Source: Pseudobutyrivibrio sp. (lineage in GTDB: Bacteria; Bacillota; Clostridia; Lachnospirales; Lachnospiraceae). Taken from it: a stretch of 47,022 nt of DNA. Position 1 is the first letter of the stretch; the number at the start of each line of letters is the position of its first letter. Positions 1-47,022 of the stretch are shown piece after piece. The notes under the pieces were generated by a model. That model had not been told where the DNA came from and searched no databases. It saw nothing but the letters and a program-made list of their open reading frames with translations. A program made the position numbers and the translations under genes. The stretch covers positions 1-47,022 of the forward strand of contig NZ_JAFUSK010000071.1 in the NCBI RefSeq assembly GCF_017471675.1, read 5' to 3'.

Positions 1-27
1 AGGGGCTGTTAAAAAACTCCCCTAAAA
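1..27. repeat. Left terminal inverted repeat of the IS
   Basis: It begins AGGGGCTGTTAAAAAACTCC and is the exact reverse complement of 1852-1878 over all 27 positions; pairing fails at base 28. Confidence 0.95.
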
Positions 28-34
28 AAGGACT

Positions 35-70
35 GGATTCAGTGACTATCCTCGGATAGCCCCTGAATCC
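35..70. terminator. Bidirectional hairpin terminator at the IS left end
   Basis: GGATTCAG (35-42) pairs with CTGAATCC (63-70), and inside it CTATCC (46-51) pairs with GGATAG (54-59). A T-rich tract follows on the plus strand (71-87). On the minus strand the hairpin is followed by CCTTTTTTAGG. It would end transposase transcription (minus) and block transcripts entering from the left. Confidence 0.75.
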
Positions 71-180
71 TCTTTTATTTTGTTTTTGGATTTTCTTTTG
101 CCCCTATAATTATAAAAAATAGAGTCACTAAGCAAAGCCATGCACTTCATGGCCGGTTAGATGGAAAAGGGACTTAGGCT

Positions 181-1755
181 CTATGCTGCTTTTATGGCTT
201 CTCTTTGCTTTCTGTTATGGTATTTATAAAGGTTAAAACCACAGGAAATTAGTGTAAACTCTAAAATCACACTTTCTAAGCCTTTTCTGAATGCTCTTTT
301 GTATGACTTATCCCATTTCATAACACCAAAAGTTCCTTCTGCCTGAATGCTTCTATTCATACAAAGTAAAGCTCCTTGAATAGAACAAAGGTTATCTAGT
401 ACTTCTTCATGAGTCTTAGTTAACTCGCGATTAAGTCTTATGGTTCTATTATTCTTAGCTCTAGGACAGCACTTTTCTTTGTGTTCACAGCCTTCGCAGC
501 TTTCACATTCATAGACTTCTTCAGTTCTGCCATACTGATTACCTTTTACATGTTTTTCATACTTAAACTGAAATTTCTTTCCGGCAGGACATATCAGATT
601 ACCTTCTGAATCACTAGCAAAATTGGTGGCTCGATAAGGATTTTCCTGGTATTTCTTATCCTTTGTTTCCTTTTCAAACATTGTGAATTTCATATATTTT
701 TCCATTCCATGTTCTTCGCAGTAGATATAATTATTGTATGAGCCATAGCCAGCATCAGCAACAGGGTACTTTGGATAGTGTCCATACATCTCATTAAATT
801 TCTCCATTAGCGGAACAAAACAATCCATGTCAGAAGCATACTGCTTTGCATCTATGACTGCTATGTATTCATCACATACAGCTATCTGCATATTGTAAGC
901 TGGAAGAATCTGGTCATTTCCCATATAGTCTTTCTTCACTCTCATAAATGTTGCATCATGGTCTGTTTTTGAATAACTGTTTCGTTTATCTCCACAAATA
1001 TTGATGCTTATGATGTACTTGGAAATCTTATTCCTGTAAGCTTCAAGAAGCTCATAGTTTCTCTGCTCATTGGTTTTTCTATGTCCTTTTCCATGCTTAA
1101 ATTCTTTAGGATTTAAGTTCATCTGTTTGGCATATTCTTCCATAAGCAAATCCAAATATTCCACTGCATACTCAGATCGTATTTCGAACTTTATCCCCAT
1201 TGTTGCCAAGTCTTCTATGTTTATGTGCTCAATTAAGGCTGTGATTTTCTCGAATGTTTTATCTCTGTTTTTTGTACATGATTTCTTCCACACCCAGGTG
1301 TATTTGTTAGCGTTAGCTTCAATCTTTGTTCCATCTATGTAAGTATGATTTAAGTCTACAGAATCACGTTTAAAAATTTCTTTGTTTATATCGAGGAAAA
1401 TATCTTGAATTGAAGATTTTAGTGAGTTAATGAAAGATCCTATAGAAACATAGGTTGGAACTTTCATGCCATCTAAAAGATACATATATCGTATATCAGT
1501 TTTGCATGATTTTTCTATTTTTCTCAAGGAAAGGTAGCCATTTTCCATAAAAGAGAATAGAACAGCTTTTAAGAGCTTGATTTGATCGTACTTAGGCCTT
1601 CCAGTGTTGCTCTCCTTTGTTGCAACATATTGGCTTAGGTCAATACTATCCACAATCTCACAAAAACTATACACAATGTCTGAAACTGGAATTAAAGTTT
1701 CAATATCTAGTGGTAATTTTAGTTGTTTTGGTTTAATATTTGTAGTGGTTAGCAT
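181..1755 (-). CDS. IS1182-family transposase
   Basis: A 524-residue DDE transposase. The N-terminal part (about 40-110) has the DUF772-like region with GRPKYDQIKLLKAVLFSFME. Acidic residues expected for catalysis are visible in TYIDGTKIEAN (about 140), PVADAGYGSYN (about 330) and QAEGTFGVMKWDKSYKRAF (about 480). A Cys-rich stretch CESCEGCEHKEKCC precedes the last motif, as is usual for IS1182 transposases. It starts at ATG 1755, near the right end of the element. The length is normal for the family and the frame is uninterrupted, so the enzyme should be functional. It acts on the 27-bp ends of its own element. Confidence 0.95.
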   Translation of the reverse strand: MLTTTNIKPKQLKLPLDIETLIPVSDIVYSFCEIVDSIDLSQYVATKESNTGRPKYDQIKLLKAVLFSFMENGYLSLRKIEKSCKTDIRYMYLLDGMKVPTYVSIGSFINSLKSSIQDIFLDINKEIFKRDSVDLNHTYIDGTKIEANANKYTWVWKKSCTKNRDKTFEKITALIEHINIEDLATMGIKFEIRSEYAVEYLDLLMEEYAKQMNLNPKEFKHGKGHRKTNEQRNYELLEAYRNKISKYIISINICGDKRNSYSKTDHDATFMRVKKDYMGNDQILPAYNMQIAVCDEYIAVIDAKQYASDMDCFVPLMEKFNEMYGHYPKYPVADAGYGSYNNYIYCEEHGMEKYMKFTMFEKETKDKKYQENPYRATNFASDSEGNLICPAGKKFQFKYEKHVKGNQYGRTEEVYECESCEGCEHKEKCCPRAKNNRTIRLNRELTKTHEEVLDNLCSIQGALLCMNRSIQAEGTFGVMKWDKSYKRAFRKGLESVILEFTLISCGFNLYKYHNRKQREAIKAA

Positions 1756-1820
1756 AGGTATATTATATACCGGATTTGGGTCACAGCCATAGGTCTGTGG
1801 CTCATTTTTTTAATAAAAGA

Positions 1821-1846
1821 GGAGTGAAATCCGAAGATTTCACTCC
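1821..1846 (-). terminator. Hairpin terminator at the IS right end
   Basis: GGAGTGAAATC (1821-1831) pairs perfectly with GATTTCACTCC (1836-1846) across a four-base loop, which reads TTCG on the minus strand. It is followed on that strand by TCTTTTATT. It lies between the aminotransferase and the transposase gene, so it should stop readthrough into the IS and may now serve as the aminotransferase terminator. Confidence 0.75.
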
Positions 1847-1851
1847 TTACC

Positions 1852-1878
1852 TTTTAGGGGAGTTTTTTAACAGCCCCT
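1852..1878. repeat. Right terminal inverted repeat of the IS
   Basis: Exact reverse complement of bases 1-27. It ends TTAACAGCCCCT, 17 bp from the aminotransferase stop codon. Confidence 0.95.
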
Positions 1879-1895
1879 TTGCCTTTAATGTTATT

Positions 1896-3185
1896 TTATT
1901 CCATCTTAGCCAAAATAAGCTTCTCAAGATATGCAATACGTGCGCATACTGTGAATATCTTAGCAGCCTGCTCAAGCTCTTCGATTGGTGGAAGAGATGG
2001 TGCGAAACGGATGATAGAATCGCCTGGATCCATGTGATATGGGAATGGTGCACCAGCAGGTGTAAGCTTAACGCCAGCCTCAGCTGCCAAATCTACTATA
2101 CGAGTAGCTGTACCCTTAGGAGCCTCAAATGTGATGAAGTAGCCACCCTTTGGTGAAATCCATGAGCCGCAGCCTGGGCCTGTTAAATCCTCTTCCATTG
2201 TCTTGATAACAAGCTCAAACTTAGGACGAAGAATCTTAGCATGCTTTTCCATGTGCTTAGATACTGATTCCACATCCTGGAAATATCTTGCATGACGAAG
2301 CATGTTAATCTTATCAAAGCCGATTGTCTGCACTGTAAGCGTTCTCTTAAGCTCCTCACGGTTGTTATGGTTGCAGGCGATTGCTGCAATACCACCACCG
2401 GCAAATGTAATCTTTGATGTAGATGCAAATTCGAAAACAAGGTTAGGGTTATCAGCTTCCTCACACTCATGAAGGATGTTTAGAATCTTGCTCTTTTCCT
2501 TGTAAAGGTGATGAACTGCATAAGCGTTATCCCAGAATACTCTAAAGTCTTTAGCTGCTGGCTTAAGATTAGCCATACGTCTAACAACCTCGTCAGAATA
2601 TACGATACCCTGTGGGTTAGAGTACTTAGGAACGCACCAGATACCCTTGATGCTGTCATCTGCAGCAACTAAGCCTTCGATAACATCCATATCAGGGCCG
2701 TCCTCGTTCATAGGAACATTTATCATATCAAATCCAAAATGCTGTGTAATAGCAAAATGTCTGTCATAGCCTGGAACTGGGCATAACCATCTTACACGCT
2801 CCAGCTTGCACCATGGTGTACATCCATCAAAACCAAACATGTAGCCACGTGCTACTGTATCAAACATAATATTAAGAGATGAGTTACCACAAACAATTAC
2901 CTGTTCTGGCTGGCAATCCATAATCTCTGCCATAAGGTGCTGTGCCTCAACTATACCCTCAAGCTGACCGTAGTTTCTTGTTTCTACACCATTCATGCAC
3001 TTCATAAGTGATTTACCATCAAGGATATCAAAAAGTGGCATAGAAAGATTGAGCTGCTCTAAAGAAGGCTTACCGCGGCTCATATCAAGCTTTAGGCCTT
3101 TGGCTTGCCATGCAACATATTCCTTTCTAAGAAGCTCCTTTTCGGCTGATAGTTCTTCTGGGGTCATTTCGTTGTACTTTTTCAT
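1896..3185 (-). CDS. PLP-dependent aspartate-type aminotransferase
   Basis: A 429-residue fold-type I aminotransferase of the MocR-like aminotransferase family (PF12897 type), members of which act as aspartate aminotransferases. Visible marks are LDMSRGKPSLEQL near the N-terminus, NYGQLEG, the asparagine/proline motif CVPKYSNPQGIVYSDE (about 200), FWDNAYAVHHLY (about 220) and the PLP lysine in FASTSKITFAGGG (about 255). It has no signal peptide, so it is cytosolic. The predicted reaction is transfer of an amino group between aspartate and 2-oxoglutarate; substrate choice cannot be read from the sequence. The gene stands behind rarA, separated by a hairpin repeat, so it may have its own promoter. 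The IS lies directly behind the stop codon but leaves the coding sequence intact. Confidence 0.88.
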   Translation of the reverse strand: MKKYNEMTPEELSAEKELLRKEYVAWQAKGLKLDMSRGKPSLEQLNLSMPLFDILDGKSLMKCMNGVETRNYGQLEGIVEAQHLMAEIMDCQPEQVIVCGNSSLNIMFDTVARGYMFGFDGCTPWCKLERVRWLCPVPGYDRHFAITQHFGFDMINVPMNEDGPDMDVIEGLVAADDSIKGIWCVPKYSNPQGIVYSDEVVRRMANLKPAAKDFRVFWDNAYAVHHLYKEKSKILNILHECEEADNPNLVFEFASTSKITFAGGGIAAIACNHNNREELKRTLTVQTIGFDKINMLRHARYFQDVESVSKHMEKHAKILRPKFELVIKTMEEDLTGPGCGSWISPKGGYFITFEAPKGTATRIVDLAAEAGVKLTPAGAPFPYHMDPGDSIIRFAPSLPPIEELEQAAKIFTVCARIAYLEKLILAKME

Positions 3186-3220
3186 AGTTGTCCTCTCTCT
3201 TTCTATATATGAAATGTCAT

Positions 3221-3276
3221 ACCCTCATCAGTCAGCTGCGCTGACAGCTTCCCCCTACTTAAGGGGGAAGCCTTTT
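3221..3276. repeat. Hairpin intergenic repeat (CCCTCATCAGTC type)
   Basis: It consists of ACCCTCATCA, a small palindrome GTCAGCTGCGCTGAC (3231-3245) and a strong hairpin GCTTCCCCC/GGGGGAAGC (3247-3271). Two related units occur at 33785-33908. It touches the rarA stop codon and lies upstream of the aminotransferase, so it may act as a terminator for rarA. It resembles the small dispersed palindromic elements common in Lachnospiraceae genomes. Confidence 0.75.
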
Positions 3277-4594
3277 AGTGGGTTCTTATATATTCTAGAT
3301 AGTCTGTTATTTGTTTTTCGTAGCCAAGGTTGCCTGGCTTGTAGAAGTCCCCGATTTCAAGTCCTTCTGGAAGGTACCTCTGGTGGGAGAAATGATTAGG
3401 GAAATCGTGGGCGTATTCATAACCGATGCCATGGCCAAGCTTGCCTGCTGATTTGTAGTGAGCGTCCTGCAAATGGGTAGGTATTGGTCTAGTAGTGTTG
3501 TTCTTTACCTCTTGCATGGCAAGGTCAATGGCTCCGTAGGCTGCATTGGACTTTGGTGCACATGCCACATAGGTGGCTGCATGAGATAAAATAATCTGAC
3601 ACTCTGGCATTCCTATACGTTCTGTGGCAAGAAATGCACTGGTGGCAACAACAAGTGCCTGTGGGTCTGCATTTCCCACATCCTCTGATGCACAGATGCA
3701 TATACGCCTTGCAATAAACTTAGGGTCTTCCCCTGCGTATAGCATCCTGGCCAGATAATACACTGCAGCATCCGGGTCGCTTCCCCTCATACTCTTTATA
3801 AAAGCTGAGATGGTGTCATAATGATTATCGCCATCTTTGTCGTATTTAATAACTCTTCTTTGTATACATTCGCTGGCAACATCTATTGTAATGTGAATCT
3901 TACCATCCTCTGATCTATCAGTAGTAAGAACGCCAAGCTCTATTGCTGTAAGAGCACTTCTGGCATCACCATTTGCAATGTCTGCAAGGAAATCAAGTGC
4001 GTCATCATCAATGATGGCATCATAGCTGCCTAAGCCCTTTTCGTTATCTGTAAGAGCCCTCATAATAAGTGTCTTAATATCCTCTGCTTCAAGAGGCTTA
4101 AGCTCGAATATAATGGAACGGGAAAGTAAAGCCCCGTTTACCTCGAAGTAAGGGTTCTCTGTGGTGGCTCCTATCAATATGATTGTGCCGTCCTCAACAA
4201 ATGGTAGCAGGTAATCCTGTTGTCCTTTATTAAATCTGTGAATCTCGTCTATGAATAATATGGTTTTCTTGCCATAAGCTCCAAGAGTTTGCTTGGCACC
4301 CTCAACCACTGCTTCCATATCCTTTTTTCCAGATGTAGTGGCATTGATAGATGTGAATTCTGCTGATGTGGTGTGGGCTATAACCTGTGCAAGAGTAGTT
4401 TTTCCTGTACCAGGTGGCCCATAGAATATGATGGAAGAAAGCTTATCGGCCTTAATGGCACGATATAAAAGCTTGTCCTTGCCAATAATATGCTGCTGCC
4501 CAACCACCTCATCTAAAGTGGTAGGACGAAGTCTTGCTGCAAGAGGCGATTCTTTTTTCTTTGCTTCCTGTCGCATGTAATCAAAAAGATCCAT
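3275..4594 (-). CDS. rarA: Replication-associated recombination protein A (RarA/MgsA AAA+ ATPase)
   Basis: A 439-residue clamp-loader-like AAA+ ATPase, close in length to E. coli RarA (447). The N-terminus RPTTLDEVVGQQHIIG is typical. Walker A is GPPGTGKTT (about 60), Walker B is ILFIDEIHRFNKGQQDYLLP (about 110), and sensor 1 is GATTENPYFEVN. The C-terminal half has the MgsA tetramerisation region with SMRGSDPDAAVYYLARML and ARRICICASEDVGNADP. RarA acts at stalled replication forks and interacts with SSB. A weak SD (AAGGAAGG) precedes the ATG. It is transcribed after the fructokinase terminator, so it is probably a separate transcript. Confidence 0.96.
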   Translation of the reverse strand: MDLFDYMRQEAKKKESPLAARLRPTTLDEVVGQQHIIGKDKLLYRAIKADKLSSIIFYGPPGTGKTTLAQVIAHTTSAEFTSINATTSGKKDMEAVVEGAKQTLGAYGKKTILFIDEIHRFNKGQQDYLLPFVEDGTIILIGATTENPYFEVNGALLSRSIIFELKPLEAEDIKTLIMRALTDNEKGLGSYDAIIDDDALDFLADIANGDARSALTAIELGVLTTDRSEDGKIHITIDVASECIQRRVIKYDKDGDNHYDTISAFIKSMRGSDPDAAVYYLARMLYAGEDPKFIARRICICASEDVGNADPQALVVATSAFLATERIGMPECQIILSHAATYVACAPKSNAAYGAIDLAMQEVKNNTTRPIPTHLQDAHYKSAGKLGHGIGYEYAHDFPNHFSHQRYLPEGLEIGDFYKPGNLGYEKQITDYLEYIRTH

Positions 4595-4660
4595 GTGGAT
4601 ACCTTCCTTAATATCTTACTTTTTTCCTAAATATAATAGCACATTTTCAGTGATTTATAT

Positions 4661-4719
4661 AAAACAAAAAAGTATCAGAGATTTAACTTTACCCCACTAA
4701 AGTAACCATCTCTGATACT
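4661..4719 (-). terminator. Intrinsic terminator of the fructan/sucrose operon
   Basis: AGTATCAGAGAT (4671-4682) pairs perfectly with ATCTCTGATACT (4708-4719); a further inner stem extends it. On the minus strand it is followed by TTTTTGTTTT. It lies 88 bp behind the fructokinase stop and upstream of rarA. Confidence 0.88.
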
Positions 4720-4806
4720 ATACTATAAAACCTATTCACTTACAACAAAAAATTTGTCTGTGACGGACATTTGTCCGTAGGGCAAGTAATTCATTTCTAA
4801 AACAAA

Positions 4807-5772
4807 CTATCTTGTTTTAATAAATTCCTTAATCTCGTCCTCTTTTGGCATTACCTTTAAGGCACCGCGCTTTGTTGTGATAATAGAAGCTGCGGCATTT
4901 GCTACTGTAAGCATTCCTAATAGGCTATCCTCATCATAATTATCAATACCAACCTCAAGTACCGAATTAAGAACTGAGCCCATAAATGTATCGCCAGCAC
5001 CGGTTGTTTCGATTGTATTTGGATTAAGGAATGGATTGCATTTAACCACCTTATCACCGTAAAGGGCATAGCTTCCATCCTTGCCAAGTGTGGCACACAC
5101 AAGCTTAATTCCATATTTTTCCTTGATAAGCTTAGCACCCTTTAAAACGTCAGCCTCGCCTGTAAAGAATGTAACCTCATCATCAGAAATCTTAAGGATA
5201 TCGCATTTGCCAAAACCGTAATCCATCTTTTCCTTAGCAACGCTTAAATCGTTCCAAAGTGGTGGACGAAGATTTGGGTCAAAGCTTACTAAGCATCCGT
5301 TATCCTTTGCAAGCTGAATAGCCTTAATTGTGGCATTCTCAACTGTAGAATGTGTCATTGAAAGTGTTCCAAAATGGAAGATTCTAGCCTTCTCAATGAT
5401 TGAAGGATCTATCTCCTCTGCGCTAAGTCTTACGTCAGCACCTGGATTTCTGTAGAACGAGAAATCTCTGTCTCCATCTTCGTAGGTGTGTACAAAAGCA
5501 AGTGTTGTATGAATCTCATCATCGAATTTCAAGTTAGAAACATCGATGCCAAGGGACTTAACAGTGTCAGCCAGCATGTGTCCAAAATTATCATTACCAA
5601 CCTTACCAATGAATGCTGTGGACTTGCCATATTTTTGAAGCATTGCAAGCACGTTACATGGGGCTCCTCCTGGGTTTGCCTCAAGCAATGGGTTACCCTG
5701 CTCACTTAACCCGTTTTCAGTGAAATCAATTAATAGCTCACCTAAAGCAACTACGTCTAATGTTTTTTCCAT
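4807..5772 (-). CDS. scrK: Fructokinase (PfkB family)
   Basis: A 321-residue ribokinase-fold sugar kinase. It begins LDVVALGELLIDFTENG; the substrate-side motif NPGGAPCNVLAMLQKYG is at about 32-48. The PfkB C-terminal signature with the anion hole and catalytic aspartate is seen as TTGAGDTFMGSVLNS (about 258). It should phosphorylate fructose to fructose-6-phosphate in the cytosol using ATP. It is the last gene of the operon, 20 bp behind the GH32 gene, and so would use the fructose released by that enzyme. The gene symbol is by function and context; a related sugar kinase role cannot be excluded. Confidence 0.88.
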   Translation of the reverse strand: MEKTLDVVALGELLIDFTENGLSEQGNPLLEANPGGAPCNVLAMLQKYGKSTAFIGKVGNDNFGHMLADTVKSLGIDVSNLKFDDEIHTTLAFVHTYEDGDRDFSFYRNPGADVRLSAEEIDPSIIEKARIFHFGTLSMTHSTVENATIKAIQLAKDNGCLVSFDPNLRPPLWNDLSVAKEKMDYGFGKCDILKISDDEVTFFTGEADVLKGAKLIKEKYGIKLVCATLGKDGSYALYGDKVVKCNPFLNPNTIETTGAGDTFMGSVLNSVLEVGIDNYDEDSLLGMLTVANAAASIITTKRGALKVMPKEDEIKEFIKTR

Positions 5773-5792
5773 AATACCTCTCGCTCTAATAA

Positions 5793-7319
5793 TTAGTTTA
5801 AATCATATTTGGTGATACTTACTATGGCATCCTCATTAGTGTTAAAGTAAATGCCATCACATGAAACATCTGTAGGAAGTGATGCTGTCATAACATACTT
5901 GCCTTCCTCGAAGAATACTTCCATGCTGTATCTGTCCATGACTATTCTAACCTTTATTGACTCTTCTGTCCATGGAATATGTGCACGTCTTTGATGAACT
6001 ATGGCGCGTCTTGAGCCTGAGAACTTTCTATCAATCTTTGCAATATTCTCCTTTGGACGAAGTACGATATCTGTGTGGAACTTTTCATCAGCAGCAATTG
6101 AAATAACAAATCTGTCAAACATTGCATCAATGTCCTTAGGCTTTACTTCAAGCTCCATATCAAGGCATCTGCCCTTGATTCCTTCAAATGAAACACCGCC
6201 TGTTATTGATTCGCTATCTCTATCCTTAAGGTCTTTTGTTGCCTCAACTACAGCGTCCTTGATTTCTACCTTGTTAACACGCATGTCTTCAAGCTCTTTG
6301 ATTGGCCACTGGCAAAGTCTGCCATCCTTTATTGTAACCTCTCTTGGAAGTGACATCTGGCCAAACCATGGGTCAGAACCATCATGGGCACCTGTAGTAT
6401 CCCAGTTTTGCATCCAGCCAATCATTACGCGTCTGCCATCCTTTGTAAGGATTGTCTGCATAGCGTAAAAATCGATTCCGTAGTCAACAGCCTGAACACT
6501 TTCCTCTGTAAAGGTATCTGTAGCATCATCGTATGAACCGATAATGCAAAGGTTACCGTTACCATTGTGGAATTCGAAGCCCTCAGGAAGCATATCCTGT
6601 GGACTTGTGAGAAGTACGCCCTTTCCATCTAATGTAAAGAAATCTGGACATTCCCACATAAGACCGTAACGTCTTTCGTTCTTGGCAAATACCCTCTCAA
6701 AGTCCCAGTGGATGCAGTCATCACTCTTAAACAAGAGTAAATGACCACTTCCATCTGCAGGACGATTAGCAACAAGACATCTGTAAGTTCCGTCAGACTT
6801 CTCCCAAATCTTAGGATCTCTAAAGTCTGTCTTGCTGGCGCCATCAGGGATTTTATCTGAATTAATTACTGGGTTATTTTCATATTTTTCATAATCCAGG
6901 CCATCACCTATTGCAACACACTGTGTCTGAAATTCCTTCATCTGTCCATTTTCCACAGTGCGTTTCATAACTCCCGTGTATATGAGCAGGTGTCTTCCAT
7001 CCTTTAATGTGATTGCACTTCCTGAGAATACACCATCCTTATCGTAGTATTCATCTGGTGCAAGTGCCACAGGAAGGAATTCCCAGTGGAGTAAATCATC
7101 ACTCACTGCATGTCCCCAATGCATTGGTCCCCAATGTGCATCATAAGGATGATACTGATAAAACAAATGGTACTTATCCCCATAGATACAAAATCCGTTA
7201 GGATCGTTCATCCAACCTACTCGTGGAGACAAATGAAACTTAGGTCTTTGCTCCGCTGGAATTAACTTTTCAAAGGCCTCCTCGTATTTTCTAGCCTCTC
7301 TCAAAGTTTGACTGTTCAT
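5793..7319 (-). CDS. Intracellular GH32 beta-fructosidase (sucrose/fructo-oligosaccharide hydrolase)
   Basis: A 508-residue glycoside hydrolase family 32 enzyme. The nucleophile motif is HLSPRVGWMNDPNGFCIYG (about 30), the transition-state motif is DFRDPKIWE (about 165) and the acid/base motif is MWECPDFFTLDG (about 223). The C-terminal beta-sandwich domain covers about residues 350-508. No signal peptide is present, so it acts on imported substrate. It hydrolyses terminal beta-fructosyl bonds of sucrose, sucrose-6-phosphate or short fructans; import by an ABC system rather than a PTS favours unphosphorylated oligosaccharides. It lies between the binding-protein gene (27 bp) and fructokinase (20 bp). 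Confidence 0.92.
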   Translation of the reverse strand: MNSQTLREARKYEEAFEKLIPAEQRPKFHLSPRVGWMNDPNGFCIYGDKYHLFYQYHPYDAHWGPMHWGHAVSDDLLHWEFLPVALAPDEYYDKDGVFSGSAITLKDGRHLLIYTGVMKRTVENGQMKEFQTQCVAIGDGLDYEKYENNPVINSDKIPDGASKTDFRDPKIWEKSDGTYRCLVANRPADGSGHLLLFKSDDCIHWDFERVFAKNERRYGLMWECPDFFTLDGKGVLLTSPQDMLPEGFEFHNGNGNLCIIGSYDDATDTFTEESVQAVDYGIDFYAMQTILTKDGRRVMIGWMQNWDTTGAHDGSDPWFGQMSLPREVTIKDGRLCQWPIKELEDMRVNKVEIKDAVVEATKDLKDRDSESITGGVSFEGIKGRCLDMELEVKPKDIDAMFDRFVISIAADEKFHTDIVLRPKENIAKIDRKFSGSRRAIVHQRRAHIPWTEESIKVRIVMDRYSMEVFFEEGKYVMTASLPTDVSCDGIYFNTNEDAIVSITKYDLN

Positions 7320-7346
7320 ATATCTTCTCTTCCTTACTATTTATTA

Positions 7347-9011
7347 TTATTTTCCTGAATAGAAATCATCGAAATACTTCTGATAGATTTCAAGGTACTG
7401 GTCTAAGCCGTAGCTATCAACCTGGTTAATGTATGCATTCCATGAATCATCTGTAATACCATCTCTGATGAACTCAGCCTTGCTTGAGTTTAAGTATGAT
7501 ACTAAATCTGTCTGGATTGCTGAAAGCTTTTCTGTGTCTTCTGATGACATAAATACGCGTGGGTAAACATACTTGCAGTGCATATCATCTGTGTAGTAAT
7601 CCTTGATCCAATCAAGACGATACTGTGCATCATCTGGGCATGTTACATACTTTCCGTAGTACTCATCAAGAACTGCAAGAGGACCACCAACGCACTCAGC
7701 CTCACGAACTTCTACTGGAGAAGCATCGCCAAGTGGTGCATGCTTAAGCATCTTCTCGCCATCTTCGTTCTCGCCAAGCTCGAAGATATCGAAATCATCA
7801 TCTTCACCGTATGTTCCCCAGTTGTTCTGTGGAGACTGGAATGGATCATACATCTTATCAAGCCATGCGCAAACAAATGCTGGGTTCTTGCAAACGCTTG
7901 TTACAACACAACGTCCTCTATCAAAACCTGATGTGAAAGAACCGTTTTGTGGAGTTACATTTACTGTATCAGCCTTAAGAGCCTTAAGTGGAACGTAATC
8001 CTGAATGTTATCGATGTTAGCTACATCCCATGTAAAGCAAACACCATATCTGTGTGACTTACCCTTTGCAACGTATGTTGACCAATCCTGTGTGAAGCAC
8101 TCTGGATCGATGAGTCCTTCAGCGTAGAGCTTGTGTAACCATTCAACACCCTTTCTGAAGCCATCTGTTGTTGCTGTACAAATAACCTTCTTGTCATCTG
8201 TAACTGCAATATGCTGTCCCATATCAACATCACCGATACCATCGCCAAAACCGTTGATAAGAAGGTTAGGATCCTGGTCGTTTACGATGCAAGACATAGG
8301 GATAATGTCACCATCAATACCAAATTCCTTCTGAAGCTCTGGAGCGTGCTCCTGGAAAGCAAGTAATACCTGCTCGAACTCATCTACTGTTGTAGGTGTT
8401 TCAAGTCCAAGGAAATCTAACCATTTTTGGTTGATGAATGTCATGTTGTTACCAACTGTCTGGATTGCAGTCTTCTCTGAACCAAGCTGCTCAATCCAAG
8501 GAAGTGCCCAGATGTGTCCATCAGCGTCCTCACACATTGTGCGGTACTCTGGGTACTTATCAAATACTGCCTTAAGGTTTGGCATGTAGTTGTCAATGTA
8601 TTCTTCAACTGGAACGATAACGCCCTGGTCAGCATATCTGATTAAGTCGTTGTCGCCGAAGCCTGCTGTAAATACGAAGTCTGTAAGAGTGTTTGCATTA
8701 GCCATGTTAAGTGAAATCTTGTCACCCCACTGGTCTGAAGAAATTGCTGTCCAATCAACATGTACATTTGTCTCTTCCTCTAATCTCTTGAAGATTGTAC
8801 GATTGTTTGGATTCTCCTCAGTTCCTACAGGGTAGCTTGTTGTACCTGTAATAGTAACTGTCTCTGCAAGTGGGAATGAAAGGTTTTCCATATCAACCTT
8901 ATCAGCGTTACTTGCATTGTTTCCCTTTGAACCGCAACCAGCAAACATTGTAGATGCCATTGTTACGGCTAGAGCTGCAGCCACAACTCTCTTTGCGCTT
9001 TTCATTTTCAT
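7347..9011 (-). CDS. Extracellular solute-binding lipoprotein of an oligosaccharide ABC importer
   Basis: A 554-residue lipoprotein. The signal peptide SAKRVVAAALAVTMASTMFAGC ends at a lipobox Cys (about 26), followed by a polar GSKGNNASN linker. The length and the partner permeases fit the LplA/YtcQ class of large substrate-binding proteins. It should capture the sugar outside the membrane and hand it to the two permeases encoded upstream. The neighbouring GH32 and fructokinase make fructo-oligosaccharides the likely ligand (inference). The SD is GGAGGAGAG, 56 bp behind the permease stop. Confidence 0.88.
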   Translation of the reverse strand: MKMKSAKRVVAAALAVTMASTMFAGCGSKGNNASNADKVDMENLSFPLAETVTITGTTSYPVGTEENPNNRTIFKRLEEETNVHVDWTAISSDQWGDKISLNMANANTLTDFVFTAGFGDNDLIRYADQGVIVPVEEYIDNYMPNLKAVFDKYPEYRTMCEDADGHIWALPWIEQLGSEKTAIQTVGNNMTFINQKWLDFLGLETPTTVDEFEQVLLAFQEHAPELQKEFGIDGDIIPMSCIVNDQDPNLLINGFGDGIGDVDMGQHIAVTDDKKVICTATTDGFRKGVEWLHKLYAEGLIDPECFTQDWSTYVAKGKSHRYGVCFTWDVANIDNIQDYVPLKALKADTVNVTPQNGSFTSGFDRGRCVVTSVCKNPAFVCAWLDKMYDPFQSPQNNWGTYGEDDDFDIFELGENEDGEKMLKHAPLGDASPVEVREAECVGGPLAVLDEYYGKYVTCPDDAQYRLDWIKDYYTDDMHCKYVYPRVFMSSEDTEKLSAIQTDLVSYLNSSKAEFIRDGITDDSWNAYINQVDSYGLDQYLEIYQKYFDDFYSGK

Positions 9012-9067
9012 TCTTTTCTCTCCTCCTATATATAGAACTGCTTTGTGCAGTTACTAGCAAAAACGAT

Positions 9068-9979
9068 TTATCCCTTTACTGAACCCACCATAATTCCAGC
9101 ATCGAAATACTTCTGGAAGAATGGATACATTACAAGAAGTGGTAAACTTGAAATAATAATTGTTGAATACTTAAGTAGCTCTGCAAGGCGAGCTCTTTCA
9201 GCTGTAGACTGCATATCTGCAATCATACCTGCATCTGGCTGGTTCTGAATAAGAATAGCTCTAAGTACAAGCTGAAGTGGCTGCTTAGATGCTGTGTTTA
9301 AGTAAATCATTGCATCGAAGTAGCTGTTCCACATTCCAACGAACTGCCATAAGCAAAGAACTGCGATAACAGGTGTACATACTGGAAGAAGTATTCTGAA
9401 GAATAATGTAAGCTCGTTGGCTCCATCAACCTCGGCAGCTTCTCTAAGCTCACCAGGAATTCCTCTATAATATGTACGGGCGATAATCATGTTCCATACT
9501 GAAAATGCTCCAGGAAGAACAACTGCCCACATGCTATCAAGCAAACCTAAGTTACTGATAAGCAAGTATGTAGGAATCAAACCACCGCCGAAGAACATTG
9601 TAATCATGAAGATTACGTTAAATATCTTTCTTCCCTTGAAATCCTCTAAAGACATTGGGTAGGCACATAGCATGGTAATAGCTACTGATAGGAAGGTAAA
9701 CACTAATGAATAAATCACTGCATTTTTAAAGCCTACCCAAATCTGTGCATTAGAAATAACTCTTTCATAGGCAGTTAATGTCCATTTGTCTAAATCAAAA
9801 GTAATACCTGTATTCTGTAATGTTATAGGATCCATAAATGATGCTACAACGATGTATACCATAGGAATGATGATTGCTAAAACAAAAAGAGCAAGTATCA
9901 CATATCCTACAAGTAAAAATGCTTTGTCCCCAGCTGAGTATCGTGAGAACGCGCTTTTTTTCTTTTTCTTTGCTTCCAT
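9068..9979 (-). CDS. Sugar ABC transporter permease, LplC/YtcP type
   Basis: About 303 residues with six predicted membrane segments. The EAA cytoplasmic-loop motif that contacts the ATPase is ELREAAEVDGANELTLFF (about 195). ATG 9979 is chosen because GGGAGG lies five bases before it; an earlier in-frame codon at 10009 would overlap the upstream gene and lacks a ribosome site. The N-terminus is a Lys-rich cytoplasmic stretch. It pairs with the LplB-type permease encoded 13 bp upstream. No ATPase gene is in the operon, so a shared MsmK-like ATPase elsewhere is expected. Confidence 0.9.
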   Translation of the reverse strand: MEAKKKKKSAFSRYSAGDKAFLLVGYVILALFVLAIIIPMVYIVVASFMDPITLQNTGITFDLDKWTLTAYERVISNAQIWVGFKNAVIYSLVFTFLSVAITMLCAYPMSLEDFKGRKIFNVIFMITMFFGGGLIPTYLLISNLGLLDSMWAVVLPGAFSVWNMIIARTYYRGIPGELREAAEVDGANELTLFFRILLPVCTPVIAVLCLWQFVGMWNSYFDAMIYLNTASKQPLQLVLRAILIQNQPDAGMIADMQSTAERARLAELLKYSTIIISSLPLLVMYPFFQKYFDAGIMVGSVKG

Positions 9980-9992
9980 TTCTTCCTCCCGA

Positions 9993-10904
9993 TTATAGTC
10001 CCTGACCATCGTTCATCTTTTCAACAACCTTGTTAACTGTAATAAGCAAGATTAAGTTGATAACTGTATTAAACAAACCAACGGCTGTTGAATAACTGTA
10101 GTTTCCATCAAGCAAACCTTTCTTATATACGTAGGTTGCAATGATTTCTGATGCACCAAGGTTCAAATCTGTCTGAAGTGCATAAGCTTTTTCGAAGCCG
10201 ATGCTCATGATGTTACCAGCCTGTAAAATAAACTGGATAACAACCATATCCTTAATAGCTGGCCACTCTACAGCCTTAATCTGCTGGAAGATGTTAGCTC
10301 CGTCGATCTGAGCTGCTTCCTTTAATTCCTGGCTGGCATTTGCAAGTGAAGCTGTGTACATGATTGATGCCCAACCTGCTCCCTGCCAGATACCACTTAT
10401 AATGTAGATTGGTCTGAATGCCTCTGGCAATGTAAGGAAATTGATTGTGGTATTAAACATCATGTTAACTGGTCCAGTAACTGAAAGAAGAATTCTTACC
10501 ATACCACAAAGTACAATTACTGATATGAAGTTTGGCATATAAAGCACTAGCTGAATCTTCTGCTTTATCTTGCTGCTTTCTATTCTATTAAGAAGAAGTG
10601 CTAAGATAATTGGCACTGGAAAGCCCCATAACAATCCAAATACACTAAGCTTTAATGTGTTTACCAGATAAGATATAAAATCTGGTGAAGATAAGAATTG
10701 TTTGAAGTATTCTAGTCCAACCCATTCACTTCCAAAGAACCCTTTAAAAGGACTGTACTTTTCAAAAGCAATTAATATACCGCCCATTGGTAGGTATCTA
10801 AATATGATTGTAAGTAACAATGCTGGTCCTAAAAAGAACACATATAATCTCCAGTGATGCATAACATAGGTTAGGGTATTATGCATTTTTCCTTCCTTTT
10901 TCAT
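9993..10904 (-). CDS. Sugar ABC transporter permease, LplB type
   Basis: A 303-residue membrane protein with about six membrane segments, the first being LYVFFLGPALLLTIIFRYLP. Its EAA loop reads ELKEAAQIDGANIFQQIKA (about 200). It starts at ATG 10904 behind GAGGAGG. It is the first gene of the five-gene fructan/sucrose operon and lies under the promoter and operator at 10934-10992, divergent from the LacI gene. Confidence 0.9.
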   Translation of the reverse strand: MKKEGKMHNTLTYVMHHWRLYVFFLGPALLLTIIFRYLPMGGILIAFEKYSPFKGFFGSEWVGLEYFKQFLSSPDFISYLVNTLKLSVFGLLWGFPVPIILALLLNRIESSKIKQKIQLVLYMPNFISVIVLCGMVRILLSVTGPVNMMFNTTINFLTLPEAFRPIYIISGIWQGAGWASIMYTASLANASQELKEAAQIDGANIFQQIKAVEWPAIKDMVVIQFILQAGNIMSIGFEKAYALQTDLNLGASEIIATYVYKKGLLDGNYSYSTAVGLFNTVINLILLITVNKVVEKMNDGQGL

Positions 10905-10933
10905 TAATCCTCCTCAATGAAACCCATATTTTA

Positions 10934-10949
10934 TTGTGCGTTTGCACAA
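10934..10949. promoter_or_regulatory. LacI-type operator in the divergent region
   Basis: The palindrome TTGTGCGTTTGCACAA (TTGTGC/GCACAA around four bases) lies just downstream of the -10 box of the permease operon, where bound repressor would block transcription. A similar core, GTGCAATTGCAC, lies before the second GH32 gene at 39984-39995. Confidence 0.75.
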
Positions 10950-10964
10950 ATCGGTTATGCATAA

Positions 10965-10992
10965 ATCATACCATGTTTTACATTTGTGTCAA
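10965..10992 (-). promoter_or_regulatory. Promoter of the fructan/sucrose operon
   Basis: On the minus strand a perfect TTGACA (-35, 10987-10992) is separated by 16 bp from TATGAT (-10, 10965-10970). The operator lies immediately downstream. Confidence 0.8.
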
Positions 10993-11070
10993 TGGAGTTT
11001 TGTTTATTTGTAAAAATATAACAAGGGGGATGGTGTGTTTTTGTAACAATTTTCACATGAATTTTTACAT

Positions 11071-11099
11071 TTGACAAATATGTTGTTACATTTTATAAT
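11071..11099 (+). promoter_or_regulatory. Promoter of the LacI-YesL operon
   Basis: Consensus TTGACA (11071-11076), 17-bp spacer, TATAAT (11094-11099), about 67 bp before the start codon. Confidence 0.85.
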
Positions 11100-11165
11100 T
11101 TACAGGTGTCAAGTACATGTGAATTGAAATATTTTTAGTTTTTACATAATAAATAGGAGAATATA

Positions 11166-12221
11166 ATGGCAAATAAAGTTACTATTCAAGACATTGCCGA
11201 TGCATTAGGGGTTTCTAGAAACACTGTATCAAAGGCTATCAATAACACCGGAATCCTTGCAGATTCCACTAGGGAAAAGGTATTAGCTAAGGCTGTAGAA
11301 ATGGGTTACAAGCAGTTTTCTTATGCTAATTCTGTTTCAGATATATTAGGCTCTAACAGCGCAAGCAAGCCTGTTGTATCTGGTGAGATTGCACTTTTTA
11401 CAGGTAATTTCCTTGGCAATTCCCACTTTGCATCTACCATGCTAGATAAATTTCAGAATGAAATCACTCACTTAGGCTACAGCATGACCATGCATCGTGT
11501 TACACCTGACAACATAGAAAATGGCACATTTCCTGCCAGCTTTGACAAAAGCCGCACTCATGGAATCATCTGCGTGGAAATGTTTAATCAAGGCTACTGT
11601 GAGCTTCTATGTGATTTAGGCATTCCTGTTTTATTTGCAGATGCCCCAGTAGGTAGCTACACTAAGCAGCTTCCAGCTGACATTCTTCTTATGGATAATT
11701 CCACAGGAATTTTTACACTTATCTCTGAAATGGCTAAGCGTGGTGTTAAGAAAATAGGTTTTGTTGGACAGCCAGATCACTGTCGTTCTTTCTTTGAAAG
11801 ATACATGGCATTTCGCAACGCCATGTTTTTAAATAACCTGCATATTATAGAAAAGTTCTGTCTTACAAATGTTCATCCACACGGTGGCGAATACATTTCT
11901 TACCTTTCTGATGCAATAGAAGCATTGGACGAAATGCCAGAGCTTTTCATCTGTGCCAACGATTTTATCGCCTTGGATTTTATTACTTGTCTTAGAAAAT
12001 TCAGGGTTAACTGCCCTGATGATGTTATGCTATGTGGCTTTGACGATTCAGCCGAATCAAAGGTAATGACTCCCTCACTTACCACCTGTCACATCCACTC
12101 ACAGATTATGGGTGGCACAGCTGCTAATTTACTTATATCAAGAATTGAGCAGCCTGATCTTAACTACAGAACAGTTTACACTGAGACAAATCTTATCTTA
12201 AGAGAGTCTACAAGAGATTAG
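11166..12221 (+). CDS. LacI-family transcriptional regulator (fructan operon)
   Basis: A 351-residue regulator. The N-terminal helix-turn-helix is VTIQDIADALGVSRNTVSKA (5-24), followed by the hinge and a periplasmic-binding-protein-like sensor domain (about 70-350) with GVKKIGFVGQPDHCRSF and FICANDFIALD. It is divergent from the sugar import operon, with a suitable palindrome between them, so it should control that operon in response to a fructose-derived or oligosaccharide ligand (inference). It is clearly paralogous to the regulator at 40201-41259, including the SRNTVS recognition helix and the same domain landmarks. The SD is TAGGAGA. Confidence 0.92.
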   Translation: MANKVTIQDIADALGVSRNTVSKAINNTGILADSTREKVLAKAVEMGYKQFSYANSVSDILGSNSASKPVVSGEIALFTGNFLGNSHFASTMLDKFQNEITHLGYSMTMHRVTPDNIENGTFPASFDKSRTHGIICVEMFNQGYCELLCDLGIPVLFADAPVGSYTKQLPADILLMDNSTGIFTLISEMAKRGVKKIGFVGQPDHCRSFFERYMAFRNAMFLNNLHIIEKFCLTNVHPHGGEYISYLSDAIEALDEMPELFICANDFIALDFITCLRKFRVNCPDDVMLCGFDDSAESKVMTPSLTTCHIHSQIMGGTAANLLISRIEQPDLNYRTVYTETNLILRESTRD

Positions 12222-12237
12222 CATATAGGAGTTTTTT

Positions 12238-12858
12238 ATGCGAAATTTATTAAACTATGATGGGCCAGTACTTAGATTTTTGACAAAGGTTGTATACAGT
12301 GTCTGGCTTAATATACTTTGGTTTGTATGCTGCATACCAGTTGTTACAATTGGTGCATCCACCACTGCACTTTGCTATTGCACTGGAAAGATTGCTCGTG
12401 ATGAGGAGGGCTATATTACAAAGGCCTTCTTTTCAAGCTTCAAGGATGGATTTTTGAAAAGCACTATCATCGGAATCATTATGACTGTACTTGGCGTAGT
12501 GCTTGCTGTTGATGCTTATGTAATGTACCATCTTTGCTTTACATCAGCATTCTGGACACTTGTCAGCGCCATCCTTGTGGTAGCCTGCATCGCATACATC
12601 ATCGTACTTTTATGGGTTTTTCCACTTAACGCCCGCTTCGAAAATACGATAATCAACATGTTCAAGAATTCCATCATGCTTGGCATGAGATTTATCTTTT
12701 GCACTGTTATAATGGCTGGCATATACGTAATCATGGCTTATCTCATCTACTACGTGTGCACGCCACTTATCATTTTTGGAGTTGGCACATGTGCATTGTT
12801 TTCTGCCATGCTTATGAAGAACATCTTAATCCAGTGTGAAGAACAGAGTGAAAGCTAA
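12238..12858 (+). CDS. YesL-family (DUF624) membrane protein
   Basis: A 206-residue protein with about five hydrophobic segments (around 20-42, 75-97, 100-125, 140-165, 170-195). The start RNLLNYDGPVLRFLTKVVYSV and the short TTALCYCTGKI segment are typical of the YesL/DUF624 family. These small membrane proteins are regularly encoded with LplA/B/C-type oligosaccharide importers; their exact role is unknown. It starts 16 bp after the LacI gene behind TAGGAG and is cotranscribed with it. Confidence 0.85.
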   Translation: MRNLLNYDGPVLRFLTKVVYSVWLNILWFVCCIPVVTIGASTTALCYCTGKIARDEEGYITKAFFSSFKDGFLKSTIIGIIMTVLGVVLAVDAYVMYHLCFTSAFWTLVSAILVVACIAYIIVLLWVFPLNARFENTIINMFKNSIMLGMRFIFCTVIMAGIYVIMAYLIYYVCTPLIIFGVGTCALFSAMLMKNILIQCEEQSES

Positions 12859-12862
12859 AATT

Positions 12863-13480
12863 ATGAAAGAAAGAAATTCAACCTTTAAAGAATTAAGCGC
12901 AAAACAAAAACTACAGTGCATATGGGATTATTACAAAATCCACATAATAGTCACTGTAGTTTTGATTTGCGCTATTTTTTCTATTGTAAAAACTGTTAAG
13001 CACGCTGGCTCTGTTGATTTATATGTGGCTTACGTGAATGTAGCCGTTGATGATAAGGTTACTGATGCACTTTTAGGTTCCAGCGGGCTGATTATAAGCA
13101 GCTACAAGGATTTGCTTATCACCGAAGACCCATCTAGCGAGAACTTAGAATACGCCTACGCATCCTCTATGAAGCTTACCTCAGCCCTAAGTGCTGACAG
13201 GCTGGATGTTATTATAGGTGATTCTTATGCTATGTCCTATGCTAATGGCGCTGAGTATCTTGTGAATATTGAAGACTTTGTGAGGGCTAATAGTCCTCAG
13301 TTGTTGGATAAGCTTAAGCCACTGTTTCTAATTGATGATAATGGTAAGCCTTATGCTATCGATGTCTCAGGTTTTGCCCCATTTAAAAGCGCCGGCTACA
13401 GCGAGCCTATCTACCTGGGTATTGTTGCATCTGACAATCACGTGGATGGAAAGCTGACGCTACTTAGGGAGTTTATGTAA
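12863..13480 (+). CDS. Membrane-anchored protein of unknown function, next to yesL
   Basis: About 205 residues: a charged N-terminus, one membrane segment (about 24-44, HIIVTVVLICAIFSIVKTV), then an extracytoplasmic domain. The domain is rich in Asp/Ser and contains a DVIIGDSYAMSYANGAEYLV stretch. ATG 12863, four bases after the yesL stop, is preferred; a GTG at 12836 is also in frame but would overlap yesL without a ribosome site. The family is not recognised here. Its place behind LacI and YesL suggests a role with the sugar importer. The stop codon is formed at the edge of the long palindrome at 13478-14054, so the C-terminus may have been changed by that insertion. Confidence 0.7.
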   Translation: MKERNSTFKELSAKQKLQCIWDYYKIHIIVTVVLICAIFSIVKTVKHAGSVDLYVAYVNVAVDDKVTDALLGSSGLIISSYKDLLITEDPSSENLEYAYASSMKLTSALSADRLDVIIGDSYAMSYANGAEYLVNIEDFVRANSPQLLDKLKPLFLIDDNGKPYAIDVSGFAPFKSAGYSEPIYLGIVASDNHVDGKLTLLREFM

Positions 13481-14052
13481 TCCCCGCCACCCGCTGGACC
13501 CGTCCCCCTTAGGTAGGTGGCTACAGTCACAGATTTTAGATTATCTAAATGTGAAATCTTGCATATTTATTAGTAGGTGTTCTTACAAAGTTTTACAATT
13601 CTATCAGTAAAGTATGCAGAGAGCGGACATATTTGTTATTTTCAAGGAGCATAAGTATGAGGCTAGTTATGCAGTATTGCTTTTGCTTTGGAACGAGCTT
13701 AGAAAAATAAAAAGCAGGTTTTGTTATATATAGTCATGCGCCGCCATGGACGGCGGCGCAAGTGGCCACTTGAAACACGATGTTGAATGTGCCACGGTGG
13801 CTATATATACAAAACCTGCTTTTTAATTTTTGTTAGCGAGTGTAGTAGCAATAGCAATACTGCATAATCTAGCTCATGCTTATGCTTTGTAGTCTATGTT
13901 ATGTCCGCTCTCTGCATACATTACTTTCGAATTGTAAAAGCTGTGTAAGTACACCTACGTTATGCAAGATTGCTCACATTAAGATAATCTACAAATCTGC
14001 TCCAATGTTAGCCACCTACCTAAGGGGGACGGGCCCAGCTGGTGGCGGGGAT
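13480..14052. repeat. 573-bp imperfect palindrome, possible MITE-like element
   Basis: The whole gap between two convergent genes is one long inverted repeat. The outer 46 nt of the two arms pair at 44 positions. Further perfect blocks include 13612-13631 with 13900-13919 and 13709-13724 with 13809-13824. The centre holds smaller hairpins (TGCGCCGCC/GGCGGCGCA at 13737-13760). Each arm starts ATCCCCGCCACC and is flanked by TA on both sides (13478-13479 and 14053-14054), which could be a TA target duplication of the Tc1/IS630 kind. Both neighbouring stop codons (TAA) use the edge bases. No convincing coding frame is present. A transcript from either strand would fold into a very long hairpin. 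It could be a non-autonomous element or a structured RNA. Confidence 0.85.
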
Positions 14053-14255
14053 TATTTGATACCTACGTATTCGTAGCCGGCAGCTTCAACAGCAGCCTTA
14101 AGGTCAGCTTCTGCTACATCAGCTGATGTCTTTAGGGTTACTGTGTTGGCCTCATGGTTTGCTGTAGCCTCATCAACTCCTGGGAGTTTTTCAAGTGCTT
14201 CCTTTACGTGTGCTTCGCAGTGCTGGCACATCATTCCATTAACTGTGATTTCCAT
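14052..14255 (-). CDS. copZ: CopZ-like copper chaperone from an internal, in-frame start within copA
   Basis: Inside copA, an ATG at 14255 is preceded by AAGGAGG (14267-14273) with an 11-base gap. Initiation there would give a free 67-residue protein starting MEITVNGMMCQHCEAHVKEA, which is a complete CopZ-type heavy-metal-associated domain with CxxC (Cys10, Cys13) and the usual length. In other bacteria CopZ is a separate gene that delivers Cu(I) to CopA; in E. coli a chaperone is made from copA by frameshifting. The flexible Asn-rich stretch just before the start looks like a former gene junction. Dual production is inferred, not shown. Confidence 0.6.
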   Translation of the reverse strand: MEITVNGMMCQHCEAHVKEALEKLPGVDEATANHEANTVTLKTSADVAEADLKAAVEAAGYEYVGIK

Positions 14256-16598
14256 AGTGTTGTTTTCCTCCTTGTTGTTTACTGTATTATTAATAAGCAT
14301 GTCATGGCCTAAGGTGTTCTTCATCGGTTTGTCCTTAGAGCTGTCATGCATTTTAAATAGATTTAGCCTTAGTGCATTGGTTACTACGCAAAAGCTTGAT
14401 AGGCTCATGGCTGCTGCACCAAACATAGGGTTAAGTGTCCATCCAAAGGCGTGTATATAGGCTCCTGCTGCAAGTGGAATTCCTATTATATTGTAGAAGA
14501 ATGCCCAGAATAGATTCTCATGAATATTCTTAAGTGTGGCCTTGCTAAGTCTGATAGCTGCTGCAACATCAGATAATCTGCTTTTTACCACTACTAAATC
14601 TGCTGCATCAATGGCCACATCAGTGCCTGCGCCAATAGCAATTCCTATATCCGCCCTGGTGAGAGCTGGGGCATCATTTATTCCATCACCTACCATGGCA
14701 ACCTTGCCAAATTCCTGAAGCTTTCTAATTACTTCTTCCTTGCCATCAGGCTTAACACCTGATATAACTTCATCTACCCCGGCTTCCTTGGCAATAGCCT
14801 GTGCAGTCTTTTCGTTATCACCTGTCAGCATCACCACATGAATGCCCATGTTTTTAAGATGCCTAATTGCCTCTGGGCTGTCATCCTTGATTACATCTGC
14901 CACAGATATAATCCCAAGGAACCTGTTTCCTTTGGCAAAGAACAAAGGTGTTTCTCCTTTGTTAGCAAGTGTATCTGCAAGACCAAGGCTTTCTTCATCT
15001 ATATCAACATATTTTTTGATAAAATCTCCGTTACCACCATATATGTTTTCTCCATCAAGTGTGGCACTTAGGCCACTGCCAGCATGAGCTTTAAAATCAG
15101 ATATGTCTGCTGGCTCCATGCCATCCTCTAAGCCACGTTCTACTATGGCCTTAGCCAGAGGATGCTCCGATTTGCTTTCAAGAGCAAAGGCTGTTCTTAT
15201 AAGATCAACATCATCTATTCCTTCTGCCTCAAAAACACCTATAACCTTTGGCTCACCCTTGGTGATGGTACCTGTCTTATCAAGGGCAACTATCTGAGTC
15301 TTACCTGCCTCCTCAAGGGAAACTGCCGTTTTAAACATGATGCCATTCTTGGCACCCATGCCGTTTCCTACCATTATGGCAACTGGTGTGGCAAGGCCAA
15401 GTGCACATGGACAGCTGATAACAAGCACCGAGATTGCCCTTGCGAGGGCGTAGCCTACAGGCTGTCCCACTAGCATCCATATTACAAATGTGATAATGGC
15501 AACTATAATAACTGCTGGAACAAATACTCCCGATACTCTATCTGCAATCTTTGCAATTGGAGCCTTTGTAGCTGCTGCATCACTTACCATCTGAATAATC
15601 TGAGAAAGGGTGGTATCCTTTCCTACTCGGGTGGCCTCACAAACCATGTAACCGCTTTCGTTGCTGGTAGCTGCAGATACTGTATCACCCACTGCCTTAT
15701 CTACAGGGATGCTCTCGCCAGTAAGGGCTGCCTCATTAACAGCACTGCTTCCCTCAACTACCACGCCATCTACAGGTATATTATCACCTGGTCTGACTAC
15801 AAATCGATCTCCTATCTTCACCTGTTCAATAGGAACCTCTACCTCTTTGCCATCTACTATGACAACAGCTGTCTTTGCTGCAAGCTTCATCAAATCCTTC
15901 AGGGCATTAGTAGTTCTGCCCTTCGAAACAGCTTCCAATAGCTTACCTACAGTAATAAGGGTGAGAATCATAGCCGCTGATTCGAAATAAAACTCATCCA
16001 TCAGCTCCATTACTCTTGTTGAATTTCCATTCAACTGTGCACTTGTCATAGCAAACAGGGCATAAACACTATAAATAAATGAAGCCGCTGAACCCATGGC
16101 AACTAATGTATCCATATTAGGAGCCCGGTGCGCAAGCCCCTTAAATCCACTAATAAAGAACCTCTGGTTGATTACCATAATCGTTGCCGCAAGAATCAAC
16201 TCGTAGATTCCCATAGCAATATGGTTTCCATCTAAGAATCCTGGCAATGGCCAATCCCACAGCATGTGCCCCATGGTCACATACATAAGAGGCAGCAGTA
16301 TAATCACCGATGCAATCAGCCTATTTCTAATCTTTGGTGTTTCAGTATCCTTTAAATCATTATCATAATTTGGAACTGAGCTACTATTTGCGTCCTCACT
16401 GGCCTTTACACTGGCACCATAGCCAGCATCCTCTACAGCCTTTATAATAGCTGCCGCATCTGCACTGCCCTCTACTCCCATGGAATTAGTAAGCAGGCTC
16501 ACAGCACAGCTGTCAACACCAGGCACAGCCGAAACTGCCTTTTCCACCCTGGCCTGGCAAGCGGCGCAGCTCATTCCCGTAACATTGTATTGCTCCAT
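14052..16598 (-). CDS. copA: Copper-exporting P1B-type ATPase with N- and C-terminal metal-binding domains
   Basis: An 848-residue membrane ATPase. An N-terminal heavy-metal domain (1-70) has the site MSCAACQARVEKA. Eight membrane segments follow, with the transport-site motif SCPCALGLATPV (about 395). The actuator motif is LTGES, the phosphorylation motif DKTGTITKG, and the hinge motif MVGDGINDAPAL. After the last membrane segments and a low-complexity Asn-rich linker comes a second metal-binding domain (about 782-848) with GMMCQHCEAHV. It should pump Cu(I) out of the cell using ATP. It is cotranscribed with csoR, 21 bp upstream. The C-terminal domain carries its own ribosome site and start (separate entry). 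Confidence 0.96.
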   Translation of the reverse strand: MEQYNVTGMSCAACQARVEKAVSAVPGVDSCAVSLLTNSMGVEGSADAAAIIKAVEDAGYGASVKASEDANSSSVPNYDNDLKDTETPKIRNRLIASVIILLPLMYVTMGHMLWDWPLPGFLDGNHIAMGIYELILAATIMVINQRFFISGFKGLAHRAPNMDTLVAMGSAASFIYSVYALFAMTSAQLNGNSTRVMELMDEFYFESAAMILTLITVGKLLEAVSKGRTTNALKDLMKLAAKTAVVIVDGKEVEVPIEQVKIGDRFVVRPGDNIPVDGVVVEGSSAVNEAALTGESIPVDKAVGDTVSAATSNESGYMVCEATRVGKDTTLSQIIQMVSDAAATKAPIAKIADRVSGVFVPAVIIVAIITFVIWMLVGQPVGYALARAISVLVISCPCALGLATPVAIMVGNGMGAKNGIMFKTAVSLEEAGKTQIVALDKTGTITKGEPKVIGVFEAEGIDDVDLIRTAFALESKSEHPLAKAIVERGLEDGMEPADISDFKAHAGSGLSATLDGENIYGGNGDFIKKYVDIDEESLGLADTLANKGETPLFFAKGNRFLGIISVADVIKDDSPEAIRHLKNMGIHVVMLTGDNEKTAQAIAKEAGVDEVISGVKPDGKEEVIRKLQEFGKVAMVGDGINDAPALTRADIGIAIGAGTDVAIDAADLVVVKSRLSDVAAAIRLSKATLKNIHENLFWAFFYNIIGIPLAAGAYIHAFGWTLNPMFGAAAMSLSSFCVVTNALRLNLFKMHDSSKDKPMKNTLGHDMLINNTVNNKEENNTMEITVNGMMCQHCEAHVKEALEKLPGVDEATANHEANTVTLKTSADVAEADLKAAVEAAGYEYVGIK

Positions 16599-16619
16599 AA
16601 TCTATCCTTTCTAACCGGA

Positions 16620-16949
16620 TTACTTCATCAGCTTCTGTAAAACACCTACAAGCTCATCCACCACAACCTCATTTCCTTCACGGATGTTATCAGCCACGCA
16701 GGTCTTCACATGATTCGCCAGAAGCACCTTGTTAAAGCTATTAAGCGCCGATGTAATTGCCGACACCTGCATAAGAATATCAGTACAATAAGCATCCTTC
16801 TCAAGCATATTCTCGACGCCCCTAACCTGGCCCTCAATACGCTTAAGACGATTCATCAAATCCTTAAACTCCTTATCATCCCGCTCCTTATGCTTACCAG
16901 AACAGCAGCACTCACAAGCTTCTACAGTAATCTCTTCCTTATTTCCCAT
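16620..16949 (-). CDS. csoR: CsoR-family copper-sensing repressor
   Basis: A 109-residue all-helical repressor. The Cu(I) ligands expected in CsoR are present as Cys in AYCTDIL, His and Cys in NHVKTC. The core LMNRLKRIEGQVRGVENML is characteristic. A Cys-rich N-terminal tail (ACECCCSGKH) is an extra feature that may bind metal. Apo-protein should bind the two palindromes upstream, and copper should release it to induce csoR-copA. It starts behind TAGGAG and is the first gene of the operon. Confidence 0.93.
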   Translation of the reverse strand: MGNKEEITVEACECCCSGKHKERDDKEFKDLMNRLKRIEGQVRGVENMLEKDAYCTDILMQVSAITSALNSFNKVLLANHVKTCVADNIREGNEVVVDELVGVLQKLMK

Positions 16950-16970
16950 AATTGTAACTCCTATACACGC

Positions 16971-16987
16971 ATACCCCTATGGGGTAT
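16971..16987. promoter_or_regulatory. CsoR operator 1
   Basis: The perfect palindrome ATACCCCTATGGGGTAT lies between the promoter and the csoR start. It has the G-tract/C-tract dyad of known CsoR sites. Confidence 0.85.
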
Positions 16988-16999
16988 CTTTACACAGTC

Positions 17000-17028
17000 A
17001 TAATATACCCCTGTAGGGTATTTGTCAA
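17000..17028 (-). promoter_or_regulatory. Promoter of csoR-copA with operator 2 in the spacer
   Basis: On the minus strand TTGACA (17023-17028), a 17-bp spacer and TATTAT (17000-17005) form a near-consensus promoter. The second palindrome ATACCCCTGTAGGGTAT (17005-17021) fills the spacer, so CsoR binding would exclude RNA polymerase. Confidence 0.88.
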
Positions 17029-17153
17029 ATAGATTTACATAATCTATAGTTCTCCCTATAATCCAATCAAGGAATGGGATATTTATAGCAAGTAACATTT
17101 TTACGAAGCGGGCTCCCCCATTTCTTTTTTCTTTTTCCCGCTTTCATATTTCA

Positions 17154-17401
17154 AGTATCTCCTGAGTGATTTTTTGCAAAAAGATACTCGTTTCAGCCAC
17201 TAAATACTTCTCTGAGTATCTCCTGAGTGATTTTTATTAAATTCATAACCGATAATTCCACAATATTATAATTCAGAGGTGTATTTCAGCTATACAAAGT
17301 ATGACTTTAAAATATTCGGGCTATAATATACCAATTTTTCCAGAACCACTATTCCAAACAGACGAAAAAGGTTTGACTTTTAATTTTTCTCTATTTTAGA
17401 T
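17154..17401 (+). repeat. Dispersed intergenic repeat block with promoter-like 72-bp units
   Basis: AGTATCTCCTGAGTGA occurs at 17154-17169 and 17215-17230, and again at 22689-22704. Two further units 72 bp apart each contain a -35-like box and a -10-like box with a 17-bp spacer: ATGACT/TAATAT (17301-17329) and TTGACT/TTAGAT (17373-17401). The same units occur three times at 22775-22946. The strand given is that of the promoter-like reading. The rest of the 16950-17490 gap holds the csoR promoter, a CGGG/CCCG hairpin (17106-17142) and a terminator. Confidence 0.65.
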
Positions 17402-17415
17402 ACTTTTCCACACGC

Positions 17416-17446
17416 AAAAAGCTCCAGAGCACAGTTGCCCTAGAGC
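17416..17446 (-). terminator. Terminator behind the ABC permease gene
   Basis: An imperfect hairpin, GCTCcaGAGCA with TGCcctAGAGC around CAGT, is followed on the minus strand by TTTTTGCG. It lies 45 bp behind the permease stop codon. Confidence 0.65.
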
Positions 17447-17490
17447 CTTAAGCAAGTTCACTGTATGATTCTACCTAAAATAATAATCCA

Positions 17491-20064
17491 CTAGCATATA
17501 TCTTCCTTCAGCACCTCAATAATCTCATCCTTCCTTACCTTAGATAGGCTAAGCATCATGCTGGCTCCGATAATGATAAATACAACTGTGATTACCATTA
17601 GGTACATTGGTATGTTTATTTCAAATGCCATCTGGCTGTTGGCTTTTTTGGTCATTAGATAGGATAGCATGATGGAAAGTGGAATGCCAAGCACTAGTGC
17701 CCTTATGCCATAAAGCAAGCCCTCCAAGGCAAGCATTCTGTTAAATCCCCTTTCGTCCATACCAACAGAACGGTACATTGCAAACTCTTTACGTCGCATG
17801 ATGGTTCCTGTATAGATGGTGTTTACCATGTTGGCAAGACCGATTAATGTAACAAGTGTGGTAAAGCCGTACATAACAGTTTTTAATATAAGAATTACCA
17901 CCTTCATGGCGCCAACCGCCTCACTTAAATTACCGCAGGTGTAGTTGTGATACCCATCTTTTTCAAGCATACTAAGCAGCTCATCATTAAGCTTCTCAGG
18001 ATTGTTTGTTTCAATATCCATAGTTACTGTGGCATTTTCTTCACCCATAGTCTCAACTAATCGTGGATAAAACATGGATTCTGGCACATAGACTACCACT
18101 CTATTTTTAGGTACAAGGCGAAATATGTAGTTATCCTTTTCATATGCAACCAATCCACCTATTGTTACAGCAGGAAGATTCCCTTTTTGTTTATCATAAA
18201 ATAGCTTTTGACCAATTATGCCATCATTTAGCATTGGCTTTTCAGATGTCTTTCTATAGTAATTATTTAGAGCCACCCCTTTAAGCTCATCACCAAAGTA
18301 ATCTGTCCTATCAAGTCCATTAGCATCTATCAAGGTTGCAAAATCCTCATCGGGAATTGTGCACAGTGACATTACCTTAGCATCAAATACAAATTTGTAT
18401 CCCTCATTTAAATAATCCTTATTTAAAATCATATCATTTGGTGGCACAAAATCAGGATCCTTATCCTTGTTATAAAACTGATAGAGATAATAATCTGAAG
18501 TGTAGCACTTAGTTACATCTTTATTTTTAGCCAACGCATCCTTTAGCATATCCTTGTCAGATACAGCACAGCTTACATATATCTGATATGGTATGTTAAA
18601 TTCATAAGCATTAGCCTTCTCAAAATCTCCACAAAAATGCATTATTGTCAAAAACATTGTTACAGAGACAGCAATGGATAAGGTGATAATCGTTGCCTTT
18701 GAGCCATTTCTTTTGATGTTCTTGTAGGCAAGCTCTCCTTCGTAGCCAAATACTTTTCTAATCAGAGGATTAATCCTTAGCTTTCTTGACTTTACTTTTA
18801 TATTATTTACACTTCTCAGTGCATCAATAGGCATCACTTTGGAAGCCCTTATTGCAGGCACCATAGATGAAATAGAAATAGTAATTATCGCAATTACGAT
18901 AACAAATAAATAGACTACTAATGGAGCATTTACTGGTATCGTTTCAAATCCTTCAACACCACCTATAATCATATTGGAATCTATCATTGCTTTGCCCAAT
19001 ATAGATATTGTAAAATAAGCACCTATATATCCTATAAATATACCAAGTGGAATTCCAAAAAGAGCCAGTATAAATGCCTCAAAATAAATGGAACCTCTCT
19101 TTTGCTTCTTTGTAGCGCCCACGCTTGCAAGCATTCCCAAATATCTGGTCTTTTCCATTAGAGACATTCCAAATGCATTGTAGATAAGAATAACTGACAC
19201 CCCTATAATAACTGCAAGAGCCATTAACCCTGCTGGAATTATAGCTGCAACACCCCTACTTGATTTGTCAAAAGAAAACACTGATATAAGTAGTTCTGTG
19301 TTTCTGCTTGACAACGTAAGATTGTGGTCAGTAGCTATACTTTGCAGTGTAGCCGAGGCTCTAAAATCAAGCTTTTTCAAACATATACTTACAAAGTTTT
19401 CTTTAGGCACTAAATCTTCATCAAAACACATCAGCATATCAAATCCATCAGTTGGAGAATTTGAATGCAGGATTGCTGTGACCTTACAGGTTTCTTCAGA
19501 AATCATCTCAAACTCTTCGTTAGAGTGATAATTTCCTGCCATGTAGACCTTTTTTCCATCAGGATCATACATGTATCTGGCGCCTAGATCAAATGAAATA
19601 GAATCTCCTGGCTTAATTGATAAATCATTATCCAGCAAAAATTGTTCCTCAATTGCAATTTCACCAGCCTCATTTGGAAGAGTGCCATCATAATCACATG
19701 TGACCTTATTCTTTACAGCCTCCCCATCAAGATGAATCACATTGCCAAGCTTCATTCTATCCGCGGTCTTGGAATGCATCCTAACTCCAGTGTTAGCGGC
19801 ATCACCATCAACAACAGCTACCGAAGCAATTCTTTTATCTGCCTTAAGTTCCGCAAGCTGCTCCTTTGTAAGGTTCTCAAACTGACCGTGCCAGTTGCCA
19901 TCCTCTTTTAAGGATGTAGTTCCAAAGAAGCCGAAGAAGGATGTGATACCTACAAGCATTGTCGTAATCAAGGCTGTCGCTGCTGCAATGCCAAGAATTG
20001 TGACAACAGTCCGCTTCTTGTTTTGTTTTAAATGTCTTAGGGTGAGCTTTGATATGATGTTCAT
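17491..20064 (-). CDS. Large ABC transporter permease with two FtsX domains
   Basis: An 857-residue permease. An N-terminal membrane segment (about 20-42) is followed by an extracellular domain (about 45-270), three membrane segments (about 280-405), then a second copy of the same plan: a segment at about 455-475, an extracellular domain (480-730) and three C-terminal segments. MSLMEKTRYLGMLASVGATK and TIMRRKEFAMYRSVGMDERG are the two FtsX-type coupling regions. With the ATPase encoded upstream it should form a MacB-like mechanotransmission transporter. Its place behind a two-component system suggests resistance to, or sensing of, peptide antibiotics. The start overlaps the ATPase stop by one base (TAATG). 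Confidence 0.88.
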   Translation of the reverse strand: MNIISKLTLRHLKQNKKRTVVTILGIAAATALITTMLVGITSFFGFFGTTSLKEDGNWHGQFENLTKEQLAELKADKRIASVAVVDGDAANTGVRMHSKTADRMKLGNVIHLDGEAVKNKVTCDYDGTLPNEAGEIAIEEQFLLDNDLSIKPGDSISFDLGARYMYDPDGKKVYMAGNYHSNEEFEMISEETCKVTAILHSNSPTDGFDMLMCFDEDLVPKENFVSICLKKLDFRASATLQSIATDHNLTLSSRNTELLISVFSFDKSSRGVAAIIPAGLMALAVIIGVSVILIYNAFGMSLMEKTRYLGMLASVGATKKQKRGSIYFEAFILALFGIPLGIFIGYIGAYFTISILGKAMIDSNMIIGGVEGFETIPVNAPLVVYLFVIVIAIITISISSMVPAIRASKVMPIDALRSVNNIKVKSRKLRINPLIRKVFGYEGELAYKNIKRNGSKATIITLSIAVSVTMFLTIMHFCGDFEKANAYEFNIPYQIYVSCAVSDKDMLKDALAKNKDVTKCYTSDYYLYQFYNKDKDPDFVPPNDMILNKDYLNEGYKFVFDAKVMSLCTIPDEDFATLIDANGLDRTDYFGDELKGVALNNYYRKTSEKPMLNDGIIGQKLFYDKQKGNLPAVTIGGLVAYEKDNYIFRLVPKNRVVVYVPESMFYPRLVETMGEENATVTMDIETNNPEKLNDELLSMLEKDGYHNYTCGNLSEAVGAMKVVILILKTVMYGFTTLVTLIGLANMVNTIYTGTIMRRKEFAMYRSVGMDERGFNRMLALEGLLYGIRALVLGIPLSIMLSYLMTKKANSQMAFEINIPMYLMVITVVFIIIGASMMLSLSKVRKDEIIEVLKEDIC

Positions 20065-20756
20065 TATGCGCTCACCTCCCCAAAGCTTGCATCTCTTGTG
20101 ATTTTGCCATCCTCAATTGTGATTACTCTATCCGCCGAAAGGGCAATCCTTTCATCATGGGTGATGATAATTACAGTCTGATTGCTTTCTCTATTAAATT
20201 TTCTAAGAAGGGAAATGATTTCCTTGCTGTTTTCGGAATCAAGATTTCCAGTTGGCTCATCAGCAAGCAAGATTGCAGGATGATTCATCAAAGCTCGTCC
20301 AATTGACACTCTCTGCTGTTGACCACCTGATAGCTGATTTGGTAAATGCTTCAGCCTTTCCTTTAATCCCAACTTATTTACCAAATCCTTAAGTAGCTGC
20401 TTATCTGGCTTTTTCCCGTCAAGCAAGATTGGAAGCGTCATGTTCTCTTCCACATTAAGAATCGGAATAAGATTGTAGAATTGATAAATCAAGCCTATAT
20501 TTCTTCGCCTAAATATCGCAAGCCTGGTTTCATCCAGCTTTCCAATATCTGTGCCAGCGATATTCACAGTTCCAGATGTAGGGGTATCCACACCGCCAAG
20601 TATATGCAAAAGTGTTGATTTACCTGAGCCCGAAGGACCAACTATAGCAACAAATTCTCCCTGCTTCACATCAAATGAAATGTCTTTTAGGGCATCTACC
20701 CTGGTTTCACCTTTTCCGTATACCTTGCATAGATTTCTAATTTCTAATATGTTCAT
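20064..20756 (-). CDS. ABC transporter ATP-binding protein (MacB/LolD/BceA type)
   Basis: A 230-residue ATPase. Walker A is GPSGSGKST (about 40), the Q-loop region is YQFYNLIP, the signature is LSGGQQQRVSIGRAL (about 140), Walker B is ILLADEPTGNLD, and the switch His is in IITHDERI. The DEPTGNLDSENS stretch is typical of the MacB/LolD/FtsE group that partners FtsX-type permeases. It has its own SD (AAGGAG) and a 91-bp gap upstream with a dyad that may be a regulator site. Confidence 0.94.
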   Translation of the reverse strand: MNILEIRNLCKVYGKGETRVDALKDISFDVKQGEFVAIVGPSGSGKSTLLHILGGVDTPTSGTVNIAGTDIGKLDETRLAIFRRRNIGLIYQFYNLIPILNVEENMTLPILLDGKKPDKQLLKDLVNKLGLKERLKHLPNQLSGGQQQRVSIGRALMNHPAILLADEPTGNLDSENSKEIISLLRKFNRESNQTVIIITHDERIALSADRVITIEDGKITRDASFGEVSA

Positions 20757-20819
20757 GCCATTCTCCTTTTCTCAATATTTTATCTTGAGAATAGGTTACA
20801 TTTTTTATCTTACAATCAA

Positions 20820-20846
20820 GTGACTCTTTTATTACAATTTAGTCAC
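20820..20846. promoter_or_regulatory. Dyad upstream of the ABC genes, candidate response-regulator site
   Basis: GTGACT (20820-20825) and AGTCAC (20841-20846) form an inverted repeat with a 15-bp AT-rich spacer, in the gap between the kinase and ATPase genes. In Bce-like loci the regulator binds a dyad before the transporter genes; here this is inferred from position and symmetry only. Confidence 0.45.
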
Positions 20847-20847
20847 A

Positions 20848-21843
20848 TTAGATAAGTGTCTTATAAAATCTTATGAAAAACTTTGTACCGATTCCCTCTT
20901 TGCTTTCCACTAATATATCTCCATGCTGGCTTATGATAATGCTTTTGGCCAGTGCCAGTCCAATGCCTACGCTATCCTTTATGGCGTTCTTTCCCTTATA
21001 AAAACGTTCAAAGATATGTGGCAAATCCTCTTTTGCAATACCACATCCCATATCAGCAATAATAATCTGATTGTAGATATTAGTATCTTCCGAGGATATG
21101 GTAAGTGTGCCGCCATTTTCCATGTGTTCTATGCAATTTTTGATGATATTTTGAATAGCTTCTATAGTCCAGTTTTTATCACATTTAAAAGATGTTCCTA
21201 TCGTATTTACGATATTTGATATACCTCTCAAATCCATCTGTATATCAAATGGTTTTAACGCTTCTAGGATTAAATCTTTATCTAAAATGCTTTCTGATTT
21301 AAGCTCTATTGTTCCTGCATCAAGCTTGGATAACTTAAGCAATGTCTGGATTAACCAATTCATTCTATCCAGCTGAGTGGACTGTGTGTTTAAGAATTCT
21401 TTTTTCCTATCTGCATCTTCCTCTGTCTTTAGCAAATCATTCATCACCATCATTGATGTAAGTGGCGTCTTTAGCTGATGACTAATATCTGCAATAGCAT
21501 TTGCCATACGAAGCTTATCTTCTGCAAGCAATTCCTTCTGATGGTTCAATGTAGTTGTGGCTTTGTAGATATTAGTTTTAAGAATTGATAACTCTCCCTC
21601 TTCCTGGTCAATGATGCTTGGCATATCATCACCAGCCAGCACCTTATCCAGATAGATATTAAGCCTCGCCAACGCCTTATATCTTTTATCTGTATAATAT
21701 GAAAAACCAGCTATAAGCACTAATCCAAGGCATGCTATAAGTATGGCTGTAATGGGACCTGACAAAATTAGTCCTGTGATAATTGCTATTATTACTGCAG
21801 CTATTCCTATTAAAATCATTCTTACAAAATCTTTATTTTTCAA
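20848..21843 (-). CDS. Sensor histidine kinase with two membrane segments and almost no extracellular loop
   Basis: A 331-residue kinase. Two membrane segments (about 8-28 and 31-50) are separated by only a few residues, which fits the intramembrane-sensing class used with Bce-type transporters. The phosphorylated His is in ADISHQLKTPLTSMM (about 120). The ATP-binding domain shows NIIKNCIEHM, DMGCGIAKEDLPHIFERFY and VGIGLALAKSII. It should phosphorylate the response regulator whose gene overlaps it by 11 bp. Confidence 0.9.
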   Translation of the reverse strand: MKNKDFVRMILIGIAAVIIAIITGLILSGPITAILIACLGLVLIAGFSYYTDKRYKALARLNIYLDKVLAGDDMPSIIDQEEGELSILKTNIYKATTTLNHQKELLAEDKLRMANAIADISHQLKTPLTSMMVMNDLLKTEEDADRKKEFLNTQSTQLDRMNWLIQTLLKLSKLDAGTIELKSESILDKDLILEALKPFDIQMDLRGISNIVNTIGTSFKCDKNWTIEAIQNIIKNCIEHMENGGTLTISSEDTNIYNQIIIADMGCGIAKEDLPHIFERFYKGKNAIKDSVGIGLALAKSIIISQHGDILVESKEGIGTKFFIRFYKTLI

Positions 21844-22537
21844 TTATGTACCCCATCCCTCTCACAGTTTTAATAATAGTTGGATTGGCAGGATTTTTTT
21901 CAATCTTATCTCTTAGCCTTTTGATATAAACAGTAAGGGTGTTGTCATTTACAAAATCTCCACTAATATCCCACATATCCTCTAAAAGCTGAGTGCGGGA
22001 TAGCACCACGCCCCTGTTATTGCAAAATGTAAGTAACAGGCGATATTCCAATGCTGTCAGCTCGATTTGCTCTTCCTCATTCGTTTGTGAATTAAGCTTG
22101 CATACCTTCGCCTCGTTAGGATAGATTATAATATGTTGAATAGTAAGCGCTTGGTCAGCTTCTTCTTTACTGCTGCCCTTACCGGCTCTTCTTAGGACAG
22201 TACGAATCCTGGCCATTAGCTCATTAATTCTAAATGGCTTACAAATGTAATCATCTGCCCCCATCTCAAGCCCCATCACCACATTCACTTCGGCATCACT
22301 GGCTGTCAGGAAAATAATTGGCACATCCTCCTTGCTCTTTATGTATTTACATATATCATATCCATTTCCATCCGGCAGATTGATATCTAATATGCAAAGG
22401 GCATACTGGCTTTTTTCCCAGCTAGCTATGGCCTGCTCCTTAGATGCACATAGTAGCACCTCATAGCCTTCCTTCTCCAACGAATACTTAAGCCCTGTTC
22501 CTATTGCATCATCATCTTCTACTAAAAATATTTTCAT
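21833..22537 (-). CDS. OmpR-family response regulator
   Basis: A 234-residue regulator. The receiver domain (1-115) has the acidic pocket VEDDDA, phospho-acceptor Asp in CILDINLPDGNGYD (about 51) and Lys in YICKPFR. The C-terminal winged helix (about 130-234) contains ALEYRLLLTFCNN and TLTVYIKRLRDKIEKN. It is the first gene of the locus and should activate the ABC genes. It starts behind GGAGATATG. Confidence 0.93.
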   Translation of the reverse strand: MKIFLVEDDDAIGTGLKYSLEKEGYEVLLCASKEQAIASWEKSQYALCILDINLPDGNGYDICKYIKSKEDVPIIFLTASDAEVNVVMGLEMGADDYICKPFRINELMARIRTVLRRAGKGSSKEEADQALTIQHIIIYPNEAKVCKLNSQTNEEEQIELTALEYRLLLTFCNNRGVVLSRTQLLEDMWDISGDFVNDNTLTVYIKRLRDKIEKNPANPTIIKTVRGMGYIIEK

Positions 22538-22559
22538 ATCATATCTCCATTTTGCTTGC

Positions 22560-22625
22560 CTTCTTGTGAGCTACTTAAGGAAAAAGCCCACAAGAACTTG
22601 GCTTTGCCAAGCAATATTTTCTTTT
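22560..22625. repeat. Two-hairpin repeat, copy 1
   Basis: About 65 nt nearly identical to 23043-23108. It contains CTTGTGAGCT...AGCCCACAAG and the hairpin CTTGGC-TTT-GCCAAG. It lies just upstream of the response regulator gene. Confidence 0.85.
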
Positions 22626-22630
22626 TGAGT

Positions 22631-22946
22631 ATGACTTTTGCGCATTTTTGCAAAAATATACTTGTTTCAACCACTATATAACTTTCTGAGTATCTCCTGA
22701 GTGAATTTTATCAAAGTCATATTTTACTATACCACACCCGCTTGTATCTGTGGTGCTACTATCAGTATAAAAGTTTGACTTTTTAATTTTTGCTCTATAA
22801 TATACTCATTTTTCCTGAAAGCCGCATTTTACCATGCTCAGAAAGTTTGACTTTTCATTTTTTGCTCCATAATATACTCATTTTTCCTGAAGGCGGCATT
22901 TAGGCAGCTCCAAAGGTTTGACTTTTCATTTTTGCCTCTATTATAT
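22631..22946 (+). repeat. Tandem 71-72-bp repeats with promoter-like cores
   Basis: Three clear units have TTGACT at 22775, 22847 and 22918, each with exactly 17 bp to TAATAT, TAATAT and TTATAT, all followed by ACTC. The first two continue into CATTTTTCCTGAA. A degenerate unit (ATGACT/AAATAT, 22631-22659) and an AGTATCTCCTGAGTGA copy (22689-22704) precede them. No open reading frame fits the array. The same repeat family occurs at 17154-17401, on the other side of the two-component/ABC locus. Confidence 0.75.
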
Positions 22947-22965
22947 ACTCAAAATCTCTCTAAAG

Positions 22966-22992
22966 AAAAAGACGGCTCCTGTGAAGCCGTCT
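22966..22992 (-). terminator. Terminator of the arabinose operon
   Basis: AGACGGCT (22970-22977) pairs with AGCCGTCT (22985-22992) around seven bases; on the minus strand TTTTTC follows. It is the first canonical terminator behind araD. Confidence 0.85.
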
Positions 22993-23042
22993 TAAATATG
23001 TTAGTTTCTGCTTTTATGTTAGTTTTTGCTCATATATTTATG

Positions 23043-23108
23043 ACTTCTTGTGGGCTACTTAAGGAAAAAGCCCACAAGAACTTGGCTTTGCCAAGCAATA
23101 TTTTCTTT
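23043..23108. repeat. Two-hairpin repeat, copy 2, with extra hairpins
   Basis: CTTGTGGGCT pairs with AGCCCACAAG, and CTTGGC with GCCAAG. Adjoining on the araD side are AATATTTTC/GAAAATATT (23098-23120) and TTGATTTTC/GAAAATCAA (about 23136-23157). The last hairpin ends about ten bases from the araD stop codon, so the run of hairpins may protect or end the araD mRNA. Confidence 0.8.
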
Positions 23109-23168
23109 CAGAAAATATTGGTCAATCTCCGGTTCTTGATTTTCTGATGAAAATCAAAAACCTATGGA

Positions 23169-23864
23169 TTAGTTCTGTCCGTAGTATGCATTAGCACCGT
23201 GCTTACGGTTGAAATGCTTATCACGGATACAATCTGGAGCTGGCTTTACCTGTGGGTTAACCTGCTCGGTGAAGAGTGCCATCTTAGCAACCTCTTCAAG
23301 TACAACTGCATTGTATACTGCCTGGTCTGCATCCTTACCCCAAGTAAATGGGCCATGGTTCTTGCAGATAACACCTGGCACATACTTTGTGTTGATTCCT
23401 CTGTCTTCGAAGGTTTCGATGATTACCTTGCCAGTGTTTACCTCGTATGCCTCATCGATTTCCTTTTCAGTAAGGTTTCTTGTGCATGGAATAGTTCCGC
23501 AGAAGTAATCTGCATGTGTTGTTCCATACAAAGGAATATCGCGGCCTGCCTGTGCCCATGCTACTGCATAAGTAGAATGAGTGTGGACAACGCCACCAAT
23601 ATTATCATACTTTTTGTAAAGCTCTAAGTGTGTAGCTGTATCTGAGCTTGGTCTATATTTTCCCTCTACAACCTCACCATCAAGATTTACAAGAACCATA
23701 TCCTCTGGCTTCAAATCCTCATATTCTACACCAGATGGCTTAATAGCAAAGATTCCTGATTCTCTGTCGATTCCAGAAACATTGCCCCATGTATAGGTTA
23801 CAAGACCACGCTTTGGAAGCTCCATGTTGGCCTCGTATACCTGCTTCTTCAACTCTTCTAACAT
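23169..23864 (-). CDS. araD: L-ribulose-5-phosphate 4-epimerase
   Basis: A 231-residue class II aldolase-type epimerase, the same length as E. coli AraD. The zinc-binding histidines are in [16 protein letters not shown] (about 95 and 97) and [10 protein letters not shown] (about 170). It converts L-ribulose-5-phosphate to D-xylulose-5-phosphate, the last arabinose-specific step. It has its own ribosome site (TAGGAGAGA) but is separated from the kinase gene by a 393-bp GC-rich structured spacer, unlike the tight spacing elsewhere in the operon. Confidence 0.95.
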
Positions 23865-23898
23865 CTTATCTCTCCTAGTCCGTCCGTTACTTCTATAT

Positions 23899-24281
23899 TA
23901 GGCAACCTCCCAGTTTCTCATGCTCCCGGAAGCCATCTCCCATTGCAGTCAAGGAATCCTCCCCTAAAGGGGCGCCCCTCCTTAACTACATGGGGCCCTC
24001 TTCCTCGCGCTTGCCATGTCTACGTAGTTGCCTACCTAGCACATCTAATATCCGAGCGGCAACTCAACCTTGGCGAGCGCGAGCAGGGGTGCTAAAGGTC
24101 CAGTGGACCTTTGTTAAGCACCGACCGTAGTGAAACGGAGACAGCACCATGCCGAGCATGGGAAGGACCTACACCGGCGGGAGGGTTCCCATGCGAAGGT
24201 ATGGCGGGTGCCCTGCGGGAGCACGGAGTTCTTCGGTGCCGCGTAGCAATTAGTACACTATCTCCATTCCGCTACGGCGCA
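23899..24281. other. GC-rich, hairpin-dense spacer between the kinase gene and araD
   Basis: The stretch 24061-24240 is about 62 percent G+C by direct count, far above its neighbours. It is packed with small hairpins: GGTGCTAAAGGTCC/GGACCTTTGTTAAGCACC (24088-24122), CCGT/ACGG (24125-24138), CCATGC/GCATGG (24147-24161) and GTGCCC/GGGAGCAC (24208-24224). TAGGCAAC (23899-23906) pairs with GTTGCCTA (24027-24034). The hairpin CCGTAGTGAAACGGAG at 24125 recurs inverted, slightly altered, in the last codons of the kinase gene (about 24266-24281). No plausible protein is encoded. It may be an inserted dispersed element or a structured RNA. Confidence 0.6.
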
Positions 24282-25853
24282 AGCTTCTGCCTTAAGTGCC
24301 TTCTTGTATTCTGCAATCCACTCATCGTAGCCCTTAACCATTTCTGGGTCTGGTTCCATTGTTGTAGATTCCTGTCCTGCGAATACCTTTTCATCAAGGT
24401 ATGACTGAAGCTTCTGGCTCTTGTCGTCGCGGATGCAGTAGTTAGCAAGTACTGCCATACCCCAAGCGCCGCCTTCGCCTGCTGTTGCCATTACAGTGAT
24501 TGGTGCGTTAAGTGCAGCTGCAAGTACAGACTGACCTACGCCCTTTGTCTTAAAGAATCCGCCGTGTCCTGTAATAGACTTGATAGAAACCTTTTCTTCC
24601 TTAAGAAGGATATCGTTACCAATCTTAAGAACACCGAGTGCTCCGTAAAGATTTGAACGCATAAAGTTTGCAAGTGTAAACTTTGCATCTGGCTTACGAA
24701 CAACCATTGGACGTCCTTCGTTAACACCAACTACAGGCTCACCGCCGAAGTAGTTAAATGATACAACGCCGCCGCAGTTAGCATCCTCTGTAAGAGCCTT
24801 GCGGTAAAGTGTTCCGTAGATATCATTCATAGAAATATCTACGCCGAATGCATCTGCAAACTCCTTGAAAATTCCAATCCAAGAATTAAGGTCGGATGTG
24901 CAGTTGTTGCAGTGAACCATAGCAACTGCTTCACCTGTTGGTGTTGTAACCATATCGATTTCCTCGTATGGCTTAGAAAGTGGCTTATCAAGTACAACCA
25001 TTGAAAATACTGATGTACCAGCTGATACGTTACCTGTTCCAACTGAAACAGCGTTTGTAGCAACCATACCTGTACCTGCATCACCTTCTGGTGGAGCAAG
25101 TGGGCAGCCTGGCTCCAGCTCGCCTGTTGGATCAAGAAGCTTAGCACCTTCAGCTGTAAGTGTACCTGCATCATCACCTGCTACAAGTACCTCTGGAAGT
25201 AAATCCTCTACCTTTGTAGTAATGCCATGAGCGCTTGCAAGCTTATTAAACTTCTCAAGCATTGCCTTATCATACTGGCATGTAGATGAATCGATTGGAA
25301 ACATACCTGATGCTTCGCCAACGCCTGCAACCTTGCGGCCTGTCATCTTGTAGTGAACATACACTGCAAGAGTCATGAAATAAGCTACATTCTTAACATG
25401 CTCTTCCTTATTAAGAATGCACTGATAGTAGTGAGAAATACTCCAACGCTGAGGCATGTTGAAGTTAAGCTCCTTAGAAAGCTCTGTAGCAGCCTCACCT
25501 GTGATTGTATTTCTCCATGTTCTAAATGGAACCAAAAGATTATCATCCTTATCGAATGCAAGATATCCATGCATCATTGCTGAAAATCCGATGGCACCAA
25601 TCTTTGTAAGCTTCACATCATATTTGTCATTAACATCCTTCTTAAGCTTTGCGTAGCAATCCTGCACGCCAGCCCATACCTCTTCAAGAGGATATGTCCA
25701 GATGCCATTATCTAAATGGTTCTCCCACTCATGGTCTCCCTGAGCAAGCACCTTGTTGCTCTCGTCAACCAAAACCGCCTTAATACGTGTAGAACCAAAC
25801 TCAATGCCGAGGGCAGTTTTCTTGCCCTCAGCGATAACATCATTAATATTCAT
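24258..25853 (-). CDS. FGGY-family sugar kinase, probable L-ribulokinase
   Basis: About 531 residues. The FGGY N-terminal phosphate-binding motif is ALGIEFGSTRIKAVLVDES, and the C-terminal domain has SITGHGGFFKTKGVGQSVLA and VMATAGEGGAWGMAVLANY. Its place between araA/transaldolase and araD assigns it to phosphorylating L-ribulose to L-ribulose-5-phosphate. It may belong to the clostridial AraK-type group rather than classical AraB, so no gene symbol is given. ATG 25853 is preferred over TTG 25859 because of the GGGGG ribosome site. The final residues (AVAEWR) coincide with the edge of the GC-rich spacer element and may derive from it. Confidence 0.85.
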   Translation of the reverse strand: MNINDVIAEGKKTALGIEFGSTRIKAVLVDESNKVLAQGDHEWENHLDNGIWTYPLEEVWAGVQDCYAKLKKDVNDKYDVKLTKIGAIGFSAMMHGYLAFDKDDNLLVPFRTWRNTITGEAATELSKELNFNMPQRWSISHYYQCILNKEEHVKNVAYFMTLAVYVHYKMTGRKVAGVGEASGMFPIDSSTCQYDKAMLEKFNKLASAHGITTKVEDLLPEVLVAGDDAGTLTAEGAKLLDPTGELEPGCPLAPPEGDAGTGMVATNAVSVGTGNVSAGTSVFSMVVLDKPLSKPYEEIDMVTTPTGEAVAMVHCNNCTSDLNSWIGIFKEFADAFGVDISMNDIYGTLYRKALTEDANCGGVVSFNYFGGEPVVGVNEGRPMVVRKPDAKFTLANFMRSNLYGALGVLKIGNDILLKEEKVSIKSITGHGGFFKTKGVGQSVLAAALNAPITVMATAGEGGAWGMAVLANYCIRDDKSQKLQSYLDEKVFAGQESTTMEPDPEMVKGYDEWIAEYKKALKAEACAVAEWR

Positions 25854-25882
25854 TCGCAAATTCCCCCTTGGGTTATTGTGTT

Positions 25883-26539
25883 TTACTCACCAAATACGGC
25901 GATGTAGTCCTTCTGGAACTTTTCGATGCCGGCTGTTGTAAGTGGATGAACAGCCATCTGCTCGATTACCTTGTATGGTACAGTTGCAATATCAGCACCT
26001 GCAAGTGCGCAATCATGTACGTGAATAGGATTGCGGATAGATGCAGCAATGATTTCTGTCTCGTAGCCGTAGATGTCGAAGATTTCAGCGATGTCTCGGA
26101 TAAGCTCGATACCTGGCTGGTTGATGTCATCAAGACGTCCAAGGAATGGTGAAACATATGTTGCACCTGCGTTTGCAGCAAGGATAGCCTGGTTTGCTGT
26201 AAAAATAAGTGTTACGTTTGTCTTGATTCCCTCAGCTGAAAGAACCTTAACAGCCTTAAGACCTTCAAGAGTCATAGGAATCTTTACGATCATGTTTGGA
26301 TGAAGAGCTGCGATTTCACGGCCTTCCTTAATCATGCCCTCTGCATCAACTGTTGTAGCCTTAACCTCACCTGAAATAGGGCCATCTACGATAGAAGCGA
26401 TTTCCTTAAGGATTTCTTCCTGGCTACGTCCACCCTCTTTTGCGATAAGAGATGGGTTTGTTGTAACACCACAGATAACTCCTAAATCATTTGCTTTTCT
26501 AATGTCCTCAATTTTTCCAGTATCAACGAATAATTTCAT
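25883..26539 (-). CDS. Short transaldolase / fructose-6-phosphate aldolase-like protein
   Basis: About 218 residues of the compact transaldolase subfamily. [20 protein letters not shown] opens the protein, followed by [15 protein letters not shown]. The Schiff-base lysine is in [16 protein letters not shown] (about 85). ATG 26539 is chosen because AAGGAG precedes it by six bases; that site lies inside a longer open frame. In this operon it should act as transaldolase, recycling pentose phosphates made from arabinose. Whether it is a true transaldolase or an FSA-type aldolase cannot be settled here. Confidence 0.88.
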
Positions 26540-26701
26540 TTTTTCTCCTTCTTTCTTTGGCCATGCCAATACATTAATTCTCATGAAAGCACTATTGCTT
26601 CATACTAATTAAAGTTTAATTGTTTTGCTTTATGCCTTCAATCAAATTAATGACTTTGTTATGGCACAATTTTTACATCCATAACTCATGCGACCAACAA
26701 A

Positions 26702-28201
26702 TTATTTTCCGTATACAAGATTTCCAAGTGCAAGCTCACGCTTGAAGTCACGAATCTTTGTATCCTTGTCGATGTATACAGCTTCGATACCCATAGCCGC
26801 TGCCCAGTCACCCATCTGCTCTGCAGTAAGGTCATAAGAGAATGCTGTATGATGTGCACCACCTGCAAGGAGCCATGCCTCTGTTCCTGTGTAGAAATCT
26901 GGCTGTGGTGTCCAGAAGTTGATTGCTGTAGGAAGCTTTGGAAGTGGCTTTTCTACCTTCTTGCAATCTACATCCTGAATGATGAGACGGAATCTGTCGC
27001 CAAGGTCGATAAGTGATGTAGCAATACCCTTACCTTCCTTAGACTGGAATACAAGACGAGCTGGATCTTCTCTATCGCCCATTGAAAGTGGCTGAACCTT
27101 AATCTGTGGCTTGCCAGCTGCAAGTGAAGGACAAACCTCAAGCATGTGAGCCTGGATGATACCTTCCTTACCCTTTACAAGGTTGTATGTGTAATCCTCA
27201 AGCATTGATGTACCCTTAGCATCCTTGATGCCTGTTGTCATAATCTTCATGAGGCGAACCATAGCTGCAACCTTCCAGTCACCTTCTGCGCCAAAGCCAT
27301 AGCCCTTTTCCATTAATCTCTGGATTGCAAGACCTGGAAGCTGCTTAAGTGAACCAAGGTCACCAAAGTGTGTAACGATTGCCTGATAGTTCTTCTCCTC
27401 TAAGAATCTCTCGAAACCAAGTTCAATCTGTGCCTGAACTGCAACATGCTTCTTGAACTCTTCTGGGTCTCTACCCTCAAGGCAGATATCATATTTATCA
27501 TAGTACTCATCAACAAGTACATTTACATCTGACTGAGATACAGCATCAACAGCCTTTGCGATTTCGTTTACTGGGTAAGCATCTACTTCCCAACCGAACT
27601 TAAGCTGAGCCTCTACCTTATCACCTTCTGTAACTGCAACATTTCTCATGTTGTCAGCTACACGCATTACACGAATGTGGCTAGATTCTACAACACCTAC
27701 TGCCGTACGCATCCAAGATGCAAGCTTCTCCTGAACCTCAGCATCCTGCCAGAAGCCTACGATTGTCTTTCTCTCGATACCCATTCTTGAAAGGATGTGA
27801 GCGTACTCTCTATCGCCATGTGCTGCCTGGTTCTCATTCATGAAATCCATGTCCATTGTCTCGTATGGGATTTCACGGTTGTACTGTGTGTGAAGATGGC
27901 AAAGTGGCTTTCTATACTCCTGATGTCCTAAAATCCATGACTTTGCTGGTGAGAATGTGTGCATCCATGTGATTACACCAGCACATGTTGGATCATTGTT
28001 TGCCTCGTTAAATGTACGCCTGATTACTTCGTTTGTAATCATTGTAGGCTTCCATACAACTTCGAAAGGAAGACGTCCTGACTTGTTTAAGCATTCAACG
28101 ATTTCCTTTGAGTGTGCTGCAACGTGCTCTAAGCACTCGTCACCGTACAGGTCCTGAGAACCAGTACAGAACCAAAACTTGTAATTAAGCTGTGTTTTCA
28201 T
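26702..28201 (-). CDS. araA: L-arabinose isomerase
   Basis: A 499-residue enzyme, matching E. coli AraA (500). It begins YKFWFCTGSQDLYGDECLEHV. Metal and catalytic residues are in GFGAEGDWKVAAMVRL (Glu), SMLEDYTYN (Glu), AHMLEVCPSL (His) and AGGAHHTAFSYD (His). It converts L-arabinose to L-ribulose. ATG 28201 follows GGAGGG; a longer frame extends upstream but runs through the terminator-like hairpin and is not used. It is the first catabolic gene of the minus-strand operon araA - transaldolase - kinase - araD. Confidence 0.97.
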   Translation of the reverse strand: MKTQLNYKFWFCTGSQDLYGDECLEHVAAHSKEIVECLNKSGRLPFEVVWKPTMITNEVIRRTFNEANNDPTCAGVITWMHTFSPAKSWILGHQEYRKPLCHLHTQYNREIPYETMDMDFMNENQAAHGDREYAHILSRMGIERKTIVGFWQDAEVQEKLASWMRTAVGVVESSHIRVMRVADNMRNVAVTEGDKVEAQLKFGWEVDAYPVNEIAKAVDAVSQSDVNVLVDEYYDKYDICLEGRDPEEFKKHVAVQAQIELGFERFLEEKNYQAIVTHFGDLGSLKQLPGLAIQRLMEKGYGFGAEGDWKVAAMVRLMKIMTTGIKDAKGTSMLEDYTYNLVKGKEGIIQAHMLEVCPSLAAGKPQIKVQPLSMGDREDPARLVFQSKEGKGIATSLIDLGDRFRLIIQDVDCKKVEKPLPKLPTAINFWTPQPDFYTGTEAWLLAGGAHHTAFSYDLTAEQMGDWAAAMGIEAVYIDKDTKIRDFKRELALGNLVYGK

Positions 28202-28235
28202 AATGTTATTACCCTCCGTTTGTGTTTTAGTACCT

Positions 28236-28279
28236 AAAAAAAGAATACAACTTGTCTGCAAGCGCAAACAAGTTGTATT
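28236..28279 (-). terminator. Strong terminator-like hairpin in front of araA
   Basis: AATACAACTTGT (28244-28255) pairs perfectly over 12 bp with ACAAGTTGTATT (28268-28279), and seven T residues follow on the minus strand. It would end the AraC-type regulator's transcript, yet only 34 bases separate it from the araA start. Either araA is transcribed from upstream through it, or the hairpin overlaps an araA promoter (TTGTTT, 16 bp, TGTATT on the minus strand) and acts as an operator. Confidence 0.75.
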
Positions 28280-28320
28280 TTTCAATAATATTTCTTTAAT
28301 TTTCAGTGGTTTTAAGCGTG

Positions 28321-28349
28321 TGTACAAGTGGATTTTGCCATGTACAAGT
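28321..28349 (-). promoter_or_regulatory. Direct-repeat site for the AraC-type regulator
   Basis: TGTACAAGT occurs at 28321-28329 and 28341-28349, exactly 20 bp apart (about two helical turns), directly behind the regulator gene and upstream of araA. Direct repeats with this spacing are the usual AraC-family binding pattern. The assignment is inferred. Confidence 0.6.
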
Positions 28350-28358
28350 TTTATATCT

Positions 28359-29243
28359 TTACCTAATCATAGTCTTCTGTTCTGTGCTCCAATACATGTT
28401 TTTAAACTCTGTAGGTGTACAACCTTTTTGAAGCTTAAACATCCTTATAAACGAAGATATGGACATAAATCCACAGCTAAGAGCCACATCAGTTACAGAA
28501 TTACCAGGCTCAACCAAAAGCTCCTGAGCCCTGGCGATTCTCTTTTGGTTGACATATTTATAGAAGCTTACACCTGTAAACTGCTTGAACAAACGCTCAA
28601 AGTAAAATTTGCTGAAGCCGCTTTTATCTGCCACCTCATCCAGCTTTAAATCCTCAGTACAGTGTGCATTGATATAGTCACAAATCTCCAAGAATTTGCT
28701 TGCATAGTCCTCTCTTGAAATGGTACCATAATCGATTTCTTTGATATTAGGTGGGGTAAAGTTTTGTCCTATTAACACAAGCATTTTTAAAAACTTACTA
28801 TATATATCCACCTCAGAATAAGAAGTTCCATGCAAATACTCTTCTCTGATTTCCTCTAAATATTCCACTAGCTTCCCGTGGATTGTAGGATATTCCTCAG
28901 GAGTAAAAATTGCATAAGGGGATAGATTCGAAATCAGCATTTCCACTTCCTTCATATATCGTAAATACGTAGTGTTAGGTTGAAATATAATCCTTCGCCC
29001 TGTCTTAGGAGCACTGATTCCATGGATACAGCCTGGGCAGATAATACATATATCCTGCTCCCTAAGCTCCACTGTTGTGTTGGAAAAGTGCAAAATGTAG
29101 CCATTTTTAACAGGCATGACTATTTCTAATGCCGGATGCCAGTGCATAGGATAATCCTCGTATTGGATATTATCGTATAGCTTAAGGCTTGTACTTTTCT
29201 TGTAATTTACGGTTTCAAAAATACCATCAAGTGTTTCAATCAT
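28359..29243 (-). CDS. AraC-family transcriptional regulator of the arabinose genes
   Basis: A 294-residue regulator. An N-terminal cupin (about 20-110) shows YPMHWHPALEIVMPVKNGY. The C-terminal double helix-turn-helix (about 190-290) contains LKLDEVADKSGFSKFYFERLFKQ and SVTDVALSCGFMSISSFIRMF. It should bind arabinose or a related sugar and activate araA and the divergent ABC importer. It differs from AraR (GntR-LacI) regulators seen in many other Firmicutes. The ribosome site is weak (AGGGA). Confidence 0.88.
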   Translation of the reverse strand: MIETLDGIFETVNYKKSTSLKLYDNIQYEDYPMHWHPALEIVMPVKNGYILHFSNTTVELREQDICIICPGCIHGISAPKTGRRIIFQPNTTYLRYMKEVEMLISNLSPYAIFTPEEYPTIHGKLVEYLEEIREEYLHGTSYSEVDIYSKFLKMLVLIGQNFTPPNIKEIDYGTISREDYASKFLEICDYINAHCTEDLKLDEVADKSGFSKFYFERLFKQFTGVSFYKYVNQKRIARAQELLVEPGNSVTDVALSCGFMSISSFIRMFKLQKGCTPTEFKNMYWSTEQKTMIR

Positions 29244-29565
29244 AACATTTCCCTATATGTGTACGTAAATTTTATGTTCTTAAATCTTGCTTTCAATTGT
29301 TGCTCTAATTGCTAAAAATTGCAAGACTAAATTCCTACTTTTAACTATTCGTTGCATAAATTTTGTGAATTATCACCTATTTCGTAAGTTTATTTTAGGA
29401 TATGGTATACAACGTGCTGATTTTTCAAGTCCAAATAGTAGCAAGAATTAATAATCAATTAACAATAATTCAAATGAATGCCCCCTATTCCTATGCTACA
29501 TTTAATCCAACAAGAAAAATGATGGATTGGGGTTCATCAAATCTAGTAAAAAAAGGAGAACGGGA
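29244..29565 (+). promoter_or_regulatory. Divergent control region between the AraC-type gene and the ABC importer
   Basis: AT-rich, no open frame of note. TGTGTACGTAAATTTTAT (29257-29274) shares the TGTAC core with the sites at 28321-28349. A -10-like GGTATACAA (29405-29413) may serve the importer, but no convincing -35 box was found. The binding-protein SD (AGGAGA) is at 29554. Confidence 0.4.
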
Positions 29566-30855
29566 ATGAAAAAAAAGTTTTTAGCAACACTATTATCAAC
29601 AATCATGGCTGCATCACTTTTAACAGGATGTGGCGGCGCTAGTGGCTCTTCTGATTCAGCGTCTTCTGGGGGCGACGGTGTACAGGAAATCACCTGGATG
29701 TTCTGGGATGATTTGGATGCTACACAAGATCTTATCTCTCTTGGTTACAAGGACACAATCGAGAGATTTAACAAAGATTACGAGGGCAAATATCACGTAA
29801 CACCAATTACAACAAATCTTGAAGAATACTATGATAAGTTAAATGCACTTGTTGCTGCAGGCGAGACACCTGATGTGTTTATCGTCAGCCCAGGTCCACA
29901 GCTTACAGATTATGTAGCACCTGGTATTGCTGCTCCACTTGATGATTATCTTGCACAGGATGGATGGAAGGATACATTCACAAGTGACGCTGTATTCACA
30001 CAGCAGACATATGATGGAAAGATTTACGCAATACCTCTTAACACAGCTGCTGCTTGCTGCTTCTATAACACAAAGATGTTTGAGGATGCAGGTGCTAAGG
30101 TTCCTACAAACTGGGATGAAATGCTTGACGCCTGCGATAAGCTTGAAAAAGCTGGTTACACACCAATCACAATCTCTGCTGGTACAGCATGGTGCCTTTC
30201 AATGGTAGCTGGTTACCTTTGCGAAGCTGAAGGTGTAGACCTTGCTAAGCTTGCAGATGGAAGTGCTTCTTGGGAAGATGGAAAGCTTGAATCTGCTGCA
30301 ACAAAGCTTCTTGACCTTTCAAAATACTTCCAGGAAACAGCTGCTGGTGATACAAACGATGTAGCAACAGCAAACTTCTACAACGAAGAAGCTGCTATCC
30401 TTATCCAGGGTTCATGGGCAATTGGTCAGATCAACGGTGAAAACCCAGATTTCGAAGCAAACTGTGGTGTATTCCAGTTCCCAGGCGTAGATAGACTTAT
30501 TGCAAAGTCTGATTCACTTTGCATGAGCTCTTCAACAAAGTCTCCTGAGGCTTGCGCAGCATTTATGAAGTATTTCACAGACGACACAGCTCAGAAGTAC
30601 ACAGCTGAGGTTGGTGGAAAGATTCCTGTAACAAAGGTTGAGTACGATGCTTCAAAGGCTCCTGCACAGCTTGCATACGTAATGGATATTTTTGAAAATG
30701 CAAAGGGTACATTCGGCTTCTACAATGAGTCAATGCCTACAACAGAGACAGGTGCTCACTTCGATGACACAATGGTTTCTGTATTCCTTGGTGACATGAC
30801 ACCAGCGGATGCCGCTAAGGACATGGAAGAATATTATAACGCAAACTGCAGATAA
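29566..30855 (+). CDS. Sugar-binding lipoprotein of an ABC importer (arabinose module)
   Basis: A 429-residue extracellular solute-binding protein (MalE-like family). The signal peptide KKKFLATLLSTIMAASLLTG is followed by a lipobox Cys (22) and a Gly/Ser-rich linker. The mature domain starts EITWMFWDDLDATQ. ATG 29566 is preferred because it follows AAAAGGAG; an upstream ATG at 29527 would add an atypical charged extension. Its position between AraC/araA and GH43 suggests arabinose-containing oligosaccharides as ligand (inference). Confidence 0.9.
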   Translation: MKKKFLATLLSTIMAASLLTGCGGASGSSDSASSGGDGVQEITWMFWDDLDATQDLISLGYKDTIERFNKDYEGKYHVTPITTNLEEYYDKLNALVAAGETPDVFIVSPGPQLTDYVAPGIAAPLDDYLAQDGWKDTFTSDAVFTQQTYDGKIYAIPLNTAAACCFYNTKMFEDAGAKVPTNWDEMLDACDKLEKAGYTPITISAGTAWCLSMVAGYLCEAEGVDLAKLADGSASWEDGKLESAATKLLDLSKYFQETAAGDTNDVATANFYNEEAAILIQGSWAIGQINGENPDFEANCGVFQFPGVDRLIAKSDSLCMSSSTKSPEACAAFMKYFTDDTAQKYTAEVGGKIPVTKVEYDASKAPAQLAYVMDIFENAKGTFGFYNESMPTTETGAHFDDTMVSVFLGDMTPADAAKDMEEYYNANCR

Positions 30856-30886
30856 CATTCTTTTTCTTCATACCTTTATTTTTCAT

Positions 30887-30909
30887 GGGGCGCAAATTCC
30901 ATGCGCCCC
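30887..30909 (+). terminator. Hairpin between binding protein and permease genes
   Basis: GGGGCGCA (30887-30894) pairs with TGCGCCCC (30902-30909) around seven bases, followed by TATTCTTTTA. Such intra-operon hairpins often stabilise or partly terminate the mRNA so that the binding protein is made in excess. Confidence 0.7.
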
Positions 30910-30945
30910 TATTCTTTTATCAACACACGTTAAGGAAGTAAGCTT

Positions 30946-31830
30946 ATGGACAAATTATTGAGAAACAAAAAGGCTATTGTCATTTTTATGGCACCAGCAC
31001 TTATACTATTTACTTTTATTTTATTTATTCCAATTTGTCAGTCTGTATATTACTCTTTCTGTGATTACAACGCGCTGACACCAGCAAAGTTTGTTGGATT
31101 AAAGAACTATCAGGGATTACTTGCAGATAAGACTCTTAAGATTGCACTTAAAAACTCAGTGTTCTTTCTCATTTATTCCTGCGTAACTCAGCTTATTATG
31201 GGTCTATTCCTTGCAGCACTTCTTACCAATATAGATAAAGGAAGAAACCTTTTTAAAAATATTATCTACCTGCCATGTGTACTTTCATCTGCTTCACTTG
31301 GTTTGTTATGGATGTTCATATTCAGCCCTAAGCTTGGTATTAACCAGCTGTTACAAAAGTTAGGAATGGAAGGACCACTTTGGCTTATGGATACTAAAGG
31401 ATTTATCATCCTTCCAATGTGGGTTATCGCATTCGTTTCATTATGGCAATATGTAGGTCAATCTATGATGCTTTACATGGCTCAGATTTCAGGTATCAGC
31501 AAATCTCTTTACGAAGCCAGCTACATAGATGGGTGTAGCAAGGCAATGAGTTTTAGATACATTACTCTTCCACTGGTTAGACCTATGGTTGCAACAGCAA
31601 TGTCACTTAACGCCATCGGTTCGCTTAAATTCTTCGATATGATTTTCAACATGACCGAAGGTGGTCCAAACCACAAGACAGAGGTTCTTGCCACTCACCT
31701 TTATCAGCAGGGCTTCAAGTACTTCAAATACGGCTATGCCAGTGCCATCGGCGTACTGCTATTGGTACTGTGCCTCCTCGTAACATTGTTCATTAACAAG
31801 GTAGTTAAGACAGAGGCATATGAAATGTAG
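30946..31830 (+). CDS. Sugar ABC transporter permease, MalF/UgpA type
   Basis: A 294-residue protein with six membrane segments, the first KAIVIFMAPALILFTFILFIP. The ATPase-coupling loop is LYEASYIDGCSKAMSFRY (about 185). It forms the channel with the next permease. It starts behind AAGGAAG. No ATPase gene lies nearby, so a shared ATPase is expected. Confidence 0.92.
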   Translation: MDKLLRNKKAIVIFMAPALILFTFILFIPICQSVYYSFCDYNALTPAKFVGLKNYQGLLADKTLKIALKNSVFFLIYSCVTQLIMGLFLAALLTNIDKGRNLFKNIIYLPCVLSSASLGLLWMFIFSPKLGINQLLQKLGMEGPLWLMDTKGFIILPMWVIAFVSLWQYVGQSMMLYMAQISGISKSLYEASYIDGCSKAMSFRYITLPLVRPMVATAMSLNAIGSLKFFDMIFNMTEGGPNHKTEVLATHLYQQGFKYFKYGYASAIGVLLLVLCLLVTLFINKVVKTEAYEM

Positions 31831-31842
31831 GAGGTCGTGAAA

Positions 31843-32670
31843 ATGAAAAAAATATCTATTTGGAAAATAATAATTTATATTTTTTTGGTGCTGATGGCAG
31901 TGCTTTATCTGGCACCACTACTTTGGACATTTAATGTGGCCTTCAAGACAAACAAGGAGATTTTCACTGCTCCATTTGCCTTGCCACAGAATCCAACCTT
32001 TGAAAACTTCACATTTGCATGGACAGCTGGTAAGCTAGGCATAGCAACACTTAATTCATTTATTGTGTGCGTTATAACACTTTTCTTTAGCATGATTATC
32101 GGTTCCATGGCAGCCTTCGGCATCGCTAGATTACGCTGGAAGTTTTCACATGCAGCACTTGTTTATTTCCTTACTGGAATGATGATTCCTGTGCACTGCG
32201 TTTTGATTCCACTTTTCACACGCTTCGCAAAGATAGGACTTTCAAACAGCCTTACAGGTTTGATTCTTCCTTACCTTACATTCTCTCTTCCAATCACCAT
32301 TTTTATTATGGTAGGATTCTTCGAGGGAATGCCAAACGAACTGATTGAAAGTGCCTGCATCGACGGTGCCAGCATTTATCAGATTTTCTTTAAAGTATGT
32401 CTGCCACTTGGCAAGACAGGACTTTTCGTTACAGGACTTATGACCTTCGTAGGTAACTGGAACGAGTTATTACTTGCAATGGTATTTATATCCGACGATA
32501 TGAAGAAAACACTTCCTGTTTCTCTTTCAAAATTCGTTGGACCTTATAATACAAACTACTCACAGATGTTTGCAGCCATCATCATCGCAATCATACCAAC
32601 AATCGTAGTATACTGCGCTTTCTCTAATCAGATTGTAGATGGACTAACTGCAGGTGCTGTTAAGGGATAA
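31843..32670 (+). CDS. Sugar ABC transporter permease, MalG/UgpE type
   Basis: About 275 residues with six membrane segments; the coupling loop is LIESACIDGASIYQIFFKV (about 170). ATG 31843 lies eight bases behind AGGAGG (31829-31834), better placed than the in-frame GTG at 31837, which would be too close. It ends DGLTAGAVKG, typical of the family. It is cotranscribed with the MalF-type permease. Confidence 0.92.
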   Translation: MKKISIWKIIIYIFLVLMAVLYLAPLLWTFNVAFKTNKEIFTAPFALPQNPTFENFTFAWTAGKLGIATLNSFIVCVITLFFSMIIGSMAAFGIARLRWKFSHAALVYFLTGMMIPVHCVLIPLFTRFAKIGLSNSLTGLILPYLTFSLPITIFIMVGFFEGMPNELIESACIDGASIYQIFFKVCLPLGKTGLFVTGLMTFVGNWNELLLAMVFISDDMKKTLPVSLSKFVGPYNTNYSQMFAAIIIAIIPTIVVYCAFSNQIVDGLTAGAVKG

Positions 32671-32756
32671 GGAATAAGAAGGGGCCCAGCTTGCTGGGAA
32701 GATTTCTTATTCCCACAGCGCACCCACTTTGCCGAAGGCAATTATAATGGTGCGCT
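32671..32756 (+). other. Pair of strong hairpins between permease and GH43 genes
   Basis: GGAATAAGAA pairs with TTCTTATTCC (32671-32713) with an inner CCCAGC/GCTGGG stem. AGCGCACC pairs with GGTGCGCT (32717-32756) with an inner TTGCC/GGCAA stem. No T-run follows, so they are more likely RNA stabilisers or small inserted palindromes than terminators. Confidence 0.65.
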
Positions 32757-32809
32757 TTCCCGCTAGCCTTAAAGTGAGTAAATTATTATTAACAGGAGAT
32801 TTCAAAAAC

Positions 32810-33784
32810 ATGAAAGCACAAAACAAACCCCTAATCACTGAACTTTTTACAGCAGACCCATCTGCTCACGTGTACGAGGACAAGATTTACATCTATCCTT
32901 CACACGACATCCCTCACAACGGTGAGGACAATGACAACGGTGATGAATACCAGATGGAGGATTATCATATCTTCTCAATGGATGAAAACAGCGACGAGGT
33001 TACAGACCACGGCATGGTATTACATCAGGATGATGTGCCATGGGTTAGCACACAGATGTGGGCTCCAGACTGTGTCTTCAAAAACGACACATACCACTTA
33101 GTATTCCCAGCAAGAGACAAAGATGGAATCTTCAGACTAGGTATCGCTGATGGCAAAAAGCCATACGGACCATTTACTCCAAGACCTGACTACATCAAGG
33201 GAAGCTTCAGTATTGACCCTTGCTCTTTCATCGATGATGACGGACAGGTTTACATCTACTTCGGTGGACTTTGGGGCGGTCAGCTTGAAAAGTACCGCAC
33301 AGGCACATTTGATCCAAACGGCACAGAGCCAGCTAAGAATGAGCACGCTGTATGGCCAAAGGTTGCTCCTATGAAGGATGACATGTCAGAATTTGCTAAG
33401 GCTCCTTCAGATGTTGTAATCCTTGATGAAAATGGAAATGAACTTCTTGCTGGCGATGAAGACAGAAGATACTTTGAAGATCCATGGATGCACAAGCATA
33501 ATGGCAAGTACTACTTCTCTTACTCTACTGGTACTACACACTATATCGTATATGCGATATCAGATAGTCCTTACGGACCATTTACATACCAGGGCCGCAT
33601 CCTTGAGCCAGTACTTGGTTGGACAACACACCACTCTATCGTGGAATATCATGGCAAGACATATTTGTTCTATCATGATTGTGAGATTTCAGGCGGCATC
33701 AACCATCGACGTAATGTGAAGTACTGTGAGCTTGAGTACAATGCTGATGGTACTATTAAGACTATAACACCGGAGTATAAATAA
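32810..33784 (+). CDS. Cytoplasmic GH43 glycosidase (arabinofuranosidase/xylosidase type)
   Basis: About 324 residues forming a single five-bladed beta-propeller. Expected catalytic residues: Asp in FTADPSAHVYEDKIYIYPSHD (about 13), Asp in SIDPCSFIDDDGQVYIY (about 130) and Glu in YFEDPWMHKHNGKYY (about 220); GWTTHHSIVEYHGKTYLFYHD is a typical late motif. There is no signal peptide. Its place behind an importer and beside the arabinose genes suggests it removes arabinose or xylose from imported oligosaccharides. ATG 32810 is preceded by AGGAG at 11 bases; a longer frame starting at 32729 runs through the hairpin region and is rejected. Confidence 0.88.
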   Translation: MKAQNKPLITELFTADPSAHVYEDKIYIYPSHDIPHNGEDNDNGDEYQMEDYHIFSMDENSDEVTDHGMVLHQDDVPWVSTQMWAPDCVFKNDTYHLVFPARDKDGIFRLGIADGKKPYGPFTPRPDYIKGSFSIDPCSFIDDDGQVYIYFGGLWGGQLEKYRTGTFDPNGTEPAKNEHAVWPKVAPMKDDMSEFAKAPSDVVILDENGNELLAGDEDRRYFEDPWMHKHNGKYYFSYSTGTTHYIVYAISDSPYGPFTYQGRILEPVLGWTTHHSIVEYHGKTYLFYHDCEISGGINHRRNVKYCELEYNADGTIKTITPEYK

Positions 33785-33908
33785 AAAGGCTTCCCCCTTT
33801 TAAGGGAGAAGCTGTCACCGCAGGTGACTGATGAGGGTCACCTTTATAAAACCCTCATCCGTCTGCTGCGCAGCCACCTTCCCCCTTAAAAAGGGGGAAG
33901 GCTTTTTT
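33785..33908. terminator. Double palindromic repeat acting as a bidirectional terminator
   Basis: Two inverted copies of a CCCTCATC...GGGGGAAG repeat unit face each other. Each has its own hairpin (CTTCCCCCTTTTAAGGGAGAAG; CTTCCCCCTTAAAAAGGGGGAAG), and both arms together can form one long stem. T-runs occur at the outer ends. It separates the convergent GH43 gene and the repeat-protein gene and is related to 3221-3276. Confidence 0.8.
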
Positions 33909-36900
33909 AGTTATCAGTTTCTTTATTATCTGTTAGTTCCTCTGATTCAGATTCTTCCTCAGGCCTTTCATCCTCGGATTCCTTCTCTTTTTCTTCCTCA
34001 TCCTCAGACTCTTCCTCAGTAATCTCAACCTCTAATCTACCACCATCCCATGCATCATTTCCATCTGGGTCGATGGCGAAAGTGATTTCGTCGTTCTTCT
34101 TAACTTCATAGTGCTCATCAAATGTAACAGTTCTTTCATCAGAGAAATTGCCTTGAGTAACACCACCAAGCCATTTCTTTTCAACTCCGTTTAAGAAGAT
34201 TCTCATGCAGGTTCCGTTTGCCTCTGGGTCTGCGCTGTTGGCAAACTTAGTATAGCTTCCTTGAACTCTAATATTGCCGTCTTTTCCTACTACCCACTTG
34301 TATGCTGCATTCTTGCCGTTACCTGGCTCTACAAAATCTGCCTTAAGCTCTGGCTTGCCACCATTATAGTATCTGTTATTTTCGGCATCATATGGAAGCT
34401 TTTCAAAATTCTTGCCATCCCAATCACATGTTCCGTAGAACCAGCCGTTTTCACCCTGTTTGCCAAAAGCATCCTTAAGTGTAGTTTCATTGTTTCTATC
34501 TTCTTCAACTACTGGCTCTTCTGGTTCCAATTCATCTGCATCCTTGATTGTTACATCAAGCTTACCACCATCGTAGCTGTCGTTGCCATCAGAATCGATT
34601 GCAAACATTACCACATCGCCTTCGTGAACAAGGTAAGTTTCATCAATCTCCTTTACAACATCTGCGGCAAAGTTGCCCTGGATGTCTCCGCCAATCCACT
34701 TCTTCTCTTCACCATTGATAAAGATTCTCATGCATACGCCGTTAACCTCTGGGTCAGCATTGTTTGCAAACTTAGTGTAGCTTCCCTTGATGTTGATTCT
34801 GCCAGTCTTTGCAACAACCCACTGGTATGCTGCATTGCGTCCATTACCTGGCTCTACAAAATCAGCCTTAAGCTCTGGCTTGCCGTTGTTATAATATCTA
34901 CCCATTTCAGCATCATAAGCAAGTCTTTCAAAGTTAGCTCCGTTCCAATCGCACATTCCATAGTACCAGCCATCAGAACCCTGCTCACCAAATGCGCTGC
35001 TAAGATTTGTGTTGTTCTCTCTAGCTTCTTCCTCTGGTGTCTTGTCCTTTACTGCATAAATGCTAGCTGATAATCTACCTGCATCCCAGGCATTGTTAGC
35101 TTTTGCATCAATAACAAATGATATCTTGTCGCCTCTTGCAACTTCAAGCTTTGTAAGCATGATTTCAAGCTTGTTGTCATTGCCATCACCTCTAAATGCC
35201 TCAACATCCTGTTCTAACAAAACATCGTTATTCTTATAAACACTGACCTTAACACCATCAGGTAGATCTGGGTTAGGATCATTCTGACCAAACTTAACAT
35301 AGTCAGCTATTATATCTATTTTTCCGTCTTCATAAGCTACCCACTGGTAGATTGCAGCCTTATCCTTACCTGGATGAACGTAATCCTTCTTCATCTCCAG
35401 ACCTTCGTTTTTGGTAGACATGTAAGCTGTTCCATCAGCGTTAAGATATGTAAGAACCTTAGCATCTGCTGGTGTCTTACCATCTAAGAACCACCATCCG
35501 TCTGTGCCCTGAGCCATTGATGTAAGTGCACCAAGAACTGTATTATTCGTACGCTCTTCATCACCTACAACAACCTTTATTTCGTTTGAATCTGCAATAT
35601 CAATATTGAAACGTCCGCCGTCCCAAGCATTATTCTTGTTACAATTTACTTCGAATGTAAGGACATCTCCAGCACTAACATTTAACTTCTGAATGTTAAT
35701 CTCTTTTGTGTTATGTCTATCTTCGCCTCTTGGGCAAGAAATAGTTTCATCGATAAGATTGTGTCCATTTATGTAGATGCCGAATCTTGTACCATCTGGC
35801 CAGCTGGCATTTGGATCCTCATGACCAAACTTTGTGTAATCTCCAGTAATGTCAATCTGACCATTTGCTGCAACTACCCATTTGTACATTGCATTGGCAT
35901 TAAGTCTTGGCTGAACAAAATCCTTCTTAATCTCAAGATTCTTTTGCTTTCTTGAAATATATCCCTTACCGTCTTCGGTCTTATTCTGTAGCATTTCATA
36001 TTTGTTAACGCTACGGCCTTCGCAGTAATACCATCCATTGCTTCCCTGTGCCCCAAAATCAAGAGCAAGGTTTGCGTAATTCTTACCGCTGTTATTTACC
36101 ATAGGAATTGTCTTAAGCTCGGCATCCTCAACTACGAATTTAAAATTACCACCATCGTAAGCTGTGTTTTCCTTGCCATCTACCATAAGTGTGATGCAAT
36201 CGCCTGGCTTAACCATAAGTCCATTAACAGATAAATCCTTAGTAACCTCGCGTCCTACTACTGGAGCGAAGCTTTCCTTCTTAATCTGCTTATCATTCTT
36301 GAAGATGTAAACATCTACTCCATCTGGCCAGCTAGGATTCTTGTCCTCGTTCTTGTGCTTAGTGTAATCAGCCAAAACATCTACAGAACCTTCCCTGTTG
36401 GCAACCCATTTAACAATAGCTGAACGACCTTTGTTACCTGGCATGATGTAATCGCGCTTAACTTCTACACCGTCGATTGTTGTATACTTATCGTTCTTTT
36501 TATATGTTTCAAGGTTAACTGCAAAGTTTGGATCAAGATAGTAGCCTGACTGATAGCAATAGCCGCCACTCCCCTGCTTACCAAAATCATCTTGAGCCGA
36601 TGCATTGTTTGTACGCTGGCCACCAGTGTAGGTAACGTCCTTTTCGGTCTTTCCAACCATTGGTGTGATTCCCTTGATAGAGAATTCATACTTTCCTGCA
36701 TCGTATGCATTGTTAGACTTAGGATCTACAACCATTGTAATGAAGTCGCCCTTCTTAACGTCTACTGATGCAACATCAAGTCGTTTTGTAATTTCCCTTA
36801 ATCTGTCTGGAGCAAAATCCTCAGTTACAAGGGGTTCATCGTTATGGAAGATTGTAACTGTTGTTCCATCTGGCCAGCTAGGATTCTTGTCCTCGTTTTT

Positions 36901-38451
36901 GAGCTTTGTGTAAGCTGCATCAACCTTAACCTTGCCGTCCTGAGCAACCTTCCATTTTATAACTGCGGATTTGCCCTTACCCGGATTAACGAAATCTCTC
37001 TTAATTTCTAAGTAGCTAGGATCGAAATATCTCTCCTCTTCCTTTTCGAAGTTCATCATGTTGTAAGAATTAGTAGCTTCGCTTGCGAATCCATCCTGGT
37101 AAAACCAGCCATTCTTACCCTGCTCTCCGAAATCGTATTTTGTATCTGCAAAATTCTGTCTTGTCTCTGTCTCATCGATAGCAACATCAGCCTCTGTCTT
37201 AGCCCCTGTTCTATCAACGATGTCGATATCAAAGCAGCCGCCATCATAAGATGAATTGCCACCTGCATCAACAACAAAATATAAATCGTCTGATGTTGTT
37301 ACTGCCAAATTCTTCTCTCTGAAGGAAATTTCGTTTTCGCCTTTTCTTGGTGCTGCCACCTTCTTGCTAAACAGCTTTTCATCGTTCTTGTAAACAGATA
37401 CGATAACGCCATCTGGCCAATCTGGATTTCCATCATTTTGTTCGAACTTCTTGTACTTTCCTCTTATTTCAATAGTGCCATCAACCGCTGGCTTCCAACC
37501 TAAGATTGCATTGTCATTGATAGCTGGATGAATGAAATAATGGCTAAGGACAAGGTTTGGAGAAGTCACATTCATGAATTCGCCATTGTTTTCTGTAGAA
37601 ACAAGCTTTGAATCCTTACCTGTTTTTCCAAATCTGTAGGTCCAACCGTTCTGTCCCTGAGTACCAAAGTCCTCAATTGAATTAGCATTGTTATTAGTTC
37701 TTGCAATATCATTGATTGCTGATGGGCCCTTAGCATCTACATCATTTATTGCCACATACAATGAACCGCCATCATAAGCATTGTTCATGTTTGGATCAAC
37801 GATGAAATATAGGCTTTCAAGCTCTTCCACTGATAGGTTAGAAAGCTCCTTTTCAATAACATTCTCCCCATCAGTTTCAACATCCACCTCATATCTGCCG
37901 ATGGCCTCATCCCCCTTGTACACATACAGTGTGACACCGTCTGGATATGATGGATTCTTGTCCATGTTTACATTCTTAACATAGGTAAGGCTCACATTCA
38001 CATCCCCTGCCTTAGCAGCTCGCCACTCTAGGATTGGTGCAGTGCCTTCTGCAGTGTGAATGAAGTTTGATTTGATTTCCATTCCTGTCTTACCAAGCTG
38101 GAAATACTTTTCTCCATCAAAATTTTCCATTCTTTTTGATGCTGCAGGATTTGTAGCTGTGCCATATCTATAGAACCAACCATTATGTCCCTGCTCTCCA
38201 AAGTCAGCCACATTGAAAGCATTGTTTGTACGATTTTTATCATCTACAAATTCTGGCTCAACATAATCATCCGCCATAAAAGACTGAGGCCAGCCACCAG
38301 CTAAGGCAACTATTTCATCCTTGATAGTTACAGGCGTATTTCCACCAGCAAAGGCAAAGCTTGCTGCCACTGAAGCTGCAGCAACTACTACAACACCGCT
38401 GCCAGCAAGTAGCTTTGCCTTACGGCTCATCCCCATTAATTTCTTTAACAT
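33907..38451 (-). CDS. Secreted 1514-residue protein with eight repeats of an unrecognised beta-rich domain
   Basis: A signal peptide (KAKLLAGSGVVVVAAASVAA..., likely cut after AFA at 35) is followed by eight repeats of about 160 residues: roughly 75-237, 251-412, 431-594, 612-775, 787-953, 967-1133, 1145-1303 and 1319-1477. Each repeat has DFGxQGxNGWxYxxG, a middle IxW...G.V.V...YTK..ED.NPSWPDGV, and an end (N)(N)AYDGG or AWDGG. Repeats 7 and 8 form a distinct, recently duplicated pair. A highly acidic tail (about 1479-1505) ends the protein; no sortase motif or anchor is seen. The domain resembles a carbohydrate-binding beta-sandwich, which is inference. It is cotranscribed with the GH32-like lipoprotein, 15 bp upstream, so a fructan-binding role outside the cell is likely. 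Confidence 0.8.
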   Translation of the reverse strand: MLKKLMGMSRKAKLLAGSGVVVVAAASVAASFAFAGGNTPVTIKDEIVALAGGWPQSFMADDYVEPEFVDDKNRTNNAFNVADFGEQGHNGWFYRYGTATNPAASKRMENFDGEKYFQLGKTGMEIKSNFIHTAEGTAPILEWRAAKAGDVNVSLTYVKNVNMDKNPSYPDGVTLYVYKGDEAIGRYEVDVETDGENVIEKELSNLSVEELESLYFIVDPNMNNAYDGGSLYVAINDVDAKGPSAINDIARTNNNANSIEDFGTQGQNGWTYRFGKTGKDSKLVSTENNGEFMNVTSPNLVLSHYFIHPAINDNAILGWKPAVDGTIEIRGKYKKFEQNDGNPDWPDGVIVSVYKNDEKLFSKKVAAPRKGENEISFREKNLAVTTSDDLYFVVDAGGNSSYDGGCFDIDIVDRTGAKTEADVAIDETETRQNFADTKYDFGEQGKNGWFYQDGFASEATNSYNMMNFEKEEERYFDPSYLEIKRDFVNPGKGKSAVIKWKVAQDGKVKVDAAYTKLKNEDKNPSWPDGTTVTIFHNDEPLVTEDFAPDRLREITKRLDVASVDVKKGDFITMVVDPKSNNAYDAGKYEFSIKGITPMVGKTEKDVTYTGGQRTNNASAQDDFGKQGSGGYCYQSGYYLDPNFAVNLETYKKNDKYTTIDGVEVKRDYIMPGNKGRSAIVKWVANREGSVDVLADYTKHKNEDKNPSWPDGVDVYIFKNDKQIKKESFAPVVGREVTKDLSVNGLMVKPGDCITLMVDGKENTAYDGGNFKFVVEDAELKTIPMVNNSGKNYANLALDFGAQGSNGWYYCEGRSVNKYEMLQNKTEDGKGYISRKQKNLEIKKDFVQPRLNANAMYKWVVAANGQIDITGDYTKFGHEDPNASWPDGTRFGIYINGHNLIDETISCPRGEDRHNTKEINIQKLNVSAGDVLTFEVNCNKNNAWDGGRFNIDIADSNEIKVVVGDEERTNNTVLGALTSMAQGTDGWWFLDGKTPADAKVLTYLNADGTAYMSTKNEGLEMKKDYVHPGKDKAAIYQWVAYEDGKIDIIADYVKFGQNDPNPDLPDGVKVSVYKNNDVLLEQDVEAFRGDGNDNKLEIMLTKLEVARGDKISFVIDAKANNAWDAGRLSASIYAVKDKTPEEEARENNTNLSSAFGEQGSDGWYYGMCDWNGANFERLAYDAEMGRYYNNGKPELKADFVEPGNGRNAAYQWVVAKTGRINIKGSYTKFANNADPEVNGVCMRIFINGEEKKWIGGDIQGNFAADVVKEIDETYLVHEGDVVMFAIDSDGNDSYDGGKLDVTIKDADELEPEEPVVEEDRNNETTLKDAFGKQGENGWFYGTCDWDGKNFEKLPYDAENNRYYNGGKPELKADFVEPGNGKNAAYKWVVGKDGNIRVQGSYTKFANSADPEANGTCMRIFLNGVEKKWLGGVTQGNFSDERTVTFDEHYEVKKNDEITFAIDPDGNDAWDGGRLEVEITEEESEDEEEKEKESEDERPEEESESEELTDNKETDN

Positions 38452-38466
38452 AATCTCCCTCCTCTT

Positions 38467-39969
38467 CTATTTATATAGCTTTGTATCTGTGAAAGTCACA
38501 GGAGATTTTATACTAAACAATCCCCACTGGCTTCCCTGTGATAGATACATTCTTGTTGTAAATGCCACCTGATCATTTACATACATGACCACTACACCAT
38601 CAGAGATAACAGCCTTGATATTAAGCTTATCTGCCTTTGATAAATCATAGTCCAAGCTAGACTGGGCTGTGGTCTGAACGATATCACTGTTGTTATAGAA
38701 TTCAATTCTATTTGTAGCGGCATTAAACATAATATTGAGGTTTCCAACGCTTTCATCATTTGTATTGAAGCAAATGCCAAACATACCATTTTCATCATAA
38801 TCTGAAACTGTAGTCTCAAATAGGTAGCTTCCCATAATGTTCTTAAAGCCTACTGTCTCATAATCATTGCCGCTAAATGTGTAGCTTCCATTCTTTTCCT
38901 TAACAGTGTCTGTCATTTTTACAGGCGAAAGAGTGCACTCATTTTTCATTGTGCTTTCAATGGCAGTAGGAATCACTGGGTTAAGTGTTCCATCAGCATT
39001 TTGCTTAAGTAGGTGGGTTACCATGTTTCCACCCCAGTCATATTCATCACCATCTTGATGATTCTTCTTGGTTCCGCACCATCCTACAACATACAGATTT
39101 TCTCCATCTGTCTCAAGGCGGCCTGCATAAAAGCCGTTGCAATCAAATACATCATTTGCCGGCTTTTCAAATGGTCCATTTAAACTATCGGAAATACGAT
39201 AATGAACCTGTCTTTTAGGCCACTGATCAGAAAATGTAAGATACCACTTGTCCTTGTATTTAAGAACTGTTGGACACTCCATGTTAGAATCGTTTCCCAT
39301 ATCATTTTCAAAGAAAACGCCCTCATCCTTCCAGGTCTTCAAATCATTAGATGAGTATTTTACAATCACACCACCTTTGTCTGTTCTTGTGGTTACAAAC
39401 ATCAGATAGCATTTATCTTCTTCTGAATACATTACATAAGGGTCACGGAAATCATCCTTGGAATAATTTCCTGCACTTGTAAATGTATCCTCTGGAATCT
39501 TATCCCAGTTTTCCATGTCAGAGCTAACGGCATGCATCACCGCTTCCTTTGGTGAATATGTATCATTATGTCCTGTGTAAAAAGCATGATATATCCCATC
39601 CTTATCCTTGATTACACTTCCTGTACCAAGGGCAATATCCTGGCTTTCTACAGTATCACCGTAATTTATCACAACTCCCTTATCATCAAAGCTGGCAAAA
39701 TCCTCTGTCTTAATTAAGCCCCAGGGATGATATCCCTGCTTGCCGTTTCTTTGGTCTGCCAGATAGAAAACATTGAATTTGCCATCGTCATAAAAGGGCA
39801 TCGTATCACCAATAAAGCCTTCTATAGATGCTGGATAAAACACGTAATTACTCCACTCCTCTCCTATGTACTTTTCTTCATTTGTGTCTTCTACATTAGA
39901 ACCTGCGCCACAGCCTACCGCATTTAAGCACATGGCCGCTAGTAGAAGCATTAATACAACCTTCTTCAT
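38467..39969 (-). CDS. GH32-like extracellular lipoprotein (fructan hydrolase)
   Basis: About 500 residues. A lipoprotein signal peptide (KKVVLMLLLAAMCLNAVG, Cys 20) anchors it outside the membrane. GH32 landmarks are DFRDPYVMYSEEDKCYLMF (about 170) and NMECPTVLKYKDKWYLTFSDQ (about 220). The nucleophile motif is not WMNDPNG but FIGDTMPFYDDGKFNVFYL (about 55), marking a divergent subgroup. The C-terminal part (about 370-500) is a beta-sandwich. It probably cuts fructans or related polymers at the surface, feeding the importer at 7347-10904. ATG 39969 is chosen for its AGGAGGG site; the operator at 39984-39995 lies in the leader. Confidence 0.85.
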   Translation of the reverse strand: MKKVVLMLLLAAMCLNAVGCGAGSNVEDTNEEKYIGEEWSNYVFYPASIEGFIGDTMPFYDDGKFNVFYLADQRNGKQGYHPWGLIKTEDFASFDDKGVVINYGDTVESQDIALGTGSVIKDKDGIYHAFYTGHNDTYSPKEAVMHAVSSDMENWDKIPEDTFTSAGNYSKDDFRDPYVMYSEEDKCYLMFVTTRTDKGGVIVKYSSNDLKTWKDEGVFFENDMGNDSNMECPTVLKYKDKWYLTFSDQWPKRQVHYRISDSLNGPFEKPANDVFDCNGFYAGRLETDGENLYVVGWCGTKKNHQDGDEYDWGGNMVTHLLKQNADGTLNPVIPTAIESTMKNECTLSPVKMTDTVKEKNGSYTFSGNDYETVGFKNIMGSYLFETTVSDYDENGMFGICFNTNDESVGNLNIMFNAATNRIEFYNNSDIVQTTAQSSLDYDLSKADKLNIKAVISDGVVVMYVNDQVAFTTRMYLSQGSQWGLFSIKSPVTFTDTKLYK

Positions 39970-39983
39970 ATTCCCTCCTATAG

Positions 39984-39995
39984 GTGCAATTGCAC
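39984..39995. promoter_or_regulatory. LacI-type operator before the GH32-like gene
   Basis: Perfect 12-bp palindrome GTGCAATTGCAC, 14 bp before the start codon. It resembles the operator at 10934-10949. Confidence 0.75.
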
Positions 39996-40048
39996 TATTC
40001 TCTGTAACATATAGTGTAATATCATGATACATTTAAATCAATATTCTA

Positions 40049-40060
40049 ATGCATTTGCAC
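40049..40060. promoter_or_regulatory. Second, weaker LacI-type operator
   Basis: ATGCATTTGCAC matches the reverse of GTGCAATTGCAC except for two positions. It lies 65 bp from the first site, a spacing that could allow looping. Confidence 0.5.
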
Positions 40061-40142
40061 TATATTTTTGTGAAATATGCGTTTAAATATGGGATTTGTT
40101 TTGGTAAAAATTACACATTTAAGATTTTATCCAATGTTACAT

Positions 40143-40171
40143 TTGACACATTAGGACGTTTTCAGTATCAT
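40143..40171 (+). promoter_or_regulatory. Promoter of the second LacI gene
   Basis: TTGACA (40143-40148), 17-bp spacer, TATCAT (40166-40171), about 30 bp before the start codon. Confidence 0.82.
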
Positions 40172-40200
40172 TGTTACTATATTGAATTTAGGAGAATACT

Positions 40201-41259
40201 ATGGGAAATAGAGTTACTTTACAAGAAATAGCAGACACACTTGGAATATCTAGAAACACCGTATCTCGTGCTCTTAACAATACCGGAAATGTTTCAGCCG
40301 AAACCCGCAATAAGATATGCCAGACAGCCATTTCAATGGGCTATAAGCAGTTTAATATGGCAGGATATGTGGGTCCTTCTTCTGCATCCGATGCCACAGT
40401 CGTAGCTTCCGGCGGTAAGACAGAAATAGCCCTCTTCACTCAGGCGTTTCCTGGCAGCTCCCACTCTGGCAACAAGATTTTAGATGCCTTCCAGCACAAG
40501 ATTGATGCTATCGGCTACAAACTTTCTATCAATATCATCCGCGATTACGAGATTAGCCACCTTTGCTTTCCAACCAATATCAATGTGGATAACATAGCTG
40601 GTATTATTTGCATGGAGCTTTTCTCAGAAAAGTACTGTGAATTTTTGTGCAAGCAGGGGCTCCCTTTATTGTTTGTGGATACACCTTTAAGCCAGCGCTG
40701 CAGCCTTAATGCAGATGTTTTATATATGGAAAATCTTTCAAGCGTATATCACATGCTTGAAACCATGATAAATAATGGATGCAAAAAGATTGGGTTTATA
40801 GGAGATAGATACCACTGCCAATCCTTCTATGAAAGATGGCAGGCCTATGTATCTGTCCTTGCAGATAAGGGAATAGGCCTTGATTTAGACAGCTGCATCC
40901 TTGCAGATGATAGCAATCCATATTCAGACACCACCTGGCTAAGTGAACAGATTGTATCACTTAAGGAGCTACCAGATTTGTTCTTCTGCGCCAACGACTT
41001 TTTAGCCATGTCCACAATCAAGTCTCTTCGCCTTCTTGGAAAATCGGTACCTACGGATATTCGCGTATGTGGATTCGATGATGCACCAGAGGCAAGCCTT
41101 ATAGAACCTGGCTTAACAACCATCAAAATTCACTCAAGCTCCATGGGCTACACTGCTGCAGAGCTATTGCTGGCAAGGATTGCAAACCCTGCTATGCCTT
41201 ATAAGAAGACCTATATCGAAACTGATATAATGTATAGAGAATCCACTTCTTTTAAATAA
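40201..41259 (+). CDS. LacI-family transcriptional regulator (extracellular GH32 operon)
   Basis: A 352-residue regulator. The helix-turn-helix is VTLQEIADTLGISRNTVSRA (5-24); the sensor domain has GCKKIGFIGDRYHCQSF and FFCANDFLAMS. It is a paralogue of the regulator at 11166-12221; both share SRNTVS, MGYKQF and the overall layout. It is divergent from the GH32-like gene, with two operator-like sites between them. The two regulators may recognise overlapping sites and join the two fructan operons into one regulon (inference). The SD is TAGGAG. Confidence 0.92.
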   Translation: MGNRVTLQEIADTLGISRNTVSRALNNTGNVSAETRNKICQTAISMGYKQFNMAGYVGPSSASDATVVASGGKTEIALFTQAFPGSSHSGNKILDAFQHKIDAIGYKLSINIIRDYEISHLCFPTNINVDNIAGIICMELFSEKYCEFLCKQGLPLLFVDTPLSQRCSLNADVLYMENLSSVYHMLETMINNGCKKIGFIGDRYHCQSFYERWQAYVSVLADKGIGLDLDSCILADDSNPYSDTTWLSEQIVSLKELPDLFFCANDFLAMSTIKSLRLLGKSVPTDIRVCGFDDAPEASLIEPGLTTIKIHSSSMGYTAAELLLARIANPAMPYKKTYIETDIMYRESTSFK

Positions 41260-41267
41260 CAAAAAGC

Positions 41268-41297
41268 AAGAGCCTGAACTGTAAAGTCCAGACTCTT
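41268..41297. terminator. Bidirectional terminator between LacI and the Na/Pi gene
   Basis: AAGAGcCTGaAC and GTcCAGaCTCTT form an imperfect hairpin around TGTAAA, with an A-rich tract before it and TAATTTTAT after it, serving both convergent genes. Confidence 0.65.
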
Positions 41298-41301
41298 AAT
41301 T

Positions 41302-42930
41302 TTATATTGCAATAGCTTCTGCTATGTTTTGTATATGCTCAACCACACGTCTTGAAATGCTCAGATAATCCGATAAATATACGCTAATCTCAGCATCCAT
41401 TTTTCCTTTTCTAAGCTTCTTTAGATCTGATTTTTTAGCCTTCTTAATCTGGTCAACCAGCTCTTCTGATTGTTCTCTTACTTCATTAGCCTTTGATACG
41501 TCATCATTTTCGTAGGCAATCATGATTTTTTCAAACAGGCTTTCAAGCTTTTTATTAGTATCCTTTAGATTCTTTTTCAGTTCCTTTTTGTCGTAATCTG
41601 CCTGCTCCATTTTCTTGGCAACTGTAGAAAGATTAAGGGAATAATCACTGATTCTTTCCATATCTCCTATTGTATGAAGTGTGGTAGCTATTATCTCACT
41701 ATCACTGTCTGACACATCCTTTGAGGATAGCTGGATAAGGAAATTGTTGCAGGATTCCACCATCTCATCTACTCTTTCCTCTAATTCCTTGATGTTATCC
41801 TTGCTCTTACTATCATAATCACCGATTAATGACATAGATTCCATGTAACCATTTGCTGCATCCTGTAGAATAAGTGCTGATTTTTTCTTACATTCCTTAA
41901 CTGCAATAGCAGGTGTAAGGAGAAGTCTCTTGTCCAAAAAAACTTCCTGATTTCCATCATCCTTGATAACGCTTTCTGCGATATTAACAAGCTGCTTAGA
42001 AAATGGCAGCAGCAGGCATGTTGTCACTACGTTAAAAATAGAGTGGAAAGCTGCTATTTCAAATGGTTTGATTGCATCATTAAAAATAGAAAGCCCTGCT
42101 CCCCAGTCAAGCATTAGGTATACTATCAATCCTACTGCTGTACCTATAAGATTAAAGCTAATGTGAATTACTGAAACTCTTTTTGCATTTTTACTAACGC
42201 CAATTGTTGAAAGTAATGCTGTAACACAGGTTCCTATATTTTGACCCATAATAATAGGAATAGCCACACCGTATGTGATGTGCCCTGTTAAACTGAGTGC
42301 CTGAAGTACACCGACTGAAGCTGCAGATGACTGAATAACCGCTGTAAATAATGTACCAATCAATACTCCGAAAAATGGATTTCTGAAAGCTGTTAAGGCA
42401 TCAACAAACTCTGGTACTTCTGAAAGTGGAGACAGTGCATGTGACATCATTTCCATTCCATTCATCAAAATCGCAAAGCCTACAAGAACCTGTCCTAGAT
42501 CCTTTTTCTTTTGCTCCTTGGCTGCCATGATCATGCACACACCAATAAGCGCCATTACTGGAGAAAAATTAGCCGGCTTAAGCATTGAAAGCAAAATATT
42601 GTCAGTCTTTAAGCCACTTAAGCTAAGAATCCAGGCAGTAAGTGTTGTTCCGATATTAGAACCCATTATTACACCTACAGTCTGTGCTATATTCATAATG
42701 CCTGAATTTACAAGACCTACAAGCATAACGGTTAGTGCTGATGATGATTGCATTGCTATAGTTATCACCGCACCAAGCACCAATCCCTTTAGTGGATGGT
42801 CTGTCATTTTTTCCAAAATAACTTCAAGTCGTTTACCTGCTACCTTCTTCAATGCGGTAGACAATACACTCATTCCAAACAGAAAAAACGCCAAACCGCC
42901 TATTACTCCAATAATACTATCTAGTCCCAT
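41302..42930 (-). CDS. Na+/phosphate cotransporter family protein with PhoU-like C-terminus
   Basis: A 542-residue protein. The membrane part (1-310) has the inverted repeat of the Na/Pi-cotransporter family, with paired motifs ITIAMQSSSALTVMLVG (about 60) and FTAVIQSSAASVGVLQA (about 200), plus GSNIGTTLTAW and GQNIGTCVTAL. The C-terminal helical part (about 340-542) is PhoU-like. It should import or balance phosphate. The gene overlaps the end of the kinase gene by 14 bp, so phosphate sensing and transport are translated together. No pst genes are in view. Confidence 0.92.
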   Translation of the reverse strand: MGLDSIIGVIGGLAFFLFGMSVLSTALKKVAGKRLEVILEKMTDHPLKGLVLGAVITIAMQSSSALTVMLVGLVNSGIMNIAQTVGVIMGSNIGTTLTAWILSLSGLKTDNILLSMLKPANFSPVMALIGVCMIMAAKEQKKKDLGQVLVGFAILMNGMEMMSHALSPLSEVPEFVDALTAFRNPFFGVLIGTLFTAVIQSSAASVGVLQALSLTGHITYGVAIPIIMGQNIGTCVTALLSTIGVSKNAKRVSVIHISFNLIGTAVGLIVYLMLDWGAGLSIFNDAIKPFEIAAFHSIFNVVTTCLLLPFSKQLVNIAESVIKDDGNQEVFLDKRLLLTPAIAVKECKKKSALILQDAANGYMESMSLIGDYDSKSKDNIKELEERVDEMVESCNNFLIQLSSKDVSDSDSEIIATTLHTIGDMERISDYSLNLSTVAKKMEQADYDKKELKKNLKDTNKKLESLFEKIMIAYENDDVSKANEVREQSEELVDQIKKAKKSDLKKLRKGKMDAEISVYLSDYLSISRRVVEHIQNIAEAIAI

Positions 42931-44296
42931 CTTCTCTCTCCATTCTCATATCAATTTCATTTGCAGGAAATACCAGCACTATATCAGTTCCTTCGTCTTC
43001 AATACTAGAAAGCTCTATCTTTGCATTGTGCAAATAAGCTCCCTGCTGAACTATGGATAATCCAAGTCCTGTGCCACCCAGCTCTTTTGAATATGCTTTG
43101 TCAACTCTATAGAACCTTTCGAATATGTGCTCCTGTTCTTCCTTAGGAATTCCTATACCTGTGTCGTTAACAGCAAATCTAATATTATCTGAGTCCTTTG
43201 TAATCTCTATATTTACAGAACCATTTTGATGATTGTACTTGATTGCGTTATCCACAAGATTGTAAATCATCTCATGCAGTATTCTCTTTTCTCCATATAC
43301 ATAAGCCCTATCCCCTTCAAGATTAATGTCTATATTTTTCTTTTTGGCACTGGCAAACAATGTCTTTACTACATCTTTGGTCATCTCTATCAGATCAATA
43401 TTTTCGAAATGATATTTTTCTTCTTTTTCATCCATTTCTGCCAGCTTAATAATGTCACCTATAAGGGTAATCAGCCTTGCAGCCTCGTCATAAATGGACT
43501 TGGCAAAATCCTTGACAATGCTGTTTTCCAAATCATCCTGCATTAGAATCTCAGCAAAGCCTGAGATAGATGTCAGTGGAGTCTTTAGCTCATGGGTCAT
43601 GTTTGCAGTAAATTCGCTTTGCCTGCGCTGCTTTTGCCCAAGCTCACTGTATATTTTTTCTTTCAGCTTTCTATTTTGAACCTGTATTTTCCTGGTAAGA
43701 GGTTTTATCTCCTCGTAAACATAGCTATCTTCTGGATGCTCAAGGTCTAGGTCATTTAATGGCTGCAATATCCTTCTTGCAACAACCTCTGATAGCACAA
43801 CAGATAGAAGAACGATAACAGATATGATTACGCAAACAGGCATAATCAGCCAGGATAGAATCACCAATACGTAGTTTTGAGCTACTGATATTCTAATTAT
43901 CTGATTGTTGTCAATCCTTAAAGCGTAATTGATGGTTCGTACTGTCATGGTATCGGAAAATCTAATACTGCTGCCGTAGCCCTGCTCTATGGCCTGCTTA
44001 ACCTCTTTTCTGTTTTTGTGATTGTCAAGCTTGCCAGCATTTGCTCCGCTGTCAAATAAAACAGTACCATTCTCATCTATCAGGGTTATTCTTCGCTCTT
44101 CGTTATCAGCAATATCCTCAAGATACTCTATTCCATCAGCTGCCACACCTCTTGATATAAGCTCGGCTTCGATTTTCAGCTCCTGCAAAATCTCATTTTC
44201 CATAAAAGGAACACCGAGAACACTAACTGATACAATAGCCGTCAGCGCCGCTATAATGGTTACAACTAATATAGAAGTAAAAATTTTTTTCTTCAT
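42917..44296 (-). CDS. phoR: PhoR-type sensor histidine kinase
   Basis: A 459-residue kinase. Membrane segments are at about 7-28 and 148-172, enclosing an extracellular domain. The phospho-His is in FTANMTHELKTPLTSISGFAEIL (about 235). The ATP-binding motifs are YNLVDNAIKYNH, NDTGIGIPKEEQEHIFERFY and GGTGLGLSIVQQG. It should sense phosphate status and phosphorylate the regulator encoded immediately upstream. Assignment as PhoR rests on the downstream Na/Pi gene and the PHO box. Confidence 0.85.
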   Translation of the reverse strand: MKKKIFTSILVVTIIAALTAIVSVSVLGVPFMENEILQELKIEAELISRGVAADGIEYLEDIADNEERRITLIDENGTVLFDSGANAGKLDNHKNRKEVKQAIEQGYGSSIRFSDTMTVRTINYALRIDNNQIIRISVAQNYVLVILSWLIMPVCVIISVIVLLSVVLSEVVARRILQPLNDLDLEHPEDSYVYEEIKPLTRKIQVQNRKLKEKIYSELGQKQRRQSEFTANMTHELKTPLTSISGFAEILMQDDLENSIVKDFAKSIYDEAARLITLIGDIIKLAEMDEKEEKYHFENIDLIEMTKDVVKTLFASAKKKNIDINLEGDRAYVYGEKRILHEMIYNLVDNAIKYNHQNGSVNIEITKDSDNIRFAVNDTGIGIPKEEQEHIFERFYRVDKAYSKELGGTGLGLSIVQQGAYLHNAKIELSSIEDEGTDIVLVFPANEIDMRMEREDGTR

Positions 44297-44959
44297 TTAT
44301 TTTTCCCGAATCCTATATCCAAATCCTTTTACAGTTTCTATCAAATCTTCATTATCAAGCTTGTGTCTTAGCTTTCTTATGTGCACATCCAAGGTACGGG
44401 ATTCGCCGTAATTCTCTCCCCATACTGCACTAAGCAGCTCCTCTCTGCTGCACACATTTCCTTTGGCTTTCAAAAGCAATACAAGCAAGTCATATTCCTT
44501 TTTAGAAAGAACTATTTCATTTCCATCTACGGTAACAATGTGCTTTCCCTCATCTACCTTTAGGTTAGCCACCTCATACACTGTATAAGTTTGCACTTCA
44601 TATCTTCTGATAACTGCTCTGATGCGTGCCATTAGCTCCGCAACTCCAAATGGCTTTGTTACATAATCGTCAGCACCACCATCTAATCCATGAAGCTTAT
44701 CTATTTCGCTGTTCTTTGCTGTCAGTATTATCACAGGAAGCTTTTTAGTGGCCAGATTACTTCTAAGCTTTTCAAGTACTGTAAATCCATCCTCCCCAGG
44801 GAGCATAATATCAAGTATTAACAGCTGGGGCATTTCTTCTTCCAAGGAGCTATATAATTGTGATGCATCGGGAAACTCTTTTACCTCAAAGCCCGCTCTT
44901 GCAATGGCAAACATAAGCATCTTCTTGATATTTGCATCGTCCTCAACAATGTAAATCAT
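44297..44959 (-). CDS. phoB: PhoB/PhoP-type response regulator
   Basis: A 220-residue OmpR-family regulator. The receiver has VEDDAN, phospho-acceptor Asp in LLILDIMLPGEDGF (about 52) and YVTKPFG. The winged helix (about 125-220) has LSKKEYDLLVLLLKAKG and RTLDVHIRKLRHKLDNEDLIETVKGFGYRI. It is the first gene of phoB-phoR-Na/Pi. Its leader contains a PHO box and a terminator/antiterminator pair. The SD is TAGGAGG, directly behind the terminator T-run. Confidence 0.87.
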   Translation of the reverse strand: MIYIVEDDANIKKMLMFAIARAGFEVKEFPDASQLYSSLEEEMPQLLILDIMLPGEDGFTVLEKLRSNLATKKLPVIILTAKNSEIDKLHGLDGGADDYVTKPFGVAELMARIRAVIRRYEVQTYTVYEVANLKVDEGKHIVTVDGNEIVLSKKEYDLLVLLLKAKGNVCSREELLSAVWGENYGESRTLDVHIRKLRHKLDNEDLIETVKGFGYRIREK

Positions 44960-44973
44960 CTTTTCCTCCTACT

Positions 44974-45003
44974 AAAAAAGCCCTCGTCTTATCGACGAAG
45001 GCT
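44974..45003 (-). terminator. Intrinsic terminator in the phoB leader (attenuator candidate)
   Basis: On the minus strand AGCCTTCGTC and GACGAGGGCT form a 10-bp stem (one G-T pair) around GATAA, followed by TTTTTT. The run ends 14 bases before the phoB ATG. It could end the gene at 45138, but any phoB transcript from the PHO-box promoter must also cross it. Confidence 0.85.
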
Positions 45004-45032
45004 CTGAATACCAAAATCTAACATTCATCGAT
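44991..45032 (-). promoter_or_regulatory. Antiterminator hairpin competing with the phoB leader terminator
   Basis: In the minus-strand RNA, AUCGAUGAA (from 45024-45032) can pair over nine contiguous positions with UUCGUCGAU (44991-44999), which is the 5' half of the terminator stem. The two structures exclude each other, which is the mark of a transcription attenuator. The signal that would choose between them is unknown. Confidence 0.6.
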
Positions 45033-45109
45033 ATTTTCACAAAACTCTCTTGAATTCAAAAGACAGCTTTATTCTAATATCAAAAGTTAATAAAAGTCTA
45101 TACGTTGAA

Positions 45110-45126
45110 TGTTAAGTGTATGTTAA
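45110..45126 (-). promoter_or_regulatory. PHO box upstream of phoB
   Basis: On the minus strand TTAACA is repeated exactly 11 bp apart (TTAACATACACTTAACA), matching the Firmicute PhoP box pattern. It suggests that the operon controls itself. Confidence 0.75.
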
Positions 45127-45137
45127 TTTTTGTTTAC

Positions 45138-46022
45138 CTAAATTGCAGCTATTTCTTTCTTGTGTATCTCATCTAAGATTTCTATTGCATCCCCTGACCA
45201 TGAATCCTTATGCAATTCATAGTGAAGTGATTTCTTGGCGCTGCGCTTTACATACAAAAGTGCCTCACCATAAATGTGAATAGTAACATCGTACTTTTTA
45301 GCAAACAGCTCTGCCAACTGCTTTTTCTCTTTGGAATCTGTGGTGTCGAATCTGGTGGCGCCTGTCACAATAAAATTAGTATCAATGTGATAGAACTTAA
45401 GGAGACGATGTATGTATTCTCTTGAATATAGCCCTGTGGTATAAACCCAGATATCGTATCCATCATTAGCCAGATGATTGCATACTGCTGGCAACCCCTT
45501 AAGCAAATGCTCCTTGTACACCTTCTTAAATGGGAAGCCTAGTCCCTTTTCCACATCCTCATCTTTAACATGTCTAAACATTACCTCATCCAAATTGATA
45601 GTCACACGCTTATCGTATTTAGAATCATTCAGCATCTGGAAAATATCATGGCTATTGGTAAGGTTTACAATATGGATAGGCACCTTTTTGACGCCGATTC
45701 GCATATATGCAGCCCATCTGTGATGTCCGTTAAGAATCATATACCCATCAGGATACATCTTTTCCACAGTGATGTTTCTATCCTCAACCCCGGAAAACAA
45801 GCCATCATATTTATCCTCAACCATCTTCTGCACATATTCATTGATTATACGATAGCTTGGCCCTATAGCTGGAATGCAGAATTCATCCTCTGGATTTGGA
45901 TGAAGCTTTTTGTAGCTGACCTTGCGCACAAGTGCACGCTCTAAAAGACTTGCTTTTAAAGGAAAAGAATTACCCTTATATTTTGCCACTTCATCTGCGA
46001 TGAATTTATCAAACTCAGTCAT
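45138..46022 (-). CDS. ParB/sulfiredoxin-like domain fused to a degenerate HAD-like domain
   Basis: A 294-residue protein without signal peptide. The N-terminal half (about 30-125) has the ParB/Srx-type motif MILNGHHRWAAYMRIGVKKVP. The C-terminal half (about 140-290) looks like a HAD-fold: RVTINLDEVMFRHV at the motif I position, YDIWVYTTGLYS (motif II), SKEKKQLAELFAKKYDV (motif III region) and IHIYGEALLYV (motif IV). The usual nucleophile Asp of motif I appears replaced by Asn, and the motif IV DD by GE, so phosphatase activity is doubtful. Function unknown. It is a single gene ahead of the Pho operon. Confidence 0.6.
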   Translation of the reverse strand: MTEFDKFIADEVAKYKGNSFPLKASLLERALVRKVSYKKLHPNPEDEFCIPAIGPSYRIINEYVQKMVEDKYDGLFSGVEDRNITVEKMYPDGYMILNGHHRWAAYMRIGVKKVPIHIVNLTNSHDIFQMLNDSKYDKRVTINLDEVMFRHVKDEDVEKGLGFPFKKVYKEHLLKGLPAVCNHLANDGYDIWVYTTGLYSREYIHRLLKFYHIDTNFIVTGATRFDTTDSKEKKQLAELFAKKYDVTIHIYGEALLYVKRSAKKSLHYELHKDSWSGDAIEILDEIHKKEIAAI

Positions 46023-46144
46023 TTATATTCCTCTCATGATTGCATTTTAGAATGCATTACTTGGCAAATCATTGCCATTTACTATATTTTATAATAACTG
46101 AGATTTTATGTGTGTTTTTTTTTAGAATTTTACAAACATAATGC

Positions 46145-46714
46145 TTAGGAACGAATTTTAGCTATAGTAACTTTCTCACCTGTAATCTTTAAATCTAAAA
46201 GTATGCCTGAATCTGCACATGATTCAAGATAGCCTGCAAATTCTTCCTTAGTTACTGTCTCAGGGCCGTATTCGCCGCCAACCATCTGAAATACAGTTTC
46301 ATCAGTGATTATAAACTCAGCATAATCTCCTGGTCCCATTCCCACAGGATCTTGGCTTTCTTCATTTCTAAAATTAGTTGTTCCTTCGATGATTAAGCTA
46401 TCTCCATCGATTTTTGCCACATAAATAATAGGCTGAATAACACCGTATTCGTCTGGCTCACCAGACTTATCCTTTTCAGAAGACTTTAAATAACCGCTTA
46501 ACCAGTAAGAGCCATCGTCTTCCTCAGCCTCTTCGTTATCAACAGAATCAGGTGTCTCGGCAAAATCCTCAGAAGCAGTATCTTCTGGGATTTCTGTAGA
46601 TTGATTGGTTTCAACTGAATCAGTAGATTCTAAAGCAGCAGGTGCTGTATCTTTTCCACATCCTACCAGTGAAAAACAAAATACAATGGCTAGTAATAAT
46701 GATATTTTTTTCAT
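46145..46714 (-). CDS. Lipoprotein of unknown function
   Basis: A 189-residue protein with signal peptide KKISLLLAIVFCFSLVG and lipobox Cys 19. Next comes an acidic Ser/Thr/Glu-rich linker (about 25-70). A small C-terminal domain (about 72-189), opening SYWLSGYLKSSEKDKSG and containing PIIYVAKIDGDSLIIEGTTNF, follows. It should be anchored on the outer face of the membrane. The family is not recognised. It stands alone, with a ribosome site GGAG before the ATG. Confidence 0.75.
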   Translation of the reverse strand: MKKISLLLAIVFCFSLVGCGKDTAPAALESTDSVETNQSTEIPEDTASEDFAETPDSVDNEEAEEDDGSYWLSGYLKSSEKDKSGEPDEYGVIQPIIYVAKIDGDSLIIEGTTNFRNEESQDPVGMGPGDYAEFIITDETVFQMVGGEYGPETVTKEEFAGYLESCADSGILLDLKITGEKVTIAKIRS

Positions 46715-46995
46715 ATTTGATTCTCCATTAATTAAATTTTAGTATTAAGTGAAAATACAATAGTATATTAAACGTAGATAGGGAAAATAGCAAATACAAG
46801 GTGCCATCTTATTTTACTGGAGAGCTCTTTTGGGAGAGTTTTGTAGTCTAGCGCAAAATTAGTATGACTATTGTGAATTCTGGGATAAAGCCCATATAAT
46901 GGTGTAAATTCTAAAATTTATTAAAAAGAGCCAAGTGCTCATCTTTCAGTTAAAATTAAGTTACCACACAAAACATAATTGAAAGGATGAATACT

Positions 46996-47022
46996 ATGGC
47001 TCAATTACATTTTACATTGGAT
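46996..47022 (+). CDS. Start of a probable IS256-family transposase (cut by the window end)
   Basis: Only MAQLHFTLD is visible, behind GAAAGGA. This start resembles the MAQ...LD opening of IS256-type transposases, but nine residues are weak evidence. The preceding 46715-46995 stretch has no gene; GGTGTAAATTCTAAAATTTA near 46902-46921 could be part of the left end of the element. The next ATG upstream (46987) is in the same frame. Confidence 0.4.

Follow-up and report, generated by a model that had tools for sequence, protein, structure and literature searches.

A palindrome of 577 nt (positions 13478–14054) fills the gap between two convergent genes in the window, the whole 47,022-nt stretch of Pseudobutyrivibrio sp. 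DNA that was analysed. We interpret it, with a probability of roughly 0.6, as an old, decayed copy of a MITE-like giant-hairpin element with a TwoAYGGAY RNA at its tip, the arms being maintained at the DNA level and the tip being kept as an RNA. The palindrome is genuine and far beyond chance: the RNA fold of positions 13470–14060 reaches -347.8 kcal/mol compared with -156.2 kcal/mol (sd 6.6) in 100 shuffles (z -29.2), and the DNA fold of positions 13478–14054 gives a z of -29.6. A sequence-only reading of this stretch had described a near-full-length palindrome of 573 bp between convergent genes, with 44 of the outer 46 positions matching and additional hairpins at the apex, and had proposed RNA folding as a check. 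The outer-arm match was reproduced, the element does span from one stop codon to the other, and two tip hairpins lie in the inner TwoAYGGAY part; the length had to be corrected. The features of the region are the following (strand in brackets).

12836–13480 (+): left neighbour ORF, 214 aa, stop codon TAA at 13478–13480
13478–14054 (no strand): entire palindrome, occupying the space between the convergent stops; the outermost TAA on each side is a stop codon
13478–13523 (+): left outer arm, GC-rich, 44/46 (96%) complementary to 14009–14054
13531–13631 (+): left middle arm, made up of stem blocks with asymmetric internal loops, among them a TTTATTA bulge
13687–13843 (+): TwoAYGGAY RNA (RF01731), inner stem and two tip hairpins, covariance-model match
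13687–13695 (+): TTTGGAACG side of an internal loop, GGA in 23/28 aligned copies
13737–13760 (+): first tip hairpin, loop AUGGAC at 13746–13751, GGA in 28/28 aligned copies
13775–13784 (+): second tip hairpin, loop ACGAU instead of AYGGAY (degenerate, lacking a G), GGA in 17/28 aligned copies
13900–14000 (-): right middle arm, partner of the left middle arm
14009–14054 (-): right outer arm, partner of 13478–13523
14052–16598 (-): right neighbour, copper-translocating P-type ATPase gene copA, 848 aa, stop codon at 14054–14052, TIGR01511 over the cut-off

Both ends of the window copy read TAATCCCCGCCACC. Further inwards, the arms contain a block of 26 nt with 96% complementarity (13606–13631/13900–13925) and one of 22 nt with 95% complementarity (13703–13724/13809–13830). 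No ORF of at least 80 aa and, in a consensus scan, no promoter-like site was found within the element, and blastn against phage and plasmid collections returned no match to it. The left neighbour ORF has no Pfam or NCBIfam match. Elsewhere in the window, a neighbouring ORF at 12238–12858 matches DUF624 (PF04854), with a MusI-family model below its cut-off, and ABC-transporter-like ORFs are visible by eye at 7347–10904.

The tip of the palindrome was identified as the Rfam TwoAYGGAY RNA with 79.4 bits against a gathering threshold of 43, covering model positions 1–168 of 168; the window contains no other Rfam match at gathering level. That the tip is TwoAYGGAY RNA is thus well supported. TwoAYGGAY is an orphan RNA family, a candidate since 2010, without known function. 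In the titles, abstract openings and passages of the literature covered, no tie between this RNA and mobile elements was found.

The locus was compared with its relatives using the left neighbour ORF as query, and two were found. One of them, in Pseudobutyrivibrio ruminis SIG311, carries an allele without the element, in which the stop codons of the two ORFs lie 45 bp apart and a terminator-like hairpin occupies the gap. The ORF lengths in this allele are the same as in the window (205 aa from the homologous ATG for the left neighbour, 848 aa for copA) and the stops lie at homologous places, so the element gave no new stop positions. This contradicts the proposal of the sequence-only reading that the element supplies both stop codons. 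The allele of P. ruminis SIG311 may never have had the element, or it could represent a loss. In the second relative, Pseudobutyrivibrio sp. RGIG9167, the element is present at the orthologous site in inverted orientation: it is 97.8% identical to the window copy when reverse-complemented (566/579 columns) and 76% identical in the same orientation (460/602).

The same comparison bears on the idea that the element is a Tc1/IS630-type MITE that duplicated a TA target. A TA does flank the palindrome on both sides and the copy number is MITE-like. However, each of these TAs opens a TAA stop codon, one belonging to the 12836–13480 ORF and the other to copA; both stops are found at the same places in the element-free allele, and kindred copies have 8-bp duplications and different ends. 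We therefore regard a Tc1/IS630 origin as highly improbable.

Further copies and covariation, which the sequence-only reading had proposed looking for among relatives, were both found. The genome of the window contains 14 TwoAYGGAY matches, 13 of them over the cut-off. Four matches have their start no more than 10 bases away from the end of a contig, and a fifth stops 21 bases from a contig end, as expected if palindromes of this kind break short-read assemblies; some of the 14 may therefore be halves of a single copy. Within the genus, 27 of 29 genomes, counting that of the window, are positive, and the number of matches per genome ranges from 0 to 49. Ten matches in a genome of two contigs (G003), eight in one of three contigs (G028) and at least seven in a single-contig genome from another clostridial family (G065) indicate that faulty assembly alone does not account for the copies. 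By local arm alignment, the palindrome reaches 500 bp or more in 59 of 71 measured genus copies (median 625), and lengths of up to ~800 bp occur (local alignment). Across the class, matches were obtained in 36 of 391 genomes, in 27 of them over the cut-off, and in 23 of 222 clostridial genera. Most palindromes outside the genus are short (132–574 bp, median 275, for the 25 untruncated loci of 28), and at 14 of these 25 loci the arm parts not covered by the Rfam model outscore every one of 40 mononucleotide shuffles.

The mobility of the palindrome family is well supported by the ends of the kindred copies. The sequence GTTACYATTCAC was detected at both ends of 25 of the 71 genus copies when up to two mismatches were allowed, compared with none for a reversed-pattern control, and of 32 copies at up to three mismatches, compared with six for the control; copies bounded in this way are best seen in one genome (G008). 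Among these 32 copies, five are flanked by an exact 8-bp duplication and seven by one matching at 7 or more of 8 positions, while shuffled flanks yield 0.31 such cases on average and at most 3. The flanks of the remaining 25 fall below 7/8, suggesting that most copies are old or rearranged or have ends that arose by chance. The window copy has neither GTTACYATTCAC terminal repeats nor a target-site duplication, and its own insertion is therefore inferred; it is placed by kinship.

Among the genomes of the genus, which were searched for IS66 transposases, one (G021) has an intact IS66-type element of 2963 bp (locus L163) whose ends are GTTACYATTCAC, except that the first base of the left end differs. 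It is bounded by the exact 8-bp duplication CGCATAAA, starts 11 nt behind a stop codon and encodes a transposase of 581 aa that matches NF033517 with 183.2 bits (cut-off 180) and also PF03050. IS66 elements make 8-bp duplications. With this protein as query, the 29 genomes contain only the intact copy and one fragment (G019), and none was found in the genome of the window. From these shared ends and duplications, an IS66-family transposase is the likely motor of the palindrome family. In the single-contig genome of another clostridial family, seven copies were examined; these have the ends CTGYRATTCGTAATAT and a length of 284–285 bp, and five of them have shared flanks of 8–10 bp (one of these counts two element bases), whereas only 0.72 copies reach 7 or more when the pairings are shuffled.

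Two other insertion sequences were considered as the autonomous partner and dismissed. A TwoAYGGAY-type palindrome with an exact 8-bp duplication (L097, 1308–3652, genome G013) is interrupted by an IS110-family gene, which represents an insertion into the copy. The second candidate, an IS4-like element, has its own ends CAATGTCATTAAG and sits inside hairpins; it appears to insert into hairpin tips. At 4 of 13 loci (L119, L120, L121 and L123) the flanks of the IS4-like element with the ends CAATGTCATTAAGTTAA are the two halves of a terminator-like hairpin, and a relative of it in L098 is matched by NF033592. The same group occupies the first AYGGAY loop of two giant palindromes in G028 (L136 and L139), with 9-bp duplications GGAAGGCGG and CCGCCGTCC; its ends there were matched with mismatches allowed and not by exact search. 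Congeners also contain fourteen elements of ~190 bp whose GTTACTATTCACAG ends are those of the palindrome family (L099, L102–L106, L108–L112 and L114–L116); judged by eye, a 7/8 duplication is reached only by L114 and, if its outermost ends are taken, by L102.

The suggestion of a MITE of palindromic form therefore holds in part. The window element is short, non-coding and dispersed, as MITEs are, and its kindred copies are MITE-like in their ends and 8-bp duplications; terminal repeats and a duplication are found in these copies and not in the window copy, and the type is not Tc1/IS630. Likewise, ends in common with an IS66 transposase-bearing element apply to the kindred copies only, through L163.

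The position of the copies relative to genes was determined for 65 copies with an ORF on both sides, taking the edge of the arm alignment as the edge of the element and longest-ORF calls, made without a gene finder, as genes. The median distance to the element is 1.5 nt for the 3′ ends of neighbours (38/74 within 15 nt) and 92 nt for their 5′ ends (3/56 within 15 nt). As the 3′ ends are so near, the element sits where terminators sit. Given this position directly behind stop codons, and the terminator-like hairpin at the same place in the element-free allele, the element might be a bidirectional terminator spread by insertion, with the hairpin ending transcription of both neighbours. However, a consensus scan, which considers loops of 3–8 nt only, found no terminator-like site inside the window element, and the other allele manages with a gap of 45 bp compared with 577 bp here. 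We consider this explanation quite unlikely. An origin of the outer stems from host terminators was also discarded, since in the TIR-bearing copies inspected the GC-rich stem lies inside the TIRs.

The sequence-only reading had further noted that the arms drift while pairing is kept, possibly by selection for structure, and had asked for covariation. Covariation is strong. In an alignment of 28 copies, with the structure chosen by RNAalifold on that alignment itself, which favours this structure, pairing is kept in 92.9% of 3292 cells, changes on both sides are seen at 93 of 118 pairs, and double changes occupy 753 cells compared with 233.6 in shuffles and 105–154 with partners slid. These compensatory changes extend along the whole aligned stem, and the asymmetric internal loops recur in the 28 copies, as would be predicted for a giant structured RNA gene in which a transcript of the full ~600-nt hairpin is under selection as one RNA rod, with repeats arising by ordinary duplication.

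The kind of mismatch bears on this explanation. A folded RNA tolerates G-U and not A-C, while for DNA both are simple mismatches. In arm alignments of the 71 genus copies made without credit for G-U, 286 G-U and 267 A-C were counted (p 0.44; element copies alone counted), and G-U accounts for 1.8% of G-U plus Watson-Crick pairs. As G-U is no commoner than A-C within the genus, arm pairing is probably kept at the DNA level by template switching. On the 28-copy alignment, the RNAalifold pairs, chosen by a method that favours G-U, show a mild excess of 67 G-U over 43 A-C (arms 48:27, inner stem 7:16, tip 10:0), and seven of the ten G-U at the tip fall at one loop-closing pair. A clearer excess was obtained with unbiased alignments of 33 copies from other genera (71 G-U, 39 A-C, p 0.003), and the inverted orthologue in RGIG9167 differs from the window copy by seven changes at pairs, all single-sided, of which six are G-U and one is A-C. 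Conservation shows no clear difference between unpaired and paired columns (0.74 and 0.72, p 0.37). Selection at the RNA level thus exists as judged from these comparisons. It is clearest at the tip and in other genera; in the genus itself, little of it is seen in the long arms.

Against the RNA rod stand the G-U/A-C parity within the genus, the shortness of most palindromes outside it, the lack of a promoter-like site in the element and the evidence of mobility, that is, terminal repeats, 8-bp duplications and an element-free allele. A selected rod over the whole length therefore appears unlikely to us and weighs less than a mobile hairpin. The idea of an RNA gene, raised by the sequence-only reading, survives in the known RNA at the tip, and its observation of drifting arms with preserved pairing was correct; as the source of that pairing, DNA copying is favoured by the parity at least as much as selection for structure.

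Copying between arms at the DNA level is consequently the better reading for this genus, probable and not proven from the comparisons available, although equal numbers of G-U and A-C would also be expected if the RNAs of both strands had to fold. According to a published study (PMC8604942), template switching between inverted repeats homogenises the arms and inverts the spacer; both products were encountered here, as arm matching and as the one inversion in RGIG9167. Among the copies of G008, the share of double changes among double and single ones rises with divergence (0.39, 0.50, 0.61 and 0.68 in four well-filled bins of 138, 198, 160 and 63 pairs of copies). Single-sided changes first and double ones later are predicted by RNA selection and by DNA copying alike; instant conversion of the arms found no support, as single-sided changes dominate at the lowest divergence. 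The c-di-GMP-I riboswitch was dropped as a control for G-U, since the genus has just 6 copies of it. Arm modules had been suspected of flipping independently in several copies, but most of these cases disappeared once the loci were turned to one orientation. At one locus (L008) the middle arm part is still flipped relative to the tip after turning, in comparison with other copies of its own genome.

A 2014 study proposed, from motif matches, that TwoAYGGAY binds CsrA (PMC4333381), whose binding motif is described in another source as GGA in hairpin loops (PMC4383904). GGA is kept in all 28 aligned copies in the first loop, in 23 in an internal loop and in 17 in the second loop. CsrA has one match in the genome of the window and is present in 28 of the 29 genus genomes. 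It is found in 31 of 36 TwoAYGGAY-positive genomes compared with 94 of 355 others (p 2e-12), in 23 of 23 positive genera (matched by eye) compared with 54 of 199 others, and in 12 of 12 positive families (p 1e-5, a lower bound, taking 86 families). However, flagellin is present in 33 of the 36 positive genomes (p 5e-13) and in all 125 genomes with CsrA, and among flagellated genomes TwoAYGGAY occurs in 31 of 125 with CsrA and 2 of 17 without (p 0.36). Since flagellin co-occurs equally, the link may be to motile lineages and not to CsrA itself. Binding of CsrA by the tip loops is a plausible prediction. One copy in G008 (L107, about 1300–1960) lies between csrA, behind a terminator-like hairpin, and a fliD-like ORF, both judged by eye; a fliW-like ORF precedes csrA.

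The retention of the tip also separates the preferred reading from that of purely selfish DNA, according to which the hairpin would serve transposition or its own upkeep, the arms would be homogenised by template switching and the tip would have no function for the host. Equal numbers of G-U and A-C, the two products of template switching (PMC8604942), including the inverted orthologue, and the succession of single-sided and double changes in G008, which selection would give likewise, agree with such an element. Against it stand the GGA of the first loop, kept in every aligned copy, and the RNA itself, which is recognisable in 23 clostridial genera and is carried by elements with different ends; we find this reading doubtful.

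In our preferred reading, the palindrome would belong to a non-autonomous MITE-like element: a single giant quasi-palindrome forms its body, and the TwoAYGGAY RNA its conserved tip. It would be moved by an IS66-family transposase and land in the terminator zone behind genes, where insertion presumably does little harm; at the window locus it would have replaced the terminator. What keeps the arms complementary would mainly be a DNA-level process, either template switching or recombination between the arms, in which one arm is rewritten from the other and the element is occasionally inverted; the tip would be retained for its RNA, most likely through binding of CsrA to the GGA loops. A broader and tentative proposal, which we hold as a possibility on the less likely side, is that TwoAYGGAY is a mobile CsrA-sequestering RNA whose copy number (0–49) resets CsrA and flagellar control, whose transposon ends switch between lineages and whose stem in this genus is kept by template switching and not by point-by-point RNA selection.

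The finding of TwoAYGGAY in mobile elements of at least two clostridial families, with different ends, means that its conservation has to be read differently, and a mobile TwoAYGGAY offers a testable link between transposons and CsrA control. The arms provide a natural case in which very strong covariation need not mean selection on a folded RNA, as the near-equal G-U and A-C numbers suggest copying of the DNA arms. If so, this would caution covariation-based RNA discovery.

The element resembles several known systems. With the TwoAYGGAY family (RF01731) it shares a full-length match over the curated cut-off, the tip hairpins and the GGA in the first loop; the Rfam model comprises 168 nt, whereas in the window the RNA is the tip of a 577-bp palindrome of a mobile family and its second loop is degenerate. 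Like IS66-related bacterial MITEs, the family is non-coding and variable in copy number, with terminal repeats as in a transposase-bearing element and some exact 8-bp duplications in the kindred copies. In contrast to these MITEs, it is palindromic over nearly its whole length and carries a conserved structured RNA, which has other ends in another family. REP and BIME sequences and other extragenic palindromes likewise lie behind genes, are repeated and serve as targets of insertion sequences; IS1111, for instance, inserts into a Coxiella MITE (PMC10969869). However, REPs measure 20–40 bp (PMC3733652), while the palindromes here measure ~600 bp and have terminal repeats and duplications in kindred copies. 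Finally, CsrA-sequestering sRNAs of the CsrB and RsmY type also present hairpins with GGA loops; unlike these, TwoAYGGAY is mobile and occurs at many loci with few GGA loops per copy, and its binding of CsrA is putative here.
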